Assembly: GCA_002909145.1 (NCBI GenBank)
Contig: PNQY01000162.1
Location: 1-64,000, forward strand
Direction: 5' to 3'
From: Candidatus Thioglobus perditus
GTDB lineage: Bacteria; Pseudomonadota; Gammaproteobacteria; PS1; Pseudothioglobaceae
Length of the DNA: 64,000 bases
Part shown: positions 1 to 64,000 of the stretch, piece by piece
How the letters are laid out: every line of letters starts with the position of its first letter
Numbering within the stretch: the stretch's first letter is position 1
Translations under genes and position numbers: made by a program
The notes under the pieces: generated by a model
Seen by the model: only the letters and a program-made list of their open reading frames with translations
Told to the model about the DNA's origin: nothing
The model's database searches: none

Positions 1-2865
1 GCTTTCTTTATTAAGGACCTTGATATTCGTAACGACCCCGATACATTACTACCAGAAGTAAATCGCTACGTAGCTACCAATGCTTACGGTGAGCAGAAGT
101 TTGGTTTTGGTAATATTATGGTGGTTGGCTTTGTTTTAAAAGACTGCGTAGGTGGCGATAATCCATACGGTGATGCAGATGAAATAATTAACTTTGACCC
201 TAAAACGGGTTTAAGAATCAATGAATCTGCTCCTGCGAAAATGACACAAGCTATTTGTGAAAATGCAGGCGGTTCTTGGGAAACCAGTGATGATATTTAT
301 CAGCCGTGGTTTGTTAATATGGTGCAAAAGGCACATAACGATATGGTTAGCCTTGATCATGCTCGTGCTAATAACTTTATGGATATTGCTGCGCAGAAGA
401 TTAAGTATATGGGTACTTCTGAAGATGGCGGTCTGAAGTTTGAAAGATTAATTCCTGTTTCCGGCATTAACACAACTGACAAGCAAGTGGCTGACAAGCA
501 GCTTGCGCATCTTAAAAAGGGCATTGAGACCAACCCAGTATTAGCGCCTATGCTGATGCTTAAGCAAGCCAAAGATGGTACTCGTTGTGAGTTTGCCCAA
601 GATGGTTGGTACGATGATGATGTGTGTTCAGCTAAAGGTTTCTTTATTGTTGGTGACTATGCAGATACGGTTAAAACAGATTATTTACCATGGGTGTCTT
701 CTACTATTGATTTAGTTAATGATATTAAAGCTACTCATGGAGATAGAGTAGAGGTGCGTATTGCAGGTGAGCCGTACTTCTTGGCATTTATGCTTTATGA
801 TCTTGTGCAGAAGTGGTGGTTATTTGCAATTTCATTCTTAATTGTTGTTGCTATGCTTTGGTACTTGAATAAAGGCTGGAGAGGCTCAGTATTTCCACTA
901 ATTGGTGTAGTTTCAACCATTATTATCACCTTGGGTTTGATGGGTTTTACCGCTTACAAACTAACCACGATGATGGTGCTTACGCCGATGTTGTTGCTTG
1001 CTATTGGTACTGGACACGCCGTACAAGTAGTTAGGCGATATCAAAATGAATTACACGGCGAGGGTGACACGTGTGTACAACCAATGCAGGCGGCAGAATC
1101 TGCCATTGCACATACAATTGTGCCAGCAACGCTTGCGATTGTGACAGATATGGTTGGATTTTTTACTTTGTCATTTGTAGATATTTCGTTCTACAAAGCT
1201 TATGCCTATTTTGGAATGTTTGGCATGATGACAATTCTTATCACAACAACAACTATTGCGCCAATTTTAATGGCGATGTATTCACCTAAAGAAATTACTA
1301 AAGATGATGCAATGTGTGAATCGTCCAACTTTGAAAAAGGCATGGCAAATACACTAACAAGTGTAATCACTGGCAAGATGAAGATTATTCCAATTGGTAT
1401 GATTATTGCGCTTGTTGCATGGAGTGCTATACAAACTAAAGTTTTAGAGCCTACTGCTAATAGCCCTATGCCTGGGGTTGAGGTTGGTATTAACTACTCA
1501 CGTGCAGCCTTTAAATATGATTCTGATGCCAATATTGATCTGCGTCGTTTGGGCGAGGTAATGCCTGGTGTTATTTCGGTAAATATTCCACTTAAGGGCA
1601 AGGTTGAGCATTTTCCAATGTTGCCAGCCTGTGTATATGATGGCTCTCAGGCTCCAGATGCTAAGTGTTGGGATGAAGATGAAGATGATCCACAAGGTGC
1701 ATTCAACAATGCCGAGGTTCAGGCTGCGATAGAGAAGACCGAAGACTGGATGAGAGCGCATCCAAATATTGGCTTTACTGGCTCGTACATTCAGTTTATG
1801 AAAATTGTAAATATGCTGATGATGACGCCTGAAGGGCAGGAGCCAGACCTTAAGTATTTCCATATTCCAAATGAAGAGTTTATCTCTAATAATATGGATG
1901 TATATGGTGATCCTGAAGACCCTGAATGGGTTCCAGATGCCAATGAAATTGTTACTGGATTTAATGGATTATTAGAGGCAAATACTAACCAAGGAGATCT
2001 TGATTCGTTTGTAGCTAAAGGTTGGAATGAAGGTGTGATTATGGGCTTTGTAAATACTATGGATCCTGTTAAAACTCACCAAACTGTTAAAGATATTCAG
2101 CAGTTCTTTAAAGACCATGAAAATGAAAAAGGCTTTAACTTGGTAAATTGGGGTTATAAATCAGGTGATATTATTACTATGCCAGAAGCTGGAGAATGCT
2201 CTGTTGAGAGTGAATTAAATATTGGTGACTGTAACTCTGCAAATGGTAAGTGGGTGGCTAAAGTTGTACAAGTAGAAGACAGCGGTACAGATACAGTAGC
2301 TGTTGGTGGCTTCTTGGGTGCTACTGAAGCTACACATGATGTTGCTGAAGTTGAGTACATTAAATCGCCACTAGTAACAGCATTGGCAATTTTTATTATC
2401 TCTGCTCTTATTTTTGGTTCGCCTTTGGTTGCGGCTATTCTAACTTCAACATTGTTAGTTACTTTGTTTGGTCAGTACGGATTAGGTGCATACTATACAA
2501 GTGTTGAGAATTGGTCTGGTAATTTGCACTTTGCAACATTAGTGTCGTTATCTATCGCTATGGGTCTTGGTGTTGACTATGGTATTTACATGATCTCACG
2601 CCTTAAAGAAGAAATGACAGCTACAGGTGGTAATTGGGTTGAATCAGTAAGAAATACGCTAGAAACAACAGGTGCTGCGGTATTTGCATCAATTATTGTG
2701 CTATTAGCAAGCTTTATTCCACTACTTATGACTCAGTTGGCTAATACTTGGGCACTAGGTGTCTTTATTTCTGAAGCTTTGATTATTGATGTGGTGATTG
2801 CACTAACAATCATTCCATTGTTGATTTATATCTTCAAACCAAAATATGTATTTGGTAAGAAATGA
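1..2865 (+). CDS. RND-superfamily (MMPL-type) transporter, 5' end cut by window edge
   Basis: The reading frame is open from base 1, so the true start lies upstream; the first ATG inside the window, at 118, is internal. About 955 residues are visible. The layout is that of an RND/MMPL exporter with two halves: a large periplasmic loop, a cluster of membrane helices encoded at about 810-1300, a second large periplasmic loop, and a final helix cluster at about 2360-2850. The second cluster contains the small-residue-rich stretch MGLGVDYGIYMISRL, typical of RND helix 4/10. The periplasmic loops carry several cysteines and acidic stretches. Substrate cannot be told from sequence; relatives move lipids, hopanoids or hydrophobic compounds. 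A hairpin terminator follows directly, so this gene ends its operon. Confidence 0.85.
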   Translation, partial: AFFIKDLDIRNDPDTLLPEVNRYVATNAYGEQKFGFGNIMVVGFVLKDCVGGDNPYGDADEIINFDPKTGLRINESAPAKMTQAICENAGGSWETSDDIYQPWFVNMVQKAHNDMVSLDHARANNFMDIAAQKIKYMGTSEDGGLKFERLIPVSGINTTDKQVADKQLAHLKKGIETNPVLAPMLMLKQAKDGTRCEFAQDGWYDDDVCSAKGFFIVGDYADTVKTDYLPWVSSTIDLVNDIKATHGDRVEVRIAGEPYFLAFMLYDLVQKWWLFAISFLIVVAMLWYLNKGWRGSVFPLIGVVSTIIITLGLMGFTAYKLTTMMVLTPMLLLAIGTGHAVQVVRRYQNELHGEGDTCVQPMQAAESAIAHTIVPATLAIVTDMVGFFTLSFVDISFYKAYAYFGMFGMMTILITTTTIAPILMAMYSPKEITKDDAMCESSNFEKGMANTLTSVITGKMKIIPIGMIIALVAWSAIQTKVLEPTANSPMPGVEVGINYSRAAFKYDSDANIDLRRLGEVMPGVISVNIPLKGKVEHFPMLPACVYDGSQAPDAKCWDEDEDDPQGAFNNAEVQAAIEKTEDWMRAHPNIGFTGSYIQFMKIVNMLMMTPEGQEPDLKYFHIPNEEFISNNMDVYGDPEDPEWVPDANEIVTGFNGLLEANTNQGDLDSFVAKGWNEGVIMGFVNTMDPVKTHQTVKDIQQFFKDHENEKGFNLVNWGYKSGDIITMPEAGECSVESELNIGDCNSANGKWVAKVVQVEDSGTDTVAVGGFLGATEATHDVAEVEYIKSPLVTALAIFIISALIFGSPLVAAILTSTLLVTLFGQYGLGAYYTSVENWSGNLHFATLVSLSIAMGLGVDYGIYMISRLKEEMTATGGNWVESVRNTLETTGAAVFASIIVLLASFIPLLMTQLANTWALGVFISEALIIDVVIALTIIPLLIYIFKPKYVFGKK

Positions 2866-2886
2866 TTAGTTAAATCAGTACTTATT

Positions 2887-2913
2887 AAAGGCTTGCTACT
2901 GCAAGCCTTTTTT
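2887..2913 (+). terminator. Rho-independent terminator after the MMPL transporter
   Basis: A perfect 10-bp stem (AAAGGCTTGC / GCAAGCCTTT) with the loop TACT runs into a T tract. It lies 21 bases after the transporter stop and before the lysC promoter region. Confidence 0.88.
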
Positions 2914-2914
2914 A

Positions 2915-2944
2915 TTACTGAAAGCTTTAACCCTAAAGTATAAT
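2915..2944 (+). promoter_or_regulatory. Candidate sigma70 promoter for lysC
   Basis: A perfect -10 hexamer TATAAT lies at 2939-2944, 28 bases upstream of the lysC ATG. The best -35 at normal spacing is a weak TTACTG (2915-2920, 18-bp spacer). Its position just after the preceding terminator fits the head of the lysC-ilvE-aroK run. Confidence 0.45.
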
Positions 2945-2972
2945 TTAGCAATTATTTATTGAATTATAGCTA

Positions 2973-4211
2973 ATGGCGTTAATTGTACAAAAATATGGTG
3001 GAACATCAGTAGGCTCGGTTGAGCGTATTCAGGCTGTTGCTAAAAAAATTAAAGCTTTTGTTGATGCTGGCGATCAGTTAGTGGTAAGTGTATCCGCTAT
3101 GAGCGGTGAAACTAACCGTATGACTGCACTTGCTCAAGAGATACAAGATGTGCCATCTTTGCGTGAAATGGATGTACTGCTTACAACTGGTGAGCAAGTA
3201 ACTATCTCCTTGCTTTCTATGGCTTTGCAGCAACTAGGCTGTGATGCAATTTCATATACCGGTGCACAGGTAAGAATTATTACTGATTCTGAGCACGGTA
3301 AAGCGCGTATTAAATCAATTGACGATCATAGAATTCATGAAAGTTTAGATGCTGGAAAAATTGTAGTTGTTGCTGGATTCCAAGGTATGGACGAGGGTGG
3401 GCATATTACTACACTTGGTCGTGGTGGTTCAGATACTACTGCTGTTGCCTTAGCAGCTGCGCTTAAGGCTGACGAGTGTCAGATTTATACTGATGTTGAT
3501 GGTGTATATACAACCGATCCGCGTATTGAGCCAAATGCTAGAAAAATGAATACAGTGAGTTATGAAGAGATGCTGGAGATGGCATCGCTTGGCTCTAAAA
3601 TTTTGCAGATTCGTTCAGTAGAGTTTGCATCAAAATACAAAGTGCCATTAAGAGTATTGTCATCAATGATTGATAATCCGGTAGGTACGTTAATTACTAG
3701 TGAGGAAAATATTATGGAACAAGCAGTTATATCAGGAATTGCACATAATAAAGATGAAGCAAAATTAAGTTTAATTGGCGTTCCAGACGAGCCTGGAATT
3801 GCATATAGAATTTTAAAGCCGATCAGTACTGCTAATATCGAAGTTGATATGATTGTACAGAGTGTTTCAGCGCGTGAAGGTTTAACAAACTTTGCCTTTA
3901 CTGTACATCGTAATGATTTTAATGCTGCTGGTAAGATTCTTGATCATTTATGTGGAGAGCTTGGCGCTATATCGGTACAAAGTGATAATAAAGTTGTTAA
4001 GGTGTCATTAGTGGGTATTGGTATGCGTTCACATGCTGGCATTGCTGCACAGATGTTTGAAGTATTACACAATGAAGGAATTAATATTCAGATGATTTCA
4101 ACTAGTGAGATTAAAATTTCAGTTGTAATTGATGAAAAATATTTAGAATTAGCTGTGCGTTCATTGCATGGTGCATTTGATTTAGATAAGGAACAAGATG
4201 AGCGGATTTGA
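2973..4211 (+). CDS. lysC: Aspartate kinase
   Basis: This enzyme phosphorylates aspartate, the first step towards lysine, threonine, methionine and diaminopimelate. The 412-residue protein opens with the amino-acid-kinase motif KYGGTSVGS (residues 7-15). The nucleotide-binding segment GRGGSDTTAVALA lies near residue 150. Two ACT domains follow, roughly 265-335 and 345-405, the usual site of feedback inhibition by lysine and/or threonine. It is a stand-alone kinase, not fused to homoserine dehydrogenase. The last 14 bases overlap the start of ilvE in another frame, implying translational coupling. dapF, a later enzyme of the same pathway, is elsewhere in the window at about 41 kb. Confidence 0.97.
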   Translation: MALIVQKYGGTSVGSVERIQAVAKKIKAFVDAGDQLVVSVSAMSGETNRMTALAQEIQDVPSLREMDVLLTTGEQVTISLLSMALQQLGCDAISYTGAQVRIITDSEHGKARIKSIDDHRIHESLDAGKIVVVAGFQGMDEGGHITTLGRGGSDTTAVALAAALKADECQIYTDVDGVYTTDPRIEPNARKMNTVSYEEMLEMASLGSKILQIRSVEFASKYKVPLRVLSSMIDNPVGTLITSEENIMEQAVISGIAHNKDEAKLSLIGVPDEPGIAYRILKPISTANIEVDMIVQSVSAREGLTNFAFTVHRNDFNAAGKILDHLCGELGAISVQSDNKVVKVSLVGIGMRSHAGIAAQMFEVLHNEGINIQMISTSEIKISVVIDEKYLELAVRSLHGAFDLDKEQDERI

Positions 4212-5130
4212 CGATAGAGACGGTTTAATTTGGTTTGATGGTGAGTGGGTTGATTGGCGCGACGCCAAGGTCCACGTATTAACACATACATTGCATTACG
4301 GCATGGGCGTGTTTGAAGGTGTTCGTGCGTATCAAACTGACAACGGCCCTGCAATCTTTAGAATTGAAGAGCATACAGATCGCTTATTTAATTCTGCCAA
4401 AATTATGAATATGGATATTGGCTATTCAAAAGATGAAATCAATCAAGCACAGAAAGATGCGGTTGCTAAAAATAATTTAGATAGTGCTTATATTCGTCCA
4501 ATGAGTTTTTATGGTTCAGAAGGTATGGGTCTTCGTGCCGATGGCTTAAAGGTGCATACAATTATTGCTGCATGGGAATGGGGTGCATACTTAGGCGAAG
4601 ATAATATGAAAAATGGTATTCGTATTCGTACTTCTAGCTACACACGTCATCATGTTAATATTGCTATGACTAAAGCCAAAGCTAACGGTAACTACATTAA
4701 CTCAATGCTAGCACTACAAGAAGCCTTAACTGATGGTTATGATGAAGCGTTACTGCTTGATGTTGATGGTTTTGTTGCAGAAGGTAGCGGTGAAAACTTC
4801 TTCATTGTTCGTGATGGTGTTATTTACACGCCTGACCTAACCTCAGCGTTGGCCGGCATTACTCGCGATACTATCTTTACTTTAGCAAAAGATTTGGGTT
4901 ATGAGATTATTGAAAAACGCATTACGCGTGATGAAGTTTATTGTGCTGATGAGGCATTCTTTACTGGTACTGCTGCAGAAGTAACGCCAATTCGCGAGTT
5001 AGATAATCGCACTATTGGTAATGGCACTCGTGGTCCAGTTACTGAAAAACTGCAAACCTTGTATTTTGATTGTGTTTATGGACGCAACGATAAATATAAA
5101 AGCTGGATTGCAAAAGGGATTTGTAAGTGA
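4198..5130 (+). CDS. ilvE: Branched-chain amino acid aminotransferase
   Basis: This class IV PLP aminotransferase interconverts leucine, isoleucine and valine with their 2-oxo acids using glutamate. At 310 residues it has the usual IlvE length. Motifs include HTLHYGMGVFEGVRAY near the N-terminus and MTKAKANGNYINS around residues 157-169, with the Schiff-base lysine at about K159/K161. The C-terminal half has EGSGENFF and FTGTAAEVTPI, both characteristic of the fold. The start overlaps the lysC stop by 14 bases. The stop overlaps the GTG start of the next gene by 4. Confidence 0.96.
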   Translation: MSGFDDRDGLIWFDGEWVDWRDAKVHVLTHTLHYGMGVFEGVRAYQTDNGPAIFRIEEHTDRLFNSAKIMNMDIGYSKDEINQAQKDAVAKNNLDSAYIRPMSFYGSEGMGLRADGLKVHTIIAAWEWGAYLGEDNMKNGIRIRTSSYTRHHVNIAMTKAKANGNYINSMLALQEALTDGYDEALLLDVDGFVAEGSGENFFIVRDGVIYTPDLTSALAGITRDTIFTLAKDLGYEIIEKRITRDEVYCADEAFFTGTAAEVTPIRELDNRTIGNGTRGPVTEKLQTLYFDCVYGRNDKYKSWIAKGICK

Positions 5131-5318
5131 TTGACACGGTTGATGAATTTCAGCAAAAACACGTAAGCCACTCTACAGTAGAGGATAAAGACTTGCCGTT
5201 TCATTGTCCACCTAGAGGGGCAAATAAATGGAATATGCATCCAAAAGTTTTTATTAAATTCGATAAAGATGGCAAAGGGTCTTGTCCTTATTGTAGTGCA
5301 AGTTACGAGCTAGGATAG
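5127..5318 (+). CDS. Small CHCC zinc-finger protein
   Basis: A 63-residue protein whose likely zinc ligands are C27, H38, C53 and C56 (pattern FHCPP...MHPKVF...CPYC). This matches the zf-CHCC family, which includes the C-terminal part of the mitochondrial complex I subunit NDUFS6. The bacterial members have no firmly assigned role. It starts with GTG at 5127, overlapping the ilvE stop by 4 bases (GTGA), and ends 6 bases before aroK. The overlaps argue that it is a real, co-transcribed gene despite its size. Confidence 0.85.
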   Translation: MIDTVDEFQQKHVSHSTVEDKDLPFHCPPRGANKWNMHPKVFIKFDKDGKGSCPYCSASYELG

Positions 5319-5324
5319 TAATCT

Positions 5325-5846
5325 ATGAGTAACAGCACACCAAATGTTGTTTTGGTTGGGCCAATGGGTTCAGGTAAGACATCAGTTGGTCGTCGCCTGG
5401 CCTGTGTACTTAAACGTGATTTTTTCGATTCTGATTTTGAGGTAATATCTCGCACAGGTGTTGCTATTGATCATATATTTGATGTTGAAGGTGAAGAGGG
5501 TTTTCGTAAACGCGAAACCAAAGTACTGAAAGATTTATGCGATATTAAAAATATTGTAATTGCAACTGGTGGCGGTATTATTATTAAGCCAGAAAATCGT
5601 GAAATGTTAAAAGATAATAGCTTTGTGGTGTATTTATCATCAACTATTGAGCAGTTAGTAAAGCGCACAGCAAAATCAAAATCACGACCTTTATTAGAGC
5701 AATCAACTAATCGTGAAAAAACTATTCGTGATCTAGTTGAAAAACGTGAACCATTGTATCATGAGGTTGCCGATGTGGTTGTTGATACCACCGGTAAAAA
5801 ACTATACGCTATTATTAACGAAATTAAAAAATCAATACCAAAATGA
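5325..5846 (+). CDS. aroK: Shikimate kinase
   Basis: It phosphorylates shikimate with ATP in the chorismate (aromatic amino acid) pathway. The 173 residues show the P-loop GPMGSGKTS (residues 12-20), the substrate-binding FDSDFEV segment with two conserved aspartates, the GFRKRE arginine cluster and the TGGG loop near residue 80. The LID-like region with SRPLL follows at about 120. The stop overlaps the ATG of the next gene (ATGA). aroB, often next to aroK, is not here. Confidence 0.96.
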   Translation: MSNSTPNVVLVGPMGSGKTSVGRRLACVLKRDFFDSDFEVISRTGVAIDHIFDVEGEEGFRKRETKVLKDLCDIKNIVIATGGGIIIKPENREMLKDNSFVVYLSSTIEQLVKRTAKSKSRPLLEQSTNREKTIRDLVEKREPLYHEVADVVVDTTGKKLYAIINEIKKSIPK

Positions 5847-7234
5847 AATTAAACTTAAATATTGCCGTTGTTCTATTGCTGGTGTTTAATAATTCTCAGG
5901 CAATGACGCAGAGCGAATTCATCAGTCATCTAAAGAGTACGCACCCGTTCTTTGCTCAATTAAATCTTAATGCACAAATTAAGGATATTGACAAAAAGGC
6001 AACAACAGCAAATCAGGACTGGGTTGTTGGGGTTGATACAAATTATAAAAATGAAGATGCTGATAATATTTCATCAGTTACTACATATAGTGATTTGGAT
6101 ACGACTTCAATTGACATATCTGCCACTAAAAAACTTATAGACTCTGGAAGTAATATTACTTTTAAGCATAATTGGAAAGAGAGAAATAAAGCCTCAACTT
6201 CAACATTAAATACAAACAGAAACAAATTTTCTATTGACTATGTGCATCCACTGCTTAAGAATAAAAATGGAATTAATGATCGCTTAAGTACTGATTTGGC
6301 AAGTATTGATATTCAAATAAACAATCTTGATCTAATTGAAAAACAAGAAGGGTTTATAAAGGATAAATTAAAAAAATTTGTTGATTTAGCATACGCTCAA
6401 CAACAGATTATTATTAACAATCAACGCTTAGATCTAGCTGCACAGGAGCTGGAATTAGTTAAAGAAAAATTTAATGCATCTGTGGTTGATAAGGTTGACG
6501 TTTTGCTGCAAGAGGACGCCTATCAGGGCGCTAAACAGCAACAATTACAAGCACAACAGGACCTAGATCTATTGCGTAATGAGATTGCAATAATATTGAA
6601 TATTGATGTGTCTAATGTTAGCGCTGAGATTGATTTGTATAAGTCTTACACTGTAATTAATGACAACCTTAATGATTACTTATCTTCCAAGTCTAGAGTT
6701 TTGCAGATAACTGATTTAAATCATAACCTATTAAAGAGACAACTGAAAAGTGATAAAAACGAATCTGAAGTTGAGCTGAATTTGAATCTTGGAATTATTA
6801 GCGAGGGTGAGGATACTAATTATTCTGATTCTATATCTAGTCAAAGCCCAACTTGGAATGTGGGATTTGGATTGAGCTATCCAATTGGTGGCACTAAGGC
6901 TAAATCAAACATTGAAAAAACTCAAATAAAAATAACCAAACTTAAACAACAAAGAAAAGAGCAGCTCTTGGATATTTTTGCCCAGGCAAAAGTATTAAAA
7001 CAAAAGATTGGACACTTATCAAAAATGCTTGATTCTAACAAGGTGCAAATTAAGATAGCCAAAGCTAGAACTGTTGAGGAAAAAAGTAGATATGAAAACG
7101 GCAATTCTCAGGCGAGCTTTGTAATATCAGCTCAAAATAATGAACAAAATGTTAAGCTAAACTATGCACAAGTGGCTAAAAATTATCAAAAATCAGTAAT
7201 TGATTTTAAGGCTGTTGTCGATCAGTTATTGTAA
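5843..7234 (+). CDS. TolC-family outer-membrane channel protein
   Basis: A 463-residue protein with an N-terminal signal peptide (NIAVVLLLVFNNSQA). The body is long and helical, rich in Q, K, N and L, with two repeat-like halves, as in outer-membrane efflux proteins that form the TolC trimeric tunnel. The middle segment YAQQQIIINNQRLDLAAQEL and the matching C-terminal helix resemble the paired OEP domains. No adaptor or pump is adjacent. Two RND pump operons without their own channel lie at 44.5-53.9 kb, so this protein could serve them. That pairing is inference. Confidence 0.82.
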   Translation: MKLNLNIAVVLLLVFNNSQAMTQSEFISHLKSTHPFFAQLNLNAQIKDIDKKATTANQDWVVGVDTNYKNEDADNISSVTTYSDLDTTSIDISATKKLIDSGSNITFKHNWKERNKASTSTLNTNRNKFSIDYVHPLLKNKNGINDRLSTDLASIDIQINNLDLIEKQEGFIKDKLKKFVDLAYAQQQIIINNQRLDLAAQELELVKEKFNASVVDKVDVLLQEDAYQGAKQQQLQAQQDLDLLRNEIAIILNIDVSNVSAEIDLYKSYTVINDNLNDYLSSKSRVLQITDLNHNLLKRQLKSDKNESEVELNLNLGIISEGEDTNYSDSISSQSPTWNVGFGLSYPIGGTKAKSNIEKTQIKITKLKQQRKEQLLDIFAQAKVLKQKIGHLSKMLDSNKVQIKIAKARTVEEKSRYENGNSQASFVISAQNNEQNVKLNYAQVAKNYQKSVIDFKAVVDQLL

Positions 7235-8979
7235 TGGGTGTCCGCTACAAAATAACTCCTAAAGATGTCCATGCGCACATATTTGCTGTTGAGTTAACAC
7301 TTGATAACCCAAACCCTTTAGGGCAAGTGTTTTCACTGCCAAATTGGATTCCTGGTAGTTATTTAATTCGTGATTTTGCTAAAAATATTGTTAGCATTAG
7401 GGCAAGTAGTTGCTCTGAGAAAATTACAATCAAGAAGCTGGATAAGAATCATTGGATAACACACCCATGCGAAGATGAAATTACCATTGAATATGAAGTG
7501 TATGCATTTGATTTGTCGGTTAGATCGGCATATTTAACTAATGAGAGAGCCTTTTTTAATGGCACAAGCGTGTTCTTATTGCCACTTGGGTTTGAGTCAC
7601 ATGAGTGCGAACTTGTTATTAACTCTGTCGATGTTAATACGACACTAGGTAATTGGAAGTGCGCCACCACTTTGAATAAATCTAAAGGCAATAAATACAT
7701 TGCTAGTAATTACCAAGATTTAATTGACCATCCGGTAGAATTATCTGATTTTACTAAACTAAACTTTGGTGTAGAAAATATAGACCACCAAATGGTTATA
7801 ACTGGAAAGCATAATTCTGATGTTAAGCGCCTAGAAAAGGACTTAAAAACTATATGCTCTCATCACATTAATTTTTTTAATAATGATGTGCCATTTGATA
7901 AATATCTATTTTTAACTTTAGTTAGGACAAATGCATACGGTGGCCTAGAGCACAAGAACTCAACCAGTTTGATTTGTTCAAGGAAGGATCTGCCGGTTGT
8001 GGGTGAGGATGAAGTCACGCAAGATTACACTAAATTTTTAGCTTTATGTTCACATGAGTATTTTCATTCTTGGTGGGTAAAAACCATTAAACCAGCAAAC
8101 TTTCATCAGCTTGATTTGGGTCGTGAAAACTATACCGAACAACTGTGGATTTTTGAGGGTTTTACTTCATACTACGATGAACTGTCTTTACTTAGAACCA
8201 AGATATTAACTCCAGAGAAATATCTTGAGCTATTCGCACAAACAATTACCAAGGTGCAAAAATCCAAGGGCAGGATGAAGCAATCTTTGGCTGAATCAAG
8301 TTATGATGCTTGGACTAAATTTTATCAGCAAGATGAAAATGCACCTAATGCGATTGTTAATTATTATACAAAAGGAGCTTTATTTGCATTTGTGCTTGAT
8401 GTGGAGATTAGAAAGCACACAAGTGATAATAAATCACTAGATGATGTTTTAAAGTTTGCCTGGAGTAATTACCAAGAAACTGGACTTGAAGATAGCACTA
8501 TACAAAATATTATTAATAATTTAACTGATAATAATTTTGATAATTTATTTGATGATTATCTATATGGGTTAAAAGAATTACCACTTGTTGATAGTTTTAA
8601 CTATCTAGGTATAGATTGTAGTTTTAGTCATAAAAAAGATGATTTATCTAACTTTGGTATTAATATTAAAAAACAAGGCGAATTTAGCCTAATTACGCAA
8701 GTATTTGCTGATACATGTGCGCAAGAATCAGGGTTATATGTTGGTGATAAAATTATTGCTGTTAATAACGAAAAACTCAGTGGCAAGAACTTGGTGGGAG
8801 TTATTAATAAATTTGTAACTGGTGATGAAATTAAACTAGATGTTTTAAGGGATGAATTGTTGTGCGAAATACCAGTTAATATAACCGATAGTGAGAAAAC
8901 TTTTTGTACCTTGGGTATTGTTACTGATTTGAGTGAAGAAACTATAAACAGGCAGAGAAAATGGTTCTACCAAGAGTAA
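7234..8979 (+). CDS. M61-family metallopeptidase with PDZ domain
   Basis: A 581-residue protein with the zinc motif HEYFH at residues 274-278 and a downstream conserved glutamate in WIFEGFTSYYDE, the pattern of M61 glycyl aminopeptidases. The N-terminal ~170 residues form the beta-rich domain of the family. A PDZ domain near the C-terminus contains SGLYVGDKIIAVNN. No signal peptide is visible, so a cytoplasmic location is likely. It overlaps the TolC-type gene by one base and the next gene by 19 bases. Substrates of bacterial M61 enzymes are mostly undefined. Confidence 0.9.
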   Translation: MGVRYKITPKDVHAHIFAVELTLDNPNPLGQVFSLPNWIPGSYLIRDFAKNIVSIRASSCSEKITIKKLDKNHWITHPCEDEITIEYEVYAFDLSVRSAYLTNERAFFNGTSVFLLPLGFESHECELVINSVDVNTTLGNWKCATTLNKSKGNKYIASNYQDLIDHPVELSDFTKLNFGVENIDHQMVITGKHNSDVKRLEKDLKTICSHHINFFNNDVPFDKYLFLTLVRTNAYGGLEHKNSTSLICSRKDLPVVGEDEVTQDYTKFLALCSHEYFHSWWVKTIKPANFHQLDLGRENYTEQLWIFEGFTSYYDELSLLRTKILTPEKYLELFAQTITKVQKSKGRMKQSLAESSYDAWTKFYQQDENAPNAIVNYYTKGALFAFVLDVEIRKHTSDNKSLDDVLKFAWSNYQETGLEDSTIQNIINNLTDNNFDNLFDDYLYGLKELPLVDSFNYLGIDCSFSHKKDDLSNFGINIKKQGEFSLITQVFADTCAQESGLYVGDKIIAVNNEKLSGKNLVGVINKFVTGDEIKLDVLRDELLCEIPVNITDSEKTFCTLGIVTDLSEETINRQRKWFYQE

Positions 8980-9698
8980 ACCTTCCAAAATTATTAGTAA
9001 AGCCAGTTGGTAGGGCGATTAGTGATTTTAAAATGATTAAAGATGGTGATAAGATATTGCTAGCTGTATCTGGTGGCAAGGATTCTTTGAGTTTGTTTCA
9101 TATTCTTAGGCACTTCCAGCGACACGCTCCTATTAAGTTTGAGCTAGGCATTGTAACAATTGATCCACAGGTTGATGGCTTTGAGCCACAAGCTTTAGAT
9201 GATTTTTTTAAAAAATTTGACACACCTTATTTTTTTGAAGAGTTTCCAATCATGGAGCAAGCCAAAGAAAGCATGAAGGGTGATTCATACTGCTCATTTT
9301 GTGCGCGAATTAAGCGCGGATTGATGTATAAAGTTGCTAGACGTGAAGGCTATAATGTTTTAGCATTAGGGCAGCATCTTGACGATTTGGCAGAGAGTTT
9401 AATGATGTCAATGTGCCATAATGGCAAAATTCAAACCATGAAAGCACACTATATTAATGATGTTAAGGATTTGCGCGTTATTCGTCCTTTAGTATATGTA
9501 CGAGAAAGGCAGTTGGCTGATTTTGCCAAAACAACTAAATTGCCAGTTATTGCAGATTCTTGTCCTGCCTGTTTTACTATGCCTACTGAGCGCGAATATT
9601 TTAAAAATTTGTTGCTCAATGAGGAGAAGCGTACTCCAAATTTATATAAAAATTTACTTAGCGCTATGAAGCCTATGTTGGATGAGGTTAATGCTTAA
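8961..9698 (+). CDS. ttcA: TtcA-family tRNA 2-thiocytidine synthase
   Basis: A PP-loop ATPase with SGGKDS at residues 37-42. It has the cysteine pair CSFC followed by ARIKRG, and a later DSCPAC motif; these match the cysteines that hold the [4Fe-4S] cluster of TtcA, which makes 2-thiocytidine at tRNA position 32. At 245 residues it is shorter than E. coli TtcA (about 310), so the symbol denotes the family. Other PP-loop tRNA thiolases (TtuA-like) remain possible. The start lies inside the 3' end of the M61 gene. Confidence 0.8.
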   Translation: MVLPRVNLPKLLVKPVGRAISDFKMIKDGDKILLAVSGGKDSLSLFHILRHFQRHAPIKFELGIVTIDPQVDGFEPQALDDFFKKFDTPYFFEEFPIMEQAKESMKGDSYCSFCARIKRGLMYKVARREGYNVLALGQHLDDLAESLMMSMCHNGKIQTMKAHYINDVKDLRVIRPLVYVRERQLADFAKTTKLPVIADSCPACFTMPTEREYFKNLLLNEEKRTPNLYKNLLSAMKPMLDEVNA

Positions 9699-10530
9699 AC
9701 TTGTTTTTACATTTTTCTCAATTATTCCACTCAGGTTTAATCATTTCATAGGTTTGTTAATTGGTAAGTATCTGTATTTAACTGATAGTAATTCAAAGCT
9801 AGTAGTTAGTAAAAATATTAAAGCTTGCTTTCCTGATTTAAACAAGGCGCAACAAAAAGAATTAATAAAAAAATCACTTATAGAGACAGGTAAAGGTTTG
9901 AGTGAATCTGGTTTTATTTGGTTCAGAAGCTTTAATGATAATGCCAAATACATAAAAAAAACTACAGGAATTGAAAACATTGAAAGCAATAGACCGGTCA
10001 TTTTATTAGTGCCGCATTTTGGCTGTTGGGAAATTACTGGAAGGGTTTTATCTCTCAATAAACCGGTTACATTCCTATACAAACCACTTAAAAATTCAAA
10101 GTATGAAAAATGTTTGATATCTAGAAGGCAACAGGGCGATTTGTCTATGGCAACAGCAGACAAAAAAGGCGTTATTAAATTGCAACGTGCTATCAATAAC
10201 AAAGAGTTAATTGGTATTCTTCCAGATCAAGATCCTGGTGAAGAGGGTAGTGTTTTATCACCTTTTTTTAATCAAGACGCTCGCACTATGACACTGTTAG
10301 TAAAGCTCGCTAGAAAGAATAATGCTAAGGTTGTTATGACTTGGGCAAATCGACTAGAGGGTGGTAAAGGGTATGAGTTAAACTTCAAGCCGGTTAATAT
10401 TTTGTCAGATTCTGGAAATATTGACGAAGATGTTAGGCTTATGAATAAGGCTATTGAGGAGTTAGTAATGAGCAATCCGTCGCAATACCTATGGAATTAC
10501 AAGCGTTTTAAATCCGTAATTAGTTACTAG
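9682..10530 (+). CDS. LpxL/HtrB-family lipid A acyltransferase
   Basis: A 282-residue member of the lysophospholipid/lauroyl acyltransferase family. These enzymes add a secondary acyl chain to Kdo-lipid A at the inner face of the cytoplasmic membrane. The catalytic HX4E motif is in VPHFGCWE, and the FLYKPLKN and LPDQDPG segments fit the family. A hydrophobic N-terminal segment (KLVFTFFSIIPL) probably anchors it. I used the ATG at 9682; another at 9691 would remove three residues. It overlaps the TtcA gene by 17 bases and ends the tightly packed run. LpxL, LpxM and LpxP cannot be told apart here. Confidence 0.85.
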   Translation: MRLMLKLVFTFFSIIPLRFNHFIGLLIGKYLYLTDSNSKLVVSKNIKACFPDLNKAQQKELIKKSLIETGKGLSESGFIWFRSFNDNAKYIKKTTGIENIESNRPVILLVPHFGCWEITGRVLSLNKPVTFLYKPLKNSKYEKCLISRRQQGDLSMATADKKGVIKLQRAINNKELIGILPDQDPGEEGSVLSPFFNQDARTMTLLVKLARKNNAKVVMTWANRLEGGKGYELNFKPVNILSDSGNIDEDVRLMNKAIEELVMSNPSQYLWNYKRFKSVISY

Positions 10531-10566
10531 TTAGTTAGTACAACCAAGTATCTGTATATAGCTCTC

Positions 10567-10575
10567 TGATATAAT
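10567..10575 (+). promoter_or_regulatory. Extended -10 promoter element before cysE
   Basis: TGATATAAT matches the extended -10 consensus TGnTATAAT exactly. No good -35 is present at 17-18 bp, as is common for extended -10 promoters. The hexamer ends only 6 bases before the cysE ATG, so transcription would begin at or next to the start codon. Confidence 0.5.
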
Positions 10576-10581
10576 TCACCT

Positions 10582-11283
10582 ATGAAATTTATTGAAGACA
10601 TACAATGCGTTTTTGAGCGCGACCCATCTGCTAGAAACACCTTTGAAATCATAACTTGTTATTCCGGTGTGCAAGCGATGTTGTTTTATCGTTTAACACA
10701 TAGACTGTGGCTGTTAAAACTTAAGTGGTTAGCTAGATTTATATCTATGTTGGCTAGATGGTTTACAGGTATTGAAATACACCCATCAGCGGTGATTGGA
10801 CGTAGATTTTTTATTGATCATGGTATGGGTGTAGTGATAGGAGAAACTGCCGAGATTGGCGATGATTGTACTTTGTATCATGGCGTTACTCTTGGTGGTA
10901 CAAGTTGGCAAAAAGGCAAGCGTCACCCAACTCTTGGTAATAACATAGTTATTGGTGCTGGAGCTAAAATATTAGGACCAATCACTCTTGGCGACAACGT
11001 TAGGGTTGGGTCTAACTCTGTAGTGGTGAAATCAACTAATGGCAGTCAAACTGTTGTTGGTGTACCTGGTCGCGTACTTAAAGAGAAAAACGTTGAGTCA
11101 GATCATTTTGATCCTTATGCTGTTGGTGATGATGTTGATGATCCTTCAGTTAAAGCTATTAATTCAATTCTAATTCATTTACATGATGTTGATGCGCAAT
11201 TAAACAAAGTATCTAAAAAGTTGAACATTAAAGATCAGTCTGATAATAGCTCTGTAGATGATTTGGAGATTGAGAGTAAATAA
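10582..11283 (+). CDS. cysE: Serine O-acetyltransferase
   Basis: It acetylates serine with acetyl-CoA to give O-acetylserine, the carbon skeleton for cysteine. The 233-residue protein has a helical N-terminal part and a left-handed beta-helix with hexapeptide repeats from about residue 65 ([32 protein letters not shown]). The catalytic His/Asp pair lies in FIDHGMG and LYHGVTLGG. It lacks the longer N-terminal extension of E. coli CysE. It lies directly before iscR, as the cysE paralogue does in Azotobacter, which is sensible because IscS consumes cysteine. Confidence 0.96.
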
Positions 11284-11303
11284 CCGTTTTTTATTAAGGT
11301 TTT

Positions 11304-11337
11304 TTACTTGACCAAATAACTCGGTTAAGTATATAAT
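11304..11337 (+). promoter_or_regulatory. iscR promoter with overlapping type 1 IscR operator
   Basis: TTGACC (11308-11313), an 18-bp spacer and TATAAT (11332-11337) form a good sigma70 promoter, 31 bases before the iscR ATG. Bases 11304-11328 match the E. coli type 1 IscR consensus at 19 of 25 positions by my count, with the core TTGACC...ACTCGG as in the E. coli iscR promoter. IscR carrying a [2Fe-2S] cluster should therefore repress this operon when cluster supply is adequate. Confidence 0.75.
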
Positions 11338-11368
11338 TACATTTCGCTAATTTACAACCAGGATTAAT

Positions 11369-11779
11369 ATGCAATTAACAACTAAAGGGCGTTATGCAGT
11401 TACTGCAATGCTTGACTTGGCATCAAACCATGATGAAAAGCCAACAACACTTGATATTATTTCACAAAGACAAAACATATCTCTGTCTTACTTAGAGCAA
11501 TTATTTGCAAAATTACGCCGTGCAGAATTGGTCAAAAGTGTGCGTGGACCAGGTGGAGGTTATTTACTCAATCTTTTGCCTAAAGATATAACACTAACTC
11601 AAATCATCGAGGCAGTTGATGAGAATATTGATCTTCGTCGCTGCAAGGGTACTACTGGATGCCAAAACGGCCGTCAATGTATCTCTCACCGATTATGGTG
11701 TGAGGTGAGTGACCAAATTAGAGGTTTTTTAAGTAGCAAGACACTACAAATGGTTATTGATAGCCATAACGAGAAATAA
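11369..11779 (+). CDS. iscR: Fe-S cluster-sensing regulator IscR (Rrf2 family)
   Basis: A 136-residue Rrf2-type winged-helix repressor. The three cluster cysteines fall at C92, C98 and C104 with H107, the same numbers as in E. coli IscR. The N-terminal recognition region includes MQLTTKGRYAVTAMLDLA and the wing GGGYLL. It heads the isc operon and should regulate its own promoter through the operator at 11304-11328. The gap to iscS is 15 bases. Confidence 0.97.
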   Translation: MQLTTKGRYAVTAMLDLASNHDEKPTTLDIISQRQNISLSYLEQLFAKLRRAELVKSVRGPGGGYLLNLLPKDITLTQIIEAVDENIDLRRCKGTTGCQNGRQCISHRLWCEVSDQIRGFLSSKTLQMVIDSHNEK

Positions 11780-11794
11780 AGGAATGCAATAAAT

Positions 11795-13009
11795 ATGTCT
11801 AAACCAATATACATGGACTATTCAGCAACTACGCCAGTTGATAAGCGTGTTGCCGAGAAAATGATTAAATACTTAACAGTTGATGGTGATTTCGGTAATC
11901 CAGCATCAAATTCTCATTATTATGGCTGGCAAGCGGACGATGCAGTAAAAAATGCTAGACAACAAGTAGCCGATTTAATTGGTGCTGATGCAAAAGAGAT
12001 TGTATGGACTTCAGGTGCCACAGAATCTAATAACCTGGCAATTAAAGGTATTGCTCATTTTTATCATAAAAAAGGCAAGCATATTATCACCTTAAAAACA
12101 GAACATAAGGCAGTGCTTGATACTTGTAGACAGCTTGAGCGCGAAGGTTTTGAGGTTACATATCTTGACCCAATGTCAAATGGCTTGTTAGATTTAGACG
12201 TATTGAAGACAGCCATTCGTGAAGACACAATTCTTGTTTCTATTATGCATGTAAATAATGAAATTGGTGTTATTCAAGATATACAAGCAATTGGTGACAT
12301 TTGTCGTGAGAACAAGATATTTTTCCATGTTGATGCTGCTCAATCTGCTGGAAAGGTAGAAATAGATTTATCTAAACTTCCAGTTGATTTAATGAGTTTT
12401 TCAGCGCATAAAATTTATGGACCTAAAGGAGCTGGCGCTCTATATGTTAGGCGCAAGCCGCGTGTTAGATTAGAAGCACAAATGCACGGCGGTGGCCATG
12501 AGCGCGGTATGCGATCAGGCACACTTGCTACTCACCAAATTGTTGGCATGGGTGAAGCATTTGCTATTGCTAAAGCAGAAATGAACAAGGAAAATAAAAA
12601 AATTACATCTTTACGTGATCGACTATTATCTGGATTTGCTGATATGGAAGAAGTTGTAATCAATGGTGATATGGATGCTCGTATCCCAGGCAATCTTAAT
12701 ATTAGTTTTAATTATGTTGAGGGTGAGTCACTAATGATGGCCATCAATGATGTTGCGGTATCAAGCGGGTCTGCTTGTACTAGTGCTAGTCTTGAGCCAT
12801 CTTATGTGTTGCGTGCTCTAGGTTTGAGCGATGAATTAGCACATAGTTCGATTAGATTTACTATTGGTCGATACACTACTGAGGCAGATGTAGACAAAAC
12901 TATTGAACTTGTTCGTTCTAAAGTTGACAAATTGCGCGATTTATCACCTCTATGGGATATGTTTAAAGAAGGTATAGATATTAGCAAAGTAGAGTGGTCA
13001 GCACATTAA
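11795..13009 (+). CDS. iscS: Cysteine desulfurase
   Basis: This PLP enzyme removes sulfur from cysteine for Fe-S cluster assembly and tRNA thiolation. At 404 residues it matches E. coli IscS in length. The PLP lysine is K206 (in [10 protein letters not shown]) and the persulfide-carrying cysteine is C328 ([13 protein letters not shown]), both at the E. coli positions. It would supply sulfur to IscU next door and possibly to the TtcA-type thiolase upstream. A 79-base AT-rich gap separates it from iscU, the longest gap in the operon. Confidence 0.98.
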
Positions 13010-13088
13010 TTACTATACAAAATATAAGGACTATCTAGAAAGTAAATAGCTAGAATAACTATAAAGATTTATTAGGAGATATAAAAAA

Positions 13089-13466
13089 ATGGCATACGGT
13101 GAAAAAGTACTGGATCATTATGAAAACCCACGTAACGTTGGTGTATTAGATAAAGATTCTAAAAATGTAGGGACTGGAATGGTTGGCGCCCCAGCATGTG
13201 GCGATGTTATGCGCTTGCAAATCCAAGTTGATAATGACGGGGTTATTGAGGACGCTAAATTTAAAACTTATGGTTGTGGATCTGCAATTGCTTCAAGCTC
13301 TTTATTAACAGAATGGGTAAAGGGTAAGACGCTAGATGAGGCTGCTGAAATAAAGAATTCAGATATCGCAGAAGAGCTAGCACTTCCTCCAGTAAAAGTT
13401 CATTGTTCTGTATTGGCAGAAGATGCAATTAAAGCCGCGATTAAGGATATTAAAGATAAAGCATAA
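13089..13466 (+). CDS. iscU: Fe-S cluster assembly scaffold
   Basis: A 125-residue scaffold on which [2Fe-2S] clusters are built from IscS sulfur. The ligand cysteines C37, C63 and C106 and the conserved D39 are present. The LPPVK chaperone-recognition motif precedes C106, so it should be a client of HscA/HscB encoded downstream. A strong ribosome-binding site (AGGAGA) precedes the ATG. Confidence 0.98.
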
Positions 13467-13471
13467 GTAAA

Positions 13472-13795
13472 ATGGCAATTACATTAACCGATAATGCGGC
13501 AAAAAGAGTTGTAGATTTTTTGAAAAATCGAGGCTCTGGTATTGGCATTCGTCTTAGCGTACAAACAACAGGGTGCTCTGGTCTTGGATACAATATGGAA
13601 TTTGTAGATAATACAAATGAAGATGACACCGTATTTGAAGATAATGGAGTTAAGGTTATTATTGATGCTAAAAGCTTTATCTATTTAGACGGCACTCAGG
13701 TTGACTATGTTAAAGAAGGTCTAAATGAAGGCTTCGAGTTTAACAATCCAAATGCCAAAGCTGAATGCGGTTGTGGTGAATCATTTACAGTTTAA
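13472..13795 (+). CDS. iscA: A-type Fe-S carrier IscA
   Basis: A 107-residue A-type carrier with the three conserved cysteines, one in TGCSGLGY and two in the C-terminal CGCGESF. It accepts and transfers iron or Fe-S clusters to apo-proteins. It starts 5 bases after iscU, in the standard order. Confidence 0.97.
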
Positions 13796-13810
13796 GTTAA
13801 CATTTAAACT

Positions 13811-14326
13811 ATGAAAAACTATTTTGAATTATTTTCATTGGCATTAGAATTCAATATAGATCAAAGAAAACTTGAAAATTCTTATCAGAAAAATATAGCA
13901 ATATTTCATCCAGACAAGTTTGCATCAAGCGGTGAGAAAGAAAAAACCATTGCACTGCAAAACACCTCGTTAATTAACACAGCTTTTGACACTTTAAAAT
14001 CTCCGCTCAAGCGAGCTACTTATATTTTAGAGTTAAATGGCGTTAATGCTTTTGATGAAAAAGACACGCAGATGGATATTGAATTCCTTATGGCGCAAAT
14101 CAATCTAAGGGAGTCTTTAGAGTCAATAGAATTAAGCAAAGATGAATTAGAATTGGATGATTTTATTGAGCTAGTAAACATAAAAATAAAGGATAATACT
14201 GCGCAAATTACCAAGCTATTTGAAGATAACGATAGCCTAGATAAAATTAAAAACCTAGTTAGAGAATTGAAGTTTTATGAGCAGTTAAACTCACAAGCTA
14301 AAGGTTTAATGGATGAGTGGATTTAA
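13811..14326 (+). CDS. hscB: Fe-S co-chaperone HscB
   Basis: A 171-residue J-domain protein. The HPD motif is at residues 33-35 (IFHPDKF) and the C-terminal half is a helical IscU-binding domain. It brings IscU to HscA and stimulates its ATPase. It begins 15 bases after iscA and ends 3 bases before hscA. Confidence 0.95.
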   Translation: MKNYFELFSLALEFNIDQRKLENSYQKNIAIFHPDKFASSGEKEKTIALQNTSLINTAFDTLKSPLKRATYILELNGVNAFDEKDTQMDIEFLMAQINLRESLESIELSKDELELDDFIELVNIKIKDNTAQITKLFEDNDSLDKIKNLVRELKFYEQLNSQAKGLMDEWI

Positions 14327-14329
14327 ATA

Positions 14330-16174
14330 ATGGCATTATTACAAATATCAGAACCAGGTCAGGCATCTGCTCCACATCAGCATAAATTAGCAATTGGAAT
14401 AGACCTTGGCACCACTAACTCTTTAGTGGCATCGGTTATGAGTGGAAAGAGCACCATTCTTTCTGACGAGAATAATGAAACTATTTTGCCATCAGTAGTA
14501 CATTGCGGAAAAGACAATAAGCTAACCGTTGGTTGTGAAGCCTGCCCATATGCAAAAACAGATCCAACCAATACCATTGTATCGGTTAAAAGATTTATGG
14601 GTTTAAGCTATAAAGAAGTTAAAGAATTTAAAAATTGTCCATATCAACTAGTTGAGAATGGCAACAATGTTTTATTTCATACAGCTATGGGAGATATGTC
14701 TGCTGTTGAAATATCTGCGGGAATTCTAAACTCTTTGAAGCAGCGAGCTGAGAAGTCGCTTGATGGTGATTTAGTGGGTAGTGTAATCACTGTTCCAGCC
14801 TACTTTAATGATGCACAACGTCAAGCAACTAAAGATGCTGCCACTCTTGCTGGTCTTAAAGTTTTGCGCTTGTTAAACGAGCCTACAGCTGCGGCCGTGG
14901 CATACGGCTTAGAGTCTGGTGAAGAAGGAATTCATGCTATTTATGATCTTGGAGGTGGAACATTTGATATATCTATATTAAGCTTCAAGAAGGGCGTCTT
15001 TAAAGTGTTATCCACTGGAGGTGATTCAGCTCTAGGTGGCGATGATTTTGATCAATTAATTATCGATGACTGTATTAAAGAGCTAGAGGTTGGTGAGCTA
15101 ACGCCATCACAGATACAAAAAATTAAACAGTTTGCAAGAACAGCTAAAGAAACATTAACTAATAATGAATTTGCTGAATTTGACTGCATAGAAACTCCTT
15201 ATAAAATTACCAGGGAAAAATTTGAATCATTGGCAAAGCCTTTGATTAAGCGTACTTTGCTTTTAAGCAAGCGTGCTCTTAGAGATGCAGAAATTGAGCT
15301 TGAGAACGTTAAAGATGTTATTATGGTAGGTGGATCTACTAGGATGCCAATTGTACGATCAATGGTTGGTGAATTGTTTAGTAAGCCGGTGCTGTGTTCG
15401 ATCAACCCTGATGAAGTTGTTGCAAAAGGAGCAGCTATTCAAGCAAATATTCTAGCTGGAAATAAATCATCAGACGAGATGCTATTATTAGATGTGTTGC
15501 CACTTTCTCTTGGATTAGAAACCATGGGTGGCTTGGTAGAAAAAGTAATACATAGAAATACCACCATTCCAATTACTAGAGCACAAGAATTTACTACTTT
15601 TAAAGATGGTCAAAGCGCTATGAGTGTTCATGTTTTGCAAGGTGAGAGGGAGTTGGTTGAGAATTGCCGTTCGCTTGGCAAGTTTGAACTTAGAGGCATT
15701 CCTCCTATGGTTGCTGGCAATGCACGTATTAGAGTAGAATTTCAAGTAGATGCAGATGGATTATTGTCAGTAAGTGCAAGTGAGCAGACCTCAGGAGCCA
15801 AGGCTAATGTAACTATTAAGCCGTCATACGGACTGACTGATGAGCAGATGGAAAAGATGCTCAAAGAATCAATTTTATTTGCAAAAGATGATATTGAATC
15901 TAGGCAACTACATGAAATACAAGTAGAGGCCAGTAGAACTATAGAGGCTATTGATTCAGCTCTTAAAAAAGACAAGAGTATGCTAGAAGACGATATGCTT
16001 CAAGATATACTACGTGCAAGAGAGGAGTTGGAGTCTGTTGCTACCCATAATGATGAAAAAATAATAAAAGATAAGATAGACAATTTGGAATTAACCGCGT
16101 CTAAGTTTGTTGAAATGCGTATGAATAAGACCGTAATGAAAGCTATGCAAGGTCACAATGTTGATGAATTTTAA
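14330..16174 (+). CDS. hscA: Fe-S chaperone HscA (Hsp70 family)
   Basis: A 614-residue specialised Hsp70. The ATPase domain starts with [13 protein letters not shown] and contains [13 protein letters not shown]. The substrate-binding domain begins near residue 390 ([17 protein letters not shown]). With ATP and HscB it releases clusters from IscU. The length and the operon position between hscB and fdx separate it from DnaK. Confidence 0.97.
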
Positions 16175-16186
16175 AAGGATAGAAAA

Positions 16187-16525
16187 ATGCCACAAATAAT
16201 TGTACTACCTCATCATGAATTATGTCCAGATGGCACAGTAATTGAAGCAGATACTGGTGTTAGTGTTTGTGATGCACTACTTGCTAATGATGTGGAAATT
16301 GAACATGCTTGTGAGATGTCAAATGCATGCACTACGTGCCATATTTATGTACGCGAAGGTTTTGATTCGGTAGAAGAGTCCGACGAGGTAGAAGATGACT
16401 TGCTTGATAAAGCTTGGGGCTTGGATCCAGATTCTCGACTATCTTGCCAAACAATTGTAGCTGAAACTGATTTGGTTATTGAAATTCCTAAATATACGAT
16501 AAATCAAGTATCTGAAAATCATTAA
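16187..16525 (+). CDS. fdx: Isc-type [2Fe-2S] ferredoxin
   Basis: A 112-residue adrenodoxin-type ferredoxin. The cluster ligands are C42, C48, C51 and C87, the same positions as in E. coli Fdx. It supplies electrons during cluster assembly. It is the last isc gene here: only 32 bases separate its stop from a convergent gene, so there is no room for iscX. Confidence 0.97.
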   Translation: MPQIIVLPHHELCPDGTVIEADTGVSVCDALLANDVEIEHACEMSNACTTCHIYVREGFDSVEESDEVEDDLLDKAWGLDPDSRLSCQTIVAETDLVIEIPKYTINQVSENH

Positions 16526-16557
16526 GTTTTAGCTTTGTATAGTTAATAAATGCTAAT

Positions 16558-16974
16558 TTAAAACCTAAGGTGTTTAGAAATAAACCCTTCTTCCTTTTCC
16601 CCAAACTCTTTAACCACATCCATTGGCTTTTCTTTAGATAGTATCCACTGTGGTAGCGGAGGGTTGTCGCTACCACCACATACTTTGCCTAGATTATTAG
16701 GATGGAATACTTTTACAAAGCTTGGATTGTCCAAATCATTGGTATAGACAATGCCGCAATATCTTTCTTGATGCTCATTTATAAGAGTATCTTTAATAGA
16801 GTTTATATTGTCAATAAAATCTTCAGCACCATGTGTGGCATCCGGCATTGGTTTTAAAGTGTCGTATAGGTACCAGTCATTCGGGTTTTCAATGAGCTTT
16901 TGCAACAACGAGCTGCAATCTTCCCATTGCATTACACCAATAAAACGACCTTGAAACTGTTCTAAGTAGTTCAC
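16558..16974 (-). CDS. Conserved-looking protein of unknown function, apbC partner
   Basis: I do not recognise this 138-residue protein. It is soluble in character, with no signal peptide or membrane helix. It has few cysteines (one in EDCSSL, one in the YCGIVY segment and one in KVCGGSDNPP) and many aromatic residues. The C-terminal half has a run of specific-looking motifs (FVKVFHPNNLG, PLPQWILSKEKP). Its start lies 9 bases after the apbC stop on the same strand, so the two are probably co-transcribed. It converges on fdx, between the isc operon and apbC, which hints at an iron-sulfur role without proving one. Confidence 0.7.
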   Translation of the reverse strand: MNYLEQFQGRFIGVMQWEDCSSLLQKLIENPNDWYLYDTLKPMPDATHGAEDFIDNINSIKDTLINEHQERYCGIVYTNDLDNPSFVKVFHPNNLGKVCGGSDNPPLPQWILSKEKPMDVVKEFGEKEEGFISKHLRF

Positions 16975-16983
16975 TTTTGTAAG

Positions 16984-18066
16984 TTATTCAATAGTAATAC
17001 TTGGGAACGAGCTAGTTGCCCTAGATTGTTCTGTTAATTTAGCGCTTACTTTTCTTGCAATTTCTTTATAAATATCAGCAACCCTTCCATCTGGGTCTTT
17101 GGCTACAGTTGGAGTGCCTTCATCTACATCAGTTCTAATGTTCATTTCTAGTGGAAGTGCTCCAAGGAAATTAACACCTGCATCTTTAGCCATAGTTTCA
17201 CCGCCACCAACACCGAAAATCGCCTCTTCATGGCCACAGCTTGAACAAATATGTAGAGACATATTTTCAACAATACCAAGAATTGGAATATTAACCTTTT
17301 CAAACATCTTTAAGCCTTTCTTGGCATCAATAAGAGCTATGTCTTGAGGCGTAGTAACAATTACTGAACCACTTACAGGGATCTTTTGTGAAAGTGTAAG
17401 TTGTGTGTCACCAGTTCCAGGTGGTAGGTCGATTACCATATAGTCAACACCGCGCCATAAAGTATCACGAAGCATTTGCTCTAATGCTTGAGTAACCATT
17501 GGTCCACGCCAAATCATTGGATTTTCTTCATCTACAAGATATCCAATTGACATACTCTGCATACCGTGGCCAAGAATTGGTAACAGCTTACCCTCACCAG
17601 TTGAATCTGGTTTTAATTTACTAACGCCTAACATTTTAGGTTGAGAGGGTCCATAAATATCAGCATCTAGAATTGCAACTTTTGCACCTTCTGCTTGTAG
17701 AGCTAAAGCCAGGTTTACTGCTGTTGTTGATTTACCAACACCACCTTTACCCGATGCAACTGCAATAATGTTTTTAACTTCTGGAAGTATATCAACACCT
17801 TTTTGTGTTGTGTATTTAACAATCTTAGTTTCAATACTTACTGCTACATTGTCAACATCAGCAGCAGACAAAGCATCAGTCACCTGTTTAGACAATTCAT
17901 CATGGTAGCCTTTAGCAGGGTAGTTTAGCTCTATGGTAATTTCAACTTTATCACCATCAATATTAATACTGTTAATTGCATTTGAAGAAACAATGTCTTG
18001 TCCGGTGTATTTATCAACAATACTAGATAATATGCCTTCAATTTGTTCGTTAGTTAAATCTGCCAT
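16984..18066 (-). CDS. apbC: Iron-sulfur cluster carrier ATPase ApbC/Mrp
   Basis: A P-loop protein of the Mrp/NBP35 family that binds and transfers [4Fe-4S] clusters. The first ~95 residues form a MIP18/DUF59 domain, followed by the deviant Walker A GKGGVGKST and the C-terminal CxxC pair in CSSCGHEE. I chose the ATG at 18066 (MADLTNEQ, 360 residues). An in-frame TTG at 18081 adds five residues and is less likely. It is divergent from metG, and a short palindrome lies between them. The location next to isc genes suits its function. Confidence 0.95.
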   Translation of the reverse strand: MADLTNEQIEGILSSIVDKYTGQDIVSSNAINSINIDGDKVEITIELNYPAKGYHDELSKQVTDALSAADVDNVAVSIETKIVKYTTQKGVDILPEVKNIIAVASGKGGVGKSTTAVNLALALQAEGAKVAILDADIYGPSQPKMLGVSKLKPDSTGEGKLLPILGHGMQSMSIGYLVDEENPMIWRGPMVTQALEQMLRDTLWRGVDYMVIDLPPGTGDTQLTLSQKIPVSGSVIVTTPQDIALIDAKKGLKMFEKVNIPILGIVENMSLHICSSCGHEEAIFGVGGGETMAKDAGVNFLGALPLEMNIRTDVDEGTPTVAKDPDGRVADIYKEIARKVSAKLTEQSRATSSFPSITIE

Positions 18067-18102
18067 TTTTATTGCGACCAATTAAGTAAAATGATGCTAT
18101 TT

Positions 18103-18117
18103 TATCGTATAACGATA
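18103..18117. repeat. 15-bp palindrome in the apbC/metG divergent intergenic region
   Basis: TATCGT-ATA-ACGATA is a perfect 6-bp inverted repeat with a 3-bp centre. It lies 37 bases from the apbC ATG and 31 bases from the metG ATG. It could be an operator for either gene; I recognise no matching regulator. Confidence 0.4.
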
Positions 18118-18147
18118 TAAGGCAACCTTAATATTAACAAGCTTATC

Positions 18148-20148
18148 ATGACACCAAGAAAAATCCTTGTCACATCAGCATTGCCATACGCAAATGGAGA
18201 GATTCATTTGGGCCATTTGCTAGAATATATTCAAACTGATATTTGGGTGCGTTTTCAAAAAATGATGGGCAATGAGTGCCACTATGTCTGTGCAGACGAT
18301 GCCCACGGTACACCAATCATGCTCAAAGCTAATGAGCTAGGTATTTCTCCAGAAGAATTAATTGCCGGTGTGAGTGAGCGACACCAGGCCGACTTTAAAG
18401 ATTTCGCGATAGGATTTAGCCAGTACCATTCGACACATTCTGAAGAAAATAGAGAAATTTCAACTGGAATTTATAACAAACTAAATGACGCCGGGTTCAT
18501 TAAAAGGCGCACAATATCCCAAGCATTTGATCCAGAAAAGCAGATGTTTTTGCCTGATCGTTTCATAAAGGGAGATTGTCCAAAATGTGGGGCTGTTGAT
18601 CAGTATGGAGATAACTGTGAGGTTTGCGGTGCAACTTACTCACCGACCGAACTCAAGAATGCCAAGTCGGCTATCTCAGGCGCAACACCAGTCACCAAGG
18701 ACTCCGAGCACTACTTCTTTGATTTACCGCAGTTCGAGGATCAACTGAAAGATTGGACTAATGCAGGGCATTTGCAAGATGAAATCAGTAACAAATTATC
18801 TGAATGGTTTGAACACGGTCTACAACAGTGGGACATCTCCCGTGATGCGCCGTACTTTGGTTTTCAGATTCCTGGTGTAGAGAATAAGTATTTTTATGTT
18901 TGGCTAGATGCGCCGATTGGCTATATGGCAAGCTTCAAGAAGCTGTGTAACGAGAAGGGCATTGACTTTGATGAGTACTTTAATAAAGGCTCAGATACAG
19001 AGCTGTACCACTTCATCGGCAAAGATATCGTTTACTTTCACGCGCTATTTTGGCCGGCAACGTTGATGGGCTCTAATTACAGAACTCCGAACGCAATTTT
19101 TGCGCACGGATTTTTGACTGTTAATGGTCAAAAGATGAGTAAATCTCGTGGCACCTTTATTCAAGCAAGAACCTACCTGGATAGCCTAAACCCTGAATGC
19201 TTGCGTTATTATTATGCTTACAAGCTTTCTGCTAAGATTGATGATATTGACCTTAATTTGGAAGACTTTAAACAGAGGGTTAACTCTGATCTGGTTGGAA
19301 AGGTGGTTAATATTGCTTCACGTAGCGCTGGTTTTATTGTCAAGAAATTTAATAAGACCCTGTCTGCTTATGCAATTGAGGGTGACCTGTACAACGATTT
19401 CATTGCCAAAGGCGATGTCATTGCTGAGCTCTATGAGGCACGCAACTACAATCAAGCGATGCGCGAGATTATGAAGTTAGCTGACAAGGCGAACCAGTAC
19501 ATCGACGAGCACAAGCCCTGGCAATTAGTTAAAGAGGAAGGCAAAGAAGCGCAGGTACACGATGTCACGTCATTGGCAATTAACTTGTTTAGAGTCTTGA
19601 TGACTTACCTTAAGCCAGTATTACCTGTAATGGCTGAACAGGCCGAAGAGTTTTTAAATATCGATGCTTTAAATTGGGATGACATTCAGGACCCACTTAC
19701 CAAGCATCAGATCAATAAGTTTAAGCCACTTATGTCTCGCATTGAAGATGAACAAATAAGTAGCGTGATTGAGGCTTCAAAACAGAGCGTAGAAACAGCA
19801 AAAGAACAGCCAGAGGATGACAACATGATTCAGATTGATGACTTCACAAAAATTGATTTACGTATCGCAAAAATTGTAAAGGCGCAGCATGTTGATGGTG
19901 CCGACAAGTTATTGCAGTTAACATTAGACATTGGGGAAGAATCGACGCGGAATGTATTTGCCGGAATTAAGGCGCACTATTCGCCAGAAGACCTAGAAGG
20001 GCGCCTAACAGTTATGGTGGCTAATCTGGCACCAAGAAAAATGAAGTTTGGTGTTTCTGAGGGTATGGTTCTTGCTGCAGGTGACGGTAAGTCGTTGCAC
20101 ATATTGTCGCCTGACTCTGGCGCAAAGCCAGGAATGAAGATCAGTTGA
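18148..20148 (+). CDS. metG: Methionine-tRNA ligase
   Basis: A 666-residue class I synthetase that charges tRNA-Met. The HIGH motif appears as HLGH in the first 25 residues, and the KMSKS motif is in [12 protein letters not shown] zinc-knuckle insertion holds CPKCG and CEVCG. The C-terminal Trbp111-like OB-fold domain (from about residue 565, [15 protein letters not shown]) aids dimerisation and tRNA binding. Base composition is higher in GC than neighbouring genes over long stretches (see findings). tRNA-Ser follows 18 bases after the stop. Confidence 0.98.
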
Positions 20149-20166
20149 TATTGCCACACAGTTTTT

Positions 20167-20254
20167 GGAGAGATGTCAGAGTGGTTTAATTTGCTCGCTT
20201 GGAAAGCGGGTGTACCGTAAGGTACCGAGGGTTCGAATCCCTCTCTCTCCACCA
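20167..20254 (+). tRNA. tRNA-Ser (anticodon GGA)
   Basis: A class II tRNA gene with encoded CCA. The acceptor stem is GGAGAGA/TCTCTCC. The anticodon stem CTCGC/GCGGG holds the loop TTGGAAA, anticodon GGA. The long variable arm is GTACC-GTAA-GGTAC, and the T arm is GAGGG-TTCGAAT-CCCTC. The long variable arm and anticodon both indicate serine (UCC/UCU codons). The discriminator base is A, while G is usual for bacterial serine tRNAs. The D stem pairs best as CAGA/TTTG. Confidence 0.96.
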
Positions 20255-20304
20255 AACACCACCTAGGTTTTATTCACAAATAAGCCTTTAAGTCTTTTTG
20301 CTAG

Positions 20305-21966
20305 TTAGCTTATGTGCACTTGAGCTATTTTTTTAGATGCGCTAAAGTCGGTTTTACCTGTTCCAAGTTTAGGCATTTCGTCTACAAGGATAACTTTTGA
20401 AGGCATCATTAATGGTGGAACCTCATCCTTCAATAGGGCGGATTTTATTGTATTTAAGTCAATATTTTCAGTAACCAATAAGACTATTTTTTCTCCTTTC
20501 TTTTTATCTTCAACTGCCACAGCGACAAGTTCAAGTTCTGGCATTTCAAGAGATTGTTGTACTTGCTCTTCAATTGCACTAAGACTTACCATTTCCCCGC
20601 CAATCTTGGCAAATCTTGAGAATCTATCAACTATCGTTAAAAACCCATCGCTATCAAGACTCCCTTTGTCTCCGGAGTTATACCAGCGTACACCGTCCAT
20701 TGTTTTTACAACCTCAGCAGTTTTACTGTCCATACCAAGGTATCCCTTCATTACTTGTGGTCCGCCTATAAGTATCAATCCATCTTCACCAGTCTTTAGT
20801 TGGTCCATAGTTTCTGGGTCAACTATCTTAAATTTCGTGCCCATTAGTGCTTTCCCTACTTTGCCGGGCTTATTGTTAATAATTATGTTGCCATCATTGT
20901 CTTCAGTATCTGGCAGGTTGATACAAGCCCCAGGGCTAGTTTCTGTGCAACCGTAAGCCTGATAAATAGGTTTATTGAATTTCAATTGAAAGTCTTCTGC
21001 GACTTCTGTGGTTAGTTTTTCAGCGCCGGAAACAACAAATCTGATTGAGGACAACATGTGTGAGCTTATTTTCTTATTGACTACATACATCCTCAAGAAT
21101 GTAGGTGTTCCAGCCATAATTGTTCCATTGTATTTTTCAATTGCATGCGCAACATTTTCAACTTCAGTCGGATCAGCGTGAAAGACAATAGGCGAACCAT
21201 AACCAAGTGGCAGAAGTGTTGTGGCTAAGAATCCGAATGAATGAAAAGTTGGTAGTGTCGACATGAAAACATCATTTTTTTGAATTTTTAAAGCTATAGA
21301 GGCCTGCTTAGCGTTTGCTGATAGATTGGTGTGGCTCAGTTCTATACCCTTAGGTGAGCCTTCAGATCCAGAAGAAAAAAGAATTGCAGCCGTATCATTG
21401 CCATTAACTTTTTTGAAGAATTTTTTCTCTATAGCTGAAGCACTTAAAATTTTACTAAGAAGTAAGGTTTTTAATTTTCGTCCTATGCTTATTGATTCTT
21501 TTACATCTTCTAAATAAATAATATTAATGCCAGTAAAAAACGATATAAGGTCAACACCCTTGTCTAACATCTTTCCAATAAACTTTTTAGAGGTGTAAAT
21601 AGTTTTTAATTCAGCCATCTTAGCGGCGCTCTGTAGAGATTTTTTTCCAGATGTAAAATTCAAGTTGACAACTGTCTTTCCAAGAGACATGATGGACATA
21701 ATGGTTATTGCACCACCAACACTTGATGGAACCATAAGGCCTATATTTTTTTCTGGTGAGCGTTCTTTTATTGTCTTAGAGAAAAGTAGCACACCAACAA
21801 GAAAACGATTACGACTAACAGGTATTCCGGTTAATACATCTACACCAGCATACTCACCTGGGGTTTTTGCTTGCTTTAACCAGCTAATATGGATTGGCTC
21901 AATAGTTTTGGCGTATTCTTGCCACTCATAAAAATCTTTTGGATGGTTTGGTTTTAATTTTTTCAT
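20305..21966 (-). CDS. AMP-binding acyl-CoA/acyl-ACP synthetase, Aas-like
   Basis: An adenylate-forming enzyme that activates a fatty or other carboxylic acid. The ATP-binding motif is SSGSEGSPKG, followed by LSHTNLSANAKQ, the pattern seen in the acyl-ACP synthetase half of Aas. YQAYGCTETSPG and YNSGDKG are further family motifs, and a C-terminal lysine lies in KLGTGKTDF. I chose the ATG at 21966 (MKKLKPNHP, 553 residues); the frame extends to a GTG at 22017. The PlsC acyltransferase domain that precedes this module in E. coli Aas is absent. Substrate is not determined. Confidence 0.82.
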   Translation of the reverse strand: MKKLKPNHPKDFYEWQEYAKTIEPIHISWLKQAKTPGEYAGVDVLTGIPVSRNRFLVGVLLFSKTIKERSPEKNIGLMVPSSVGGAITIMSIMSLGKTVVNLNFTSGKKSLQSAAKMAELKTIYTSKKFIGKMLDKGVDLISFFTGINIIYLEDVKESISIGRKLKTLLLSKILSASAIEKKFFKKVNGNDTAAILFSSGSEGSPKGIELSHTNLSANAKQASIALKIQKNDVFMSTLPTFHSFGFLATTLLPLGYGSPIVFHADPTEVENVAHAIEKYNGTIMAGTPTFLRMYVVNKKISSHMLSSIRFVVSGAEKLTTEVAEDFQLKFNKPIYQAYGCTETSPGACINLPDTEDNDGNIIINNKPGKVGKALMGTKFKIVDPETMDQLKTGEDGLILIGGPQVMKGYLGMDSKTAEVVKTMDGVRWYNSGDKGSLDSDGFLTIVDRFSRFAKIGGEMVSLSAIEEQVQQSLEMPELELVAVAVEDKKKGEKIVLLVTENIDLNTIKSALLKDEVPPLMMPSKVILVDEMPKLGTGKTDFSASKKIAQVHIS

Positions 21967-22103
21967 AAAATTAATAAGTTTAAAGATATAAGGAGTAGTG
22001 TAAGTTAAAAAAAACACCTTGATCTAATATTATATAAATACAATTTAATTCACTTTAGAAAACGTCTTGAAAGATATTAAAATATCCTCGCAATTAATAT
22101 AAA

Positions 22104-22109
22104 TATAAT
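22104..22109 (+). promoter_or_regulatory. -10 hexamer abutting the oligopeptidase A start
   Basis: A perfect TATAAT ends 6 bases before the ATG at 22116, the same distance as at cysE. Initiation 6-7 bases downstream would give a leaderless message. No convincing -35 is visible, and the surrounding DNA is very AT-rich, so chance is possible. Confidence 0.35.
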
Positions 22110-22115
22110 TTCAAT

Positions 22116-24038
22116 ATGATAAATCTAACGCCAAACTTTCAACCTAAAGATATTGTTAAAGCCATTGAGTTATTAACTCAAGAAGGACTGGATGTTGTTA
22201 AAAATGCCAGTCTGGGTAATGACTGGGATAGTGTGGTTAAACCAATTGACGAGTTTGAGTTTAAATTAGGAAGGTTAAGTAGTGTTAATTCACATTTAAA
22301 TGCAGTAGTATTCAATGATGAATTCAATGATGAGTATGAAAAAACCCTGCCTATTATTACTAATTTTTATTCAGAGGTATCAAGCAATAAAGATTTATAC
22401 CAAACTTATAAAGATCTGAAAAAAACTACTTTAAGCCCCGAGCAACAACACATTGTTCAAGACACAATTGATGGATTTGAGCTATCAGGTGTTGGCCTAG
22501 AAGGTAAAGTACTGGAAAGATTTAAAGCCATTAAAGAAAGACTGAGTTTATTAAGCAATGATTTTTCTAAAAATTCCTTAAAGTCAACTAATGAATGGAA
22601 GAAGATCGTTACCAAGGAAGAATTGTCTGGATATGGTGAGAATGAGCTGGCCAAGGTTAAAACAGAGCAAGGTTATGAGCTAAGCTTACAAGTGCCTGTT
22701 TATATGGACGTGATGACTTATTTGGATAATCGTGATCTTAGGGAAGAAGTTTATAAAGCTTATGTGTCTAGAGCATCCGAGGTTGGTATTACATCTGCTG
22801 AGTTTGATAATCAAAAAATTATGAATGAGATTTTAGCATTAAGGCTAGAGATGTCTAAAATTTTGGGTTTTGATAATTATGCTCAGCTTTCTATTGAATC
22901 AAAAATGGTTAAAAGCACTGATCAAGTAGTGAGTTTCTTAGAAGACTTGGTGGATAAATCAAAACCTCAATCTCAATCAGAGCTCAATGAATTGTCAGAG
23001 TTTGCAGGAATTCAACTAAAGCCTTGGGATTTGGGTTTTTATTCTGAGCAATTAAAAGAGTCAAAATTTGGATTTAAAAAGTCAGATTTAACACCTTATT
23101 TTCCAGAAGAGCAGGTGCTTAATGGTTTGTTCTCTACTATAGAAAATTTATACAAAGTTAATATTAAAAAGATTAAAGAGGAAAGTTATCACGCAGATGT
23201 TAATGTATTAGAAATTAGTAGCAATAAAGATGTTATTGGCAGAATTTATTTAGACCTGTACGCTAGAGAAGACAAGCGTGGTGGGGCCTGGATGGCTGAT
23301 TATCAGCCATTAATGCAAGATAATAAACCAGTTGCCTTTGTGGTGTGTAATTTAAACTCTCCATCTAAAGATAAGCCAGCACTATTTGAATTTGATGAAA
23401 TTGTAACAATCTTTCATGAGTTTGGTCACGCACTGCATCATGTATTAACTAAGGTTGAATATCCTTGCGCAGCAGGTATTGCTGGTGTGCCTTGGGACGG
23501 GGTTGAGCTCCCTAGTCAATACATGGAGTTCTTTTGTTATGAGAAGTCTGTAGTTAAAAAAATATCCAAACATTATCAAACTGGTGAATCATTGCCAGAC
23601 GATCTGTATGAAAAAATAATTGCTTCTAAAAATTTCCAGTCTGCTATGGGTATGTTAAGACAGTGTGAATTCTCTTTATGGGATATTAAAACGCACACAT
23701 CTAATATTGATACTTATGAAGTTTTATCAAAGGTTAGAGAGCAGACAGCATTAATGGATAGTATTGACGAAAATCGATTTTTAAATACTTTCGGTCATAT
23801 TTTTGCAGGTGGTTATGCTGCAGGTTATTTTAGTTACAAATGGGCAGAGGTATTAGCAGCCGATGCTTACTATTATGTAAAAGACCAGGGTGGAATAGGG
23901 TCTAATGCTTCACTAGATTTTCAGCACAAGATATTAGAAGTGGGTGGGAGTCTAGATTTTATGGATCAATATATTAAGTTTAGAGGCTCAAAACCGACTG
24001 TTGATGCGTTATTGCACGCTAACGGAATCATCGGCTAA
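22116..24038 (+). CDS. prlC: Oligopeptidase A (M3 family)
   Basis: A 640-residue cytoplasmic zinc oligopeptidase of the thimet family, which degrades short peptides such as cleaved signal peptides. The zinc motif HEFGH is at residues 434-438, within HEFGHALHH. Further M3 hallmarks are GRIYLDLYAREDKRGGAW before it and AGGYAAGYFSYKWAEVLAAD near the C-terminus. It is apparently monocistronic or followed only by the small membrane protein gene. Confidence 0.95.
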   Translation: MINLTPNFQPKDIVKAIELLTQEGLDVVKNASLGNDWDSVVKPIDEFEFKLGRLSSVNSHLNAVVFNDEFNDEYEKTLPIITNFYSEVSSNKDLYQTYKDLKKTTLSPEQQHIVQDTIDGFELSGVGLEGKVLERFKAIKERLSLLSNDFSKNSLKSTNEWKKIVTKEELSGYGENELAKVKTEQGYELSLQVPVYMDVMTYLDNRDLREEVYKAYVSRASEVGITSAEFDNQKIMNEILALRLEMSKILGFDNYAQLSIESKMVKSTDQVVSFLEDLVDKSKPQSQSELNELSEFAGIQLKPWDLGFYSEQLKESKFGFKKSDLTPYFPEEQVLNGLFSTIENLYKVNIKKIKEESYHADVNVLEISSNKDVIGRIYLDLYAREDKRGGAWMADYQPLMQDNKPVAFVVCNLNSPSKDKPALFEFDEIVTIFHEFGHALHHVLTKVEYPCAAGIAGVPWDGVELPSQYMEFFCYEKSVVKKISKHYQTGESLPDDLYEKIIASKNFQSAMGMLRQCEFSLWDIKTHTSNIDTYEVLSKVREQTALMDSIDENRFLNTFGHIFAGGYAAGYFSYKWAEVLAADAYYYVKDQGGIGSNASLDFQHKILEVGGSLDFMDQYIKFRGSKPTVDALLHANGIIG

Positions 24039-24094
24039 AACTTTTTAAAACTGTGTAAAATTCACGTTTAATTATATTAAAACATATTTAAAAA

Positions 24095-24310
24095 ATGATT
24101 AAATTTATCTTAAGTGTTATTATTATTCTGGCTTTAATTGGTGGAGCCATACAGTTTGTATCAACTGAAGAGAGCTGGTCTTTAGTGGTTAACAAAGAGG
24201 CAGCTTTAAATAGTGTTCAAAACGGCGCTGTAACAGTATATGAATTTATAAAAGAATTAATTTCTGATGCAGATAAAATTAAAGGTGTTGATCTAACTCT
24301 AGAAAAATAA
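24095..24310 (+). CDS. Small single-span membrane protein, unknown function
   Basis: A 71-residue ORF with an N-terminal hydrophobic helix (FILSVIIILALIGGAIQFV) and a charged C-terminal part. I do not recognise a family. The ORF starts 56 bases after prlC and is followed by the convergent fabF terminator hairpin. No clear ribosome-binding site precedes the ATG, so expression is uncertain. The composition (one helix, then an amphipathic acidic tail) looks protein-like rather than random. Confidence 0.55.
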   Translation: MIKFILSVIIILALIGGAIQFVSTEESWSLVVNKEAALNSVQNGAVTVYEFIKELISDADKIKGVDLTLEK

Positions 24311-24340
24311 TACTTTTATCTATACTTTGGATAAAAGTAT
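24302..24340 (-). terminator. Terminator hairpin at the fabF 3' end
   Basis: A perfect 11-bp inverted repeat (24310-24320 with 24330-24340, 9-base loop) spans the fabF stop codon. On the minus strand it is followed by a T-rich run. It also separates fabF from the convergent small ORF. Confidence 0.6.
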
Positions 24341-25558
24341 AGTGCCGTTAGTGCCACCAAATCCAAATGAATTAGATATTGCATGATTCATTTTCATTTC
24401 TCGTGCCTCGTTGGCAGCATAATCTAAGTCACAATCAGGGTCTTGATTAATAATGTTGATTGTTGGCGGTGCAACCTGATCTTGAATGGCGAGTGCGGTA
24501 AATATAGCCTCAATTCCACCTGCAGCTCCAAGTAGATGTCCTGTCATTGATTTTGTAGAGCTCATTACAATATTGTAAGCATGATCACCTAATGCTAGTT
24601 TAGCAGCGTCAGTTTCAGCTTGATCTCCAGCGGGAGTAGAAGTTCCGTGAGCATTAATATAGTCTATTTGATCAGCATTTACGCCTGCATTGCGCATTGC
24701 GTTTTTCATGCATCGTGCTGCACCCTCGCCACCTTTTGAAGGTAGAGTCATATGATAAGCATCGCCACTCATTCCATAGCCAGATACTTCAGCATAAATT
24801 TTAGCTCCACGTGCTTTGGCGTGTTCGTATTCCTCTAGCACTACAACACCTGCTCCATCTCCAAGTACAAAACCATCACGGTCTTTATCCCAAGGTCGTG
24901 AGGCAGTTGCAGGGTCATCATTACGGGTTGATAATGCTCTAGCTGCAGCAAAACCTCCAAGGCCACAATTAGTGGTTGACATTTCAGCACCGCCAGCAAT
25001 CATCACATCAGCGTCGCCATATTCAATTAAACGTGAGGCATCGCCAATATTATGCGTACCAGTAGTACAGGCAGTAACAATGGCAAAGTTTGGCCCTTTA
25101 AGTCCATATTTGATAGACAGATTGCCAGAAATCATATTAATGATAGAAGAGGGTACAAAGAATGGAGATATGCGCTTGGCGCCTTTTTCTCTAAATAAAT
25201 CTGCTGTTTTTTCAATGGTGCCTAATCCACCAATTCCAGCTCCAATTGCAACGCCAATACGTTCGGCATTTTGTTCAGTTACTTCAATACCACTATCTTC
25301 TATAGCTTGTATACCTGCAGCCATACCATAATGAATAAAAGTATCCATTTTTTTAGCATCTTTGGGTTTTAGATAATCACTAATTTCAAAATTTTTAACA
25401 GATCCACCAAATTTAACTGATTGACCCTCAGTTTCAATATTTGATAAAGAGGCGATACCAGAATTACCATTTAGGATGTTATCCCAAGACTCTTTAACAT
25501 TTAAGCCAACTGGGCAAACTATGCCCAAACCTGTTATTACAACTCTTCTTTTGCTCAT
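24320..25558 (-). CDS. fabF: Beta-ketoacyl-ACP synthase II
   Basis: The condensing enzyme of fatty acid elongation, 412 residues. The active-site triad is visible: Cys in VTACTTGTHN, His in NAHGTSTPAGD, and His in TGHLLGAAGG. The C-terminal NSFGFGGTNGT loop is typical. It follows acpP in the usual order, but a hairpin lies in the gap, so its expression may be attenuated. fabG and fabD, common neighbours, are not here. Confidence 0.96.
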   Translation of the reverse strand: MSKRRVVITGLGIVCPVGLNVKESWDNILNGNSGIASLSNIETEGQSVKFGGSVKNFEISDYLKPKDAKKMDTFIHYGMAAGIQAIEDSGIEVTEQNAERIGVAIGAGIGGLGTIEKTADLFREKGAKRISPFFVPSSIINMISGNLSIKYGLKGPNFAIVTACTTGTHNIGDASRLIEYGDADVMIAGGAEMSTTNCGLGGFAAARALSTRNDDPATASRPWDKDRDGFVLGDGAGVVVLEEYEHAKARGAKIYAEVSGYGMSGDAYHMTLPSKGGEGAARCMKNAMRNAGVNADQIDYINAHGTSTPAGDQAETDAAKLALGDHAYNIVMSSTKSMTGHLLGAAGGIEAIFTALAIQDQVAPPTINIINQDPDCDLDYAANEAREMKMNHAISNSFGFGGTNGTILLSKV

Positions 25559-25574
25559 AATACTTATCTAAAAA

Positions 25575-25615
25575 AATATAAAAAAAGGCGCTAAATTCAA
25601 AGAATAAAGCGCCTT
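25575..25615 (-). terminator. Terminator or attenuator between acpP and fabF
   Basis: An 8-bp stem (AAGGCGCT / AGCGCCTT) with a 15-base loop is followed on the minus strand by a T-rich tract. It lies between acpP and fabF. Partial read-through would give more acpP than fabF transcript, which suits the high abundance of acyl carrier protein. Confidence 0.75.
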
Positions 25616-25639
25616 AGCGTTTAAGTTAATAAACGGAAA

Positions 25640-25867
25640 TTACAAATTATTGTTAACGTAATCTATTGCTTGTTGAACAGTTGTAATATTTTCTGCTTGA
25701 TCGTCAGGGATTTCACAGTCAAACTCTTCTTCAAGAGACATTACTAATTCAACAGTATCTAAAGAATCTGCGCCTAAATCGTCAATAAAAGAGGCGTTAT
25801 TATCAATATCACCACTTACATCTAATTGTTCAGCTACAACGTTTTTTACTCTTTCCTCAATGCTCAT
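25640..25867 (-). CDS. acpP: Acyl carrier protein
   Basis: A 75-residue acidic protein with the phosphopantetheine attachment serine at S35 in the motif [10 protein letters not shown]. It carries acyl chains for fatty acid, lipid A and lipoate synthesis, and so serves fabF, fabZ, lpxA, lpxD and lipB, all encoded in this window. Confidence 0.98.
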
Positions 25868-25945
25868 TTGTTATTCCCTTTAAATAGATTATAAAATTGA
25901 TATTTTATCTTTAAATAAAGCCAATACAAGACTAAATTTAAAAAA

Positions 25946-26623
25946 TTATTGATATTTTGTAGGATCAGCTATATGCGCTTCTTTAAATCCTAATTTCCTA
26001 TATTCGCAAGCATCACACATGCCACAAGCTTTGCCATTTTTGTCTGCTTGATAGCATGTTGTTGTAAGTGAATAGTCGATTCCAAGCTCTATGCCTTTTG
26101 TAATAATTTGTGATTTATCTAATTTAATAAGAGGAGTGTGTATTTTTAATTTATTACCTTCAACTCCTTGTTTGGTAGCTAGATTGGCCATAGCCTCAAA
26201 AGCATCTATGTATTCTTTTCTACAGTCTGGGTATCCAGAATAGTCCGCAACATTAACTCCAATAAATATGTTTTGACAGCCTAGTACTTCTGCCCAGGCA
26301 GTAGCATAAGACAAAAATATTGTATTACGAGCAGGGACATAAGTAACCGGTATTTCATCACTTTGGATAAATTTAGGTACATCTATATTTTTATCGGTGA
26401 GCGCAGAGCCTCCAATATCAGATAATGATATTTTCATTGTTCTATGTTCAACAACATTAAAGATATTGGCAATATTTGTAGCTGATTTTAGCTCTGATTT
26501 TTGCTTTTGACCGTAGTCAAAACTAAGGGCATAGCATTCATACCCTAATGAATTGGCAATTGCTAGCGTGGTAGTTGAATCTAGTCCGCCAGATAGTAAG
26601 ATTACAGCCTTGTTGTTAGACAT
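25946..26623 (-). CDS. queC: 7-cyano-7-deazaguanine synthase
   Basis: A 225-residue PP-loop enzyme that makes preQ0 for queuosine tRNA modification. The P-loop LSGGLDSTT is near the N-terminus. The C-terminal zinc site is formed by cysteines in TTCYQAD...ACGMCDAC. The start overlaps the parE stop by 8 bases, implying co-transcription with parE. No other queuosine gene is visible in the window. Confidence 0.96.
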   Translation of the reverse strand: MSNNKAVILLSGGLDSTTTLAIANSLGYECYALSFDYGQKQKSELKSATNIANIFNVVEHRTMKISLSDIGGSALTDKNIDVPKFIQSDEIPVTYVPARNTIFLSYATAWAEVLGCQNIFIGVNVADYSGYPDCRKEYIDAFEAMANLATKQGVEGNKLKIHTPLIKLDKSQIITKGIELGIDYSLTTTCYQADKNGKACGMCDACEYRKLGFKEAHIADPTKYQ

Positions 26624-28499
26624 TAGCTAAGTTGCCTTTTTCTTCTAACCATTTCTTTCTATCTGTTGCACGCTTTTTACTTAGAAGCATATCCATGGTT
26701 TGAAATACTTGCAATGGATTGTCTAATGTTAACTGTATTAGACGTCTAGTATCAGGCAGCATAGTTGTTTCTCTAAGCTGAGAAGGGTTCATCTCACCTA
26801 GACCTTTAAAGCGCTGAACTTGAATTTTAACACGCTTATTTTCATTTTCTATTTTTCTAACAATACTGTCTCGCTCACCATCATCAAGAGCATAATAAAC
26901 TTGTTTGCCAGCATCTACTCTGTATAGCGGAGGCATAGCAACAAACACGTGACCATCTTTAATTAGCTTAGGAAAATGCTTAACAAACAATGTGCATATT
27001 AAGGTGGCAATGTGTGCACCATCAGAGTCGGCATCCGCAAGAATACAAATCTTGCCATATCTTAATCCAGAGATATCGTCATTATTAGGCTCTAATCCAA
27101 TTGCAACACTAATGTCGTGTATTTCATTGCTAGATAGCACTTGTTCTGAATCAACTTCCCAGGTGTTTAATATTTTTCCACGCAATGGCAATATAGCCTG
27201 ATATTCCTTATCTCTAGCTTGTTTTGCAGATCCTCCTGCAGAGTCACCTTCAACTAAAAAAACTTCAGTTTGATCAAGATCATTGCTAATACAGTCAGAT
27301 AATTTTCCTGGAAGGGCGGGGCCGCTAACAATTTTCTTGCGCACCACTTTTTTGTTAGTTTTGAGGCGTGATTGGGCATTTGTTATTGCTAGTTCAGCTA
27401 TTTTTTCTGCTGTACTGGTGTGTTGGTTTAGCCAAAGACTAAATGCATCTTTTACAATGCTTGATACAAATCCAGCGCATTCTCTTGATGATAGCCTCTC
27501 TTTGGTTTGTCCAGAGAATTGAGGGTCTAAAATTTTAATAGACAATACGTAGGCAATTTTTTGCCAAACATCATCAGGGGTTAGTTTGATATTTTTGGGA
27601 ATCAAATTTCTAAACTCACAAAACTCTTTTAAGGCCTCAGTAAGTCCAGATCTTAATCCGTTTACATGGGTTCCACCGCCTATAGTTGGAATTAGATTTA
27701 CATAGCTTTCTGCAACTACATTAGAGTTATATTCAGTCCAGGCCAATGAGCAATTAAGCTGCTGCTCATCTGATTCATAATTAACAATAAATGGCTTTTC
27801 TGGTAGGCAATCTAGGCCATCAAGTGACATAGATAGATAATCTTTAAGCCCTTCTTCATACATCCATTTATCTGTTGTTTCATCAATTTCATTGTGAAAA
27901 TTAATTTCAAGTCCAGGACATAGTACAGCTTTAGAGCGAAGGTTATGACGCAATCTCTTTGCTGAGAATTTGTCAGTATCAAAAAACTGAGCATCAGGAA
28001 CAAATTTTACTGTTGTTCCGGTGTTGCGCTTACCAACGGTTGATATTTGTTCTAGCTCTGTTTTTACAGACCCACCTGCAAAGCTAATATAGTATTCTTT
28101 TGCATCTCTTTTTATCCAAATCTCTACTAAAGATGATAAGGCGTTAACTACAGAAATACCAACGCCATGCAACCCTCCAGAGAATTGATATGAGTCATTG
28201 GAGAACTTGCCTCCAGCATGAAGCTTAGTAAGAATTACCTCAACACCTGGTCTGTTTTCTTTTGAGTGAATATCAACAGGCATTCCACGACCATTGTCTT
28301 CAACAGAAAGCGAACCATTTTTGTATAAAACAACATTGATTCTATTGGCATGACCAGCAACGGCTTCATCTACACTATTGTCAATAACCTCTTGAGCTAA
28401 GTGATTTGGGCGCTCGGTCTCGGTGTACATTCCCGGGCGTTTCCTTACTGGCTCTAATCCGGTTAATACCTCAATTGAAGAAGAATCGTAATTACTCAT
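26616..28499 (-). CDS. parE: DNA topoisomerase IV subunit B
   Basis: The ATPase subunit of topoisomerase IV, which decatenates daughter chromosomes. GHKL motifs are NSVDEAVAGHA and the glycine-rich GGLHGVGISVV. TOPRIM residues are in EGDSAGGSA and DADSDGAHI. The length (627 residues from the ATG at 28499) and the N-terminal EVLTGLEPVRKRPGMY with TERPNHL point to ParE rather than GyrB. The frame extends to a TTG at 28514, but the ATG start aligns better with the family. parC is not in the window. Confidence 0.94.
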   Translation of the reverse strand: MSNYDSSSIEVLTGLEPVRKRPGMYTETERPNHLAQEVIDNSVDEAVAGHANRINVVLYKNGSLSVEDNGRGMPVDIHSKENRPGVEVILTKLHAGGKFSNDSYQFSGGLHGVGISVVNALSSLVEIWIKRDAKEYYISFAGGSVKTELEQISTVGKRNTGTTVKFVPDAQFFDTDKFSAKRLRHNLRSKAVLCPGLEINFHNEIDETTDKWMYEEGLKDYLSMSLDGLDCLPEKPFIVNYESDEQQLNCSLAWTEYNSNVVAESYVNLIPTIGGGTHVNGLRSGLTEALKEFCEFRNLIPKNIKLTPDDVWQKIAYVLSIKILDPQFSGQTKERLSSRECAGFVSSIVKDAFSLWLNQHTSTAEKIAELAITNAQSRLKTNKKVVRKKIVSGPALPGKLSDCISNDLDQTEVFLVEGDSAGGSAKQARDKEYQAILPLRGKILNTWEVDSEQVLSSNEIHDISVAIGLEPNNDDISGLRYGKICILADADSDGAHIATLICTLFVKHFPKLIKDGHVFVAMPPLYRVDAGKQVYYALDDGERDSIVRKIENENKRVKIQVQRFKGLGEMNPSQLRETTMLPDTRRLIQLTLDNPLQVFQTMDMLLSKKRATDRKKWLEEKGNLANV

Positions 28500-28540
28500 A
28501 TTTAACCAACTCAAGAATATATTTTGACAAGTATCATACC

Positions 28541-28570
28541 AAAAAAAAGCCCCGTAAAAACGAGGCTTTT
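28541..28570 (-). terminator. Terminator downstream of groL
   Basis: An 11-bp stem with one mismatch and a short A/T-rich loop, followed on the minus strand by a run of eight T. It lies about 140 bases after the groL stop and about 40 bases upstream of parE, so it probably ends the rpoH-groS-groL transcript. Confidence 0.75.
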
Positions 28571-28706
28571 GTGGTTAACTAAAATAACCAGTATTTTTTC
28601 TTATAAGTAAAGCAAGTTTATGAAATATGTAATGAGTTTGGTAAATCTAAACTACTAAATATTTTTAAAACTTAACGCAACTTATAGAGAAAAGGAGTGT
28701 TGATTT

Positions 28707-30353
<1,647 letters not shown>

Positions 30354-30364
30354 TTAATTCTCCT

Positions 30365-30652
30365 TTACTTAATAATTGCAACAATATCTGATTCGTTCAT
30401 TACAAGAAGTGTTTCGCCATCAGCTTTAATTTCAGTGCCAGCAAATTGACTAAACAGTACTTGATCGCCAACTTTTACTTCCATAGCAACTATTTCACCA
30501 CTATCTGTAACTTTACCGCTTCCAACGGCTATAACTTCCCCTTCAGAGGGCTTTTCACTAGCCGAATCAGGAATAATTAAACCACTTGCTGTTGTTTTTT
30601 CTTCTTCTGTTCTACGAACAATTACGCGATCACGCGTGGGATGAATGTTCAT
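30365..30652 (-). CDS. groS: Co-chaperonin GroES
   Basis: The 95-residue lid of the GroEL chamber. It starts with MNIHPTRDRVIVRR, has the mobile loop (EEKTTASGLIIPDSA) and ends with the beta-strand motif VMNESDIVAIIK. It is 67 bases from the rpoH stop, and in that gap I see neither a terminator nor a sigma32-type promoter. Confidence 0.98.
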   Translation of the reverse strand: MNIHPTRDRVIVRRTEEEKTTASGLIIPDSASEKPSEGEVIAVGSGKVTDSGEIVAMEVKVGDQVLFSQFAGTEIKADGETLLVMNESDIVAIIK

Positions 30653-30719
30653 TTTTTCTCCTAATAATAAACAATAAATTTTAAATTAAAGCTTGAATGT
30701 TTAAGCTTGTATAGTTAGA

Positions 30720-31562
30720 TTAAAGATCTTGATCTTGTAGGCTAACCTTTAGCTTTTGCATGGCTTTATTTTCAAGTTGACGAACCCTTTCTGCAGAAAC
30801 ACCATACTTGTCTGCTAAAGTATGTAGGGTTGTTTTTTCTTCTTTCAAGTATCTAGACTGTAAAATATCTAAACTTCTTTCATCTAGAGAAGATAAAGCT
30901 TTATAAAGTTGTTGTTGTTGATTTTTTTGTGAGTCATCACTTAGTAATAGCTGCTCAGGTGTTTGGGTGTTTTTATTAGTTAAATAATGCTCTGGAGCAT
31001 TATAATCTTCATCGTCAGGCGCCTCAAAGGCAACATCATTAAACTGCAAACGTGATTCCATCTCCAGTACATCTTTGCGACGAACACCCAAATCATTGGC
31101 AATCTCATCAGCTTGATCTTTAGTAAGTGAGTTGTATATTTGTGCTTTTGCTTGCTTAAGTTTAAAGAATAATTTACGCTGTGCTTTGGTTGTAGCTACT
31201 TTAACAATCTTCCAATTCTTAAAAATAAACTCATGAATCTCAGCACGAATCCAATAGACTGCAAATGAGGCTAATCTTACATTCCTATGAGGGTTGAATT
31301 TTTTAACAGCCTTCATAAGGCCAATTGTCCCTTCTTGTACCAGGTCAGCTTGTTCAAGACCGTAGCCTTTGTATCCATGGGCAATAAATGCAACAAATCT
31401 CATATGCGATAGAACTAGTTTTCTTGCCGCGCTTAAATCATGATTTTCGTATAATTGAATTGCCAACTCACGTTCTTCTTCCGCACTAAGAATAGGGGGG
31501 TATTTTTGAACTTCTAAGCTCGAAGAGCTTCTAGTAACTGGTAAGGCTAATTCTGGACTCAT
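30720..31562 (-). CDS. rpoH: RNA polymerase heat-shock sigma factor (sigma32)
   Basis: A 280-residue sigma70-family factor. Region 2 includes DLVQEGTIGLMKAVKKF and the promoter-melting ASFAVYWIRAEIHEF. The RpoH box QRKLFFKL distinguishes it from RpoD and RpoS. Region 4 ends with TLADKYGVSAERVRQLENKA. It lies between gmk and groS, not next to ftsEX as in E. coli. A short inverted repeat (31599-31620) overlaps the gmk stop just upstream. Confidence 0.94.
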   Translation of the reverse strand: MSPELALPVTRSSSSLEVQKYPPILSAEEERELAIQLYENHDLSAARKLVLSHMRFVAFIAHGYKGYGLEQADLVQEGTIGLMKAVKKFNPHRNVRLASFAVYWIRAEIHEFIFKNWKIVKVATTKAQRKLFFKLKQAKAQIYNSLTKDQADEIANDLGVRRKDVLEMESRLQFNDVAFEAPDDEDYNAPEHYLTNKNTQTPEQLLLSDDSQKNQQQQLYKALSSLDERSLDILQSRYLKEEKTTLHTLADKYGVSAERVRQLENKAMQKLKVSLQDQDL

Positions 31563-31611
31563 TTATTGCAAATAATTAAATGTTAATATTATTGAGGCTT
31601 GATATTATATG

Positions 31612-32217
31612 TTATATCAATTGCTTAAGCAAACCCTTGTTTTTATTAGATTGCTGTTCAAGACTAAGACGTTGAGAAGATACGATAATTGATAAATCTT
31701 CAAGAGCTTTATCAAAGTTATCATTAATAACTAGATAGTCAAATTCACTAAAATGTTGCATTTCGCTTACTGCATCTTGCATCCTTCTATCAATTATCGC
31801 TTGATTATCTTGCCCTCTATTGGTTAATCTTTTTCTTAATGCGTCTTTAGAAGGTGGAAGTATAAAGATACTAATGGCATTAGTAAAAACCTCTTTTACC
31901 TGTCTAGCTCCTTGCCAGTCAATTTCTAAAATAACATCAGTTTCAGATTTTAATAAATCTTTTACAGTTTGTTTGGCGCTACCGTAATAATTATCAAATA
32001 CTTTTGCGGATTCAATAAATCCATTGTTTTTGTTAATTTGATCAAATTCTTTCTTAGATACAAAGAAATAGTTTTTTCCGTGTTCTTCTCCAGATCTAGC
32101 TGTGCGAGTTGTGTGAGATATGGATACACACAAATCTTTAGTTTGCTCAATCAAGGCCTTAACAAGGGAGGTTTTTCCACAGCCGGAAGGGGCTGCAATT
32201 ACAAATAGATTAGACAT
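31612..32217 (-). CDS. gmk: Guanylate kinase
   Basis: It phosphorylates GMP to GDP. The 201 residues begin with the P-loop APSGCGKTSLV and contain SHTTRTARSGEEHGKNYFF, the GMP-binding region. The start overlaps the yggX stop by one base. rpoZ and spoT, frequent neighbours of gmk, are replaced here by rpoH. Confidence 0.96.
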   Translation of the reverse strand: MSNLFVIAAPSGCGKTSLVKALIEQTKDLCVSISHTTRTARSGEEHGKNYFFVSKKEFDQINKNNGFIESAKVFDNYYGSAKQTVKDLLKSETDVILEIDWQGARQVKEVFTNAISIFILPPSKDALRKRLTNRGQDNQAIIDRRMQDAVSEMQHFSEFDYLVINDNFDKALEDLSIIVSSQRLSLEQQSNKNKGLLKQLI

Positions 32218-32486
32218 TATTTTGTTGGAGTATAACCTTCAATGCTATCAGCCCCTTCTGCAGAAAAAAAGAATTTATCCATTTGTTCTTTTAGGTATGT
32301 TTGTGCACTAGCATCCATCATGCTTAAGTTGTTTTCATTAATTAACATGGTTTGATGATCAAGCCATAATTGCCATCCTTGCTTTGAAACATTGGCAAGT
32401 ATTTTTTGTCCTAGATCGCCAGGGTATGGCGCTCTATCTAGTCCTTCTAGCTCTTGATTAAGTTTTACACATTGTACTGTACTCAT
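32217..32486 (-). CDS. yggX: Fe(II)-trafficking protein YggX
   Basis: An 89-residue protein of the YggX family, linked to iron handling and protection of Fe-S clusters from oxidation. It has MSTVQCVKLNQELEGLDRAP with the conserved early cysteine, then the Trp-rich helix KQGWQLWLDHQTMLINE. The open frame continues upstream to 32582, but the ATG at 32486 fits the family. It overlaps the murJ stop by 4 bases (ATGA). Confidence 0.94.
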   Translation of the reverse strand: MSTVQCVKLNQELEGLDRAPYPGDLGQKILANVSKQGWQLWLDHQTMLINENNLSMMDASAQTYLKEQMDKFFFSAEGADSIEGYTPTK

Positions 32487-34012
32487 AGTTTTTTCATCCT
32501 TACACCTAGTATTCTTAAACTCACAAAATAAACAATTATTGCTATTGTAATAATTGTAGCAATAGAAGATATCCTGAGCCAAACATTGGCGTTTAAATAG
32601 TAATTAACCTCGTATGTAAAGGTCAAAATAAAAATAGTCATTATAAAGCTTGCAACTATAATTTTAAAAAATATTTGATATAAGTCTGTAGAGACATTGA
32701 AAATATTTTGTTTGTTTAGATAATAATAAAGTAGTAATGCATTAATAACGGCAGAAATTGATGTAGCTATTGCTAGACCCATATGTGCAAAATAATAAGC
32801 AAAAATAACATTTAAAAATACGTTGGATACCATGGCAATTACTCCAACCTTAACCGGGGTTTTGGTATCGCCACGTGATAAAAATACCGGAGCTAAAACT
32901 TTAACCATAATAAAAGCAACAAGCCCAGAACCATAAGCCATTAAGCTTAATGATGATTGATAGCTAGCAAAAGCGTCAAATTTATCATATTGAAACAAAG
33001 TGATAATTAGAGGTTCTGCCAATATTACCAGACCAGCACAAGCCGGAACGCCCAGTAACAATCCAATTTTGATAGCGTACTCAATAGTTCTGTTAAATTT
33101 TTCACTATCTTTGTTGGCAAAATGAGTACTAAGCTTTGCCAGAGCAACTGTGGCTAGAGCAATACCAATAAGTGCCAACGGCAGCTCTAATAATCTATCA
33201 GAATAATACAGCCATGACACGCTTCCACTTACAAGAACTGAAGCTATCATAGTGTCAATTAGTAGGTTTATCTGCGATACAGATACTCCAAATAATGCTG
33301 GAAGCATACGCTTTTTTAGAGTTTTTACTGCTGGATGATTACCACGTGCAAGTCTTGGAAGTTTTTTTATTTTTATTAAAAATGGTATCTGAAATAATAA
33401 TTGTGCAACTCCACCAAAAAATACTCCCCACGCTAAAGCCATAATTGGAGTATCCATATGTTGGGATAAGTACACTGCGCTTAATATCATAGAAATATTA
33501 AGTAATACTGGTGTAAATGCCGGTACCGCAAACTTATCGTAAGTATTAAGAATACTACCAGCAAAAGCAGTAAGAGAAATTAACAACAAATAAGGAAAAG
33601 TGATTCTGAGCATATCAGACGCTAAATTAAACTGCATTTGATCTTCAGAAAAGTAAAAACCCCAGGCAAACATAAATATGACAACTGGTGCGGCGATAAC
33701 GGTAATTAAGGTAATAACAATAAGAACAGTTAAGAACTTTGTACCAATATGGTTTATAACCTTTTGTACCTCTTCTTCACTTTTATTTGCCTTTGTATCT
33801 GCCAGAATTGGCACAAAAGCTTGAGAAAATGCACCTTCACCAAACAAACGTCTGAGAAAATTTGGTATTCTAAAAGCTACTAAAAATGCATCAGTTAAGG
33901 CGTTGGCACCAAAATATCTAGCAATAAAATAATCACGCACCAAACCCAATATGCGTGAAAGAAAAGTCATACCAGTTACAACACTGCTTGACTTTAAAAA
34001 TGACCTATCCAT
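32483..34012 (-). CDS. murJ: Lipid II flippase MurJ
   Basis: A 509-residue MOP-superfamily membrane protein with about 14 hydrophobic segments that flips lipid II for peptidoglycan synthesis. Family motifs include the N-terminal TFLSRILGLVRDYFIARYFG and FRIPNFLRRLFGEGAFSQAF. It is 14 bases downstream of lpxA and overlaps yggX, so it belongs to the envelope run. Confidence 0.96.
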   Translation of the reverse strand: MDRSFLKSSSVVTGMTFLSRILGLVRDYFIARYFGANALTDAFLVAFRIPNFLRRLFGEGAFSQAFVPILADTKANKSEEEVQKVINHIGTKFLTVLIVITLITVIAAPVVIFMFAWGFYFSEDQMQFNLASDMLRITFPYLLLISLTAFAGSILNTYDKFAVPAFTPVLLNISMILSAVYLSQHMDTPIMALAWGVFFGGVAQLLFQIPFLIKIKKLPRLARGNHPAVKTLKKRMLPALFGVSVSQINLLIDTMIASVLVSGSVSWLYYSDRLLELPLALIGIALATVALAKLSTHFANKDSEKFNRTIEYAIKIGLLLGVPACAGLVILAEPLIITLFQYDKFDAFASYQSSLSLMAYGSGLVAFIMVKVLAPVFLSRGDTKTPVKVGVIAMVSNVFLNVIFAYYFAHMGLAIATSISAVINALLLYYYLNKQNIFNVSTDLYQIFFKIIVASFIMTIFILTFTYEVNYYLNANVWLRISSIATIITIAIIVYFVSLRILGVRMKKL

Positions 34013-34026
34013 TGATCTTTGCTGTT

Positions 34027-34824
34027 TTACTCTTCCGTAGGTCCGCGCATAATGCCAACTTTGGAGCTACGAATACATTTTACAAACTGCATTACTTCAG
34101 GAGAGTCAGATTCGGAAATCTCTAGTTCATTTAACATTTGATCAAGCAATCTACCAGTTGACTCCCTGTAAACCACTTTGAAAGCTCGTTTGATAGAGGC
34201 TATGGCTGACGAGGAGAACCCTCTACGACGCATACCTTCGGCATTAATACTTCTAACTCTTGTTTGTGTACCTGAGGCCACCATATAGGCAGGAATGTCT
34301 TTATTTACCTGGCAACCCATACCAATGTATGTATGCATACCAATCAAGCAAAATTGCTTTACCAGAGTAAAGCCGCCTAAAATTGCCCAGTCATGTACTT
34401 TTACGTGTCCAGCTAATGAGGCGTTGTTAGACATAATGATATGGTTGCCAATTTCACAATCATGGGCAATATGTACATAAGCCATAAGCATATTGTTTGA
34501 GCCAACTCTAGTAATAGAGCTTTCTTTTTCTGTTCCGCGGTTAATAGTGCAAAATTCACGAATAAGGTTGTCGTCGCCAATTACCAAATTAGATTCTTGA
34601 CCCTCCTCGTAAGTTATATCTTGAGGATCACCACCAATTGATGCGAAAGAGTATATGTGGTTATTTTTTCCAATCTTTGTTGGACCCTGGATTACTGCAT
34701 GAGATTCTACAATAGTTCCAGCATCAATTTCTACGTTAGCCCCAATAATGGCATATGCACATATCTCAGCTTTTTTATGAACTTTTGCACTAGGATCTAT
34801 TATTGCACTAGGATCTATTGCCAC
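34027..34824 (-). CDS. lpxA: UDP-N-acetylglucosamine acyltransferase
   Basis: It transfers a hydroxyacyl chain from ACP to UDP-GlcNAc, the first step of lipid A synthesis. The 265-residue protein is a left-handed beta-helix of hexapeptide repeats with a helical C-terminal domain. The catalytic histidine is in MAYVHIAHDCEIG. The N-terminus reads IDPSAIIDPSA, encoded by an 18-bp tandem DNA repeat (34785-34820). It follows fabZ in the normal order. lpxB, usually next, is absent and murJ follows instead. Confidence 0.96.
   Translation of the reverse strand: MAIDPSAIIDPSAKVHKKAEICAYAIIGANVEIDAGTIVESHAVIQGPTKIGKNNHIYSFASIGGDPQDITYEEGQESNLVIGDDNLIREFCTINRGTEKESSITRVGSNNMLMAYVHIAHDCEIGNHIIMSNNASLAGHVKVHDWAILGGFTLVKQFCLIGMHTYIGMGCQVNKDIPAYMVASGTQTRVRSINAEGMRRRGFSSSAIASIKRAFKVVYRESTGRLLDQMLNELEISESDSPEVMQFVKCIRSSKVGIMRGPTEE
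34785..34820. repeat. 18-bp tandem duplication inside lpxA
   Basis: Two 18-bp units, 34785-34802 and 34803-34820, differ only at the last base. They lie in frame at the lpxA 5' end and encode the repeated IDPSA unit. Confidence 0.9.
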
Positions 34825-34848
34825 ATTATTCTCCTCAAGAATTTTTAA

Positions 34849-35292
34849 TTATTCAGCTGCTTTTTGTGTACACATAAGCTCAGCTGTAGTGACAGTTTTT
34901 CCATCAACTAAAGCCTTGCATTTAAATTTCCATATTCCACGTTTAACTGTTATCACTTCAACTTCTAAGCGCAACTGATCACCTGGCTCCACCATTTGTT
35001 TAAATCTAACCTTATCAACCCCTACAAGCATATAAATTTGTCCATCAACTGGCTTGCCAACCTCGGATTTAAACGCTAATATTCCTGTAGCCTGAGCTAA
35101 TGCTTCAACAATTAAAACTCCAGGCATAATTGGTTGTGATGGAAAATGACCAGTAAACTGAGGCTCGTTAAACGTTATATTTTTAATTGCAACTAGTGAC
35201 TTGCCAACTTCTAACTCCAAAACCCTGTCAACCAATAGAAAAGGGTAGCGATGTGGTAGAAAGTTCTTTACTTCATTAATATTCATTTCCAT
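34849..35292 (-). CDS. fabZ: 3-hydroxyacyl-ACP dehydratase FabZ
   Basis: A 147-residue hot-dog-fold dehydratase of fatty acid synthesis. [11 protein letters not shown] and the catalytic His and Glu in [20 protein letters not shown] are present. Its place between lpxD and lpxA is the standard one; it competes with LpxA for the same hydroxyacyl-ACP pool. Confidence 0.97.
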
Positions 35293-35294
35293 AA

Positions 35295-36293
35295 TTATTT
35301 TGCCTTTAAATCTTTTAGTTTAATGTTTAAGTATTTCGTGATTTTATCAAGTTTTAATAACCACATTCCAATGTTCTGCCATTTTTTGTGACTCATTAAA
35401 GGCATAATTCCAGTGTATATTCCTGGAGATGCAATATCCTTGTCAATTGTGCTTTTGGCATTGACTATAACATCATCACATATATTAAGATGGCCAACAA
35501 TACCAACCATACCGCCGATCATACAGCGCTTACCTAGTATAGTAGATCCTGCGATACCAGTACTTGCAGCAATTGCACAATCTTGACCAATAACTACGTT
35601 GTGTGCAATATGTATTAGATTATCTAGCCTAACTCCATCATGTATTTGAGTGTCTTCTAAGGTGCCCCTGTCTATAGTAGTATTGGCACCAATAGTTACA
35701 TTATCTCCAATAACAACATTACCTAGATGTGCAATTGCATGCCAATGACCCTGTTTGTCTCTTGCATTACCAAAACCTTCTGATCCAATAACCACTCCAG
35801 AAGATATAACTGTATTCTCACCAATTAAACAACCTTGCAAAATACTTACATTTGGATAGATGAAAGTATTATCTTTAATAATCACATTGTCTTCAATTAC
35901 ACTATTAGCTGAGATTGTGCAATTCTCACCGATAACAACATTTTCACCAATAACACAAGATTTTGATATTTCTGAATTACCAATTTTTGCACTTGAGTGA
36001 ATGCCGTGACTATGGCTTATTTGTTTTTTAAACAGATGAGTAGTTTTTGCAAAAGCAAGATAGACATCGTCAACCACCAGGGCGTTAGTAGGGCAATCAT
36101 CTAATAGGCCCTTGTTTATGATTACAGCTCCAGCCCTAGATCGAATCAGCTCTTGTTTGTATTTGTCATTAACAATATAGGTTAGTTGGTCGCCATTTGC
36201 AGACGAGCTTGTGGAAAGACTTGAAATTATTAAATTATCGTCACCAACAACATCGGCATTAATAATTTTTGCAATTTCCCCCAAGGTAATCAT
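35295..36293 (-). CDS. lpxD: UDP-3-O-acylglucosamine N-acyltransferase
   Basis: It adds the second hydroxyacyl chain in lipid A synthesis. The 332 residues comprise an N-terminal uridine-binding domain (about 1-95), a hexapeptide-repeat beta-helix ([19 protein letters not shown] and similar) and a C-terminal helix. The catalytic His region is [14 protein letters not shown]. It overlaps the skp stop by one base and is 2 bases from fabZ. Confidence 0.96.
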
Positions 36294-36790
36294 TATTCAA
36301 ACAACTGTCTAAGTTTATTGCTAATTATTTGTGTAATATTAATATCTTTGCTTGCATAGGCTACTTCTTGATAAAGAATCAAATCAAACTTGCCATTCTC
36401 TGCTATTTCTTTAATTACTTGATTGATTAATCTTTGAATTTCCCCAAGCTCTTGCTTGTTTCTAGCTTCTAATTTCTCTTGTAAAGACGAAGCTTTATTT
36501 TTTATTTTCTTATCTAAAGCTGCTACATTTTTTATTCTTTTATTAGCTTCTACTTTTGTTAGAGAATCTTTATTGTTGTTAAATTCGGTTATTAGTTTTT
36601 TTAGTTTTTCATTTAGCTTTATCAACTCATTCTCTTGAGGCTTAAACTCTTTGATAACATTTTGATTTGCCTGAATAAATTGTGGTGAATTACTTACAAC
36701 ATGGTCTATATTAATGTAGCCAATTTTTAATGCACTAGCCTGAGATATGGCAATAAAAAATAAAGATAAAAATGTAAAGATATGTTTCAT
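36293..36790 (-). CDS. skp: Periplasmic chaperone Skp (OmpH)
   Basis: A 165-residue protein with a signal peptide (HIFTFLSLFFIAISQASA) followed by KIGYINIDHVV and a long lysine-rich coiled coil, the tentacle structure of Skp. It escorts unfolded outer-membrane proteins to BamA, which is encoded immediately upstream with a 14-base gap. Confidence 0.92.
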   Translation of the reverse strand: MKHIFTFLSLFFIAISQASALKIGYINIDHVVSNSPQFIQANQNVIKEFKPQENELIKLNEKLKKLITEFNNNKDSLTKVEANKRIKNVAALDKKIKNKASSLQEKLEARNKQELGEIQRLINQVIKEIAENGKFDLILYQEVAYASKDINITQIISNKLRQLFE

Positions 36791-36804
36791 TATTTTGTAT
36801 TTAA

Positions 36805-39090
36805 TTAGAAACTAGTTCCAAGAGTAAATTCAACAGTCTTAGTTTTATCGCCTGATTTTTTAACTAGTGGCGTAGCGGCATAAATTCCAAGCGGCCCTAC
36901 CGGCGTTAGCCAGGAAAAAGCCACTCCAGTTGACACGCGTATCTCATCAAAACCAATATTAGTGGCTTTTTCTTCAACAGATCCAGCATCAATAAATGCA
37001 CTCATGCGCATATTTTTACTATCATTAATAAACTTCATTGGTGAAATTACTGAGGTTCCAGCAAGTAATGATAATTCACCACCCTTGGCCTTTCCATCAG
37101 GGTAAGTTGCACCCAAAGAGTTAAAGTCAAAACCACGAACAGATGACGAGCCACCACCATAGTAACGCTTAAAGAAAGGCAGGTCTTTATCACCATAACC
37201 CTGTGCTAGGCCTAAACTACCATTAATTTTCCAAGTTATATCATTACCTAAAGGGTGATAACTTTTGTGAGACGTATCTAGCTTGTAATATTGAAAATCG
37301 GCAATAGGTAGAGTCAGGTCAAAACTAAAATTATTTTTAGCGCCTTCAGTGGGGTAGTTAAAATTATTCAACGTGTTGTTTGACCAGTGAATATTGGTCT
37401 TTACTTCTGTTTTATCACCACTAGCACATTGAGATACTTCATAAGTAGATGCAAATGTTGTTCCACAAGTAATATCTCTACTTGAGGCTCTCAAATCCAC
37501 TCCAATGCGCGTATTTTCTGTAATTGGAATACCGTAACCAAGACTAAAACCTTTTTCGTCGGTTTTATAAGAAGATACGTCTAAACTTTCACCATCAATT
37601 GATTTGGTAAATACACCATAACTAATAGAGTGCTTGTCTTCAGTAAAATACGGGTCTGAAAAATAGAAACTCACTTCCTGTACCGCTTTAGAATTTGAAA
37701 ATGCAGCATTAAGGGTGTTACCAGTACCTAAAAAGTTACTCTCTTTGATGCCCATATTAAAAGCTGCACCAGAGCTGTTAGAATGAGATAGTCCGATTGA
37801 AAACGTACCGGTTTTGGTTTCTTCTACGCTGAAATGTAAGTTTATCTTATCATTAAAATCTTTTAATTTTGACACTTCCATTTTTACATCAGAGAAAAAG
37901 CCAAGGCGTTTAATTTTTTTAATCGATTCATCAAGTTCGGTGTTTGAATACAAACCGCCCTCAGAAATGCCGATTTCTCTACGGATAACTTCATCTTGAG
38001 TTCTTGTATTGCCAACAATAGTAATTCGATTTATATAAACCTTTTTATTAAGTGATATATCAATACTTAAGTCAATAATATGATCTTTTGTATTCTCAGA
38101 GGTAATAGGGTCGATCTTAGCAAAGGCATAACCTTGATCAGCAAATATATCAGTAATTGCTTGAATGCTTTCTATTACTTTTTTGCGCTCAAATACATCA
38201 TCTTTCTTTATAGTTAACAAGCCTCTAAGGTCTTCAATTGACTGATTAAGTAAATCACCACTAAATTGAATATTACCTAGCTTGTATTCAGCGCCTTCAT
38301 CAATCTGTATATCGATATCAATATTTTGCTTATCATCAGACAGGTTTGTTTTTACTGTTTTTATTTTAAAATCAAGGTATCCAGAATTTATATATAGTGA
38401 TTTCATTGCCTCAACACCAGCATCTAGTGCAACTTTAGAGTAATGATCTTTTTCAGTAAAGTAATTCATAATGAAAAAATCAGCCTCACCAATTTCAAAC
38501 AAATCTAATAAATCGTCTTCATCGTGCACACTACCACCAGTTATTTTCATTGTGTTGATTCTTGCCACTTCACCTTCGTATATATCAAGCTCAACACCAA
38601 CTCTATTTTGAGTGTCTATATCAATAGTTTTAGTAATGTTTATGCCGTAATATCCTTTTGATATGTAAGATGCCTTTAGCTGAGATATTAATTTATCAAG
38701 CTGTCTTTTGTTAAAAATATTTCCTTGTGAAAGATTCATATTTTTAAGAGTTTGATTTAGTGACTCTTCGTCAATAACTTTGTCAGAGTAATTAATAACA
38801 TCTAAATATTTAATGTGTGGATTTTCTTGTAGTTTAATTTTTAGAACCTGATTGTCTTGCGATACTTCAATATCTTTAAAAAAGCTAGTCTTATAAAGCG
38901 CGCTAATAATCTGAGAGGATGTCTGTTCATTGTATTCATCTCCAGTTTCAACTGGAAGATAGCTTAAAACTGTACCTCTAGAAATGGCATTTAAACCAAT
39001 TAATTCAATACTTTTAATTGGTGATGATATTGATATTGAAGACATTAAAACACCTGTCATTAAAACAAGTAATGCAATAATTTTTTTCAT
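36805..39090 (-). CDS. bamA: Outer-membrane assembly factor BamA
   Basis: The essential insertase of outer-membrane beta-barrels, 761 residues. A signal peptide is followed by five POTRA domains (to about residue 420). The 16-strand barrel carries the VRGF motif (SSSVRGFDFNSLG) and ends with the C-terminal phenylalanine signal GTSF. It lies between rseP and skp, the classical order. Confidence 0.97.
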   Translation of the reverse strand: MKKIIALLVLMTGVLMSSISISSPIKSIELIGLNAISRGTVLSYLPVETGDEYNEQTSSQIISALYKTSFFKDIEVSQDNQVLKIKLQENPHIKYLDVINYSDKVIDEESLNQTLKNMNLSQGNIFNKRQLDKLISQLKASYISKGYYGINITKTIDIDTQNRVGVELDIYEGEVARINTMKITGGSVHDEDDLLDLFEIGEADFFIMNYFTEKDHYSKVALDAGVEAMKSLYINSGYLDFKIKTVKTNLSDDKQNIDIDIQIDEGAEYKLGNIQFSGDLLNQSIEDLRGLLTIKKDDVFERKKVIESIQAITDIFADQGYAFAKIDPITSENTKDHIIDLSIDISLNKKVYINRITIVGNTRTQDEVIRREIGISEGGLYSNTELDESIKKIKRLGFFSDVKMEVSKLKDFNDKINLHFSVEETKTGTFSIGLSHSNSSGAAFNMGIKESNFLGTGNTLNAAFSNSKAVQEVSFYFSDPYFTEDKHSISYGVFTKSIDGESLDVSSYKTDEKGFSLGYGIPITENTRIGVDLRASSRDITCGTTFASTYEVSQCASGDKTEVKTNIHWSNNTLNNFNYPTEGAKNNFSFDLTLPIADFQYYKLDTSHKSYHPLGNDITWKINGSLGLAQGYGDKDLPFFKRYYGGGSSSVRGFDFNSLGATYPDGKAKGGELSLLAGTSVISPMKFINDSKNMRMSAFIDAGSVEEKATNIGFDEIRVSTGVAFSWLTPVGPLGIYAATPLVKKSGDKTKTVEFTLGTSF

Positions 39091-39102
39091 ATTTTTTCTA
39101 TA

Positions 39103-40440
39103 TTACAGTAAACGCGATATGTCATTATACAGCGCAACGAATGTAATTGACATAATAACAAATAAGCCAAACTTTATTAACACTTGTTGAAGTTTTTGAT
39201 TAACCTCTGAGCCTTTTATAATCTCAATTAAATAAAAGAATAAGTGACCACCATCAAGTAAAGGTATCGGCAATAAATTAAGCAATCCCAAGCCTATACT
39301 GATTAATGCTAAAAATGATAAAAATGAAACTAGTCCAACATCAGCGCTTTTTCCAGCATAGTCTGCAATACTAACTGGACCACTAATTTGTTTTATTGAC
39401 GCATCACCAATAATCATTTTTTTGATCATTTTTAGGTTTAACAATGTAAGTTGATAAACCTTTATATTTGCTGAAACAAAAGCATCTATCAAATCCTTTT
39501 TAACTGTAACCTGCCACTCATCCATATAATTAGGATCTACTAAAACACTAACTCCAATTTTTGGCGTACCATTTTCATCTTTTGGTGTTAAGGATAGGTT
39601 GATAATATTATTATTGCGTCTAATTACCAAATCTATTTGTTTATTAGCACTATTTTTAATAACTTTAACAAAATCAATCCAGGATCTTATAGGGTTTCCG
39701 TTTGCTTGCAATATTTGATCTTTTGATAAAATTCCAGCTTTTGAGGCTGGGGAGTTAGGAGCAACTTGATCTATAATTGCATCAATTTTGGGTATGGCAA
39801 ACTTAAAGCCCAGATATTTTTCAATTCCTTGTTCTGGATTTGATAAAAAATCACCAGATAAATTTAACAGGTAGTTATTTAATTCTGATGATTCTGATAT
39901 TGCCTCAATATATACCGGATTAGATTCTAATGATTGAATAAAGTTAATAGAGAATTCACTAACTGTAGGGGTTAATTCCCCATTTACACTTAGTAGTTCA
40001 TCGCCAGTTTTAAATCCAGACTGCTCGGCGATGCTATTATTACTAACTTCACCAACAATTGGTTTGATGCCGTTGATGCCAATGATAAATATAAAGGTGT
40101 AAAGAAAAATTGCAAGGATAAAATTAGCTAGTGGCCCAGCTGCAACAATAGCTATGCGCCTATAAACACTTTGATGATTAAATGCTCTGTGTTTTTCTGA
40201 ATCTGCAACATCAGACTCACTTTCGTCTAGCATTTTTACATACCCTCCAAGTGGTATCGCACATAGAGTGTATTCAGTTTCTCCGCGTTTAAATGATTTT
40301 AAAACTTTGCCAAATCCAACAGAGAACCTTAATACTTTAACGCCAAGTTTCTTAGCAACCCAAAAATGACCAAACTCATGAATGGTTACTAAAATGCCAA
40401 TGGTTACTAAGAAGTATAGTAGAGAGTTAAAAAACTCCAT
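39103..40440 (-). CDS. rseP: Site-2 intramembrane protease RseP
   Basis: A 445-residue zinc metalloprotease that cleaves anti-sigma factor and signal peptides within the membrane. HEFGH (residues 21-25) lies in the first helix, two PDZ domains occupy the middle, and the second active-site motif NLLPIPLLDGGH is near the C-terminus. The start overlaps the stop of the DUF971 gene by one base; the usual upstream dxr and cdsA genes are not here. Confidence 0.96.
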   Translation of the reverse strand: MEFFNSLLYFLVTIGILVTIHEFGHFWVAKKLGVKVLRFSVGFGKVLKSFKRGETEYTLCAIPLGGYVKMLDESESDVADSEKHRAFNHQSVYRRIAIVAAGPLANFILAIFLYTFIFIIGINGIKPIVGEVSNNSIAEQSGFKTGDELLSVNGELTPTVSEFSINFIQSLESNPVYIEAISESSELNNYLLNLSGDFLSNPEQGIEKYLGFKFAIPKIDAIIDQVAPNSPASKAGILSKDQILQANGNPIRSWIDFVKVIKNSANKQIDLVIRRNNNIINLSLTPKDENGTPKIGVSVLVDPNYMDEWQVTVKKDLIDAFVSANIKVYQLTLLNLKMIKKMIIGDASIKQISGPVSIADYAGKSADVGLVSFLSFLALISIGLGLLNLLPIPLLDGGHLFFYLIEIIKGSEVNQKLQQVLIKFGLFVIMSITFVALYNDISRLL

Positions 40441-40793
40441 TAAAGCTGTGAGTGTGAGTGTCCTGCATCTTTAAGTTTTTGCAAATACTCACCCCAAAGC
40501 TTATCGTAGCTTTTTGCAATCTTATGCAGATGTGACCAAGAGTAAATCCCAGAATCATGATTATCACTAAAAAATAAAGTAATCGCATAATTTCCAGTTG
40601 GCTCAATACGCTTAATTGTCACATTTTCTTTATCCACCTGTAAAGTTTCTTGTCCAGGGCCATGACCAACAACTTCTGCAGAAGGAGAGTACACTCTTAA
40701 ATATTCAGAGCTTAAAGGATAGTCAACCCCATCAAAAGTAATAGTTAATAAGTTTTTTCCCTTGTTAAGGGTGATATTAGTTGGTGTTTGCAT
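40440..40793 (-). CDS. DUF971 domain protein
   Basis: A 117-residue single-domain protein of the DUF971 (gamma-butyrobetaine hydroxylase N-terminal-like) family, with FDGVDYPLSSEYLRVYSPSA, GNYAITLFFSDNHDSGIYSW and a C-terminal LHKIAKSYDKLWGEYLQKL helix. The domain is fused to the Mrp-type carrier in plant HCF101, which suggests an Fe-S link, but no biochemical role is fixed for the free-standing form. It is the first gene of the long minus-strand run and is translationally linked to rseP. Confidence 0.88.
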   Translation of the reverse strand: MQTPTNITLNKGKNLLTITFDGVDYPLSSEYLRVYSPSAEVVGHGPGQETLQVDKENVTIKRIEPTGNYAITLFFSDNHDSGIYSWSHLHKIAKSYDKLWGEYLQKLKDAGHSHSQL

Positions 40794-40884
40794 AATAAAT
40801 AGTATGAATTAAATATAGATAGTATTTTATCAGAACTCGATTATTCATTAACCTTGAGAGTTATAAGTGGATAAAATGCTAACT

Positions 40885-41700
40885 ATGTTAATAAATTTTA
40901 CAAAAATGCATGGGCTGGGTAACGACTTTATGGTTGTTGACAATACCTTTGGAAATATCACATTCGATACTGAGCAAGTTGTTAGTTTAGCCGACAGAAA
41001 TTTTGGTGTTGGTTTTGACCAGCTTCTAGTAGTTGAGTCTAGTAATACTGTAAATATTGACTTTAGATATGTAATATTTAATTCAGACGGCTCAGAAGTA
41101 GAGCAATGCGGCAATGGAGCTAGGTGTTTTGCTAGATTTGTAAGAGAAAGAGGTTTGAGTAATAGCAACCCTGTTGTTGTTGAGACCAGATCTGGTGTGA
41201 TTAGCCTATTTATTAATAATGACAATACTGTGCGTGTTGATATGGGCAAGCCTAACTTTATTCCCGGTAGTATTCCATTGAGTATAGATAATCAACAGGA
41301 CTATTACTCGATTAATGGTTATGAATTAGGCATTCTATCTATTGGAAATCCACATTGTATAATGCTGGTTGAGGATATTAATGATGTAGACATAAGTAAC
41401 ATCGCTCCACAAATTCAACAAAGTAAATTATTGCCAAATCAGGCAAATATTGGCTTTATGCAAGTACTAAATACTAGTGAGATTAATTTGCGTGTGTATG
41501 AGCGTGGATCGGGGGAAACTCTAGCTTGCGGGTCTGGAGCTTGCGCTGCTGTTATTCATGGAGTACAGCAAGGCTTATTGGATAGTATGGTAGTGGCACA
41601 CTTAAGAGGTGGTGATGCAATTATTGAATACAAGAAAGGAGAGAATGTATTTTTATCCGGCCCCGCTGAGTTTGTATTTGAAGGTCAAGTGGAGATTTAA
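40885..41700 (+). CDS. dapF: Diaminopimelate epimerase
   Basis: It converts LL- to meso-diaminopimelate for lysine and peptidoglycan. The two catalytic cysteines are in [12 protein letters not shown] and [11 protein letters not shown] prefer the ATG at 40885 ([15 protein letters not shown]), which best matches the family N-terminus. An ATG at 40876 and a GTG at 40867 are in frame. It is divergent from the DUF971 gene, and its stop overlaps the convergent apaH stop by 4 bases. Confidence 0.96.
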
Positions 41701-42500
41701 CACTTAACTGAGAATATTTTTTTATCCTTCAGCCTAATGGCACTTAAAGAGCCTCCCCAAATACATCCATGATCTACCGGATATATATGCTTAACATTAA
41801 TCTTTGATAAGGTTGACCAGTGTCCAAAAAAGATATCCACATCTTTCAAGTTTCTATTCTTGTGTGCAAACCAGGCTTTATAGCCATCTGGCGCCTGTAA
41901 ATAATCCATTTTGTGTTTAAACTCCAATTCTCCATTGGATTTGCAAAAACGCATGCGCATTAATGCATTAATTGTGTACCTACATTTATCTAACTCGTTT
42001 AAATCATCGTTCCAATAATTAGGATTGTCATCATACATACTAGTTAGGAAGCTAGAAATATTATCAGATTTAAGGTATTTTTCTACAACGCCTGAGCGCT
42101 TTAAAACCATATCAGCATCCCATTTTGGTGGAATCCCGGCATGTACTATAAGTGCATCTTTATGCTTTATTGCTAGTGGTTGTTCGCGCAAAAAATCAAG
42201 CAAATCATCCGAGTCTTTGGCGTTAATAACATCTGCAAATGTGTCTTTCTTGTTAGGATTTTTACCACCTATAGAGCAAGCCAACAAGTGAAAGTCATGA
42301 TTTCCTAGCACCATAGAAGCCTTACCGTTGCTTGCTAAGTCTTTAATAAAGCGCAGTGTATCTAATGATTTATTCCCGCGATTAACAATATCCCCCAAAA
42401 AAAACAAATGATCTTTTTCTGTTGAAAATTTAATTTCTTTTAACAGTTTTTGTAGTGAATCAAAACAACCTTGAACATCGCCGATAAGATAATCAGACAT
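41697..42500 (-). CDS. apaH: Bis(5'-nucleosyl)-tetraphosphatase, symmetrical
   Basis: A 267-residue metallophosphatase that splits Ap4A to two ADP. The metal ligands are in GDVQGCF, GDIVNRG and GNHDFH. It is 2 bases downstream of rsmA; the apaG gene that usually intervenes is missing. The 3' end overlaps dapF on the other strand by 4 bases. Confidence 0.96.
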
Positions 42501-42502
42501 TG

Positions 42503-43264
42503 TTAATTCTGCCTCTCATAGTCATTTGTTAGAGTCACAAATTCATCTACATCAAGTGTTTCTGCTCTTAATGACAAGTCAACATCAGTTTGTTCTTGTG
42601 TTAATAATGATTTCAAGCAATTTCTCAAGGTTTTTCTGCGTTGTGAGAATGCAGCCTTTACAATCTTTTCAAAAACTTTTACATTTTTAACTTTAGAATT
42701 CATTAAAGGCTTGAGATAAACAATAGCAGAGTCTACCTTTGGTGCTGGCTCAAATGATTCTGGAGGTACAACAAATATCATTTCAACTTCAAAAAAAGCT
42801 TGCATCATTACGCTAAGCCTTCCATATATTTTTGATCCACTAGGGGCTGAGATTCTCTCAACAACCTCTTTTTGTAACATAAATGTCATATCTTTAACTT
42901 TAGCTCTATTTTCAAGCAAGTGAAAAAGAATTGGAGATGAGATATTGTATGGCAAATTACCAACAACCCTGATTGGTGTTGGTAGTGTATTTAAATCAAA
43001 CTTAAGAGCATCACCTTGATTGATAATTAAATTGTCTTTCTTGAAAGATTCTAATATAGAAATCAAATCTCTATCAATTTCAATGACATTTAATTTATTT
43101 ACGCACTCTAACAAGGGTAGCGTCATTGCACCCTGTCCTGGGCCGATTTCTAATAGACTATCATCACTCTTTGGTGCAATAGTAGCAACAATACGTTCAA
43201 TAATTTTTTCATCGGTTAGAAAGTTTTGACCAAAGCGTTTGCGAGCCTTGTGCTTAGTGAGCAT
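42503..43264 (-). CDS. rsmA: 16S rRNA dimethyladenosine transferase
   Basis: It dimethylates two adjacent adenines near the 3' end of 16S rRNA (KsgA). The 253 residues contain RFGQNFL, the SAM-binding EIGPGQGAMT and the catalytic NLPYNISSPI. It is 5 bases after pdxA, in conserved order. Confidence 0.97.
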   Translation of the reverse strand: MLTKHKARKRFGQNFLTDEKIIERIVATIAPKSDDSLLEIGPGQGAMTLPLLECVNKLNVIEIDRDLISILESFKKDNLIINQGDALKFDLNTLPTPIRVVGNLPYNISSPILFHLLENRAKVKDMTFMLQKEVVERISAPSGSKIYGRLSVMMQAFFEVEMIFVVPPESFEPAPKVDSAIVYLKPLMNSKVKNVKVFEKIVKAAFSQRRKTLRNCLKSLLTQEQTDVDLSLRAETLDVDEFVTLTNDYERQN

Positions 43265-43269
43265 AATAA

Positions 43270-44232
43270 TTAAACACTTGTTTTATTAATAAGGTTTTGT
43301 GCATATTCTAACGCAGTATTTAAACTACCAAGACTAATATTTCCAGTGCCAGCAAGATCTAAAGCAGTACCGTGATCAACTGATGTACGAATAAATGGTA
43401 AACCCAAAGTTACATTAACTGCTTTTTTAAATCCCAAAGTTTTAAGTACTGGCAACCCTTGATCGTGATACATACTAAGAACACAATCAACACCTTTTAA
43501 TGCATCAGACGTAAAGGCTGTATCAGCAGGAACACTGCCAGTTAAGTTATATCCTTGAGCGTTTAAATTATCAATCAAAGGATTAATAATCCTAATTTCT
43601 TCATTGCCAAGATAACCGCCTTCCCCAGCATGAGGATTAAGTCCGCATACAGTTATATGTGGATTATTAATGCCTTGAGATAATAAAAAATTATTAATAA
43701 TATCAATTGTTTGTTTTAAAGAGTCTGTTTGAATATTCTTAGAAACCTCTGATAATGGTATATGCGTTGTAGCAAGAGCAACACGTAACCCGTCAGTTGC
43801 TAGCATCATTACAGTTCTATTGGTATTTGATAACTTGGCCAAATATTCGGTATGACCAGTAAAATCTATACCAGATTGATTAATAACACCTTTGTGCACC
43901 GGTCCAGTAACTAAGGCGTTGTGTTTTGATTCTAAGCAATATTTAGTGGCAATATTAAGAGTATTAAGTACAAATTGAGAATTGTTTTTATTCAAAACTC
44001 CGCATTGAACATTGGTTGTGGTTTTAACTGGATAAATACAAATTTCGCCGGGTGTGTTTGTTACTTCAGATTCAACTATTTTTACAGGTAAATTTAGTTT
44101 TTTTGCGCGCTTTATAACCACGTCTGGATCGGTAAAAACTAGTAGATTTTTACGTAGCTTTTTTTGGGCATAAATTACCGCCAAATCCACTCCAATTCCT
44201 GATGGTTCCCCTGGGGTGAAAGCAATTGCCAT
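43270..44232 (-). CDS. pdxA: 4-hydroxythreonine-4-phosphate dehydrogenase
   Basis: An enzyme of pyridoxal phosphate synthesis, 320 residues. Motifs include the start MAIAFTPGEPSGIG, TGPVHKGVINQSG, the metal site FTGHTEYLAKL and MYHDQGLPVLK near the C-terminus. It begins the pdxA-rsmA-apaH run and is divergent from the efflux adaptor. surA, which normally precedes it, is about 16 kb away. Confidence 0.97.
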   Translation of the reverse strand: MAIAFTPGEPSGIGVDLAVIYAQKKLRKNLLVFTDPDVVIKRAKKLNLPVKIVESEVTNTPGEICIYPVKTTTNVQCGVLNKNNSQFVLNTLNIATKYCLESKHNALVTGPVHKGVINQSGIDFTGHTEYLAKLSNTNRTVMMLATDGLRVALATTHIPLSEVSKNIQTDSLKQTIDIINNFLLSQGINNPHITVCGLNPHAGEGGYLGNEEIRIINPLIDNLNAQGYNLTGSVPADTAFTSDALKGVDCVLSMYHDQGLPVLKTLGFKKAVNVTLGLPFIRTSVDHGTALDLAGTGNISLGSLNTALEYAQNLINKTSV

Positions 44233-44261
44233 AATGTATAATAAAACAAATAAATAAAAGC

Positions 44262-44281
44262 TATATTATAGAGATAATATA
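44262..44281. repeat. Perfect inverted repeat upstream of pdxA and the efflux operon
   Basis: TATATTAT-AGAG-ATAATATA is a perfect 8-bp inverted repeat within the 233-base divergent gap 44233-44465. It lies 30 bases from the pdxA start. The gap is extremely AT-rich and shows no clear -35/-10 pair, so an operator role is only possible. Confidence 0.4.
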
Positions 44282-44465
44282 TAAGTAGAATTTTATATAC
44301 TATCAAATAAAATAAATATAGAAAAAACAGTTAAAAAACAATGACTTGCATTGATGTAAATAAGGGCTAAAAATTATTTAATAAAAATAACAAACATGGT
44401 CTATTTTAATCATATAAAATTCTTTCTAAAGTATATTTTTTTAAACTCAAAAAAACAGGTTGATT

Positions 44466-45614
44466 ATGAGCTCATTCATTACGCCTTTAGTGGCCTCAGT
44501 TTTATTGGTATTTTCACTACCTTCTAGTGCGAAAATTATTAACCAAAGTTCAGATAGTTTTGACTCTGTTTATAATATTCAAACAGTTAGTGGAATGTCG
44601 CTAGATAAAAGAGCACTTTTAGGTGGCTCGGTTGTCTCGTCTTCACAGGTTAATTTGTCAGCTCAAGTGTCTGGCGATGTATTAAGCGTTAGTGGAAAAG
44701 AAGGCGATATGTTTAAAAAAGGCTCTGTATTGATCACATTAGAACAAGAATCAATTCAAGCTCAAAGAGATTCTGCATATGCTGAAATTGCATCAGCAAA
44801 TGAAGCTCTTAGAAATGCTGGTGTTCAATACTCTCAATCGATTGTTTCTCCAAATTCAAGCCCTATGCTTGGTGGTATACCTGGAATGTTTTCAATGTTT
44901 ACCGATCCAATGTTAAAAATAAGTGGTCAAGGTAACCCGGAGTTTGATAGGTTTGCCAACAGAACGTCTAGATATACTGGATATCAGCAAGCTAAAAACA
45001 ACCTTAAAAAAGCAGAACTTAATCTTAAACAAATAGAAGAGCGTCTTAAAGATGCAAATGTGAGCGCTCCTTTTGATGGTGTTATTGTTGTTAAAAATAT
45101 TAACCAGGGTGATGTTGTACAGCCAGGTCAAAACTTGATGAGTTTTTCCAACATCAGAGACTTGCAAGTTGAAATTAATGTACCTTCAAGATTGGTTAGA
45201 AGTTTAAAGCTTAATAAAAAATACCGTGTTAAATTAGATATTGCTAACATTGTTGTTGACGCAACCCTTGCACAAATATATCCAATTGCTGATAATAACA
45301 AGCACAGCGTTAAAGTTAAATTTGACCTACCTCCAAGTCTTCCGGTATTGCCTGGTGCTTATGCAGAAGTAGAAATATTTGAAACCGATTCTGGAGTTCT
45401 AACCCCAGTAATCCCAGAGGTTGCAATCATGTGGCGTTCATCATTACCAAGTGTATTTGTTATTAACTCAAAAACAAATAAAACAGAATTAAGGTTTGTT
45501 CGTCTTGGTGAGCAGGTGGGTAAAAGCAAAAAAAGCGTTCTATCAGGCTTGAAAATTGGTGAAAAAATTGTAGCCAATCCAAACATTCTAATGGTTTCTG
45601 GAATGGATATATAA
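44466..45614 (+). CDS. RND efflux periplasmic adaptor subunit (copy 1)
   Basis: A 382-residue membrane-fusion protein. A signal peptide (SSFITPLVASVLLVFSLPSSA) precedes the lipoyl/barrel-sandwich domain (SAQVSGDVLSVSGKEGDMFK), a coiled-coil hairpin and beta-barrel domains. Between the hairpin helices lies a Met/Pro-rich insertion (residues about 135-150) also present in copy 2. The frame extends to a TTG at 44460, but the ATG at 44466 has an AGG at proper spacing. It connects the pump encoded 4 bases downstream to an outer-membrane channel. Confidence 0.9.
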   Translation: MSSFITPLVASVLLVFSLPSSAKIINQSSDSFDSVYNIQTVSGMSLDKRALLGGSVVSSSQVNLSAQVSGDVLSVSGKEGDMFKKGSVLITLEQESIQAQRDSAYAEIASANEALRNAGVQYSQSIVSPNSSPMLGGIPGMFSMFTDPMLKISGQGNPEFDRFANRTSRYTGYQQAKNNLKKAELNLKQIEERLKDANVSAPFDGVIVVKNINQGDVVQPGQNLMSFSNIRDLQVEINVPSRLVRSLKLNKKYRVKLDIANIVVDATLAQIYPIADNNKHSVKVKFDLPPSLPVLPGAYAEVEIFETDSGVLTPVIPEVAIMWRSSLPSVFVINSKTNKTELRFVRLGEQVGKSKKSVLSGLKIGEKIVANPNILMVSGMDI

Positions 45615-45618
45615 AAAT

Positions 45619-48600
45619 ATGCCAAAGAATGATCACGTTGATTTATCTAAAGATAAAAACGTAAGCCAAAAACTAATTAAAGAGGTAGTTAAGGAATACG
45701 AGCTGGGTCTTGCTGGAAAGCTAACCAAAGCTTTTATTACCTCCCCGTTGTCGATTATTATCTTCTTTGCCATGTTGGGTGCTGGAATTATCGGCCTACT
45801 CTCAACACCAAGACAAGAAGACCCTCAGATTTCGGTTCCTTTAATTGATTTATTTGTAGAGTATCCTGGAGCTTCTTCAGAAGAGGTTTCAAATATTATT
45901 GTTAAGCCATTAGAGCGGTTAATGTCGCATATTTTAGGTGTAAAGCATGTTTACTCTGTAAGTGACAAAGGGCAAGGAATTATTACGGTTGAGTTTGACG
46001 TTGGTCAGGATATGAATGCATCAATTATCAAGGTGCGCGATAAAATGCTGGCAAATCTTGATTTTATGCCGCCAGGAGCTAGAAAACCACTAATTAAACC
46101 TAAAGAAATTGACGATGTTCCAATTGTCAACCTTACACTTTGGTCAAAATCTCTTGATGACGGACAACTACGCTCTCTTGGTTTGGAATTATTGCATCAA
46201 CTTGAAAAAGTAAAAGATACTAACAACGGTTTTGTCGTTGGCGGCCGTAAAGAAATTTTCCACATTGATTTATATCCTGGGCGTTTAGCTGGATACGGCG
46301 TATCTATCCAACAAATTGCAGGAACAGTTGGCTCTGCTAATGTTAGAGAGCACACTGGTAATATTGAGCTTAATGGCTTTCAAATGGAAGTTTATTCAGG
46401 AGACTTCTTTAAAAAGGTTGAAGATATTGAGAATCTAGTTGTTGCTATCAATGAAGGAAAGCCTGTATATGTGCGTGATGTTGCTGATGTTTATTACGCT
46501 CCGGAAGAAACAAAGCATACGGTTAATTATTACACTGGTAAAGCCAACAAATCAAACCAAAAGGCAACTGGGGAGCAGGCCGTTACTATTGCTATAGCTA
46601 AGAAATTTGGAACCAATGGCGTTGAGGTGGCTGAAAATATTCTAGCTAAAGTTGATGAATTAAAAGGTAGATTAATCCCTGATAACGTTCAGGTTAGTGT
46701 TACTAGAAACTACGGTAAATCAGCAAAAGATAAAGTTAACGCATTAATCAAAAAACTATTTATTGCAACAGGTGCAGTAACTTTATTAGTATGGTTTGCA
46801 CTTGGAATTAGACCGGCAATTGTTGTTACATTAGTTATTCCAGTTGTGCTATTAATGACTATATTCTCTGCTTGGATTTTAGGCATGACTATCGACAGGG
46901 TTAGTCTATTTGCACTTATTTTTTCTATTGGTATCTTAGTAGATGATGCTATTGTTGTTACCGAAAATATATATAGAAGATGGCTAATCGACAATAAGAT
47001 TACTATTGGCACAGCAATTGATGCAGTGCGTGAAGTTGGCAATCCTACCATTTTAGCTACATTTACTGTAGTTGCTGCACTCGTACCAATGGCCGCTGTA
47101 AGTGGCATGATGGGTCCTTATATGGCTCCAATTCCAGTTCTTGGGTCAGTTGCCATGATGTTCTCATTATTTGCAGCGTTTGTATTTACTCCATACTTCA
47201 TTATGAAGATTGTGCCTCCACTTGACGTGCTACATAAAATGCATAAAAAAGAGGAGAAAGAGGCTAAAGTAATGTTTGCATTTTTCCACTCTACAATCTC
47301 TAAACTATTCAATCAAAAGACTTATGGATGGGGTTTCTTAATTGGCCTAATTGTTGCATTCTTTATGTCAATGTCAATGTTCTACACCACTTCAGTTCCG
47401 GTAAAAATGCTACCACTGGATAATAAGTCAGAATTTGGTGTGGTTTTAGACATGCCGGATGGAACTGCATTGGCAGACACAGCATCAACATTGCATAAAA
47501 TGGCACAAGTGTTACGCAATATTCCAGAAGTTGTGGCTATACAGTCCTACACTGGTACAGCTAAGCCATTTGACTTTAACGGATTAGTAAGACACTACTA
47601 CCTTAGACAAACATCTTCAGAAGGAGAGCTGCAAGTACAACTTGCAGAGAAATCTGATCGCGATAGATCTAGCCACGAAATTGCACTAGAAGCAAGAGAA
47701 ATGATTAGGCAAATTGCAGAAGATGCTGGATCAAACTATGCTGTAGTTGAAATGCCCCCAGGTCCTCCAGTATTGCGCCCTGTAGTTGCTGAAGTATATG
47801 GCCCTGACAAAGAGACCCGTAGAAAGCTTGCAAACGACCTAACTGAATTATTTAAAGAGTCTGGCACTATGACAGATATTGATAATTTAATGCGTGACGA
47901 GTATCCTGTTATTAATTTCCAGGTAGACACGGCAAAAGCATCAAGATTTGGTGTTAGTGTACGAGTTATTAAAGAAACTCTAGCCATGGCAATGAGTAGT
48001 TTTAATGTTGGCACTATTCGTCTTAAAAATGCACTAGAGCCTTCAAGAATTTGCCTGCAAGTTCCACTATCAAAACGCTCACAATTATCATATCTTACTC
48101 AACTACCAGTACCTTCACAGCACGGTGGCATGATTCCTATATCTGAACTTGGATCATTTGTATACAAGAAGCAAGATGACCTTATCTTCCATAAAGATTT
48201 AGCAGATGTTGAATATGTATTGGGTGAGCCTATTGGGCGACTGAGTGCGCCTATTTATGCAATGTTTGGTGTAGATGATTTATTGCTTAGATACCAGACT
48301 ATTGATGGTGAGCAACTTCAAGGAGAATACTTAGGCCCTCCAGAAAACCAAAACGTACCAGGATTTGAATGGTCTGGTGAGTGGACTGTTACTTACGAAA
48401 CTTTCCGTGATATGGGTACAGCATTTGGTGTTGCTTTGGTTGTTATCTATATGCTGGTAGTATGGCAGTTTGGTAACTTTATTGTTCCAGCGGTTATTAT
48501 GGCGCCAATCCCACTTACACTACTTGGTATCGTGCCAGGACATTGGTTATTGGGCGCAGAATTTACCGCAACCTCAATGATTGGTTGGATTGCATTAGCA

Positions 48601-49119
48601 GGTATTATTGTGCGTAATTCTATTCTATTGGTAGACTTTACTGTGCAGGAATACGCAAAAGGTGTGCCATTTTTTGATGCAGTTGTTAATTCATGCTCTT
48701 CACGTACACGTCCAATCTTAATCACTGCATTTGCTCTTGTTGGTGGATCGAGTGTTATTTTGTCAGATCCTATTTTCCAAGGTATGGCAATTTCGTTGTT
48801 GTTCGGTGTGCTTATCTCTACAGTGCTAACACTTATTGTAATTCCACTTGGAACACTTTCAGCAGGCGAGGATTCATGTAGAAATATCGCTGTAAATATG
48901 GGGCTGCTTCCAGGTGATGCAGATGCAGATGCTAAGTACAATGTTACAAAAGCAGAGAAACCTAAGAAGCCAAAAACAGATAAAAAACCTTCAGATCCTA
49001 AAAAATGGATTAAAGAAGCTTTAGGTAAGAAGAATCAAGACAAAAAAGATGATGACTCTAATAATGGCAAAATTGATACTAACGGGTTATTAAAAAAGGA
49101 AGATAAAAACGATCTGTAG
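45619..49119 (+). CDS. RND efflux permease (copy 1)
   Basis: A 1166-residue inner-membrane proton-driven pump of the RND superfamily, with 12 helices and two large periplasmic loops. The first loop begins after STPRQEDPQISVP. Helix 4 carries the proton-relay aspartates (SIGILVDDAIVVTENIYRRW). The last ~65 residues form a lysine/aspartate-rich tail that copy 2 lacks. Substrate is unknown. Part of its 3' region is almost identical in DNA to copy 2. Confidence 0.93.
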   Translation: MPKNDHVDLSKDKNVSQKLIKEVVKEYELGLAGKLTKAFITSPLSIIIFFAMLGAGIIGLLSTPRQEDPQISVPLIDLFVEYPGASSEEVSNIIVKPLERLMSHILGVKHVYSVSDKGQGIITVEFDVGQDMNASIIKVRDKMLANLDFMPPGARKPLIKPKEIDDVPIVNLTLWSKSLDDGQLRSLGLELLHQLEKVKDTNNGFVVGGRKEIFHIDLYPGRLAGYGVSIQQIAGTVGSANVREHTGNIELNGFQMEVYSGDFFKKVEDIENLVVAINEGKPVYVRDVADVYYAPEETKHTVNYYTGKANKSNQKATGEQAVTIAIAKKFGTNGVEVAENILAKVDELKGRLIPDNVQVSVTRNYGKSAKDKVNALIKKLFIATGAVTLLVWFALGIRPAIVVTLVIPVVLLMTIFSAWILGMTIDRVSLFALIFSIGILVDDAIVVTENIYRRWLIDNKITIGTAIDAVREVGNPTILATFTVVAALVPMAAVSGMMGPYMAPIPVLGSVAMMFSLFAAFVFTPYFIMKIVPPLDVLHKMHKKEEKEAKVMFAFFHSTISKLFNQKTYGWGFLIGLIVAFFMSMSMFYTTSVPVKMLPLDNKSEFGVVLDMPDGTALADTASTLHKMAQVLRNIPEVVAIQSYTGTAKPFDFNGLVRHYYLRQTSSEGELQVQLAEKSDRDRSSHEIALEAREMIRQIAEDAGSNYAVVEMPPGPPVLRPVVAEVYGPDKETRRKLANDLTELFKESGTMTDIDNLMRDEYPVINFQVDTAKASRFGVSVRVIKETLAMAMSSFNVGTIRLKNALEPSRICLQVPLSKRSQLSYLTQLPVPSQHGGMIPISELGSFVYKKQDDLIFHKDLADVEYVLGEPIGRLSAPIYAMFGVDDLLLRYQTIDGEQLQGEYLGPPENQNVPGFEWSGEWTVTYETFRDMGTAFGVALVVIYMLVVWQFGNFIVPAVIMAPIPLTLLGIVPGHWLLGAEFTATSMIGWIALAGIIVRNSILLVDFTVQEYAKGVPFFDAVVNSCSSRTRPILITAFALVGGSSVILSDPIFQGMAISLLFGVLISTVLTLIVIPLGTLSAGEDSCRNIAVNMGLLPGDADADAKYNVTKAEKPKKPKTDKKPSDPKKWIKEALGKKNQDKKDDDSNNGKIDTNGLLKKEDKNDL
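48379..48418. repeat. 40-bp identical block shared with 49940-49979 (inverted)
   Basis: These 40 bases of permease copy 1 are identical to the reverse complement of 49940-49979 in copy 2. They lie 98 bases before the larger shared block, and the spacing is the same in both copies. Confidence 0.88.
48517..48620. repeat. 104-bp near-identical inverted repeat, arm 1
   Basis: It matches the reverse complement of 49738-49841 with a single difference (48594, A versus C). It lies in the permease copy 1 coding region, in helices 10-11. Flanking codons differ at most synonymous positions between the copies. Confidence 0.92.
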
Positions 49120-49147
49120 CCCTTAATAAAAACATCAAGTATATTTT

Positions 49148-49177
49148 AAAAGCCAGCATCTATTGTTGGCTTTTTTT
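49148..49177 (+). terminator. Terminator of the copy 1 efflux operon
   Basis: An 11-bp stem containing one G-T pair, with the loop TCTAT, continues into a T tract, 28 bases after the permease stop. Confidence 0.88.
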
Positions 49178-49401
49178 ATTAACAATATTCGCAAAGACTT
49201 TTTAAATAATATAAACAGCTTTATTTACAATGTTAAATCACTATCTAAAAGCTTAAAAACATTAGTATTTAAAGCTTTTATGTGTTTTTAATAGTTGAGC
49301 AGGGTGGTGGTAAAAAACTTAGAAAAACTCTCATTATAAAAAAATAAGATAAAACGTTTTAAAATACAATATCGAAATTAGTTTTTTAAGTGAACTAGAT
49401 G

Positions 49402-49437
49402 CTTAATACTCTTTTATTCACTACAAAGAGTATTAAG
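49402..49437. repeat. Perfect 13-bp inverted repeat before the copy 2 permease 3' end
   Basis: CTTAATACTCTTT and its exact complement are separated by 10 bases (49415-49424). On the plus strand a T run follows; on the minus strand none does. It lies 17 bases beyond the copy 2 stop and may stabilise or end that transcript. Confidence 0.7.
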
Positions 49438-49454
49438 ATTTTTTAAAGACGGTG

Positions 49455-52400
49455 CTAGTCTTGCTCTTTACTTTCTGCAAACACCTTCTCCCCAGCACTA
49501 ATACAACCTAGTGGGATAACTATTAAGGTTAGTAGGGTGGAGATAAATACACCGAACAACAACGAAACCGCCATACCTTGGAAAATAGGGTCAAATAATA
49601 TCACCATAGATCCAAGAATAAGTGCGAAAGCTGTAATTAGAATTGGTCTAGTTCTTGATTTAGCTGAAAGAATAACTGCATCAAGTAGTGGTGTGCCACT
49701 ACGAAATGCATGAGTAGTAAAGTCAACCATTAAGATTGAATTACGCACAATAATACCTGCTAAGGCAATCCAACCAATCATTGAGGTTGCGGTAAATTCT
49801 GCGCCCAATAACCAATGTCCTGGCACGATACCAAGTAGTGTGAGTGGAATAGGGGACATGATGATAGCTGGAATTGTGAAGTTACCAAACGCCCATACAA
49901 CCAACATATAAATAGCAATCAGCGCCACGCCAAAAGCAATACCCATATCACGGAAAGTTTCGTAAGTAACAGTCCACTCGCCACCCCACTCAAAACCACT
50001 AACTTTATCACTAGCTGGTGCGCCAGTGTACTCGCCACTTCTAAGTTCTACTCCATCAGGAGTAGTGTAGCCTTTTTCTGCAAGAATTCTCTCTACATCT
50101 AGCATTGCATAAATAGGCGCTCCTAAGCGTCCAACAGCATCGCCAACAACAAACTCAACATTTCTTAAATCTTTATGGAAGATAATATCATCACGCTTAA
50201 CCTTAACAAATTTACCTAGTTCTGATAATGGTATAGTTCTTTGGTCCATAGTCATAACCGGCAAATCACCTAAGCGATGTAGGTTGGATCTTTTCTCAAC
50301 AGGAATAGTTAACACTACATGAGTAGGTTCTGAAATCAATGAATTAAAAATAGTAGTAGCTTTAAACTCGCCCATTACCATAGCTAAATGTTGATTTATA
50401 GTTTCTACAGAAATACCCTGACGTGAGGCTTTTTCACGATCAATCTCAAAGCGCCAAGTCTCCATTGGGCTACGCATTAAATTATCAACATCAGCAATAA
50501 TTTCAGACTCACGAAAAATTTGAGTTATATCATCTGCAACCTTACGACGAGTGTCTGCATCTGGGCCATGCACTTCTGCAACCACAGTTTGCAACACTGG
50601 AGGTCCTGGAGGCATTTCTACTACAGTGATTGCAACACCAGACTCTTGAGCTATTGTTTCTAATTGCTCACGTACTGCGCTAGCAATGTCATGACTAGTA
50701 CGATCACGCACAGTCTTATCAGTCAACTGAATGGCAATTTCAGCTTGCCAAGGGAATTGACGTAAATAGTAATGACGAACTAAACCGTTGAAATCAAATG
50801 GTTGAGCTGTACCAATGTAGTTTTGTGTAGCAACAATTTCTTCAATGTCTTTTAATTTTGAAGCAATTTTATTAGTAAAGTTTGCTGTAGTTGGAAGGGC
50901 AGTTCCATCAGGCATGTCAATCACAATACTAAAGTTTGATTTGTCATCAAATGGCAACATCTTAACTGGAACTGATGTGTTGTAAAACATATACATAGAA
51001 CCGAAAAAGCTTAAAAACAATCCAAGTAAGAAGCCATATCCTAGTGATTTATTATTAACCAACCCAAGAATAACTTTGCGAAAGAAAACATCCATTTTTG
51101 CATCAATTTTTTCATCTCGCTCTTCCATTTTGCGTAGTTTTTCCATACTAGGAATGATTCTCATAGCTAAGTATGGTGCAAAGATAAGCGCTGCTAAAAG
51201 TGATAAAATCATTGCTACAGAGCCTAATGCTGGGATTGGTTCCATATAAGGACCCATCATTCCAGAGATAAAGCCCATTGGAATAAGTGCTGCAACTACG
51301 GTATATGTGGCTAAAACAGTTGGATTTCCAACCTCACGCACAGCATCAACAGCAACGTTACTACTCATGCATCCTGCCATCAGCCATCGTCTATATATAT
51401 TCTCTACAATTACAATAGCATTATCAACCAAAAAACCAATAGAGAAGATGAGTGCAAACAAACTAACTCTATCGATGGTGTAGCCCATAAGCATAGCAAT
51501 AAATACAGTTGCAACCAATACGACAGGAATAGTAAGCAGAACCACAATAGATGGCTTTATACCCAAGCTAAGCCATACTAGTAGTGTTACCGCGCCTGTG
51601 GCAACAAACAACTTAAATATTAAGTCATTAACCTTGTTATTGGCACTAAGCCCATAATTACGTGTAACTTCAACATTTACATTACTAGGAATTAAATACC
51701 CCTTAAGGCTTTCAATCTCATTTAATATATCGTTAACTACACTAACACCGTTTGATCCACGCTGTTTAGCCAAGGCAATGGTAACAGCAGATGCATTCTT
51801 AATAGTTTTAGCTTCAGGATCGTCAGAATATGCTGCTCCAGTAGAAAATGTAACCAAACCTTTAGTTTCTTGAGGGCTTTGAGTAACACTAGCCACATCT
51901 CTTAAAAATACTGGTGTGCCTTTATGTTGACCAACAACTAGCTGTTCAATATCATCAACATTTGATAAATATCCGCCAGACTCAACAAACATAAATTTAT
52001 TATTTATTTCAACAGAACCAACAGTGTGCCCAGTATTTGCGGTTTGTACTGAGTGAACAATCTGACCAGGGCTAACGCCAAATCCAGCAAGGCGCTCAGG
52101 AAGTATTTCAATACGCATTTGTTGTGAACGGCCACCAGTTACAAATCCAACTCCAGTAAGGGGCACTTGTTTAAGATGTTGCAGAACGCTAACACCTAAA
52201 ACCCTAAGCTGCTCATCATCTACATCTTCAGACCATAGGGTTAAGGTAACCGAAGGAACATCGTCAACTTCTTTTGGTTTTACTTGTGGAGGGTCTATAC
52301 CTTTGGGTAATAAATCAAGATTAGATTGAATTTTGCTATGAACCTGCAATATAGAAGGCCCCATTGGCTCGCCAACTTTAAACTGAATAGTGATAACACC

Positions 52401-52766
52401 ATATTCACGATCACTTGCAGAATATATGTGCTTAATATTTGGAATTTCACTCAGGGTTCTTTCAAACGGATCAATAAGTTGACTAGAAACCTCATTTGAA
52501 GAAAGACCAGGGGCTGGAAAGAAAATATCAATCATTGGTACTGATATTTGCGGATCTTCCTGACGTGGTGTAGCTATCAGACCCCAGATTCCAATTGCCA
52601 TCATAGCAATAAATAATAATGGTGACAAAGGGGAGTGGATAAAGGTTCTGGCTAAATTACCAGAAAAGCCTATATCTTTATCCTCAATAAAGTTTTCATC
52701 TTTATTTAAAATCGAATCTTTTTCATCTGAGTTTATATCACAAAACTCTTGTTCTTCTTTTTGCAT
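49455..52766 (-). CDS. RND efflux permease (copy 2)
   Basis: A 1103-residue paralogue of copy 1 with the same architecture: TPRQEDPQISVPMID in the first loop region, helix 4 with SIGFLVDNAIVIVENIYRRW, and a C-terminal helix bundle. In helix 4 the relay pair reads DN where copy 1 has DD. It ends shortly after the last helix (SAGEKVFAESKEQD), without the lysine-rich tail. It is transcribed after its adaptor, 9 bases apart, and converges on copy 1. Confidence 0.93.
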   Translation of the reverse strand: MQKEEQEFCDINSDEKDSILNKDENFIEDKDIGFSGNLARTFIHSPLSPLLFIAMMAIGIWGLIATPRQEDPQISVPMIDIFFPAPGLSSNEVSSQLIDPFERTLSEIPNIKHIYSASDREYGVITIQFKVGEPMGPSILQVHSKIQSNLDLLPKGIDPPQVKPKEVDDVPSVTLTLWSEDVDDEQLRVLGVSVLQHLKQVPLTGVGFVTGGRSQQMRIEILPERLAGFGVSPGQIVHSVQTANTGHTVGSVEINNKFMFVESGGYLSNVDDIEQLVVGQHKGTPVFLRDVASVTQSPQETKGLVTFSTGAAYSDDPEAKTIKNASAVTIALAKQRGSNGVSVVNDILNEIESLKGYLIPSNVNVEVTRNYGLSANNKVNDLIFKLFVATGAVTLLVWLSLGIKPSIVVLLTIPVVLVATVFIAMLMGYTIDRVSLFALIFSIGFLVDNAIVIVENIYRRWLMAGCMSSNVAVDAVREVGNPTVLATYTVVAALIPMGFISGMMGPYMEPIPALGSVAMILSLLAALIFAPYLAMRIIPSMEKLRKMEERDEKIDAKMDVFFRKVILGLVNNKSLGYGFLLGLFLSFFGSMYMFYNTSVPVKMLPFDDKSNFSIVIDMPDGTALPTTANFTNKIASKLKDIEEIVATQNYIGTAQPFDFNGLVRHYYLRQFPWQAEIAIQLTDKTVRDRTSHDIASAVREQLETIAQESGVAITVVEMPPGPPVLQTVVAEVHGPDADTRRKVADDITQIFRESEIIADVDNLMRSPMETWRFEIDREKASRQGISVETINQHLAMVMGEFKATTIFNSLISEPTHVVLTIPVEKRSNLHRLGDLPVMTMDQRTIPLSELGKFVKVKRDDIIFHKDLRNVEFVVGDAVGRLGAPIYAMLDVERILAEKGYTTPDGVELRSGEYTGAPASDKVSGFEWGGEWTVTYETFRDMGIAFGVALIAIYMLVVWAFGNFTIPAIIMSPIPLTLLGIVPGHWLLGAEFTATSMIGWIALAGIIVRNSILMVDFTTHAFRSGTPLLDAVILSAKSRTRPILITAFALILGSMVILFDPIFQGMAVSLLFGVFISTLLTLIVIPLGCISAGEKVFAESKEQD
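49738..49841. repeat. 104-bp near-identical inverted repeat, arm 2
   Basis: Reverse complement of 48517-48620 with one difference, inside the copy 2 permease. The inner edges of the two arms are 1,117 bases apart. Confidence 0.92.
49940..49979. repeat. 40-bp identical block, arm 2
   Basis: Reverse complement of 48379-48418 with no difference, inside the copy 2 permease. Confidence 0.88.
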
Positions 52767-52775
52767 AAGCTAATT

Positions 52776-53900
52776 TTATTTTCTAATAGATGTAGATAAA
52801 GACGGGTTTTTGAGCACCATCTCTCCTGAATAGATACCAGATAACACACTTACCCAACCGTTATCAGCCATATCACCAACACGTACAAAACGCATTTCTA
52901 GTTGACCATTATTGTTTACATAAACAGTTGGCAAGCTACCACGTAATATCACAGCGCTACTAGGTATAGTTACCAGTTCTATAGAGTTTTTATTAACATC
53001 TGGGATTATTACTTCAACATACATACCGGGTGCAGCTATAGTGTTTTCTGGTAATGCAAATTTAACAGTAATAGTGTGCCCCATTACATCAGCCATTGGA
53101 AAGACACGTGACACAACAATTTGTGTATTCTTGCTGCTTTGATCTAAGCGTGCATTTAATTTCATACCACGCTTAAGAGTTCTAGCTAAACGTGCTGGAA
53201 CTTCAGCCCTAATCTGTAAATTTTTAGTATCACCATACAAGAAAATAGGTACACCCGGTTGTGCAGGTTGACCAACTTCGACCATTTTTCTTAATATAAC
53301 ACCATCAAACGGGGCAAATGTAGTGGCGTTTTCTATATTCTCATCCAGTTCACGAATGCCAGCAAGAGCTTGAGTGTGTGCATTTCTAGCTGTTTCTAAT
53401 TGCACATTCATTGCATATAGATTGGTTCTCTTTTGTGTATTTGCATTGCCTTCACCAGACATACTTCTCATTGGATCTGAGAACATACTAACCATGCTTG
53501 GCATGCCTGCTAACATTGCATTTGACTGAGAATTTGGATTTTCCATTTCATTATAAACTTGCATTTGTGCATTGCGCACACCGGCATCTGCACTAGCAAG
53601 CTGTGCCTCAGCTTGATCTCTTTTAGCTATTAATGCATCAATATCTTGTCTTGCTAATTTATTTCCACGTTTAAACGAATCACCTTCTTCGCCAGCAAGA
53701 AAAATAATATCTCCAGGCATCTTGGCAACTAAATTAACTTCACGGTGTGGTATAACCGTTCCACCTAAAGAGGTAAAAGAACCAATCTTACTTGTTTTGG
53801 CGGCAACAAACTCTTGAGAAGATACTTCAGCAGATGAAACTTGAGTAATTGAGAACAATAGAGCACATGTAACTATACTTTTTGTAAATGATATTTTCAT
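52776..53900 (-). CDS. RND efflux periplasmic adaptor subunit (copy 2)
   Basis: A 374-residue membrane-fusion protein paralogous to copy 1. The ATG at 53900 gives a clean signal peptide (SIVTCALLFSITQVSSA); the open frame runs on to a TTG at 53945. The lipoyl domain has LVAKMPGDIIFLAGEEGDSF. The hairpin holds a Met-rich insertion (AMLAGMPSMVSMFSDPM) as in copy 1. A 10-bp palindrome, AGGTTAACCT, lies at 53968-53977, about 70 bases upstream, in the likely promoter region. Confidence 0.9.
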   Translation of the reverse strand: MKISFTKSIVTCALLFSITQVSSAEVSSQEFVAAKTSKIGSFTSLGGTVIPHREVNLVAKMPGDIIFLAGEEGDSFKRGNKLARQDIDALIAKRDQAEAQLASADAGVRNAQMQVYNEMENPNSQSNAMLAGMPSMVSMFSDPMRSMSGEGNANTQKRTNLYAMNVQLETARNAHTQALAGIRELDENIENATTFAPFDGVILRKMVEVGQPAQPGVPIFLYGDTKNLQIRAEVPARLARTLKRGMKLNARLDQSSKNTQIVVSRVFPMADVMGHTITVKFALPENTIAAPGMYVEVIIPDVNKNSIELVTIPSSAVILRGSLPTVYVNNNGQLEMRFVRVGDMADNGWVSVLSGIYSGEMVLKNPSLSTSIRK

Positions 53901-53999
53901 AAATAGTTGTTTATTTGTTGATATGAAGGCGAATTCTACCACCAATAGGTGTTTTATTTCTTAACATAGGTTAACCTTATTGATATATTTTGCAATTTA

Positions 54000-54965
54000 T
54001 TAGCTGATTGGCTTGCCAGCTATTTGTAAATCCGCATGATATGACGATCGAACCATTGGGCCGCTAGCCACTTGTAAAAAACCTAAACCTAAGGCAATAT
54101 CTCTATATTCATCAAATTGAGTAGGGTGTATGTACTCATCTACGGCTAAATGATACTTGCTAGGTTGCAAATACTGACCTAAAGTTAGCATATCTACATT
54201 ATGCTTGCGCAAATCTTTTAAAACATCGATGACTTGATTCTTACTCTCGCCAACCCCCAACATTAAACCTGACTTAGTAATTACATCTTTATGCTGAAGT
54301 TTAAAATCTTTAAGTAGTTTTAATGAATACTCATAGCTAGCCCCTGGTCTAACCTTGGGGTATAGACTTGGAACTGTTTCTAGATTATGATTAAACACAT
54401 CGGGAGGGCATGTCTTAAATATTTCAAGGGCCTTATCAATCCTACCTCTAAAGTCTGGAGTAAGTATTTCAATTTCTACATTTGGAGTTGCATTTCTAAT
54501 AGCATCTATGCACTGTTTGAAATGGTTAGCCCCTCCATCACGCAAATCATCCCTATCAACTGAGGTTATGACCACGTACTTCAGTTTCATTTTTTTAATA
54601 GTATCTGCTAAATGCTTTGGCTCATCAGCATCAAGTTTTTTAGGTTTACCGTGCGCAACATCACAAAATGGGCAGCGTCTGGTGCAAATTTGCCCCATTA
54701 TCATAAATGTTGCTGTCCCGTGATTAAAACATTCGCCCAGATTTGGACACTGGGCTTCTTCACAAACAGTAAATAATTTTTGACCCCTAAGTGTTTTTTT
54801 TAATCTATCAATTTTTGCACCAGAAGGATGTTTGATTCTAATCCAGCTTGGCTTTCTTATAGGGGTCTTGTTGGAATCAGGCTTAACTTTCAAGCGTGAC
54901 ACTTTTGATTTGCCTTTTAAGTCTTTTATTTCAATATCTTGTTCGTTTGAATTATTGTTCGGCAT
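54000..54965 (-). CDS. lipA: Lipoyl synthase
   Basis: A radical-SAM enzyme that inserts two sulfurs into protein-bound octanoate. The auxiliary cluster motif is [12 protein letters not shown] and the radical-SAM motif is CTRRCPFC. At 321 residues it has the normal length with a lysine-rich N-terminal extension. Its start overlaps the 3' end of lipB by 14 bases. Confidence 0.98.
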
Positions 54966-55566
54966 TTTTAATGTTTTTAATAAGCTCTTTACTAAGTTGT
55001 TGAGATACTAAATTTGATGAAATGGTATTATCCGTTAAATCAGACATCTGTGTCACCTTCAGACCCTTGTATCCACAAGGGTTTATTTGTAAAAATGGAG
55101 ATAGATCCATATCTATATTAAGACTCAAGCCGTGATATGTTCTAGATTTTTTCACTTTAAGGCCTAATGCAGCAATTTTCATATCATCTACATAGACACC
55201 ATGGGCCCCATCTTTTAAATGAGAGTTAATATTGTAACTTTTTAGTAAATTAATAACTGAATTCTCAATTATAGATACCATCTTTTTAATACCAACACCC
55301 AGACGTTTTAAATCAATTAAACAGTATATAACTAGTTGCCCAGGACCATGGTAAGTAACTTGCCCACCACGATCGGAGTTAATCACAGGTATGCCTTTAG
55401 CTTCTAAAACATTCTCTTCTTTTCCAGATAATCCTTGAGTAAATACACTTTTATGCTCAACAATCCAAAGCTCATCTTCAGTATTATCATCACGCAACTG
55501 AGTGAATTTTTTCATCATTTCCCAGGTGGTTTGATAATCTTGGGATCCGAGGTTGGTAATTTTCAC
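54952..55566 (-). CDS. lipB: Octanoyl-ACP:protein octanoyltransferase
   Basis: It moves octanoate from ACP to lipoate-dependent enzymes, the step before LipA. The 204 residues contain [16 protein letters not shown], the catalytic lysine in [15 protein letters not shown] and the catalytic cysteine in INPCGYKG. The start codon is GTG at 55566; no in-frame ATG fits. It is 6 bases downstream of the DUF493 gene. Confidence 0.97.
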
Positions 55567-55572
55567 GTTATT

Positions 55573-55851
55573 TTATAAAACGTAAGCAACTAAATGGCAG
55601 TCTTGTAGGTCTTGATTAATAGAGTCTAATTGCGACCTGCTTGTGGCAACAATACGAATAGTAAATGATATATAACTACCTTTAGAGCTACGCTTTTTGG
55701 TTATTTGACTAGGGTGTAATTCACCAGCATAACGCTCAACAATTGAGCATACAGCAGGGTGCAATTCTTCACAATCCTTGCCAAATACCTTTACAGGGTA
55801 ATCACAGGGAAAATTAAATATTTCTTCAGAAGTTGGATTAGCATTAGTCAT
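55573..55851 (-). CDS. DUF493 family protein (YbeD-like)
   Basis: A 92-residue protein of the YbeD/DUF493 family, a small alpha/beta fold resembling regulatory ACT-like domains. It has FNFPCDYPVKVFGK at the start and a central SYISFTIRIVATSRSQLDSI. The E. coli homologue also lies just before lipB. Its role is undefined, perhaps in lipoate regulation. It is divergent from the AAA ATPase gene. Confidence 0.88.
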   Translation of the reverse strand: MTNANPTSEEIFNFPCDYPVKVFGKDCEELHPAVCSIVERYAGELHPSQITKKRSSKGSYISFTIRIVATSRSQLDSINQDLQDCHLVAYVL

Positions 55852-55913
55852 ATAAGGTGATTTTATCGTCTATTACTGTAGAATATGGTCAGTTTTGATA
55901 ATTTCAAGTATGT

Positions 55914-56954
55914 ATGCGCCCAGAACAAGTTAGTAAAATCCTTAATCAAGAGTTTGATTCAGTAACATATGGGCATCATACACCGGTAATGTTGTGGGGC
56001 GCTCCTGGCATTGGAAAATCTCAAATAATTTCTCAAGTTGCAAACAATCATAACGTTAAAATTATCGACATAAGGCTTTCACAAATGGAGCCAAGTGATT
56101 TACGTGGAATTCCTTTTAAAAATAAAGATTTAGTAGATTGGTCTATACCATCACTTCTTCCTGATGAAAAACGTCACGGCAAGCAAGGTATTTTGTTTCT
56201 TGATGAAATAACATCGGCTCCACCCACGGTTTCAGCTGCAGCATACCAATTAATCCTAGATCGCAGGCTAGGGGATTATATTGTGCCTAATGGCTGGGTA
56301 ATTTTTGCTGCTGGAAATCGCCAAGGAGACAGGGGTGTTACTTACTCAATGCCGGCTCCACTTGCTAATCGTTTTTCACATTATGAGCTTAAAGTTAACC
56401 TTGATGACTGGGTAGTATGGGCTTATAAAAATAATATAGATGAACGTATTATTGGTTTTTTACGCTACCGTCCAGAGCATTTGTTTGAATTTGATCCCGC
56501 ACACAACCCGGTGGCTTTTCCCTCACCAAGAACTTGGGAATTTACCCATAGAGCTCTTAAAAAATTTGATGATAATTTAGAGTTATTTAGACAAGCCGCA
56601 AGTGCATGTGTTGGAGATGTTGCAGGGGTCGAGGTGGCAACATTTATAGAGCATCTGTCGGACTTACCAGATCTTGATGCAATTATAAATGGTGAAAATG
56701 TTTCTATACCTAAAGAAATCGATCTTCAATATGCAATATGTGCAGCAATAGTTGGTAGGGCAATTAGTGCAAAAGGCAGTAAAGATGCTCATATAGTGTG
56801 GGGCAATATTCTTAATTTTGCGCGTGACTTTCCACAAAAAGAACTAGGAGTAATGCTGGTATCTGATATGCAGCGTGCAATTGGTAGCGAGATATTTTCA
56901 ATCCCTGAGTTTTCTAACTGGGCAGGTAAAATTGCCGAAACTATATTTGATTAA
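55914..56954 (+). CDS. MoxR-type AAA+ ATPase
   Basis: A 346-residue AAA+ protein. Walker A is GAPGIGKS (residues 29-36) and Walker B is ILFLDEIT (about 93-100). A sensor region follows in FAAGNRQGDRGVTYSMPAPLANRF. MoxR-type ATPases work with VWA-domain partners to remodel proteins or insert metal cofactors (NorQ/NorD, CbbQ/CbbO, RavA/ViaA). A VWA protein ends this same operon, so the two probably form one machine. nnrS starts 22 bases later. It is not a close match to NorQ, which is shorter. Confidence 0.9.
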   Translation: MRPEQVSKILNQEFDSVTYGHHTPVMLWGAPGIGKSQIISQVANNHNVKIIDIRLSQMEPSDLRGIPFKNKDLVDWSIPSLLPDEKRHGKQGILFLDEITSAPPTVSAAAYQLILDRRLGDYIVPNGWVIFAAGNRQGDRGVTYSMPAPLANRFSHYELKVNLDDWVVWAYKNNIDERIIGFLRYRPEHLFEFDPAHNPVAFPSPRTWEFTHRALKKFDDNLELFRQAASACVGDVAGVEVATFIEHLSDLPDLDAIINGENVSIPKEIDLQYAICAAIVGRAISAKGSKDAHIVWGNILNFARDFPQKELGVMLVSDMQRAIGSEIFSIPEFSNWAGKIAETIFD

Positions 56955-56976
56955 CTATAAACAACTATAAATAACT

Positions 56977-58158
56977 ATGATTAACCTTAACCAAAATAAC
57001 AACTATTCAACTCCAGCTTTTGTACGCTTAGGATTTAGGCCGTTTTTCTTTGCAGCTGGAGTCTCTGCGGTACTGGCGATGATTATGTGGGTGTTGTTCT
57101 ACCCGTCAATAATTACAATTGAAAATACTACTCCGTCATATTGGCACGCACATGAAATGGTGTTTGCATATTCAGCAGCTGTAGCTGTTGGTTTTTTGTT
57201 GACAGCTTCTAGAAACTGGACCGGAGTGCAGACTATTTATGACAAACCTTTATTAGGACTATTTGCATTGTGGGCTGCAGGGAGATTCTTGCCTTTTGTA
57301 AACAATGAATATTTAATCTATCAGGCGATTATAGATTCTAGTTTCTTAGTTATTGCAACTATAGCGATTTCCTACCCGATTATCAAAGGTAAAGATTGGA
57401 ATAACGTTAGCATAATAGCCAAGATCTTACTGCTAGCTGTGGCAAATATTTTATATTATTTAGGTCTACTTGGCGAACTTGAACAAGGTGCATATTTTGG
57501 CATTTACTTAGGTTTTTATTTAATAATTAGCTTGCTTTTTATGATGTCTAGAAGGCTATTACCTTTTTTTATTGAGCGCGGTATAGGGCTAAGTCAAGAA
57601 CTGCCAAACTCTAAACTTTTAGACCTGTTAAGCTTATTTTTATTTTTAGCTTTTATAGTTATTGAAATATTTTTTAATAGTTTAGTAAGTGCAATAATTG
57701 CAAGCGTATTATTTGTAATTCATCTTATAAGGATGATCAACTGGTATCACCCAAAAATTTGGCAAAAATCATTACTTTGGAGTATTTATACAGCTTATGG
57801 ATTTTTAACTCTTGGTTTCGCTCTTAATGCGCTAAAACACTTTGTAAGCCTTGCACCTAATATTGATATTCATAGTTTTGCCTTTGGTATTGCACTTATG
57901 ACCTTAAGCTTAATGTCACGTGTTACTTTAGGACATACTGGGCGCAATGTATTTGACCCGCCAAAGCAATTAAATATTATCTTTATTTTGCTAGTTTTAG
58001 CTTTTGTATTTCGAGTAGTTATTGCCTCAATTAATATTGAAAATTACACCCAGTGGATACTTGTTTCTCAGATTCTGTGGATTGTGTCTTTTTCAGCGTT
58101 TTTAGCTATTTATGCACCTATGTTTTTTAAAGCCAGAGTTGATGGCCAGTTTGGCTAA
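56977..58158 (+). CDS. nnrS: NnrS family heme-copper membrane protein
   Basis: A 393-residue protein with about 12 hydrophobic segments. NnrS proteins bind heme and copper and help cells resist nitric oxide and related nitrosative stress. The family motifs WHAHEM (residues 56-61) and GFLLTASRNWTG are present, with further histidines in the C-terminal half (HVSR-like LMSRVTLGHTGR). It overlaps the next start by one base (TAATG). No denitrification enzyme gene is visible in the window. Confidence 0.93.
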   Translation: MINLNQNNNYSTPAFVRLGFRPFFFAAGVSAVLAMIMWVLFYPSIITIENTTPSYWHAHEMVFAYSAAVAVGFLLTASRNWTGVQTIYDKPLLGLFALWAAGRFLPFVNNEYLIYQAIIDSSFLVIATIAISYPIIKGKDWNNVSIIAKILLLAVANILYYLGLLGELEQGAYFGIYLGFYLIISLLFMMSRRLLPFFIERGIGLSQELPNSKLLDLLSLFLFLAFIVIEIFFNSLVSAIIASVLFVIHLIRMINWYHPKIWQKSLLWSIYTAYGFLTLGFALNALKHFVSLAPNIDIHSFAFGIALMTLSLMSRVTLGHTGRNVFDPPKQLNIIFILLVLAFVFRVVIASINIENYTQWILVSQILWIVSFSAFLAIYAPMFFKARVDGQFG

Positions 58159-58601
58159 TGAAAATAGCAAATGAACTTTTAATCCTAACTAGAGAGCACC
58201 ATACTGCGCTTTCACTAGGAAATAAATGTGTTAATACTGCTAGGAGAAATAACAATAAGGACATAGAAGAATTATGTTTAAAAATTTCAGAAAATTTTAA
58301 AATAGACTTTTATGAACATTTTGAGACAGAAGAAGACACTATTTTTGCTTATTTAAGACCTAAATCAAGCGATTTAGCGCAATTATGCGACAAATTAACC
58401 CTAGAGCATCAACAACTGTATCAAGTATCTAAAGAGCTAGTAAATACACCGCAAAATTTAGAAAAATTTGGCAAATTATTGAAATCACATGCCAGGCTCG
58501 AAGATAGACAGCTATTTCCTAATATCGAACTGCTTTCTTCAAAGCAAAGACAAGCCATTCTTGATTCAAGCGCTAAACATTCATCAGTAAACGAATTATG
58601 A
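58158..58601 (+). CDS. Hemerythrin-like (HHE) protein
   Basis: A 147-residue four-helix protein whose likely di-iron ligands are H14/H15, H54, E58, H84, H111 and E115 (motifs HHTAL, HFETEED, EHQQL, HARLEDRQLF). Hemerythrin-like proteins bind oxygen or nitric oxide, sense redox state or repair Fe-S centres (RIC/YtfE is a longer relative with an extra N-terminal domain). It is sandwiched between nnrS and the VWA gene with 1-base and 4-base overlaps. Confidence 0.85.
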   Translation: MKIANELLILTREHHTALSLGNKCVNTARRNNNKDIEELCLKISENFKIDFYEHFETEEDTIFAYLRPKSSDLAQLCDKLTLEHQQLYQVSKELVNTPQNLEKFGKLLKSHARLEDRQLFPNIELLSSKQRQAILDSSAKHSSVNEL

Positions 58602-59875
58602 GTGAATCAGAATATAAATTCTGGCAATCAAATATTAAAACAGATACTAAAGTAGATGTTGTTGAAAAAGATGCAGTTAATAGTATTGACTTAGATGTTG
58701 TAAAAGGAAAGCTCACCAAGGCACGCACCCAGTTAATTTTAGATAAACCTTTTTTAGGAAATTTGGTATTACACCTACCACTCAAAGCAGCTGGAGATTG
58801 GTGCAAAACTAGTGCAACCGATGCAAAGAATTTTTACTACAATCCCGAATTTATTGATCAATTGGACAGTCATCAGATCAAATTTGTACTTATTCATGAA
58901 GCCCTTCATTGTGCACTAACACACTTTGCTCGTCGTGGAAATCGAAGTAAACACAAGTGGGATTTAGCTTGTGATTTTGCCATTAATCCACTCTTGGTAA
59001 AAGAAGGTTTTCATCCGCCATTAAATCTACCCATACTGCACAAATACAAAAATATGATTGCAGAGGAAATCTATCCAATGATAGATGATGATATAGATGC
59101 TGAGCCAATGGACCAACACTTGTATGATGACGATTCAAGCGATGACCAAGACAAACCCAGCGATGCCACAAATATAGATAATCCTGATAAAGAAACACAA
59201 GACGGTAGCGATTTATTTGACAAACCACAAGCGCTATCACCAGATGAAATAGAGCAATTAAGCTCAAAATGGCAAAAAAATCTTGCCTCTAGTGCGCAGT
59301 TAGCAGACCAAGCTGGAAAACTAGACGGGGAGTTTGCTAAATTAATTGATTTCTTTTTACAGCCTCAAGTTTCTTGGCAATCTTTATTAGCCCAATATAT
59401 GTCTAGCCTTGCACGTGATGATTTTTCATATTCCAGAACATCACGCCGTGATGGTGATGCAATAATGCCGGCATTAAGGTCAAATCAAATCGACATTACT
59501 ATAGCTATAGATACATCTGGCTCCATATCTCAAGATGAGATTAATGAGTTTGTATCGGAAGTAAATGCTATTAAAAGTAACATAAGGGCATCAATAACCT
59601 TAATTGCCTGTGATGATAGTATTGATAATAAACTAATATGGCGTTTTGAGCCCTGGGACGAGCTAAAGTTTCCAGAATCACTTGGTGGCGGGAAGGGTAC
59701 TAACTTTATTCCTGTGTTTAACTACATAGAGTCACAAGATAGCACGAACAGCATATTAATATACTTTACTGATGCAATGGGTAAATTTCCAGAATTTGAG
59801 CCAAATTACCCAGTTATATGGCTAGTAAAAGGAAAAGAAGATGTGCCGTGGGGATCTAGAATACAGCTGAACTAA
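58598..59875 (+). CDS. VWA-like protein with N-terminal metallopeptidase-like domain (DUF2201)
   Basis: A 425-residue protein. The N-terminal domain carries HEALH at residues 100-104, a zinc-protease-like motif, followed by H109. A highly acidic linker (about 160-215, rich in D) leads to a C-terminal VWA-like domain with the MIDAS sequence DTSGS at 305-309. This matches DUF2201 proteins, usual partners of MoxR ATPases. It closes the operon begun by the AAA gene; the stop overlaps the convergent rlmB stop by 4 bases. Proteolytic activity is not established. Confidence 0.87.
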   Translation: MSESEYKFWQSNIKTDTKVDVVEKDAVNSIDLDVVKGKLTKARTQLILDKPFLGNLVLHLPLKAAGDWCKTSATDAKNFYYNPEFIDQLDSHQIKFVLIHEALHCALTHFARRGNRSKHKWDLACDFAINPLLVKEGFHPPLNLPILHKYKNMIAEEIYPMIDDDIDAEPMDQHLYDDDSSDDQDKPSDATNIDNPDKETQDGSDLFDKPQALSPDEIEQLSSKWQKNLASSAQLADQAGKLDGEFAKLIDFFLQPQVSWQSLLAQYMSSLARDDFSYSRTSRRDGDAIMPALRSNQIDITIAIDTSGSISQDEINEFVSEVNAIKSNIRASITLIACDDSIDNKLIWRFEPWDELKFPESLGGGKGTNFIPVFNYIESQDSTNSILIYFTDAMGKFPEFEPNYPVIWLVKGKEDVPWGSRIQLN

Positions 59876-60612
59876 GTTCTTTGTCTGGCAGCTTCAAATA
59901 ATGCAATTCCAGTTGCAACTGATACATTCAAACTCTCTACATTCCCCTGCATTGGTATTTTTACCAATTGATCGCAAGACTGTTTAGTTAGTTTTCTTAG
60001 CCCCGATCCTTCAGCTCCCATAACAATTGCACTTGGTGTAGTTAAATCTATTTGATATAAGGATGTATTGGTAGATCCATCAAGACCTATAGTCCAAATA
60101 TTTTGTTTTTGCAGGGCTTTAATAGTGCGCGATAAATTAGTCACCTGAAAAATTTTTAACTGGTTAAGTGCTCCAGCTGAAGTTTTGTGTACTAATGCGT
60201 TAATCGGGGCAGACCCGTCTTTGTTTATTACCACACAATCTACTCCCGCAGCATTAGCACTACGTAAGCATGCACCAAGATTTCTAGGATCTTGAATAGA
60301 GTCTAGGATTAATATTAAACTTGATCCGTTTAATTTAGACACATAAGTAATTAACTCGTCTTGATTGGGCAGGGTGGGTAATAATACTTCTGCTACAATC
60401 CCTTGATGTGATTGATTTTTAGTTAATTTATCCAGTTGTGGCTTTGCACACTTTTGAGTGTTAATGCCAAGACGATTAAGCTGAGTGTAAATGTTGTTTA
60501 GACGCTTGTCATCTCTGTTATTTAAAGCAAACACTCTAACAAAAAACTCAGGATTAGAATCAAGCTGAGCCTGAATGGCATGAAAACCAAAAATAACTAT
60601 GGATTTAGACAT
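59872..60612 (-). CDS. rlmB: 23S rRNA 2'-O-methyltransferase (Gm2251)
   Basis: A SpoU-type methyltransferase of 246 residues. The substrate-binding N-terminal domain is followed by the trefoil-knot SAM domain with LILDSIQDPRNLGACLRSA, VMGAEGSGLRKL and IPMQGNVESLNVSVATGIAL. It is 11 bases after surA on the same strand. Confidence 0.93.
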   Translation of the reverse strand: MSKSIVIFGFHAIQAQLDSNPEFFVRVFALNNRDDKRLNNIYTQLNRLGINTQKCAKPQLDKLTKNQSHQGIVAEVLLPTLPNQDELITYVSKLNGSSLILILDSIQDPRNLGACLRSANAAGVDCVVINKDGSAPINALVHKTSAGALNQLKIFQVTNLSRTIKALQKQNIWTIGLDGSTNTSLYQIDLTTPSAIVMGAEGSGLRKLTKQSCDQLVKIPMQGNVESLNVSVATGIALFEAARQRT

Positions 60613-60623
60613 GCTTTTACTGT

Positions 60624-61517
60624 TTAAAGCTTATGCTCAAAAATTTCAATATAAGCCTTATCTCTAAGTTTTTTAACCCAGTTGTTGAAATAAGCATCTT
60701 GCTTATTGCGCATAAGAGTGAGTTTAATCAGAGCAAGGTTATTGTCTACTTTACGCTTATCAATTATTTTGATAATTCTCCATCCTTGTCCTGCCTTAAA
60801 CGGTGCGCTCAATTCTCCAGCCTTTAATTTGGATAAATTATGCTTAAAAACCTCTGGAAGTTTATCTTCATTAAGCCACGCAGACTCTCCACCATCTTTG
60901 TATGATGGGTCTTGTGAATACAGCTTAGCTAAAGCTGAAAATGACTCACCGTTATTAATCTTATTAACAAGGTCAAGTAAAAAATTCTGAATTAACTCAT
61001 CTTCAGATTGAATCATCGAGTCTGTTCTATCAATTGAACTAATGGCAATTTGTGCAATTCTAATTTGATCGTCTAGCTTACCATTACCAGGATTTTTTAA
61101 TAATGCAGTATTTATCTCATTCTTGCTCAGTTCAATCTTATTGTCTTTAAGTACAAACTGCTTAAGACCTCTAAGTGATAATTGATTATTAATATTTTTA
61201 GTAATTTGATCAAACTCTGTCAATGACTTTAGCTTTGCAAAAGTTATGTTATTTTGTACAGCAACATTATTTAAAGCGGTATTAATAGATGATTTCTTTG
61301 GCCTGATGCCTAGCTCTTTAATTTTCTGTAGTTGTAGGTTTAAATCAATTTGCCTATTTACCAATGCAAGCTTTTGCTCTTTAGTGGTTTCTTCTTTTAT
61401 ATCATTACTAATAGAATTAAAAGTAATTACATCATCATTAACAATGGCAATAATACTATTTGGTGCAGCTAATACATTTAATGAAAATAATAATGTAAGT
61501 AATATATATTTTTTCAT
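60624..61517 (-). CDS. surA: SurA-type periplasmic peptidyl-prolyl isomerase, short form
   Basis: A 297-residue exported protein with a signal peptide (YILLTLLFSLNVLA) followed by a SurA N-terminal domain (IIAIVNDDVITFNSI). One parvulin domain (about 155-255) includes YSQDPSYKDGGESAWL and LSAPFKAGQGWRIIKI. E. coli SurA has two parvulin domains and about 430 residues. SurA chaperones outer-membrane proteins including LptD, which is encoded 15 bases upstream. Context supports the name. Confidence 0.86.
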   Translation of the reverse strand: MKKYILLTLLFSLNVLAAPNSIIAIVNDDVITFNSISNDIKEETTKEQKLALVNRQIDLNLQLQKIKELGIRPKKSSINTALNNVAVQNNITFAKLKSLTEFDQITKNINNQLSLRGLKQFVLKDNKIELSKNEINTALLKNPGNGKLDDQIRIAQIAISSIDRTDSMIQSEDELIQNFLLDLVNKINNGESFSALAKLYSQDPSYKDGGESAWLNEDKLPEVFKHNLSKLKAGELSAPFKAGQGWRIIKIIDKRKVDNNLALIKLTLMRNKQDAYFNNWVKKLRDKAYIEIFEHKL

Positions 61518-61532
61518 GTTTATATAACTATT

Positions 61533-64000
61533 TTAAAAATCATCTAAATTAGCAAGGTAGTTCGGAATTTCATCTTTAAGTTTTTTATATAAGCTTGGAG
61601 ATGTTGAGGCTAAGCCTTTAAGTACTAATTCAAAATTAGTTACATAGTCATAATCATTACCGCTTATATGCTTTTTAAAATGAGCTAAACGTACAGCCCA
61701 ACAGCAAGACTCATAAGCTATGCCAGTAGTTTCTTTATTGGTAATTGAATCAGTTATTGAACGATTAACGCCAGCAAACACATGCATCTTTTGCAAAACT
61801 GGATATGCACCATATAGCTCAGCTGTCTTTGTTCCATTATCGTCATGGTGGGCTAGAGTTAAAAATTTTCTAGGATTAATGATATAACTCATTGAGCTAT
61901 CACGTTTATCAATTTTGCTTGTTTCTGGATCGTACTGCAATGAATTATTAAAAGTAAACTTATCCAAAGTTAAATCCACTGAAGCTGCAATGTCAGAATA
62001 CTTTCTTCTAGCAACTAAATTACCACTACTATTCATATCTGTATCATCAATATGATGAGTTTGTGCGGCCTTTAAGGTTAGATAGGTGTCACCAGTTTCT
62101 TCATCAATAAAATCAGATTCAAGACCAAGAGTGAAGTTATTTGCATTGCTTATTCTATCAATACCAGTAAATTTTTGCCCTGAAAATAGACCTTCATACG
62201 AATCATTTTTATCAGCTGAATCAAAACTAGGTAGAGAGCTTTGATTTTCTTTTGGCGTGTAATTGTATGCAATTCTAGGTGTTAAAGTTTGAATTAAATC
62301 CGTGCCAAATATATTAGTTTCTCTCTCAAGGAATAATTTTGAATCAATACCAAAACTATAAATAGAGCGGTCTTGGTCAGTAGTATTATCAAGTGCATAA
62401 TCAGTAGTTGATAGGTTTAAGCTTGGAGAGATTGAGTATGCATCTGTAGAAATTTCTCTACTAAAGTTAGCTTGAGCATGGGTACGTAAACCAGTAGTAT
62501 TACTAGAGTCTTTATGTTTGAATTTTGTACTAACTAAAGATAAACCCATATTACGGCCACTTATGCCTTCGAAACCTTTAGATATAGATAATTCTGGTGC
62601 GCGAGTATATTCTGAACTGCCACTATTAACTAGCTGCTCATTCTCAGCAAATAAAGCCATATCAAGATTTCTATCTTCATCTTTGTATGTTAAATCTATA
62701 TGTGAATGTAGTGCTGATGTGGAAGTGTTGTCATGAGCAATGTCTTTAAAATAATTTGCGTCAGATACTCGATTAGCAGTTAAATTTAAATCTGTTTTAT
62801 CATTTAAAGATATATCTAATTTTGAATCTAACAACCAGCGCTTTTCATTAGTAATATCGTCCTCATTTAAATAATGACCTTCAATTTCAAAACGCCCATT
62901 ATTCCAATAATCATTTTTTGCAATTAACTGTCGATATTTTCCTTCTATCACACTGCCACGGCTTGACAACTGGTTAAGTGTTAGTAACAAGTCACGATCT
63001 GGAGCAATATTAAAATAATAAGGAATTCTAACTTGGTAATTGTTATCTTCATTGGCAACTGATTCGTCATAACTACCAAAAGATGGGGCTAAAAATCCAG
63101 AGCCGCGACCCTCTAATACCCACTCATGATGAGGGGAGTAGAAGATAGGCACGCCAAAGAACTCAACAGTTACATCTTCTGCTTTTCCTCTATTGGTTTT
63201 AGAATTAAGGGTAATTTGATCAGCATTCATTTTCCAATCAGAATTTCCTAATGGACAAAGACTGTAATTTACAGCATCGAATACTTGTTTTGTACCATCA
63301 TTGGTAACTCTTTGCGCCTGTCCATTAATTCTTAAATCTGGATAATGGAATCTAACCTGATCTAATGTAGTGTAATTTATATCACCTTGTTTCTTAACCA
63401 CGGCCTTGTTGCCAATAAACATTAATTCATTATCTTGGAATTTAACGTTGCCAGTTGCAGTTGAAGTTTTGCTTGATTTTTTAATATTTATCTCATCAGC
63501 AGCAAGGTAATACTTATTAGAATTAAGTGAAACGTTGCCAGTTAATAGATAAGTGTCTTTTTTAGTTATCTCGCTACGATCAGCAGCAACATCAAGGCTT
63601 TCAGTGTTATTAGATAAAGTTTGCTTTGGGAAAAGTAAGTTATTTTGTTGACAACTAAGTACCACACCATTTGTATCAGCAACTTTAGTATTTGCAGGTA
63701 TAGGTGGGTAATCTTTTATATTTTTTTTAGGCTGGTGTTTTTCAACCAGTTCCTTGCTAGGCTTAGCAACAGCGACTATTTTTTCTTTTACTGTGCTTTT
63801 ATTGCTATCTTTTTGCTGAACAACATTTTTGCTCTGTTGCTTTTTTTCCTCTTTTTTATGTTTTTTTTCTACTACCGGTGTTTTTGCTTTTGATTCATCT
63901 TCTTCATCATTACTCCAGAAAGAAAATATACTGGAAGATGGCTTTTCAGGGGTTTTTTCTATTGATCCACAAATTCTTCCACCATTGCTGCTCATTTCAC
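61533..64000 (-). CDS. lptD: LPS-assembly protein LptD, 5' end cut by window edge
   Basis: The outer-membrane beta-barrel that inserts lipopolysaccharide. The frame stays open to base 64000, and the first in-window ATG (63995) has no signal peptide after it, so the start is outside. After a lysine/glutamate-rich segment comes the OstA/LptA-like jellyroll (SLDVAADRSEITKKDTYLL) and a large barrel. Four family cysteines are visible: one in LSCQQ, one in SLCPLG and the CC pair in ESCCWAV. These make the inter-domain disulfides needed for function. Confidence 0.93.
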   Translation of the reverse strand, partial: EMSSNGGRICGSIEKTPEKPSSSIFSFWSNDEEDESKAKTPVVEKKHKKEEKKQQSKNVVQQKDSNKSTVKEKIVAVAKPSKELVEKHQPKKNIKDYPPIPANTKVADTNGVVLSCQQNNLLFPKQTLSNNTESLDVAADRSEITKKDTYLLTGNVSLNSNKYYLAADEINIKKSSKTSTATGNVKFQDNELMFIGNKAVVKKQGDINYTTLDQVRFHYPDLRINGQAQRVTNDGTKQVFDAVNYSLCPLGNSDWKMNADQITLNSKTNRGKAEDVTVEFFGVPIFYSPHHEWVLEGRGSGFLAPSFGSYDESVANEDNNYQVRIPYYFNIAPDRDLLLTLNQLSSRGSVIEGKYRQLIAKNDYWNNGRFEIEGHYLNEDDITNEKRWLLDSKLDISLNDKTDLNLTANRVSDANYFKDIAHDNTSTSALHSHIDLTYKDEDRNLDMALFAENEQLVNSGSSEYTRAPELSISKGFEGISGRNMGLSLVSTKFKHKDSSNTTGLRTHAQANFSREISTDAYSISPSLNLSTTDYALDNTTDQDRSIYSFGIDSKLFLERETNIFGTDLIQTLTPRIAYNYTPKENQSSLPSFDSADKNDSYEGLFSGQKFTGIDRISNANNFTLGLESDFIDEETGDTYLTLKAAQTHHIDDTDMNSSGNLVARRKYSDIAASVDLTLDKFTFNNSLQYDPETSKIDKRDSSMSYIINPRKFLTLAHHDDNGTKTAELYGAYPVLQKMHVFAGVNRSITDSITNKETTGIAYESCCWAVRLAHFKKHISGNDYDYVTNFELVLKGLASTSPSLYKKLKDEIPNYLANLDDF

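Follow-up and report, generated by a model that had tools for sequence, protein, structure and literature searches.

Near-identical inverted blocks in two convergent RND permease genes of Candidatus Thioglobus perditus point to recurrent gene conversion

In a 64,000-nucleotide stretch of the genome of Candidatus Thioglobus perditus, a marine bacterium that oxidises sulfur (positions 1 to 64,000 of contig PNQY01000162.1, here called the window), two efflux permease genes that lie tail to tail share short blocks of almost identical DNA in inverted orientation. The question raised by this locus is how two genes that are otherwise clearly diverged came to carry such blocks. The genes and blocks concerned are:

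44460..45614, + strand: periplasmic adaptor (membrane fusion protein) of pump A; Pfam HlyD_3/HlyD_D23; NCBIfam RND_mfp, 169 bits, above the cut-off
45619..49119, + strand: RND permease A; Pfam ACR_tran, 461 bits; single orthologue in most of the family
48379..48418, + strand: 40-base identical block, copy in A; 40/40 with the reverse complement of 49940-49979
48517..48620, + strand: 104-base conversion block (probable, see below), copy in A; 103/104 with the reverse complement of 49738-49841; permutation test
49455..52766, - strand: RND permease B; Pfam ACR_tran, 443.6 bits; part of a two-gene cassette between A and lipA
49738..49841, - strand: 104-base conversion block (probable), copy in B; 103/104 with 48517-48620
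49940..49979, - strand: 40-base identical block, copy in B; 40/40 with 48379-48418
52776..53945, - strand: periplasmic adaptor of pump B; Pfam HlyD_3; NCBIfam RND_mfp, 130.9 bits, above the cut-off

The profile matches of A and B span nearly the whole of ACR_tran and far exceed its cut-off of 28 bits, showing that both are full-length RND efflux permeases. The genes are convergent, with 335 bp between them, and an adaptor gene lies upstream of each. A and B are old paralogues, identical overall at 636 of 1086 amino acids (59%) and 2042 of 3258 nucleotides (62–63%); with an overall identity of just 62%, a whole-gene duplication of recent date is out. The gap between them holds two hairpins with T-runs (49150-49178 and 49402-49444), probably terminators, the second of which can likewise be read in the + direction, facing the end of B. 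Compared with shuffled sequences, the 371 nt from 49100 to 49470 fold more favourably (z = -3.4).

On direct comparison, the one mismatch in 104 bases and the 40-base identity given in the preliminary description proved exact in their coordinates, the single mismatch falling at 48594 and the longest exact A/B run in the window genome being 77 nt. The surroundings had been called diverged, and they are: 27 mismatches fall within the 98 bases separating the two blocks, 40 within the 100 bases downstream of the longer block and 57 within the 100 bases upstream of the shorter one (ungapped), and over their whole length the genes are about 62% identical. The blocks are in frame in both permeases, the 104-base block lying in the conserved C-terminal transmembrane part with about 1.1 kb between its inverted arms. 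A third copy of the block was not found in this assembly (1.59 Mb, 190 contigs). Comparing A and B codon by codon, as had been suggested, reveals a dip in silent divergence that is confined to the block: of the residues that A and B share, about half have the same codon over the genes as a whole, and only at the block do 18 of 18 degenerate codons agree. Low divergence is therefore not spread evenly along the genes, which was one of two outcomes that the preliminary description had set against its reading of recent gene conversion.

Relatives were sampled as 83 genomes of the family (an order-level search gave the identical 83). A is widespread in the family and B is present in five of the 83; those that have both genes are represented by drafts, in most cases bins from metagenomes. 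In four of these five (the window genome, G035, G008 and G017, from three genera) B and its adaptor form a linked cassette between A and lipA, and lipA directly follows A in all four B-less genomes examined. In the fifth, G003, B sits on a different contig, and the ~4.7 kb downstream of it contain neither A nor lipA. The presence of the cassette at the A-lipA site in three genera and its absence from most family genomes may be due to losses on several occasions, or else to transfer of the entire locus through homology of its flanks. A search of a plasmid collection gave one weak match, in Vibrio. Two further observations concern individual genes: the A permease of G017 (L114:1694-5181) is interrupted by stops that divide it into three reading frames, which makes it either a pseudogene or the product of a faulty consensus in an old metagenome scaffold, and the B of G003 (L115:3965-7237), outside the A-lipA site, carries the A-like residues LVLGSSVILSDP and GMAIS, possibly from an older conversion before the separation, or by chance.

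Agreement between A and B was scored over silent codons variable within the family, and compared with 20,000 permutations and with a null of 194 A-B pairs from different genomes, pairs that have all protein constraints in common but not one cell. The concordant segment 48517-48616 of the window pair scored 26 against a permutation maximum of 22 (0/20,000), and the top score among the cross-genome pairs was 12; a strict run of 22 was attained in 3 of 20,000 permutations. G035 likewise gave 0/20,000, and the tests for G008 and G017, taken singly, were not significant. For the 40-base block, A-B identity was 1.00 in the window genome and reached at most 0.974 in pairs from different genomes, so that as separate evidence of conversion it is suggestive and weaker than the 104-base block.

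At the block, A and B of one genome are identical at 0.99 (window), 0.98 (G035), 0.89 (G017), 0.85 (G003) and 0.82 (G008) of positions, compared with a mean of 0.79 and a maximum of 0.90 for cross-genome pairs; G003, where B was not found beside A and which is the sole genome on the unlinked side of this contrast, shows no A-B excess. The A gene of the window matches its A orthologues at 77–89% of block positions (about 83%) and the B gene of its own genome at 99%, so that conservation of the same codons in single-copy homologues, the second outcome named as contrary to conversion, is also absent. G035, which belongs to another genus and has the same gene arrangement, has two exact A/B runs, one of 44 nt and one of 281 nt, in a tract of about 350 nt that overlaps the window tract. 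Because its sequence is not that of the window tract, the two must have separate origins. In both genomes, then, paralogues are closer than orthologues within a bounded tract, which is a criterion of interlocus gene conversion. The G035 tract ends where good A/B alignment stops, and tract edges that coincide with loss of similarity would be expected if pairing needs near-identity. The arginine codon at 48406 is AGA in both genes of G008 and of G017, CGT in both genes of the window genome and of G035, and differs between the two genes of G003 (A, CGT; B, AGA). Judged from such shared codons, G008 and G017 show weaker signs of what may be older conversion.

Tree tests point the same way. For the G035 tract, a constraint placing its A gene with A relatives and its B gene with that of G003 was rejected (AU p = 1.2e-6), and three control segments of equal length were not (p = 0.11–0.61). 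This targeted constraint with control segments replaced two earlier ones. Constraining A and B to monophyly over the whole G035 tract gave no rejection (p = 0.33), because an unrooted split allows one converted pair on either side, and forcing the complete rest-of-gene topology also rejected the control segments and was thus unspecific. The window block alone (105 nt) has little power: AU p was 0.013, with one of three equal-length controls at 0.029. With all pairs included, the block rejects a division of A and B into separate clades (AU p = 0.00018), a division that the remainder of the gene fits.

The direction of transfer differs between and within tracts. At alignment columns 1018-1075 both G035 genes are A-like, the B gene scores as an A gene, and many B residues are altered (for example TVQEYAKG versus B-type TTNAFRGG), so that transfer from A to B is clear for most of this tract. 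At its distal end (columns 1075-1093) both genes are B-like, and the A gene of G035, alone among the A genes compared, carries the B-type GVFVSTLL versus GVL(I/V)ST. This mosaic represents either two events or one heteroduplex that was repaired patchily. In G008 and G017 it is the A genes that resemble B, at columns 936-948 and 978-999, which suggests transfer from B to A. Donor and recipient calls for the window itself are weak and mixed.

Given an independent, overlapping tract in a second genome with the same gene arrangement, conversion is much the best reading. We conclude, with a probability of roughly 0.93, that the blocks arose by recent gene conversion between A and B, recurrent, patchy and in both directions, with the neighbouring copy presumably used as template. 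The recent gene conversion proposed in the preliminary description thus holds, but not as a single event, since it appears recurrent and bidirectional in several lineages. Mechanistically, arrival of the B cassette between A and lipA would have placed the old paralogues in convergent orientation ~340 bp apart, giving an inverted repeat, in their most conserved C-terminal segment, of sufficient length to initiate homologous pairing. Repair or resynthesis of one copy would then occasionally be templated by the other, giving non-crossover gene conversion with short tracts of about 40–350 bp. Such a recent event would have covered 48517-48620 in the window, and possibly 48379-48418 as well; a separate event would account for the tract of about 350 bp in G035, and G008 and G017 would retain older traces. 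Closeness and inverted orientation may promote the process.

Templated repair of this kind could be of RecA type or involve template switching at the replication fork, and the data fit both. Fold-back switching between the inverted copies, a sub-case of conversion rather than an exclusive alternative, is conceivable, though we consider it the less likely route: in its favour are the inversion and proximity of the copies (block arms about 1.1 kb apart) and a proposal that the mechanism underlies the concerted evolution of inverted repeats within coding DNA of Nematomorpha mitochondria (PMC6649704), but no data are specific to it, and heteroduplex repair would account just as well for mosaic tracts running in both directions.

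Explanations other than conversion fare far worse. Common assembler k-mer sizes lie near 77 nt. Since the longest exact run is also 77 nt and the assembly is a draft in 190 contigs, similar stretches might have been merged and one consensus placed at both sites, and a collapsed repeat could overstate the identity of near-identical copies. Such an artefact is nevertheless very improbable, as one base still differs between the copies, the flanks are 27–40% different (too much for merging unless the copies were already near-identical), G035 has a tract of its own with another sequence and other ends, and weaker traces appear in two more assemblies. Equally improbable is an inversion switch, in which crossing-over at the inverted blocks would flip the 1.1-kb centre and swap the gene tails, leaving the block as its footprint. 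The geometry permits this, with inverted repeats in frame in two convergent genes, but the A-type tail (a lysine-rich extension of about 80 residues with a KIDTNGLLKKEDK motif at its end) is attached to A, and the short B tail to B, in 4/4 linked genomes; at the level of assemblies, none of these four has swapped tails or any sign of a fixed inversion. Least probable of all is selection on the nucleotide sequence (codon choice, RNA structure or an overlapping element) keeping the copies alike without exchange: the block does encode the most conserved protein stretch, and cross-genome identity is raised there (about 0.79–0.83), but A orthologues differ at 11–23% of block bases, the G035 sequence is different yet common to its own A and B, and codon matches (Arg AGA/AGA versus CGT/CGT) occur within genomes and not between them.

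By sequence criteria A and B are a clear example, if a rather ordinary one, of interlocus gene conversion, a known process. As with tufA and tufB of Salmonella, inverted chromosomal paralogues that exchange tracts bounded by the extent of homology (PMC5485169), the pair is inverted and its tracts are limited by homology. The tuf genes, however, have 12 differences in 1185 nt and lie 762 kb apart (PMC5485169), whereas A and B are just 62% identical and ~340 bp apart, and conversion is accordingly restricted to a conserved island. Conversion of domain 3 between RF1 and RF2 in Bacteroidia and Chloroflexi, known from independent cases in opposite directions (PMC4530459), is similar in that old, functionally distinct paralogues exchange an interchangeable domain, independently and in opposite directions; there a whole domain is concerned and the evidence is phylogenetic inference, whereas here the tracts of the window and of G035 consist of recent, near-identical DNA in adjacent convergent genes. 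In Nematomorpha mitochondria, inverted-repeat arms within coding DNA remain identical while changing (PMC6649704). Concerted evolution of inverted repeats in coding DNA is common to both systems, but those repeats are perfect palindromes in animal mitochondria and ours lie in two paralogous bacterial genes. Less usual here is the combination of low overall identity with an adjacent inverted arrangement and replicated events. A search of an open-access library for conversion between RND pump paralogues, or for SUP05 RND pumps, returned nothing relevant.

Reshuffling of residues between the pumps is visible at the protein level in G035. One might speculate that the convergent layout makes the C-terminal transmembrane segment a linkage-dependent conversion hotspot and a source of hybrid pumps, an idea we regard as rather doubtful. 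As a natural case the locus is clean: paralogues as distant as these (62%) have undergone conversion recently and repeatedly, within the limits of a highly identical island, and another genus supplies an independent replicate. For these bacteria it means that RND permease trees can be misled by the C-terminal segment, and the few genomes carrying both genes form a small comparative system for asking if closeness and inverted orientation raise conversion rates.
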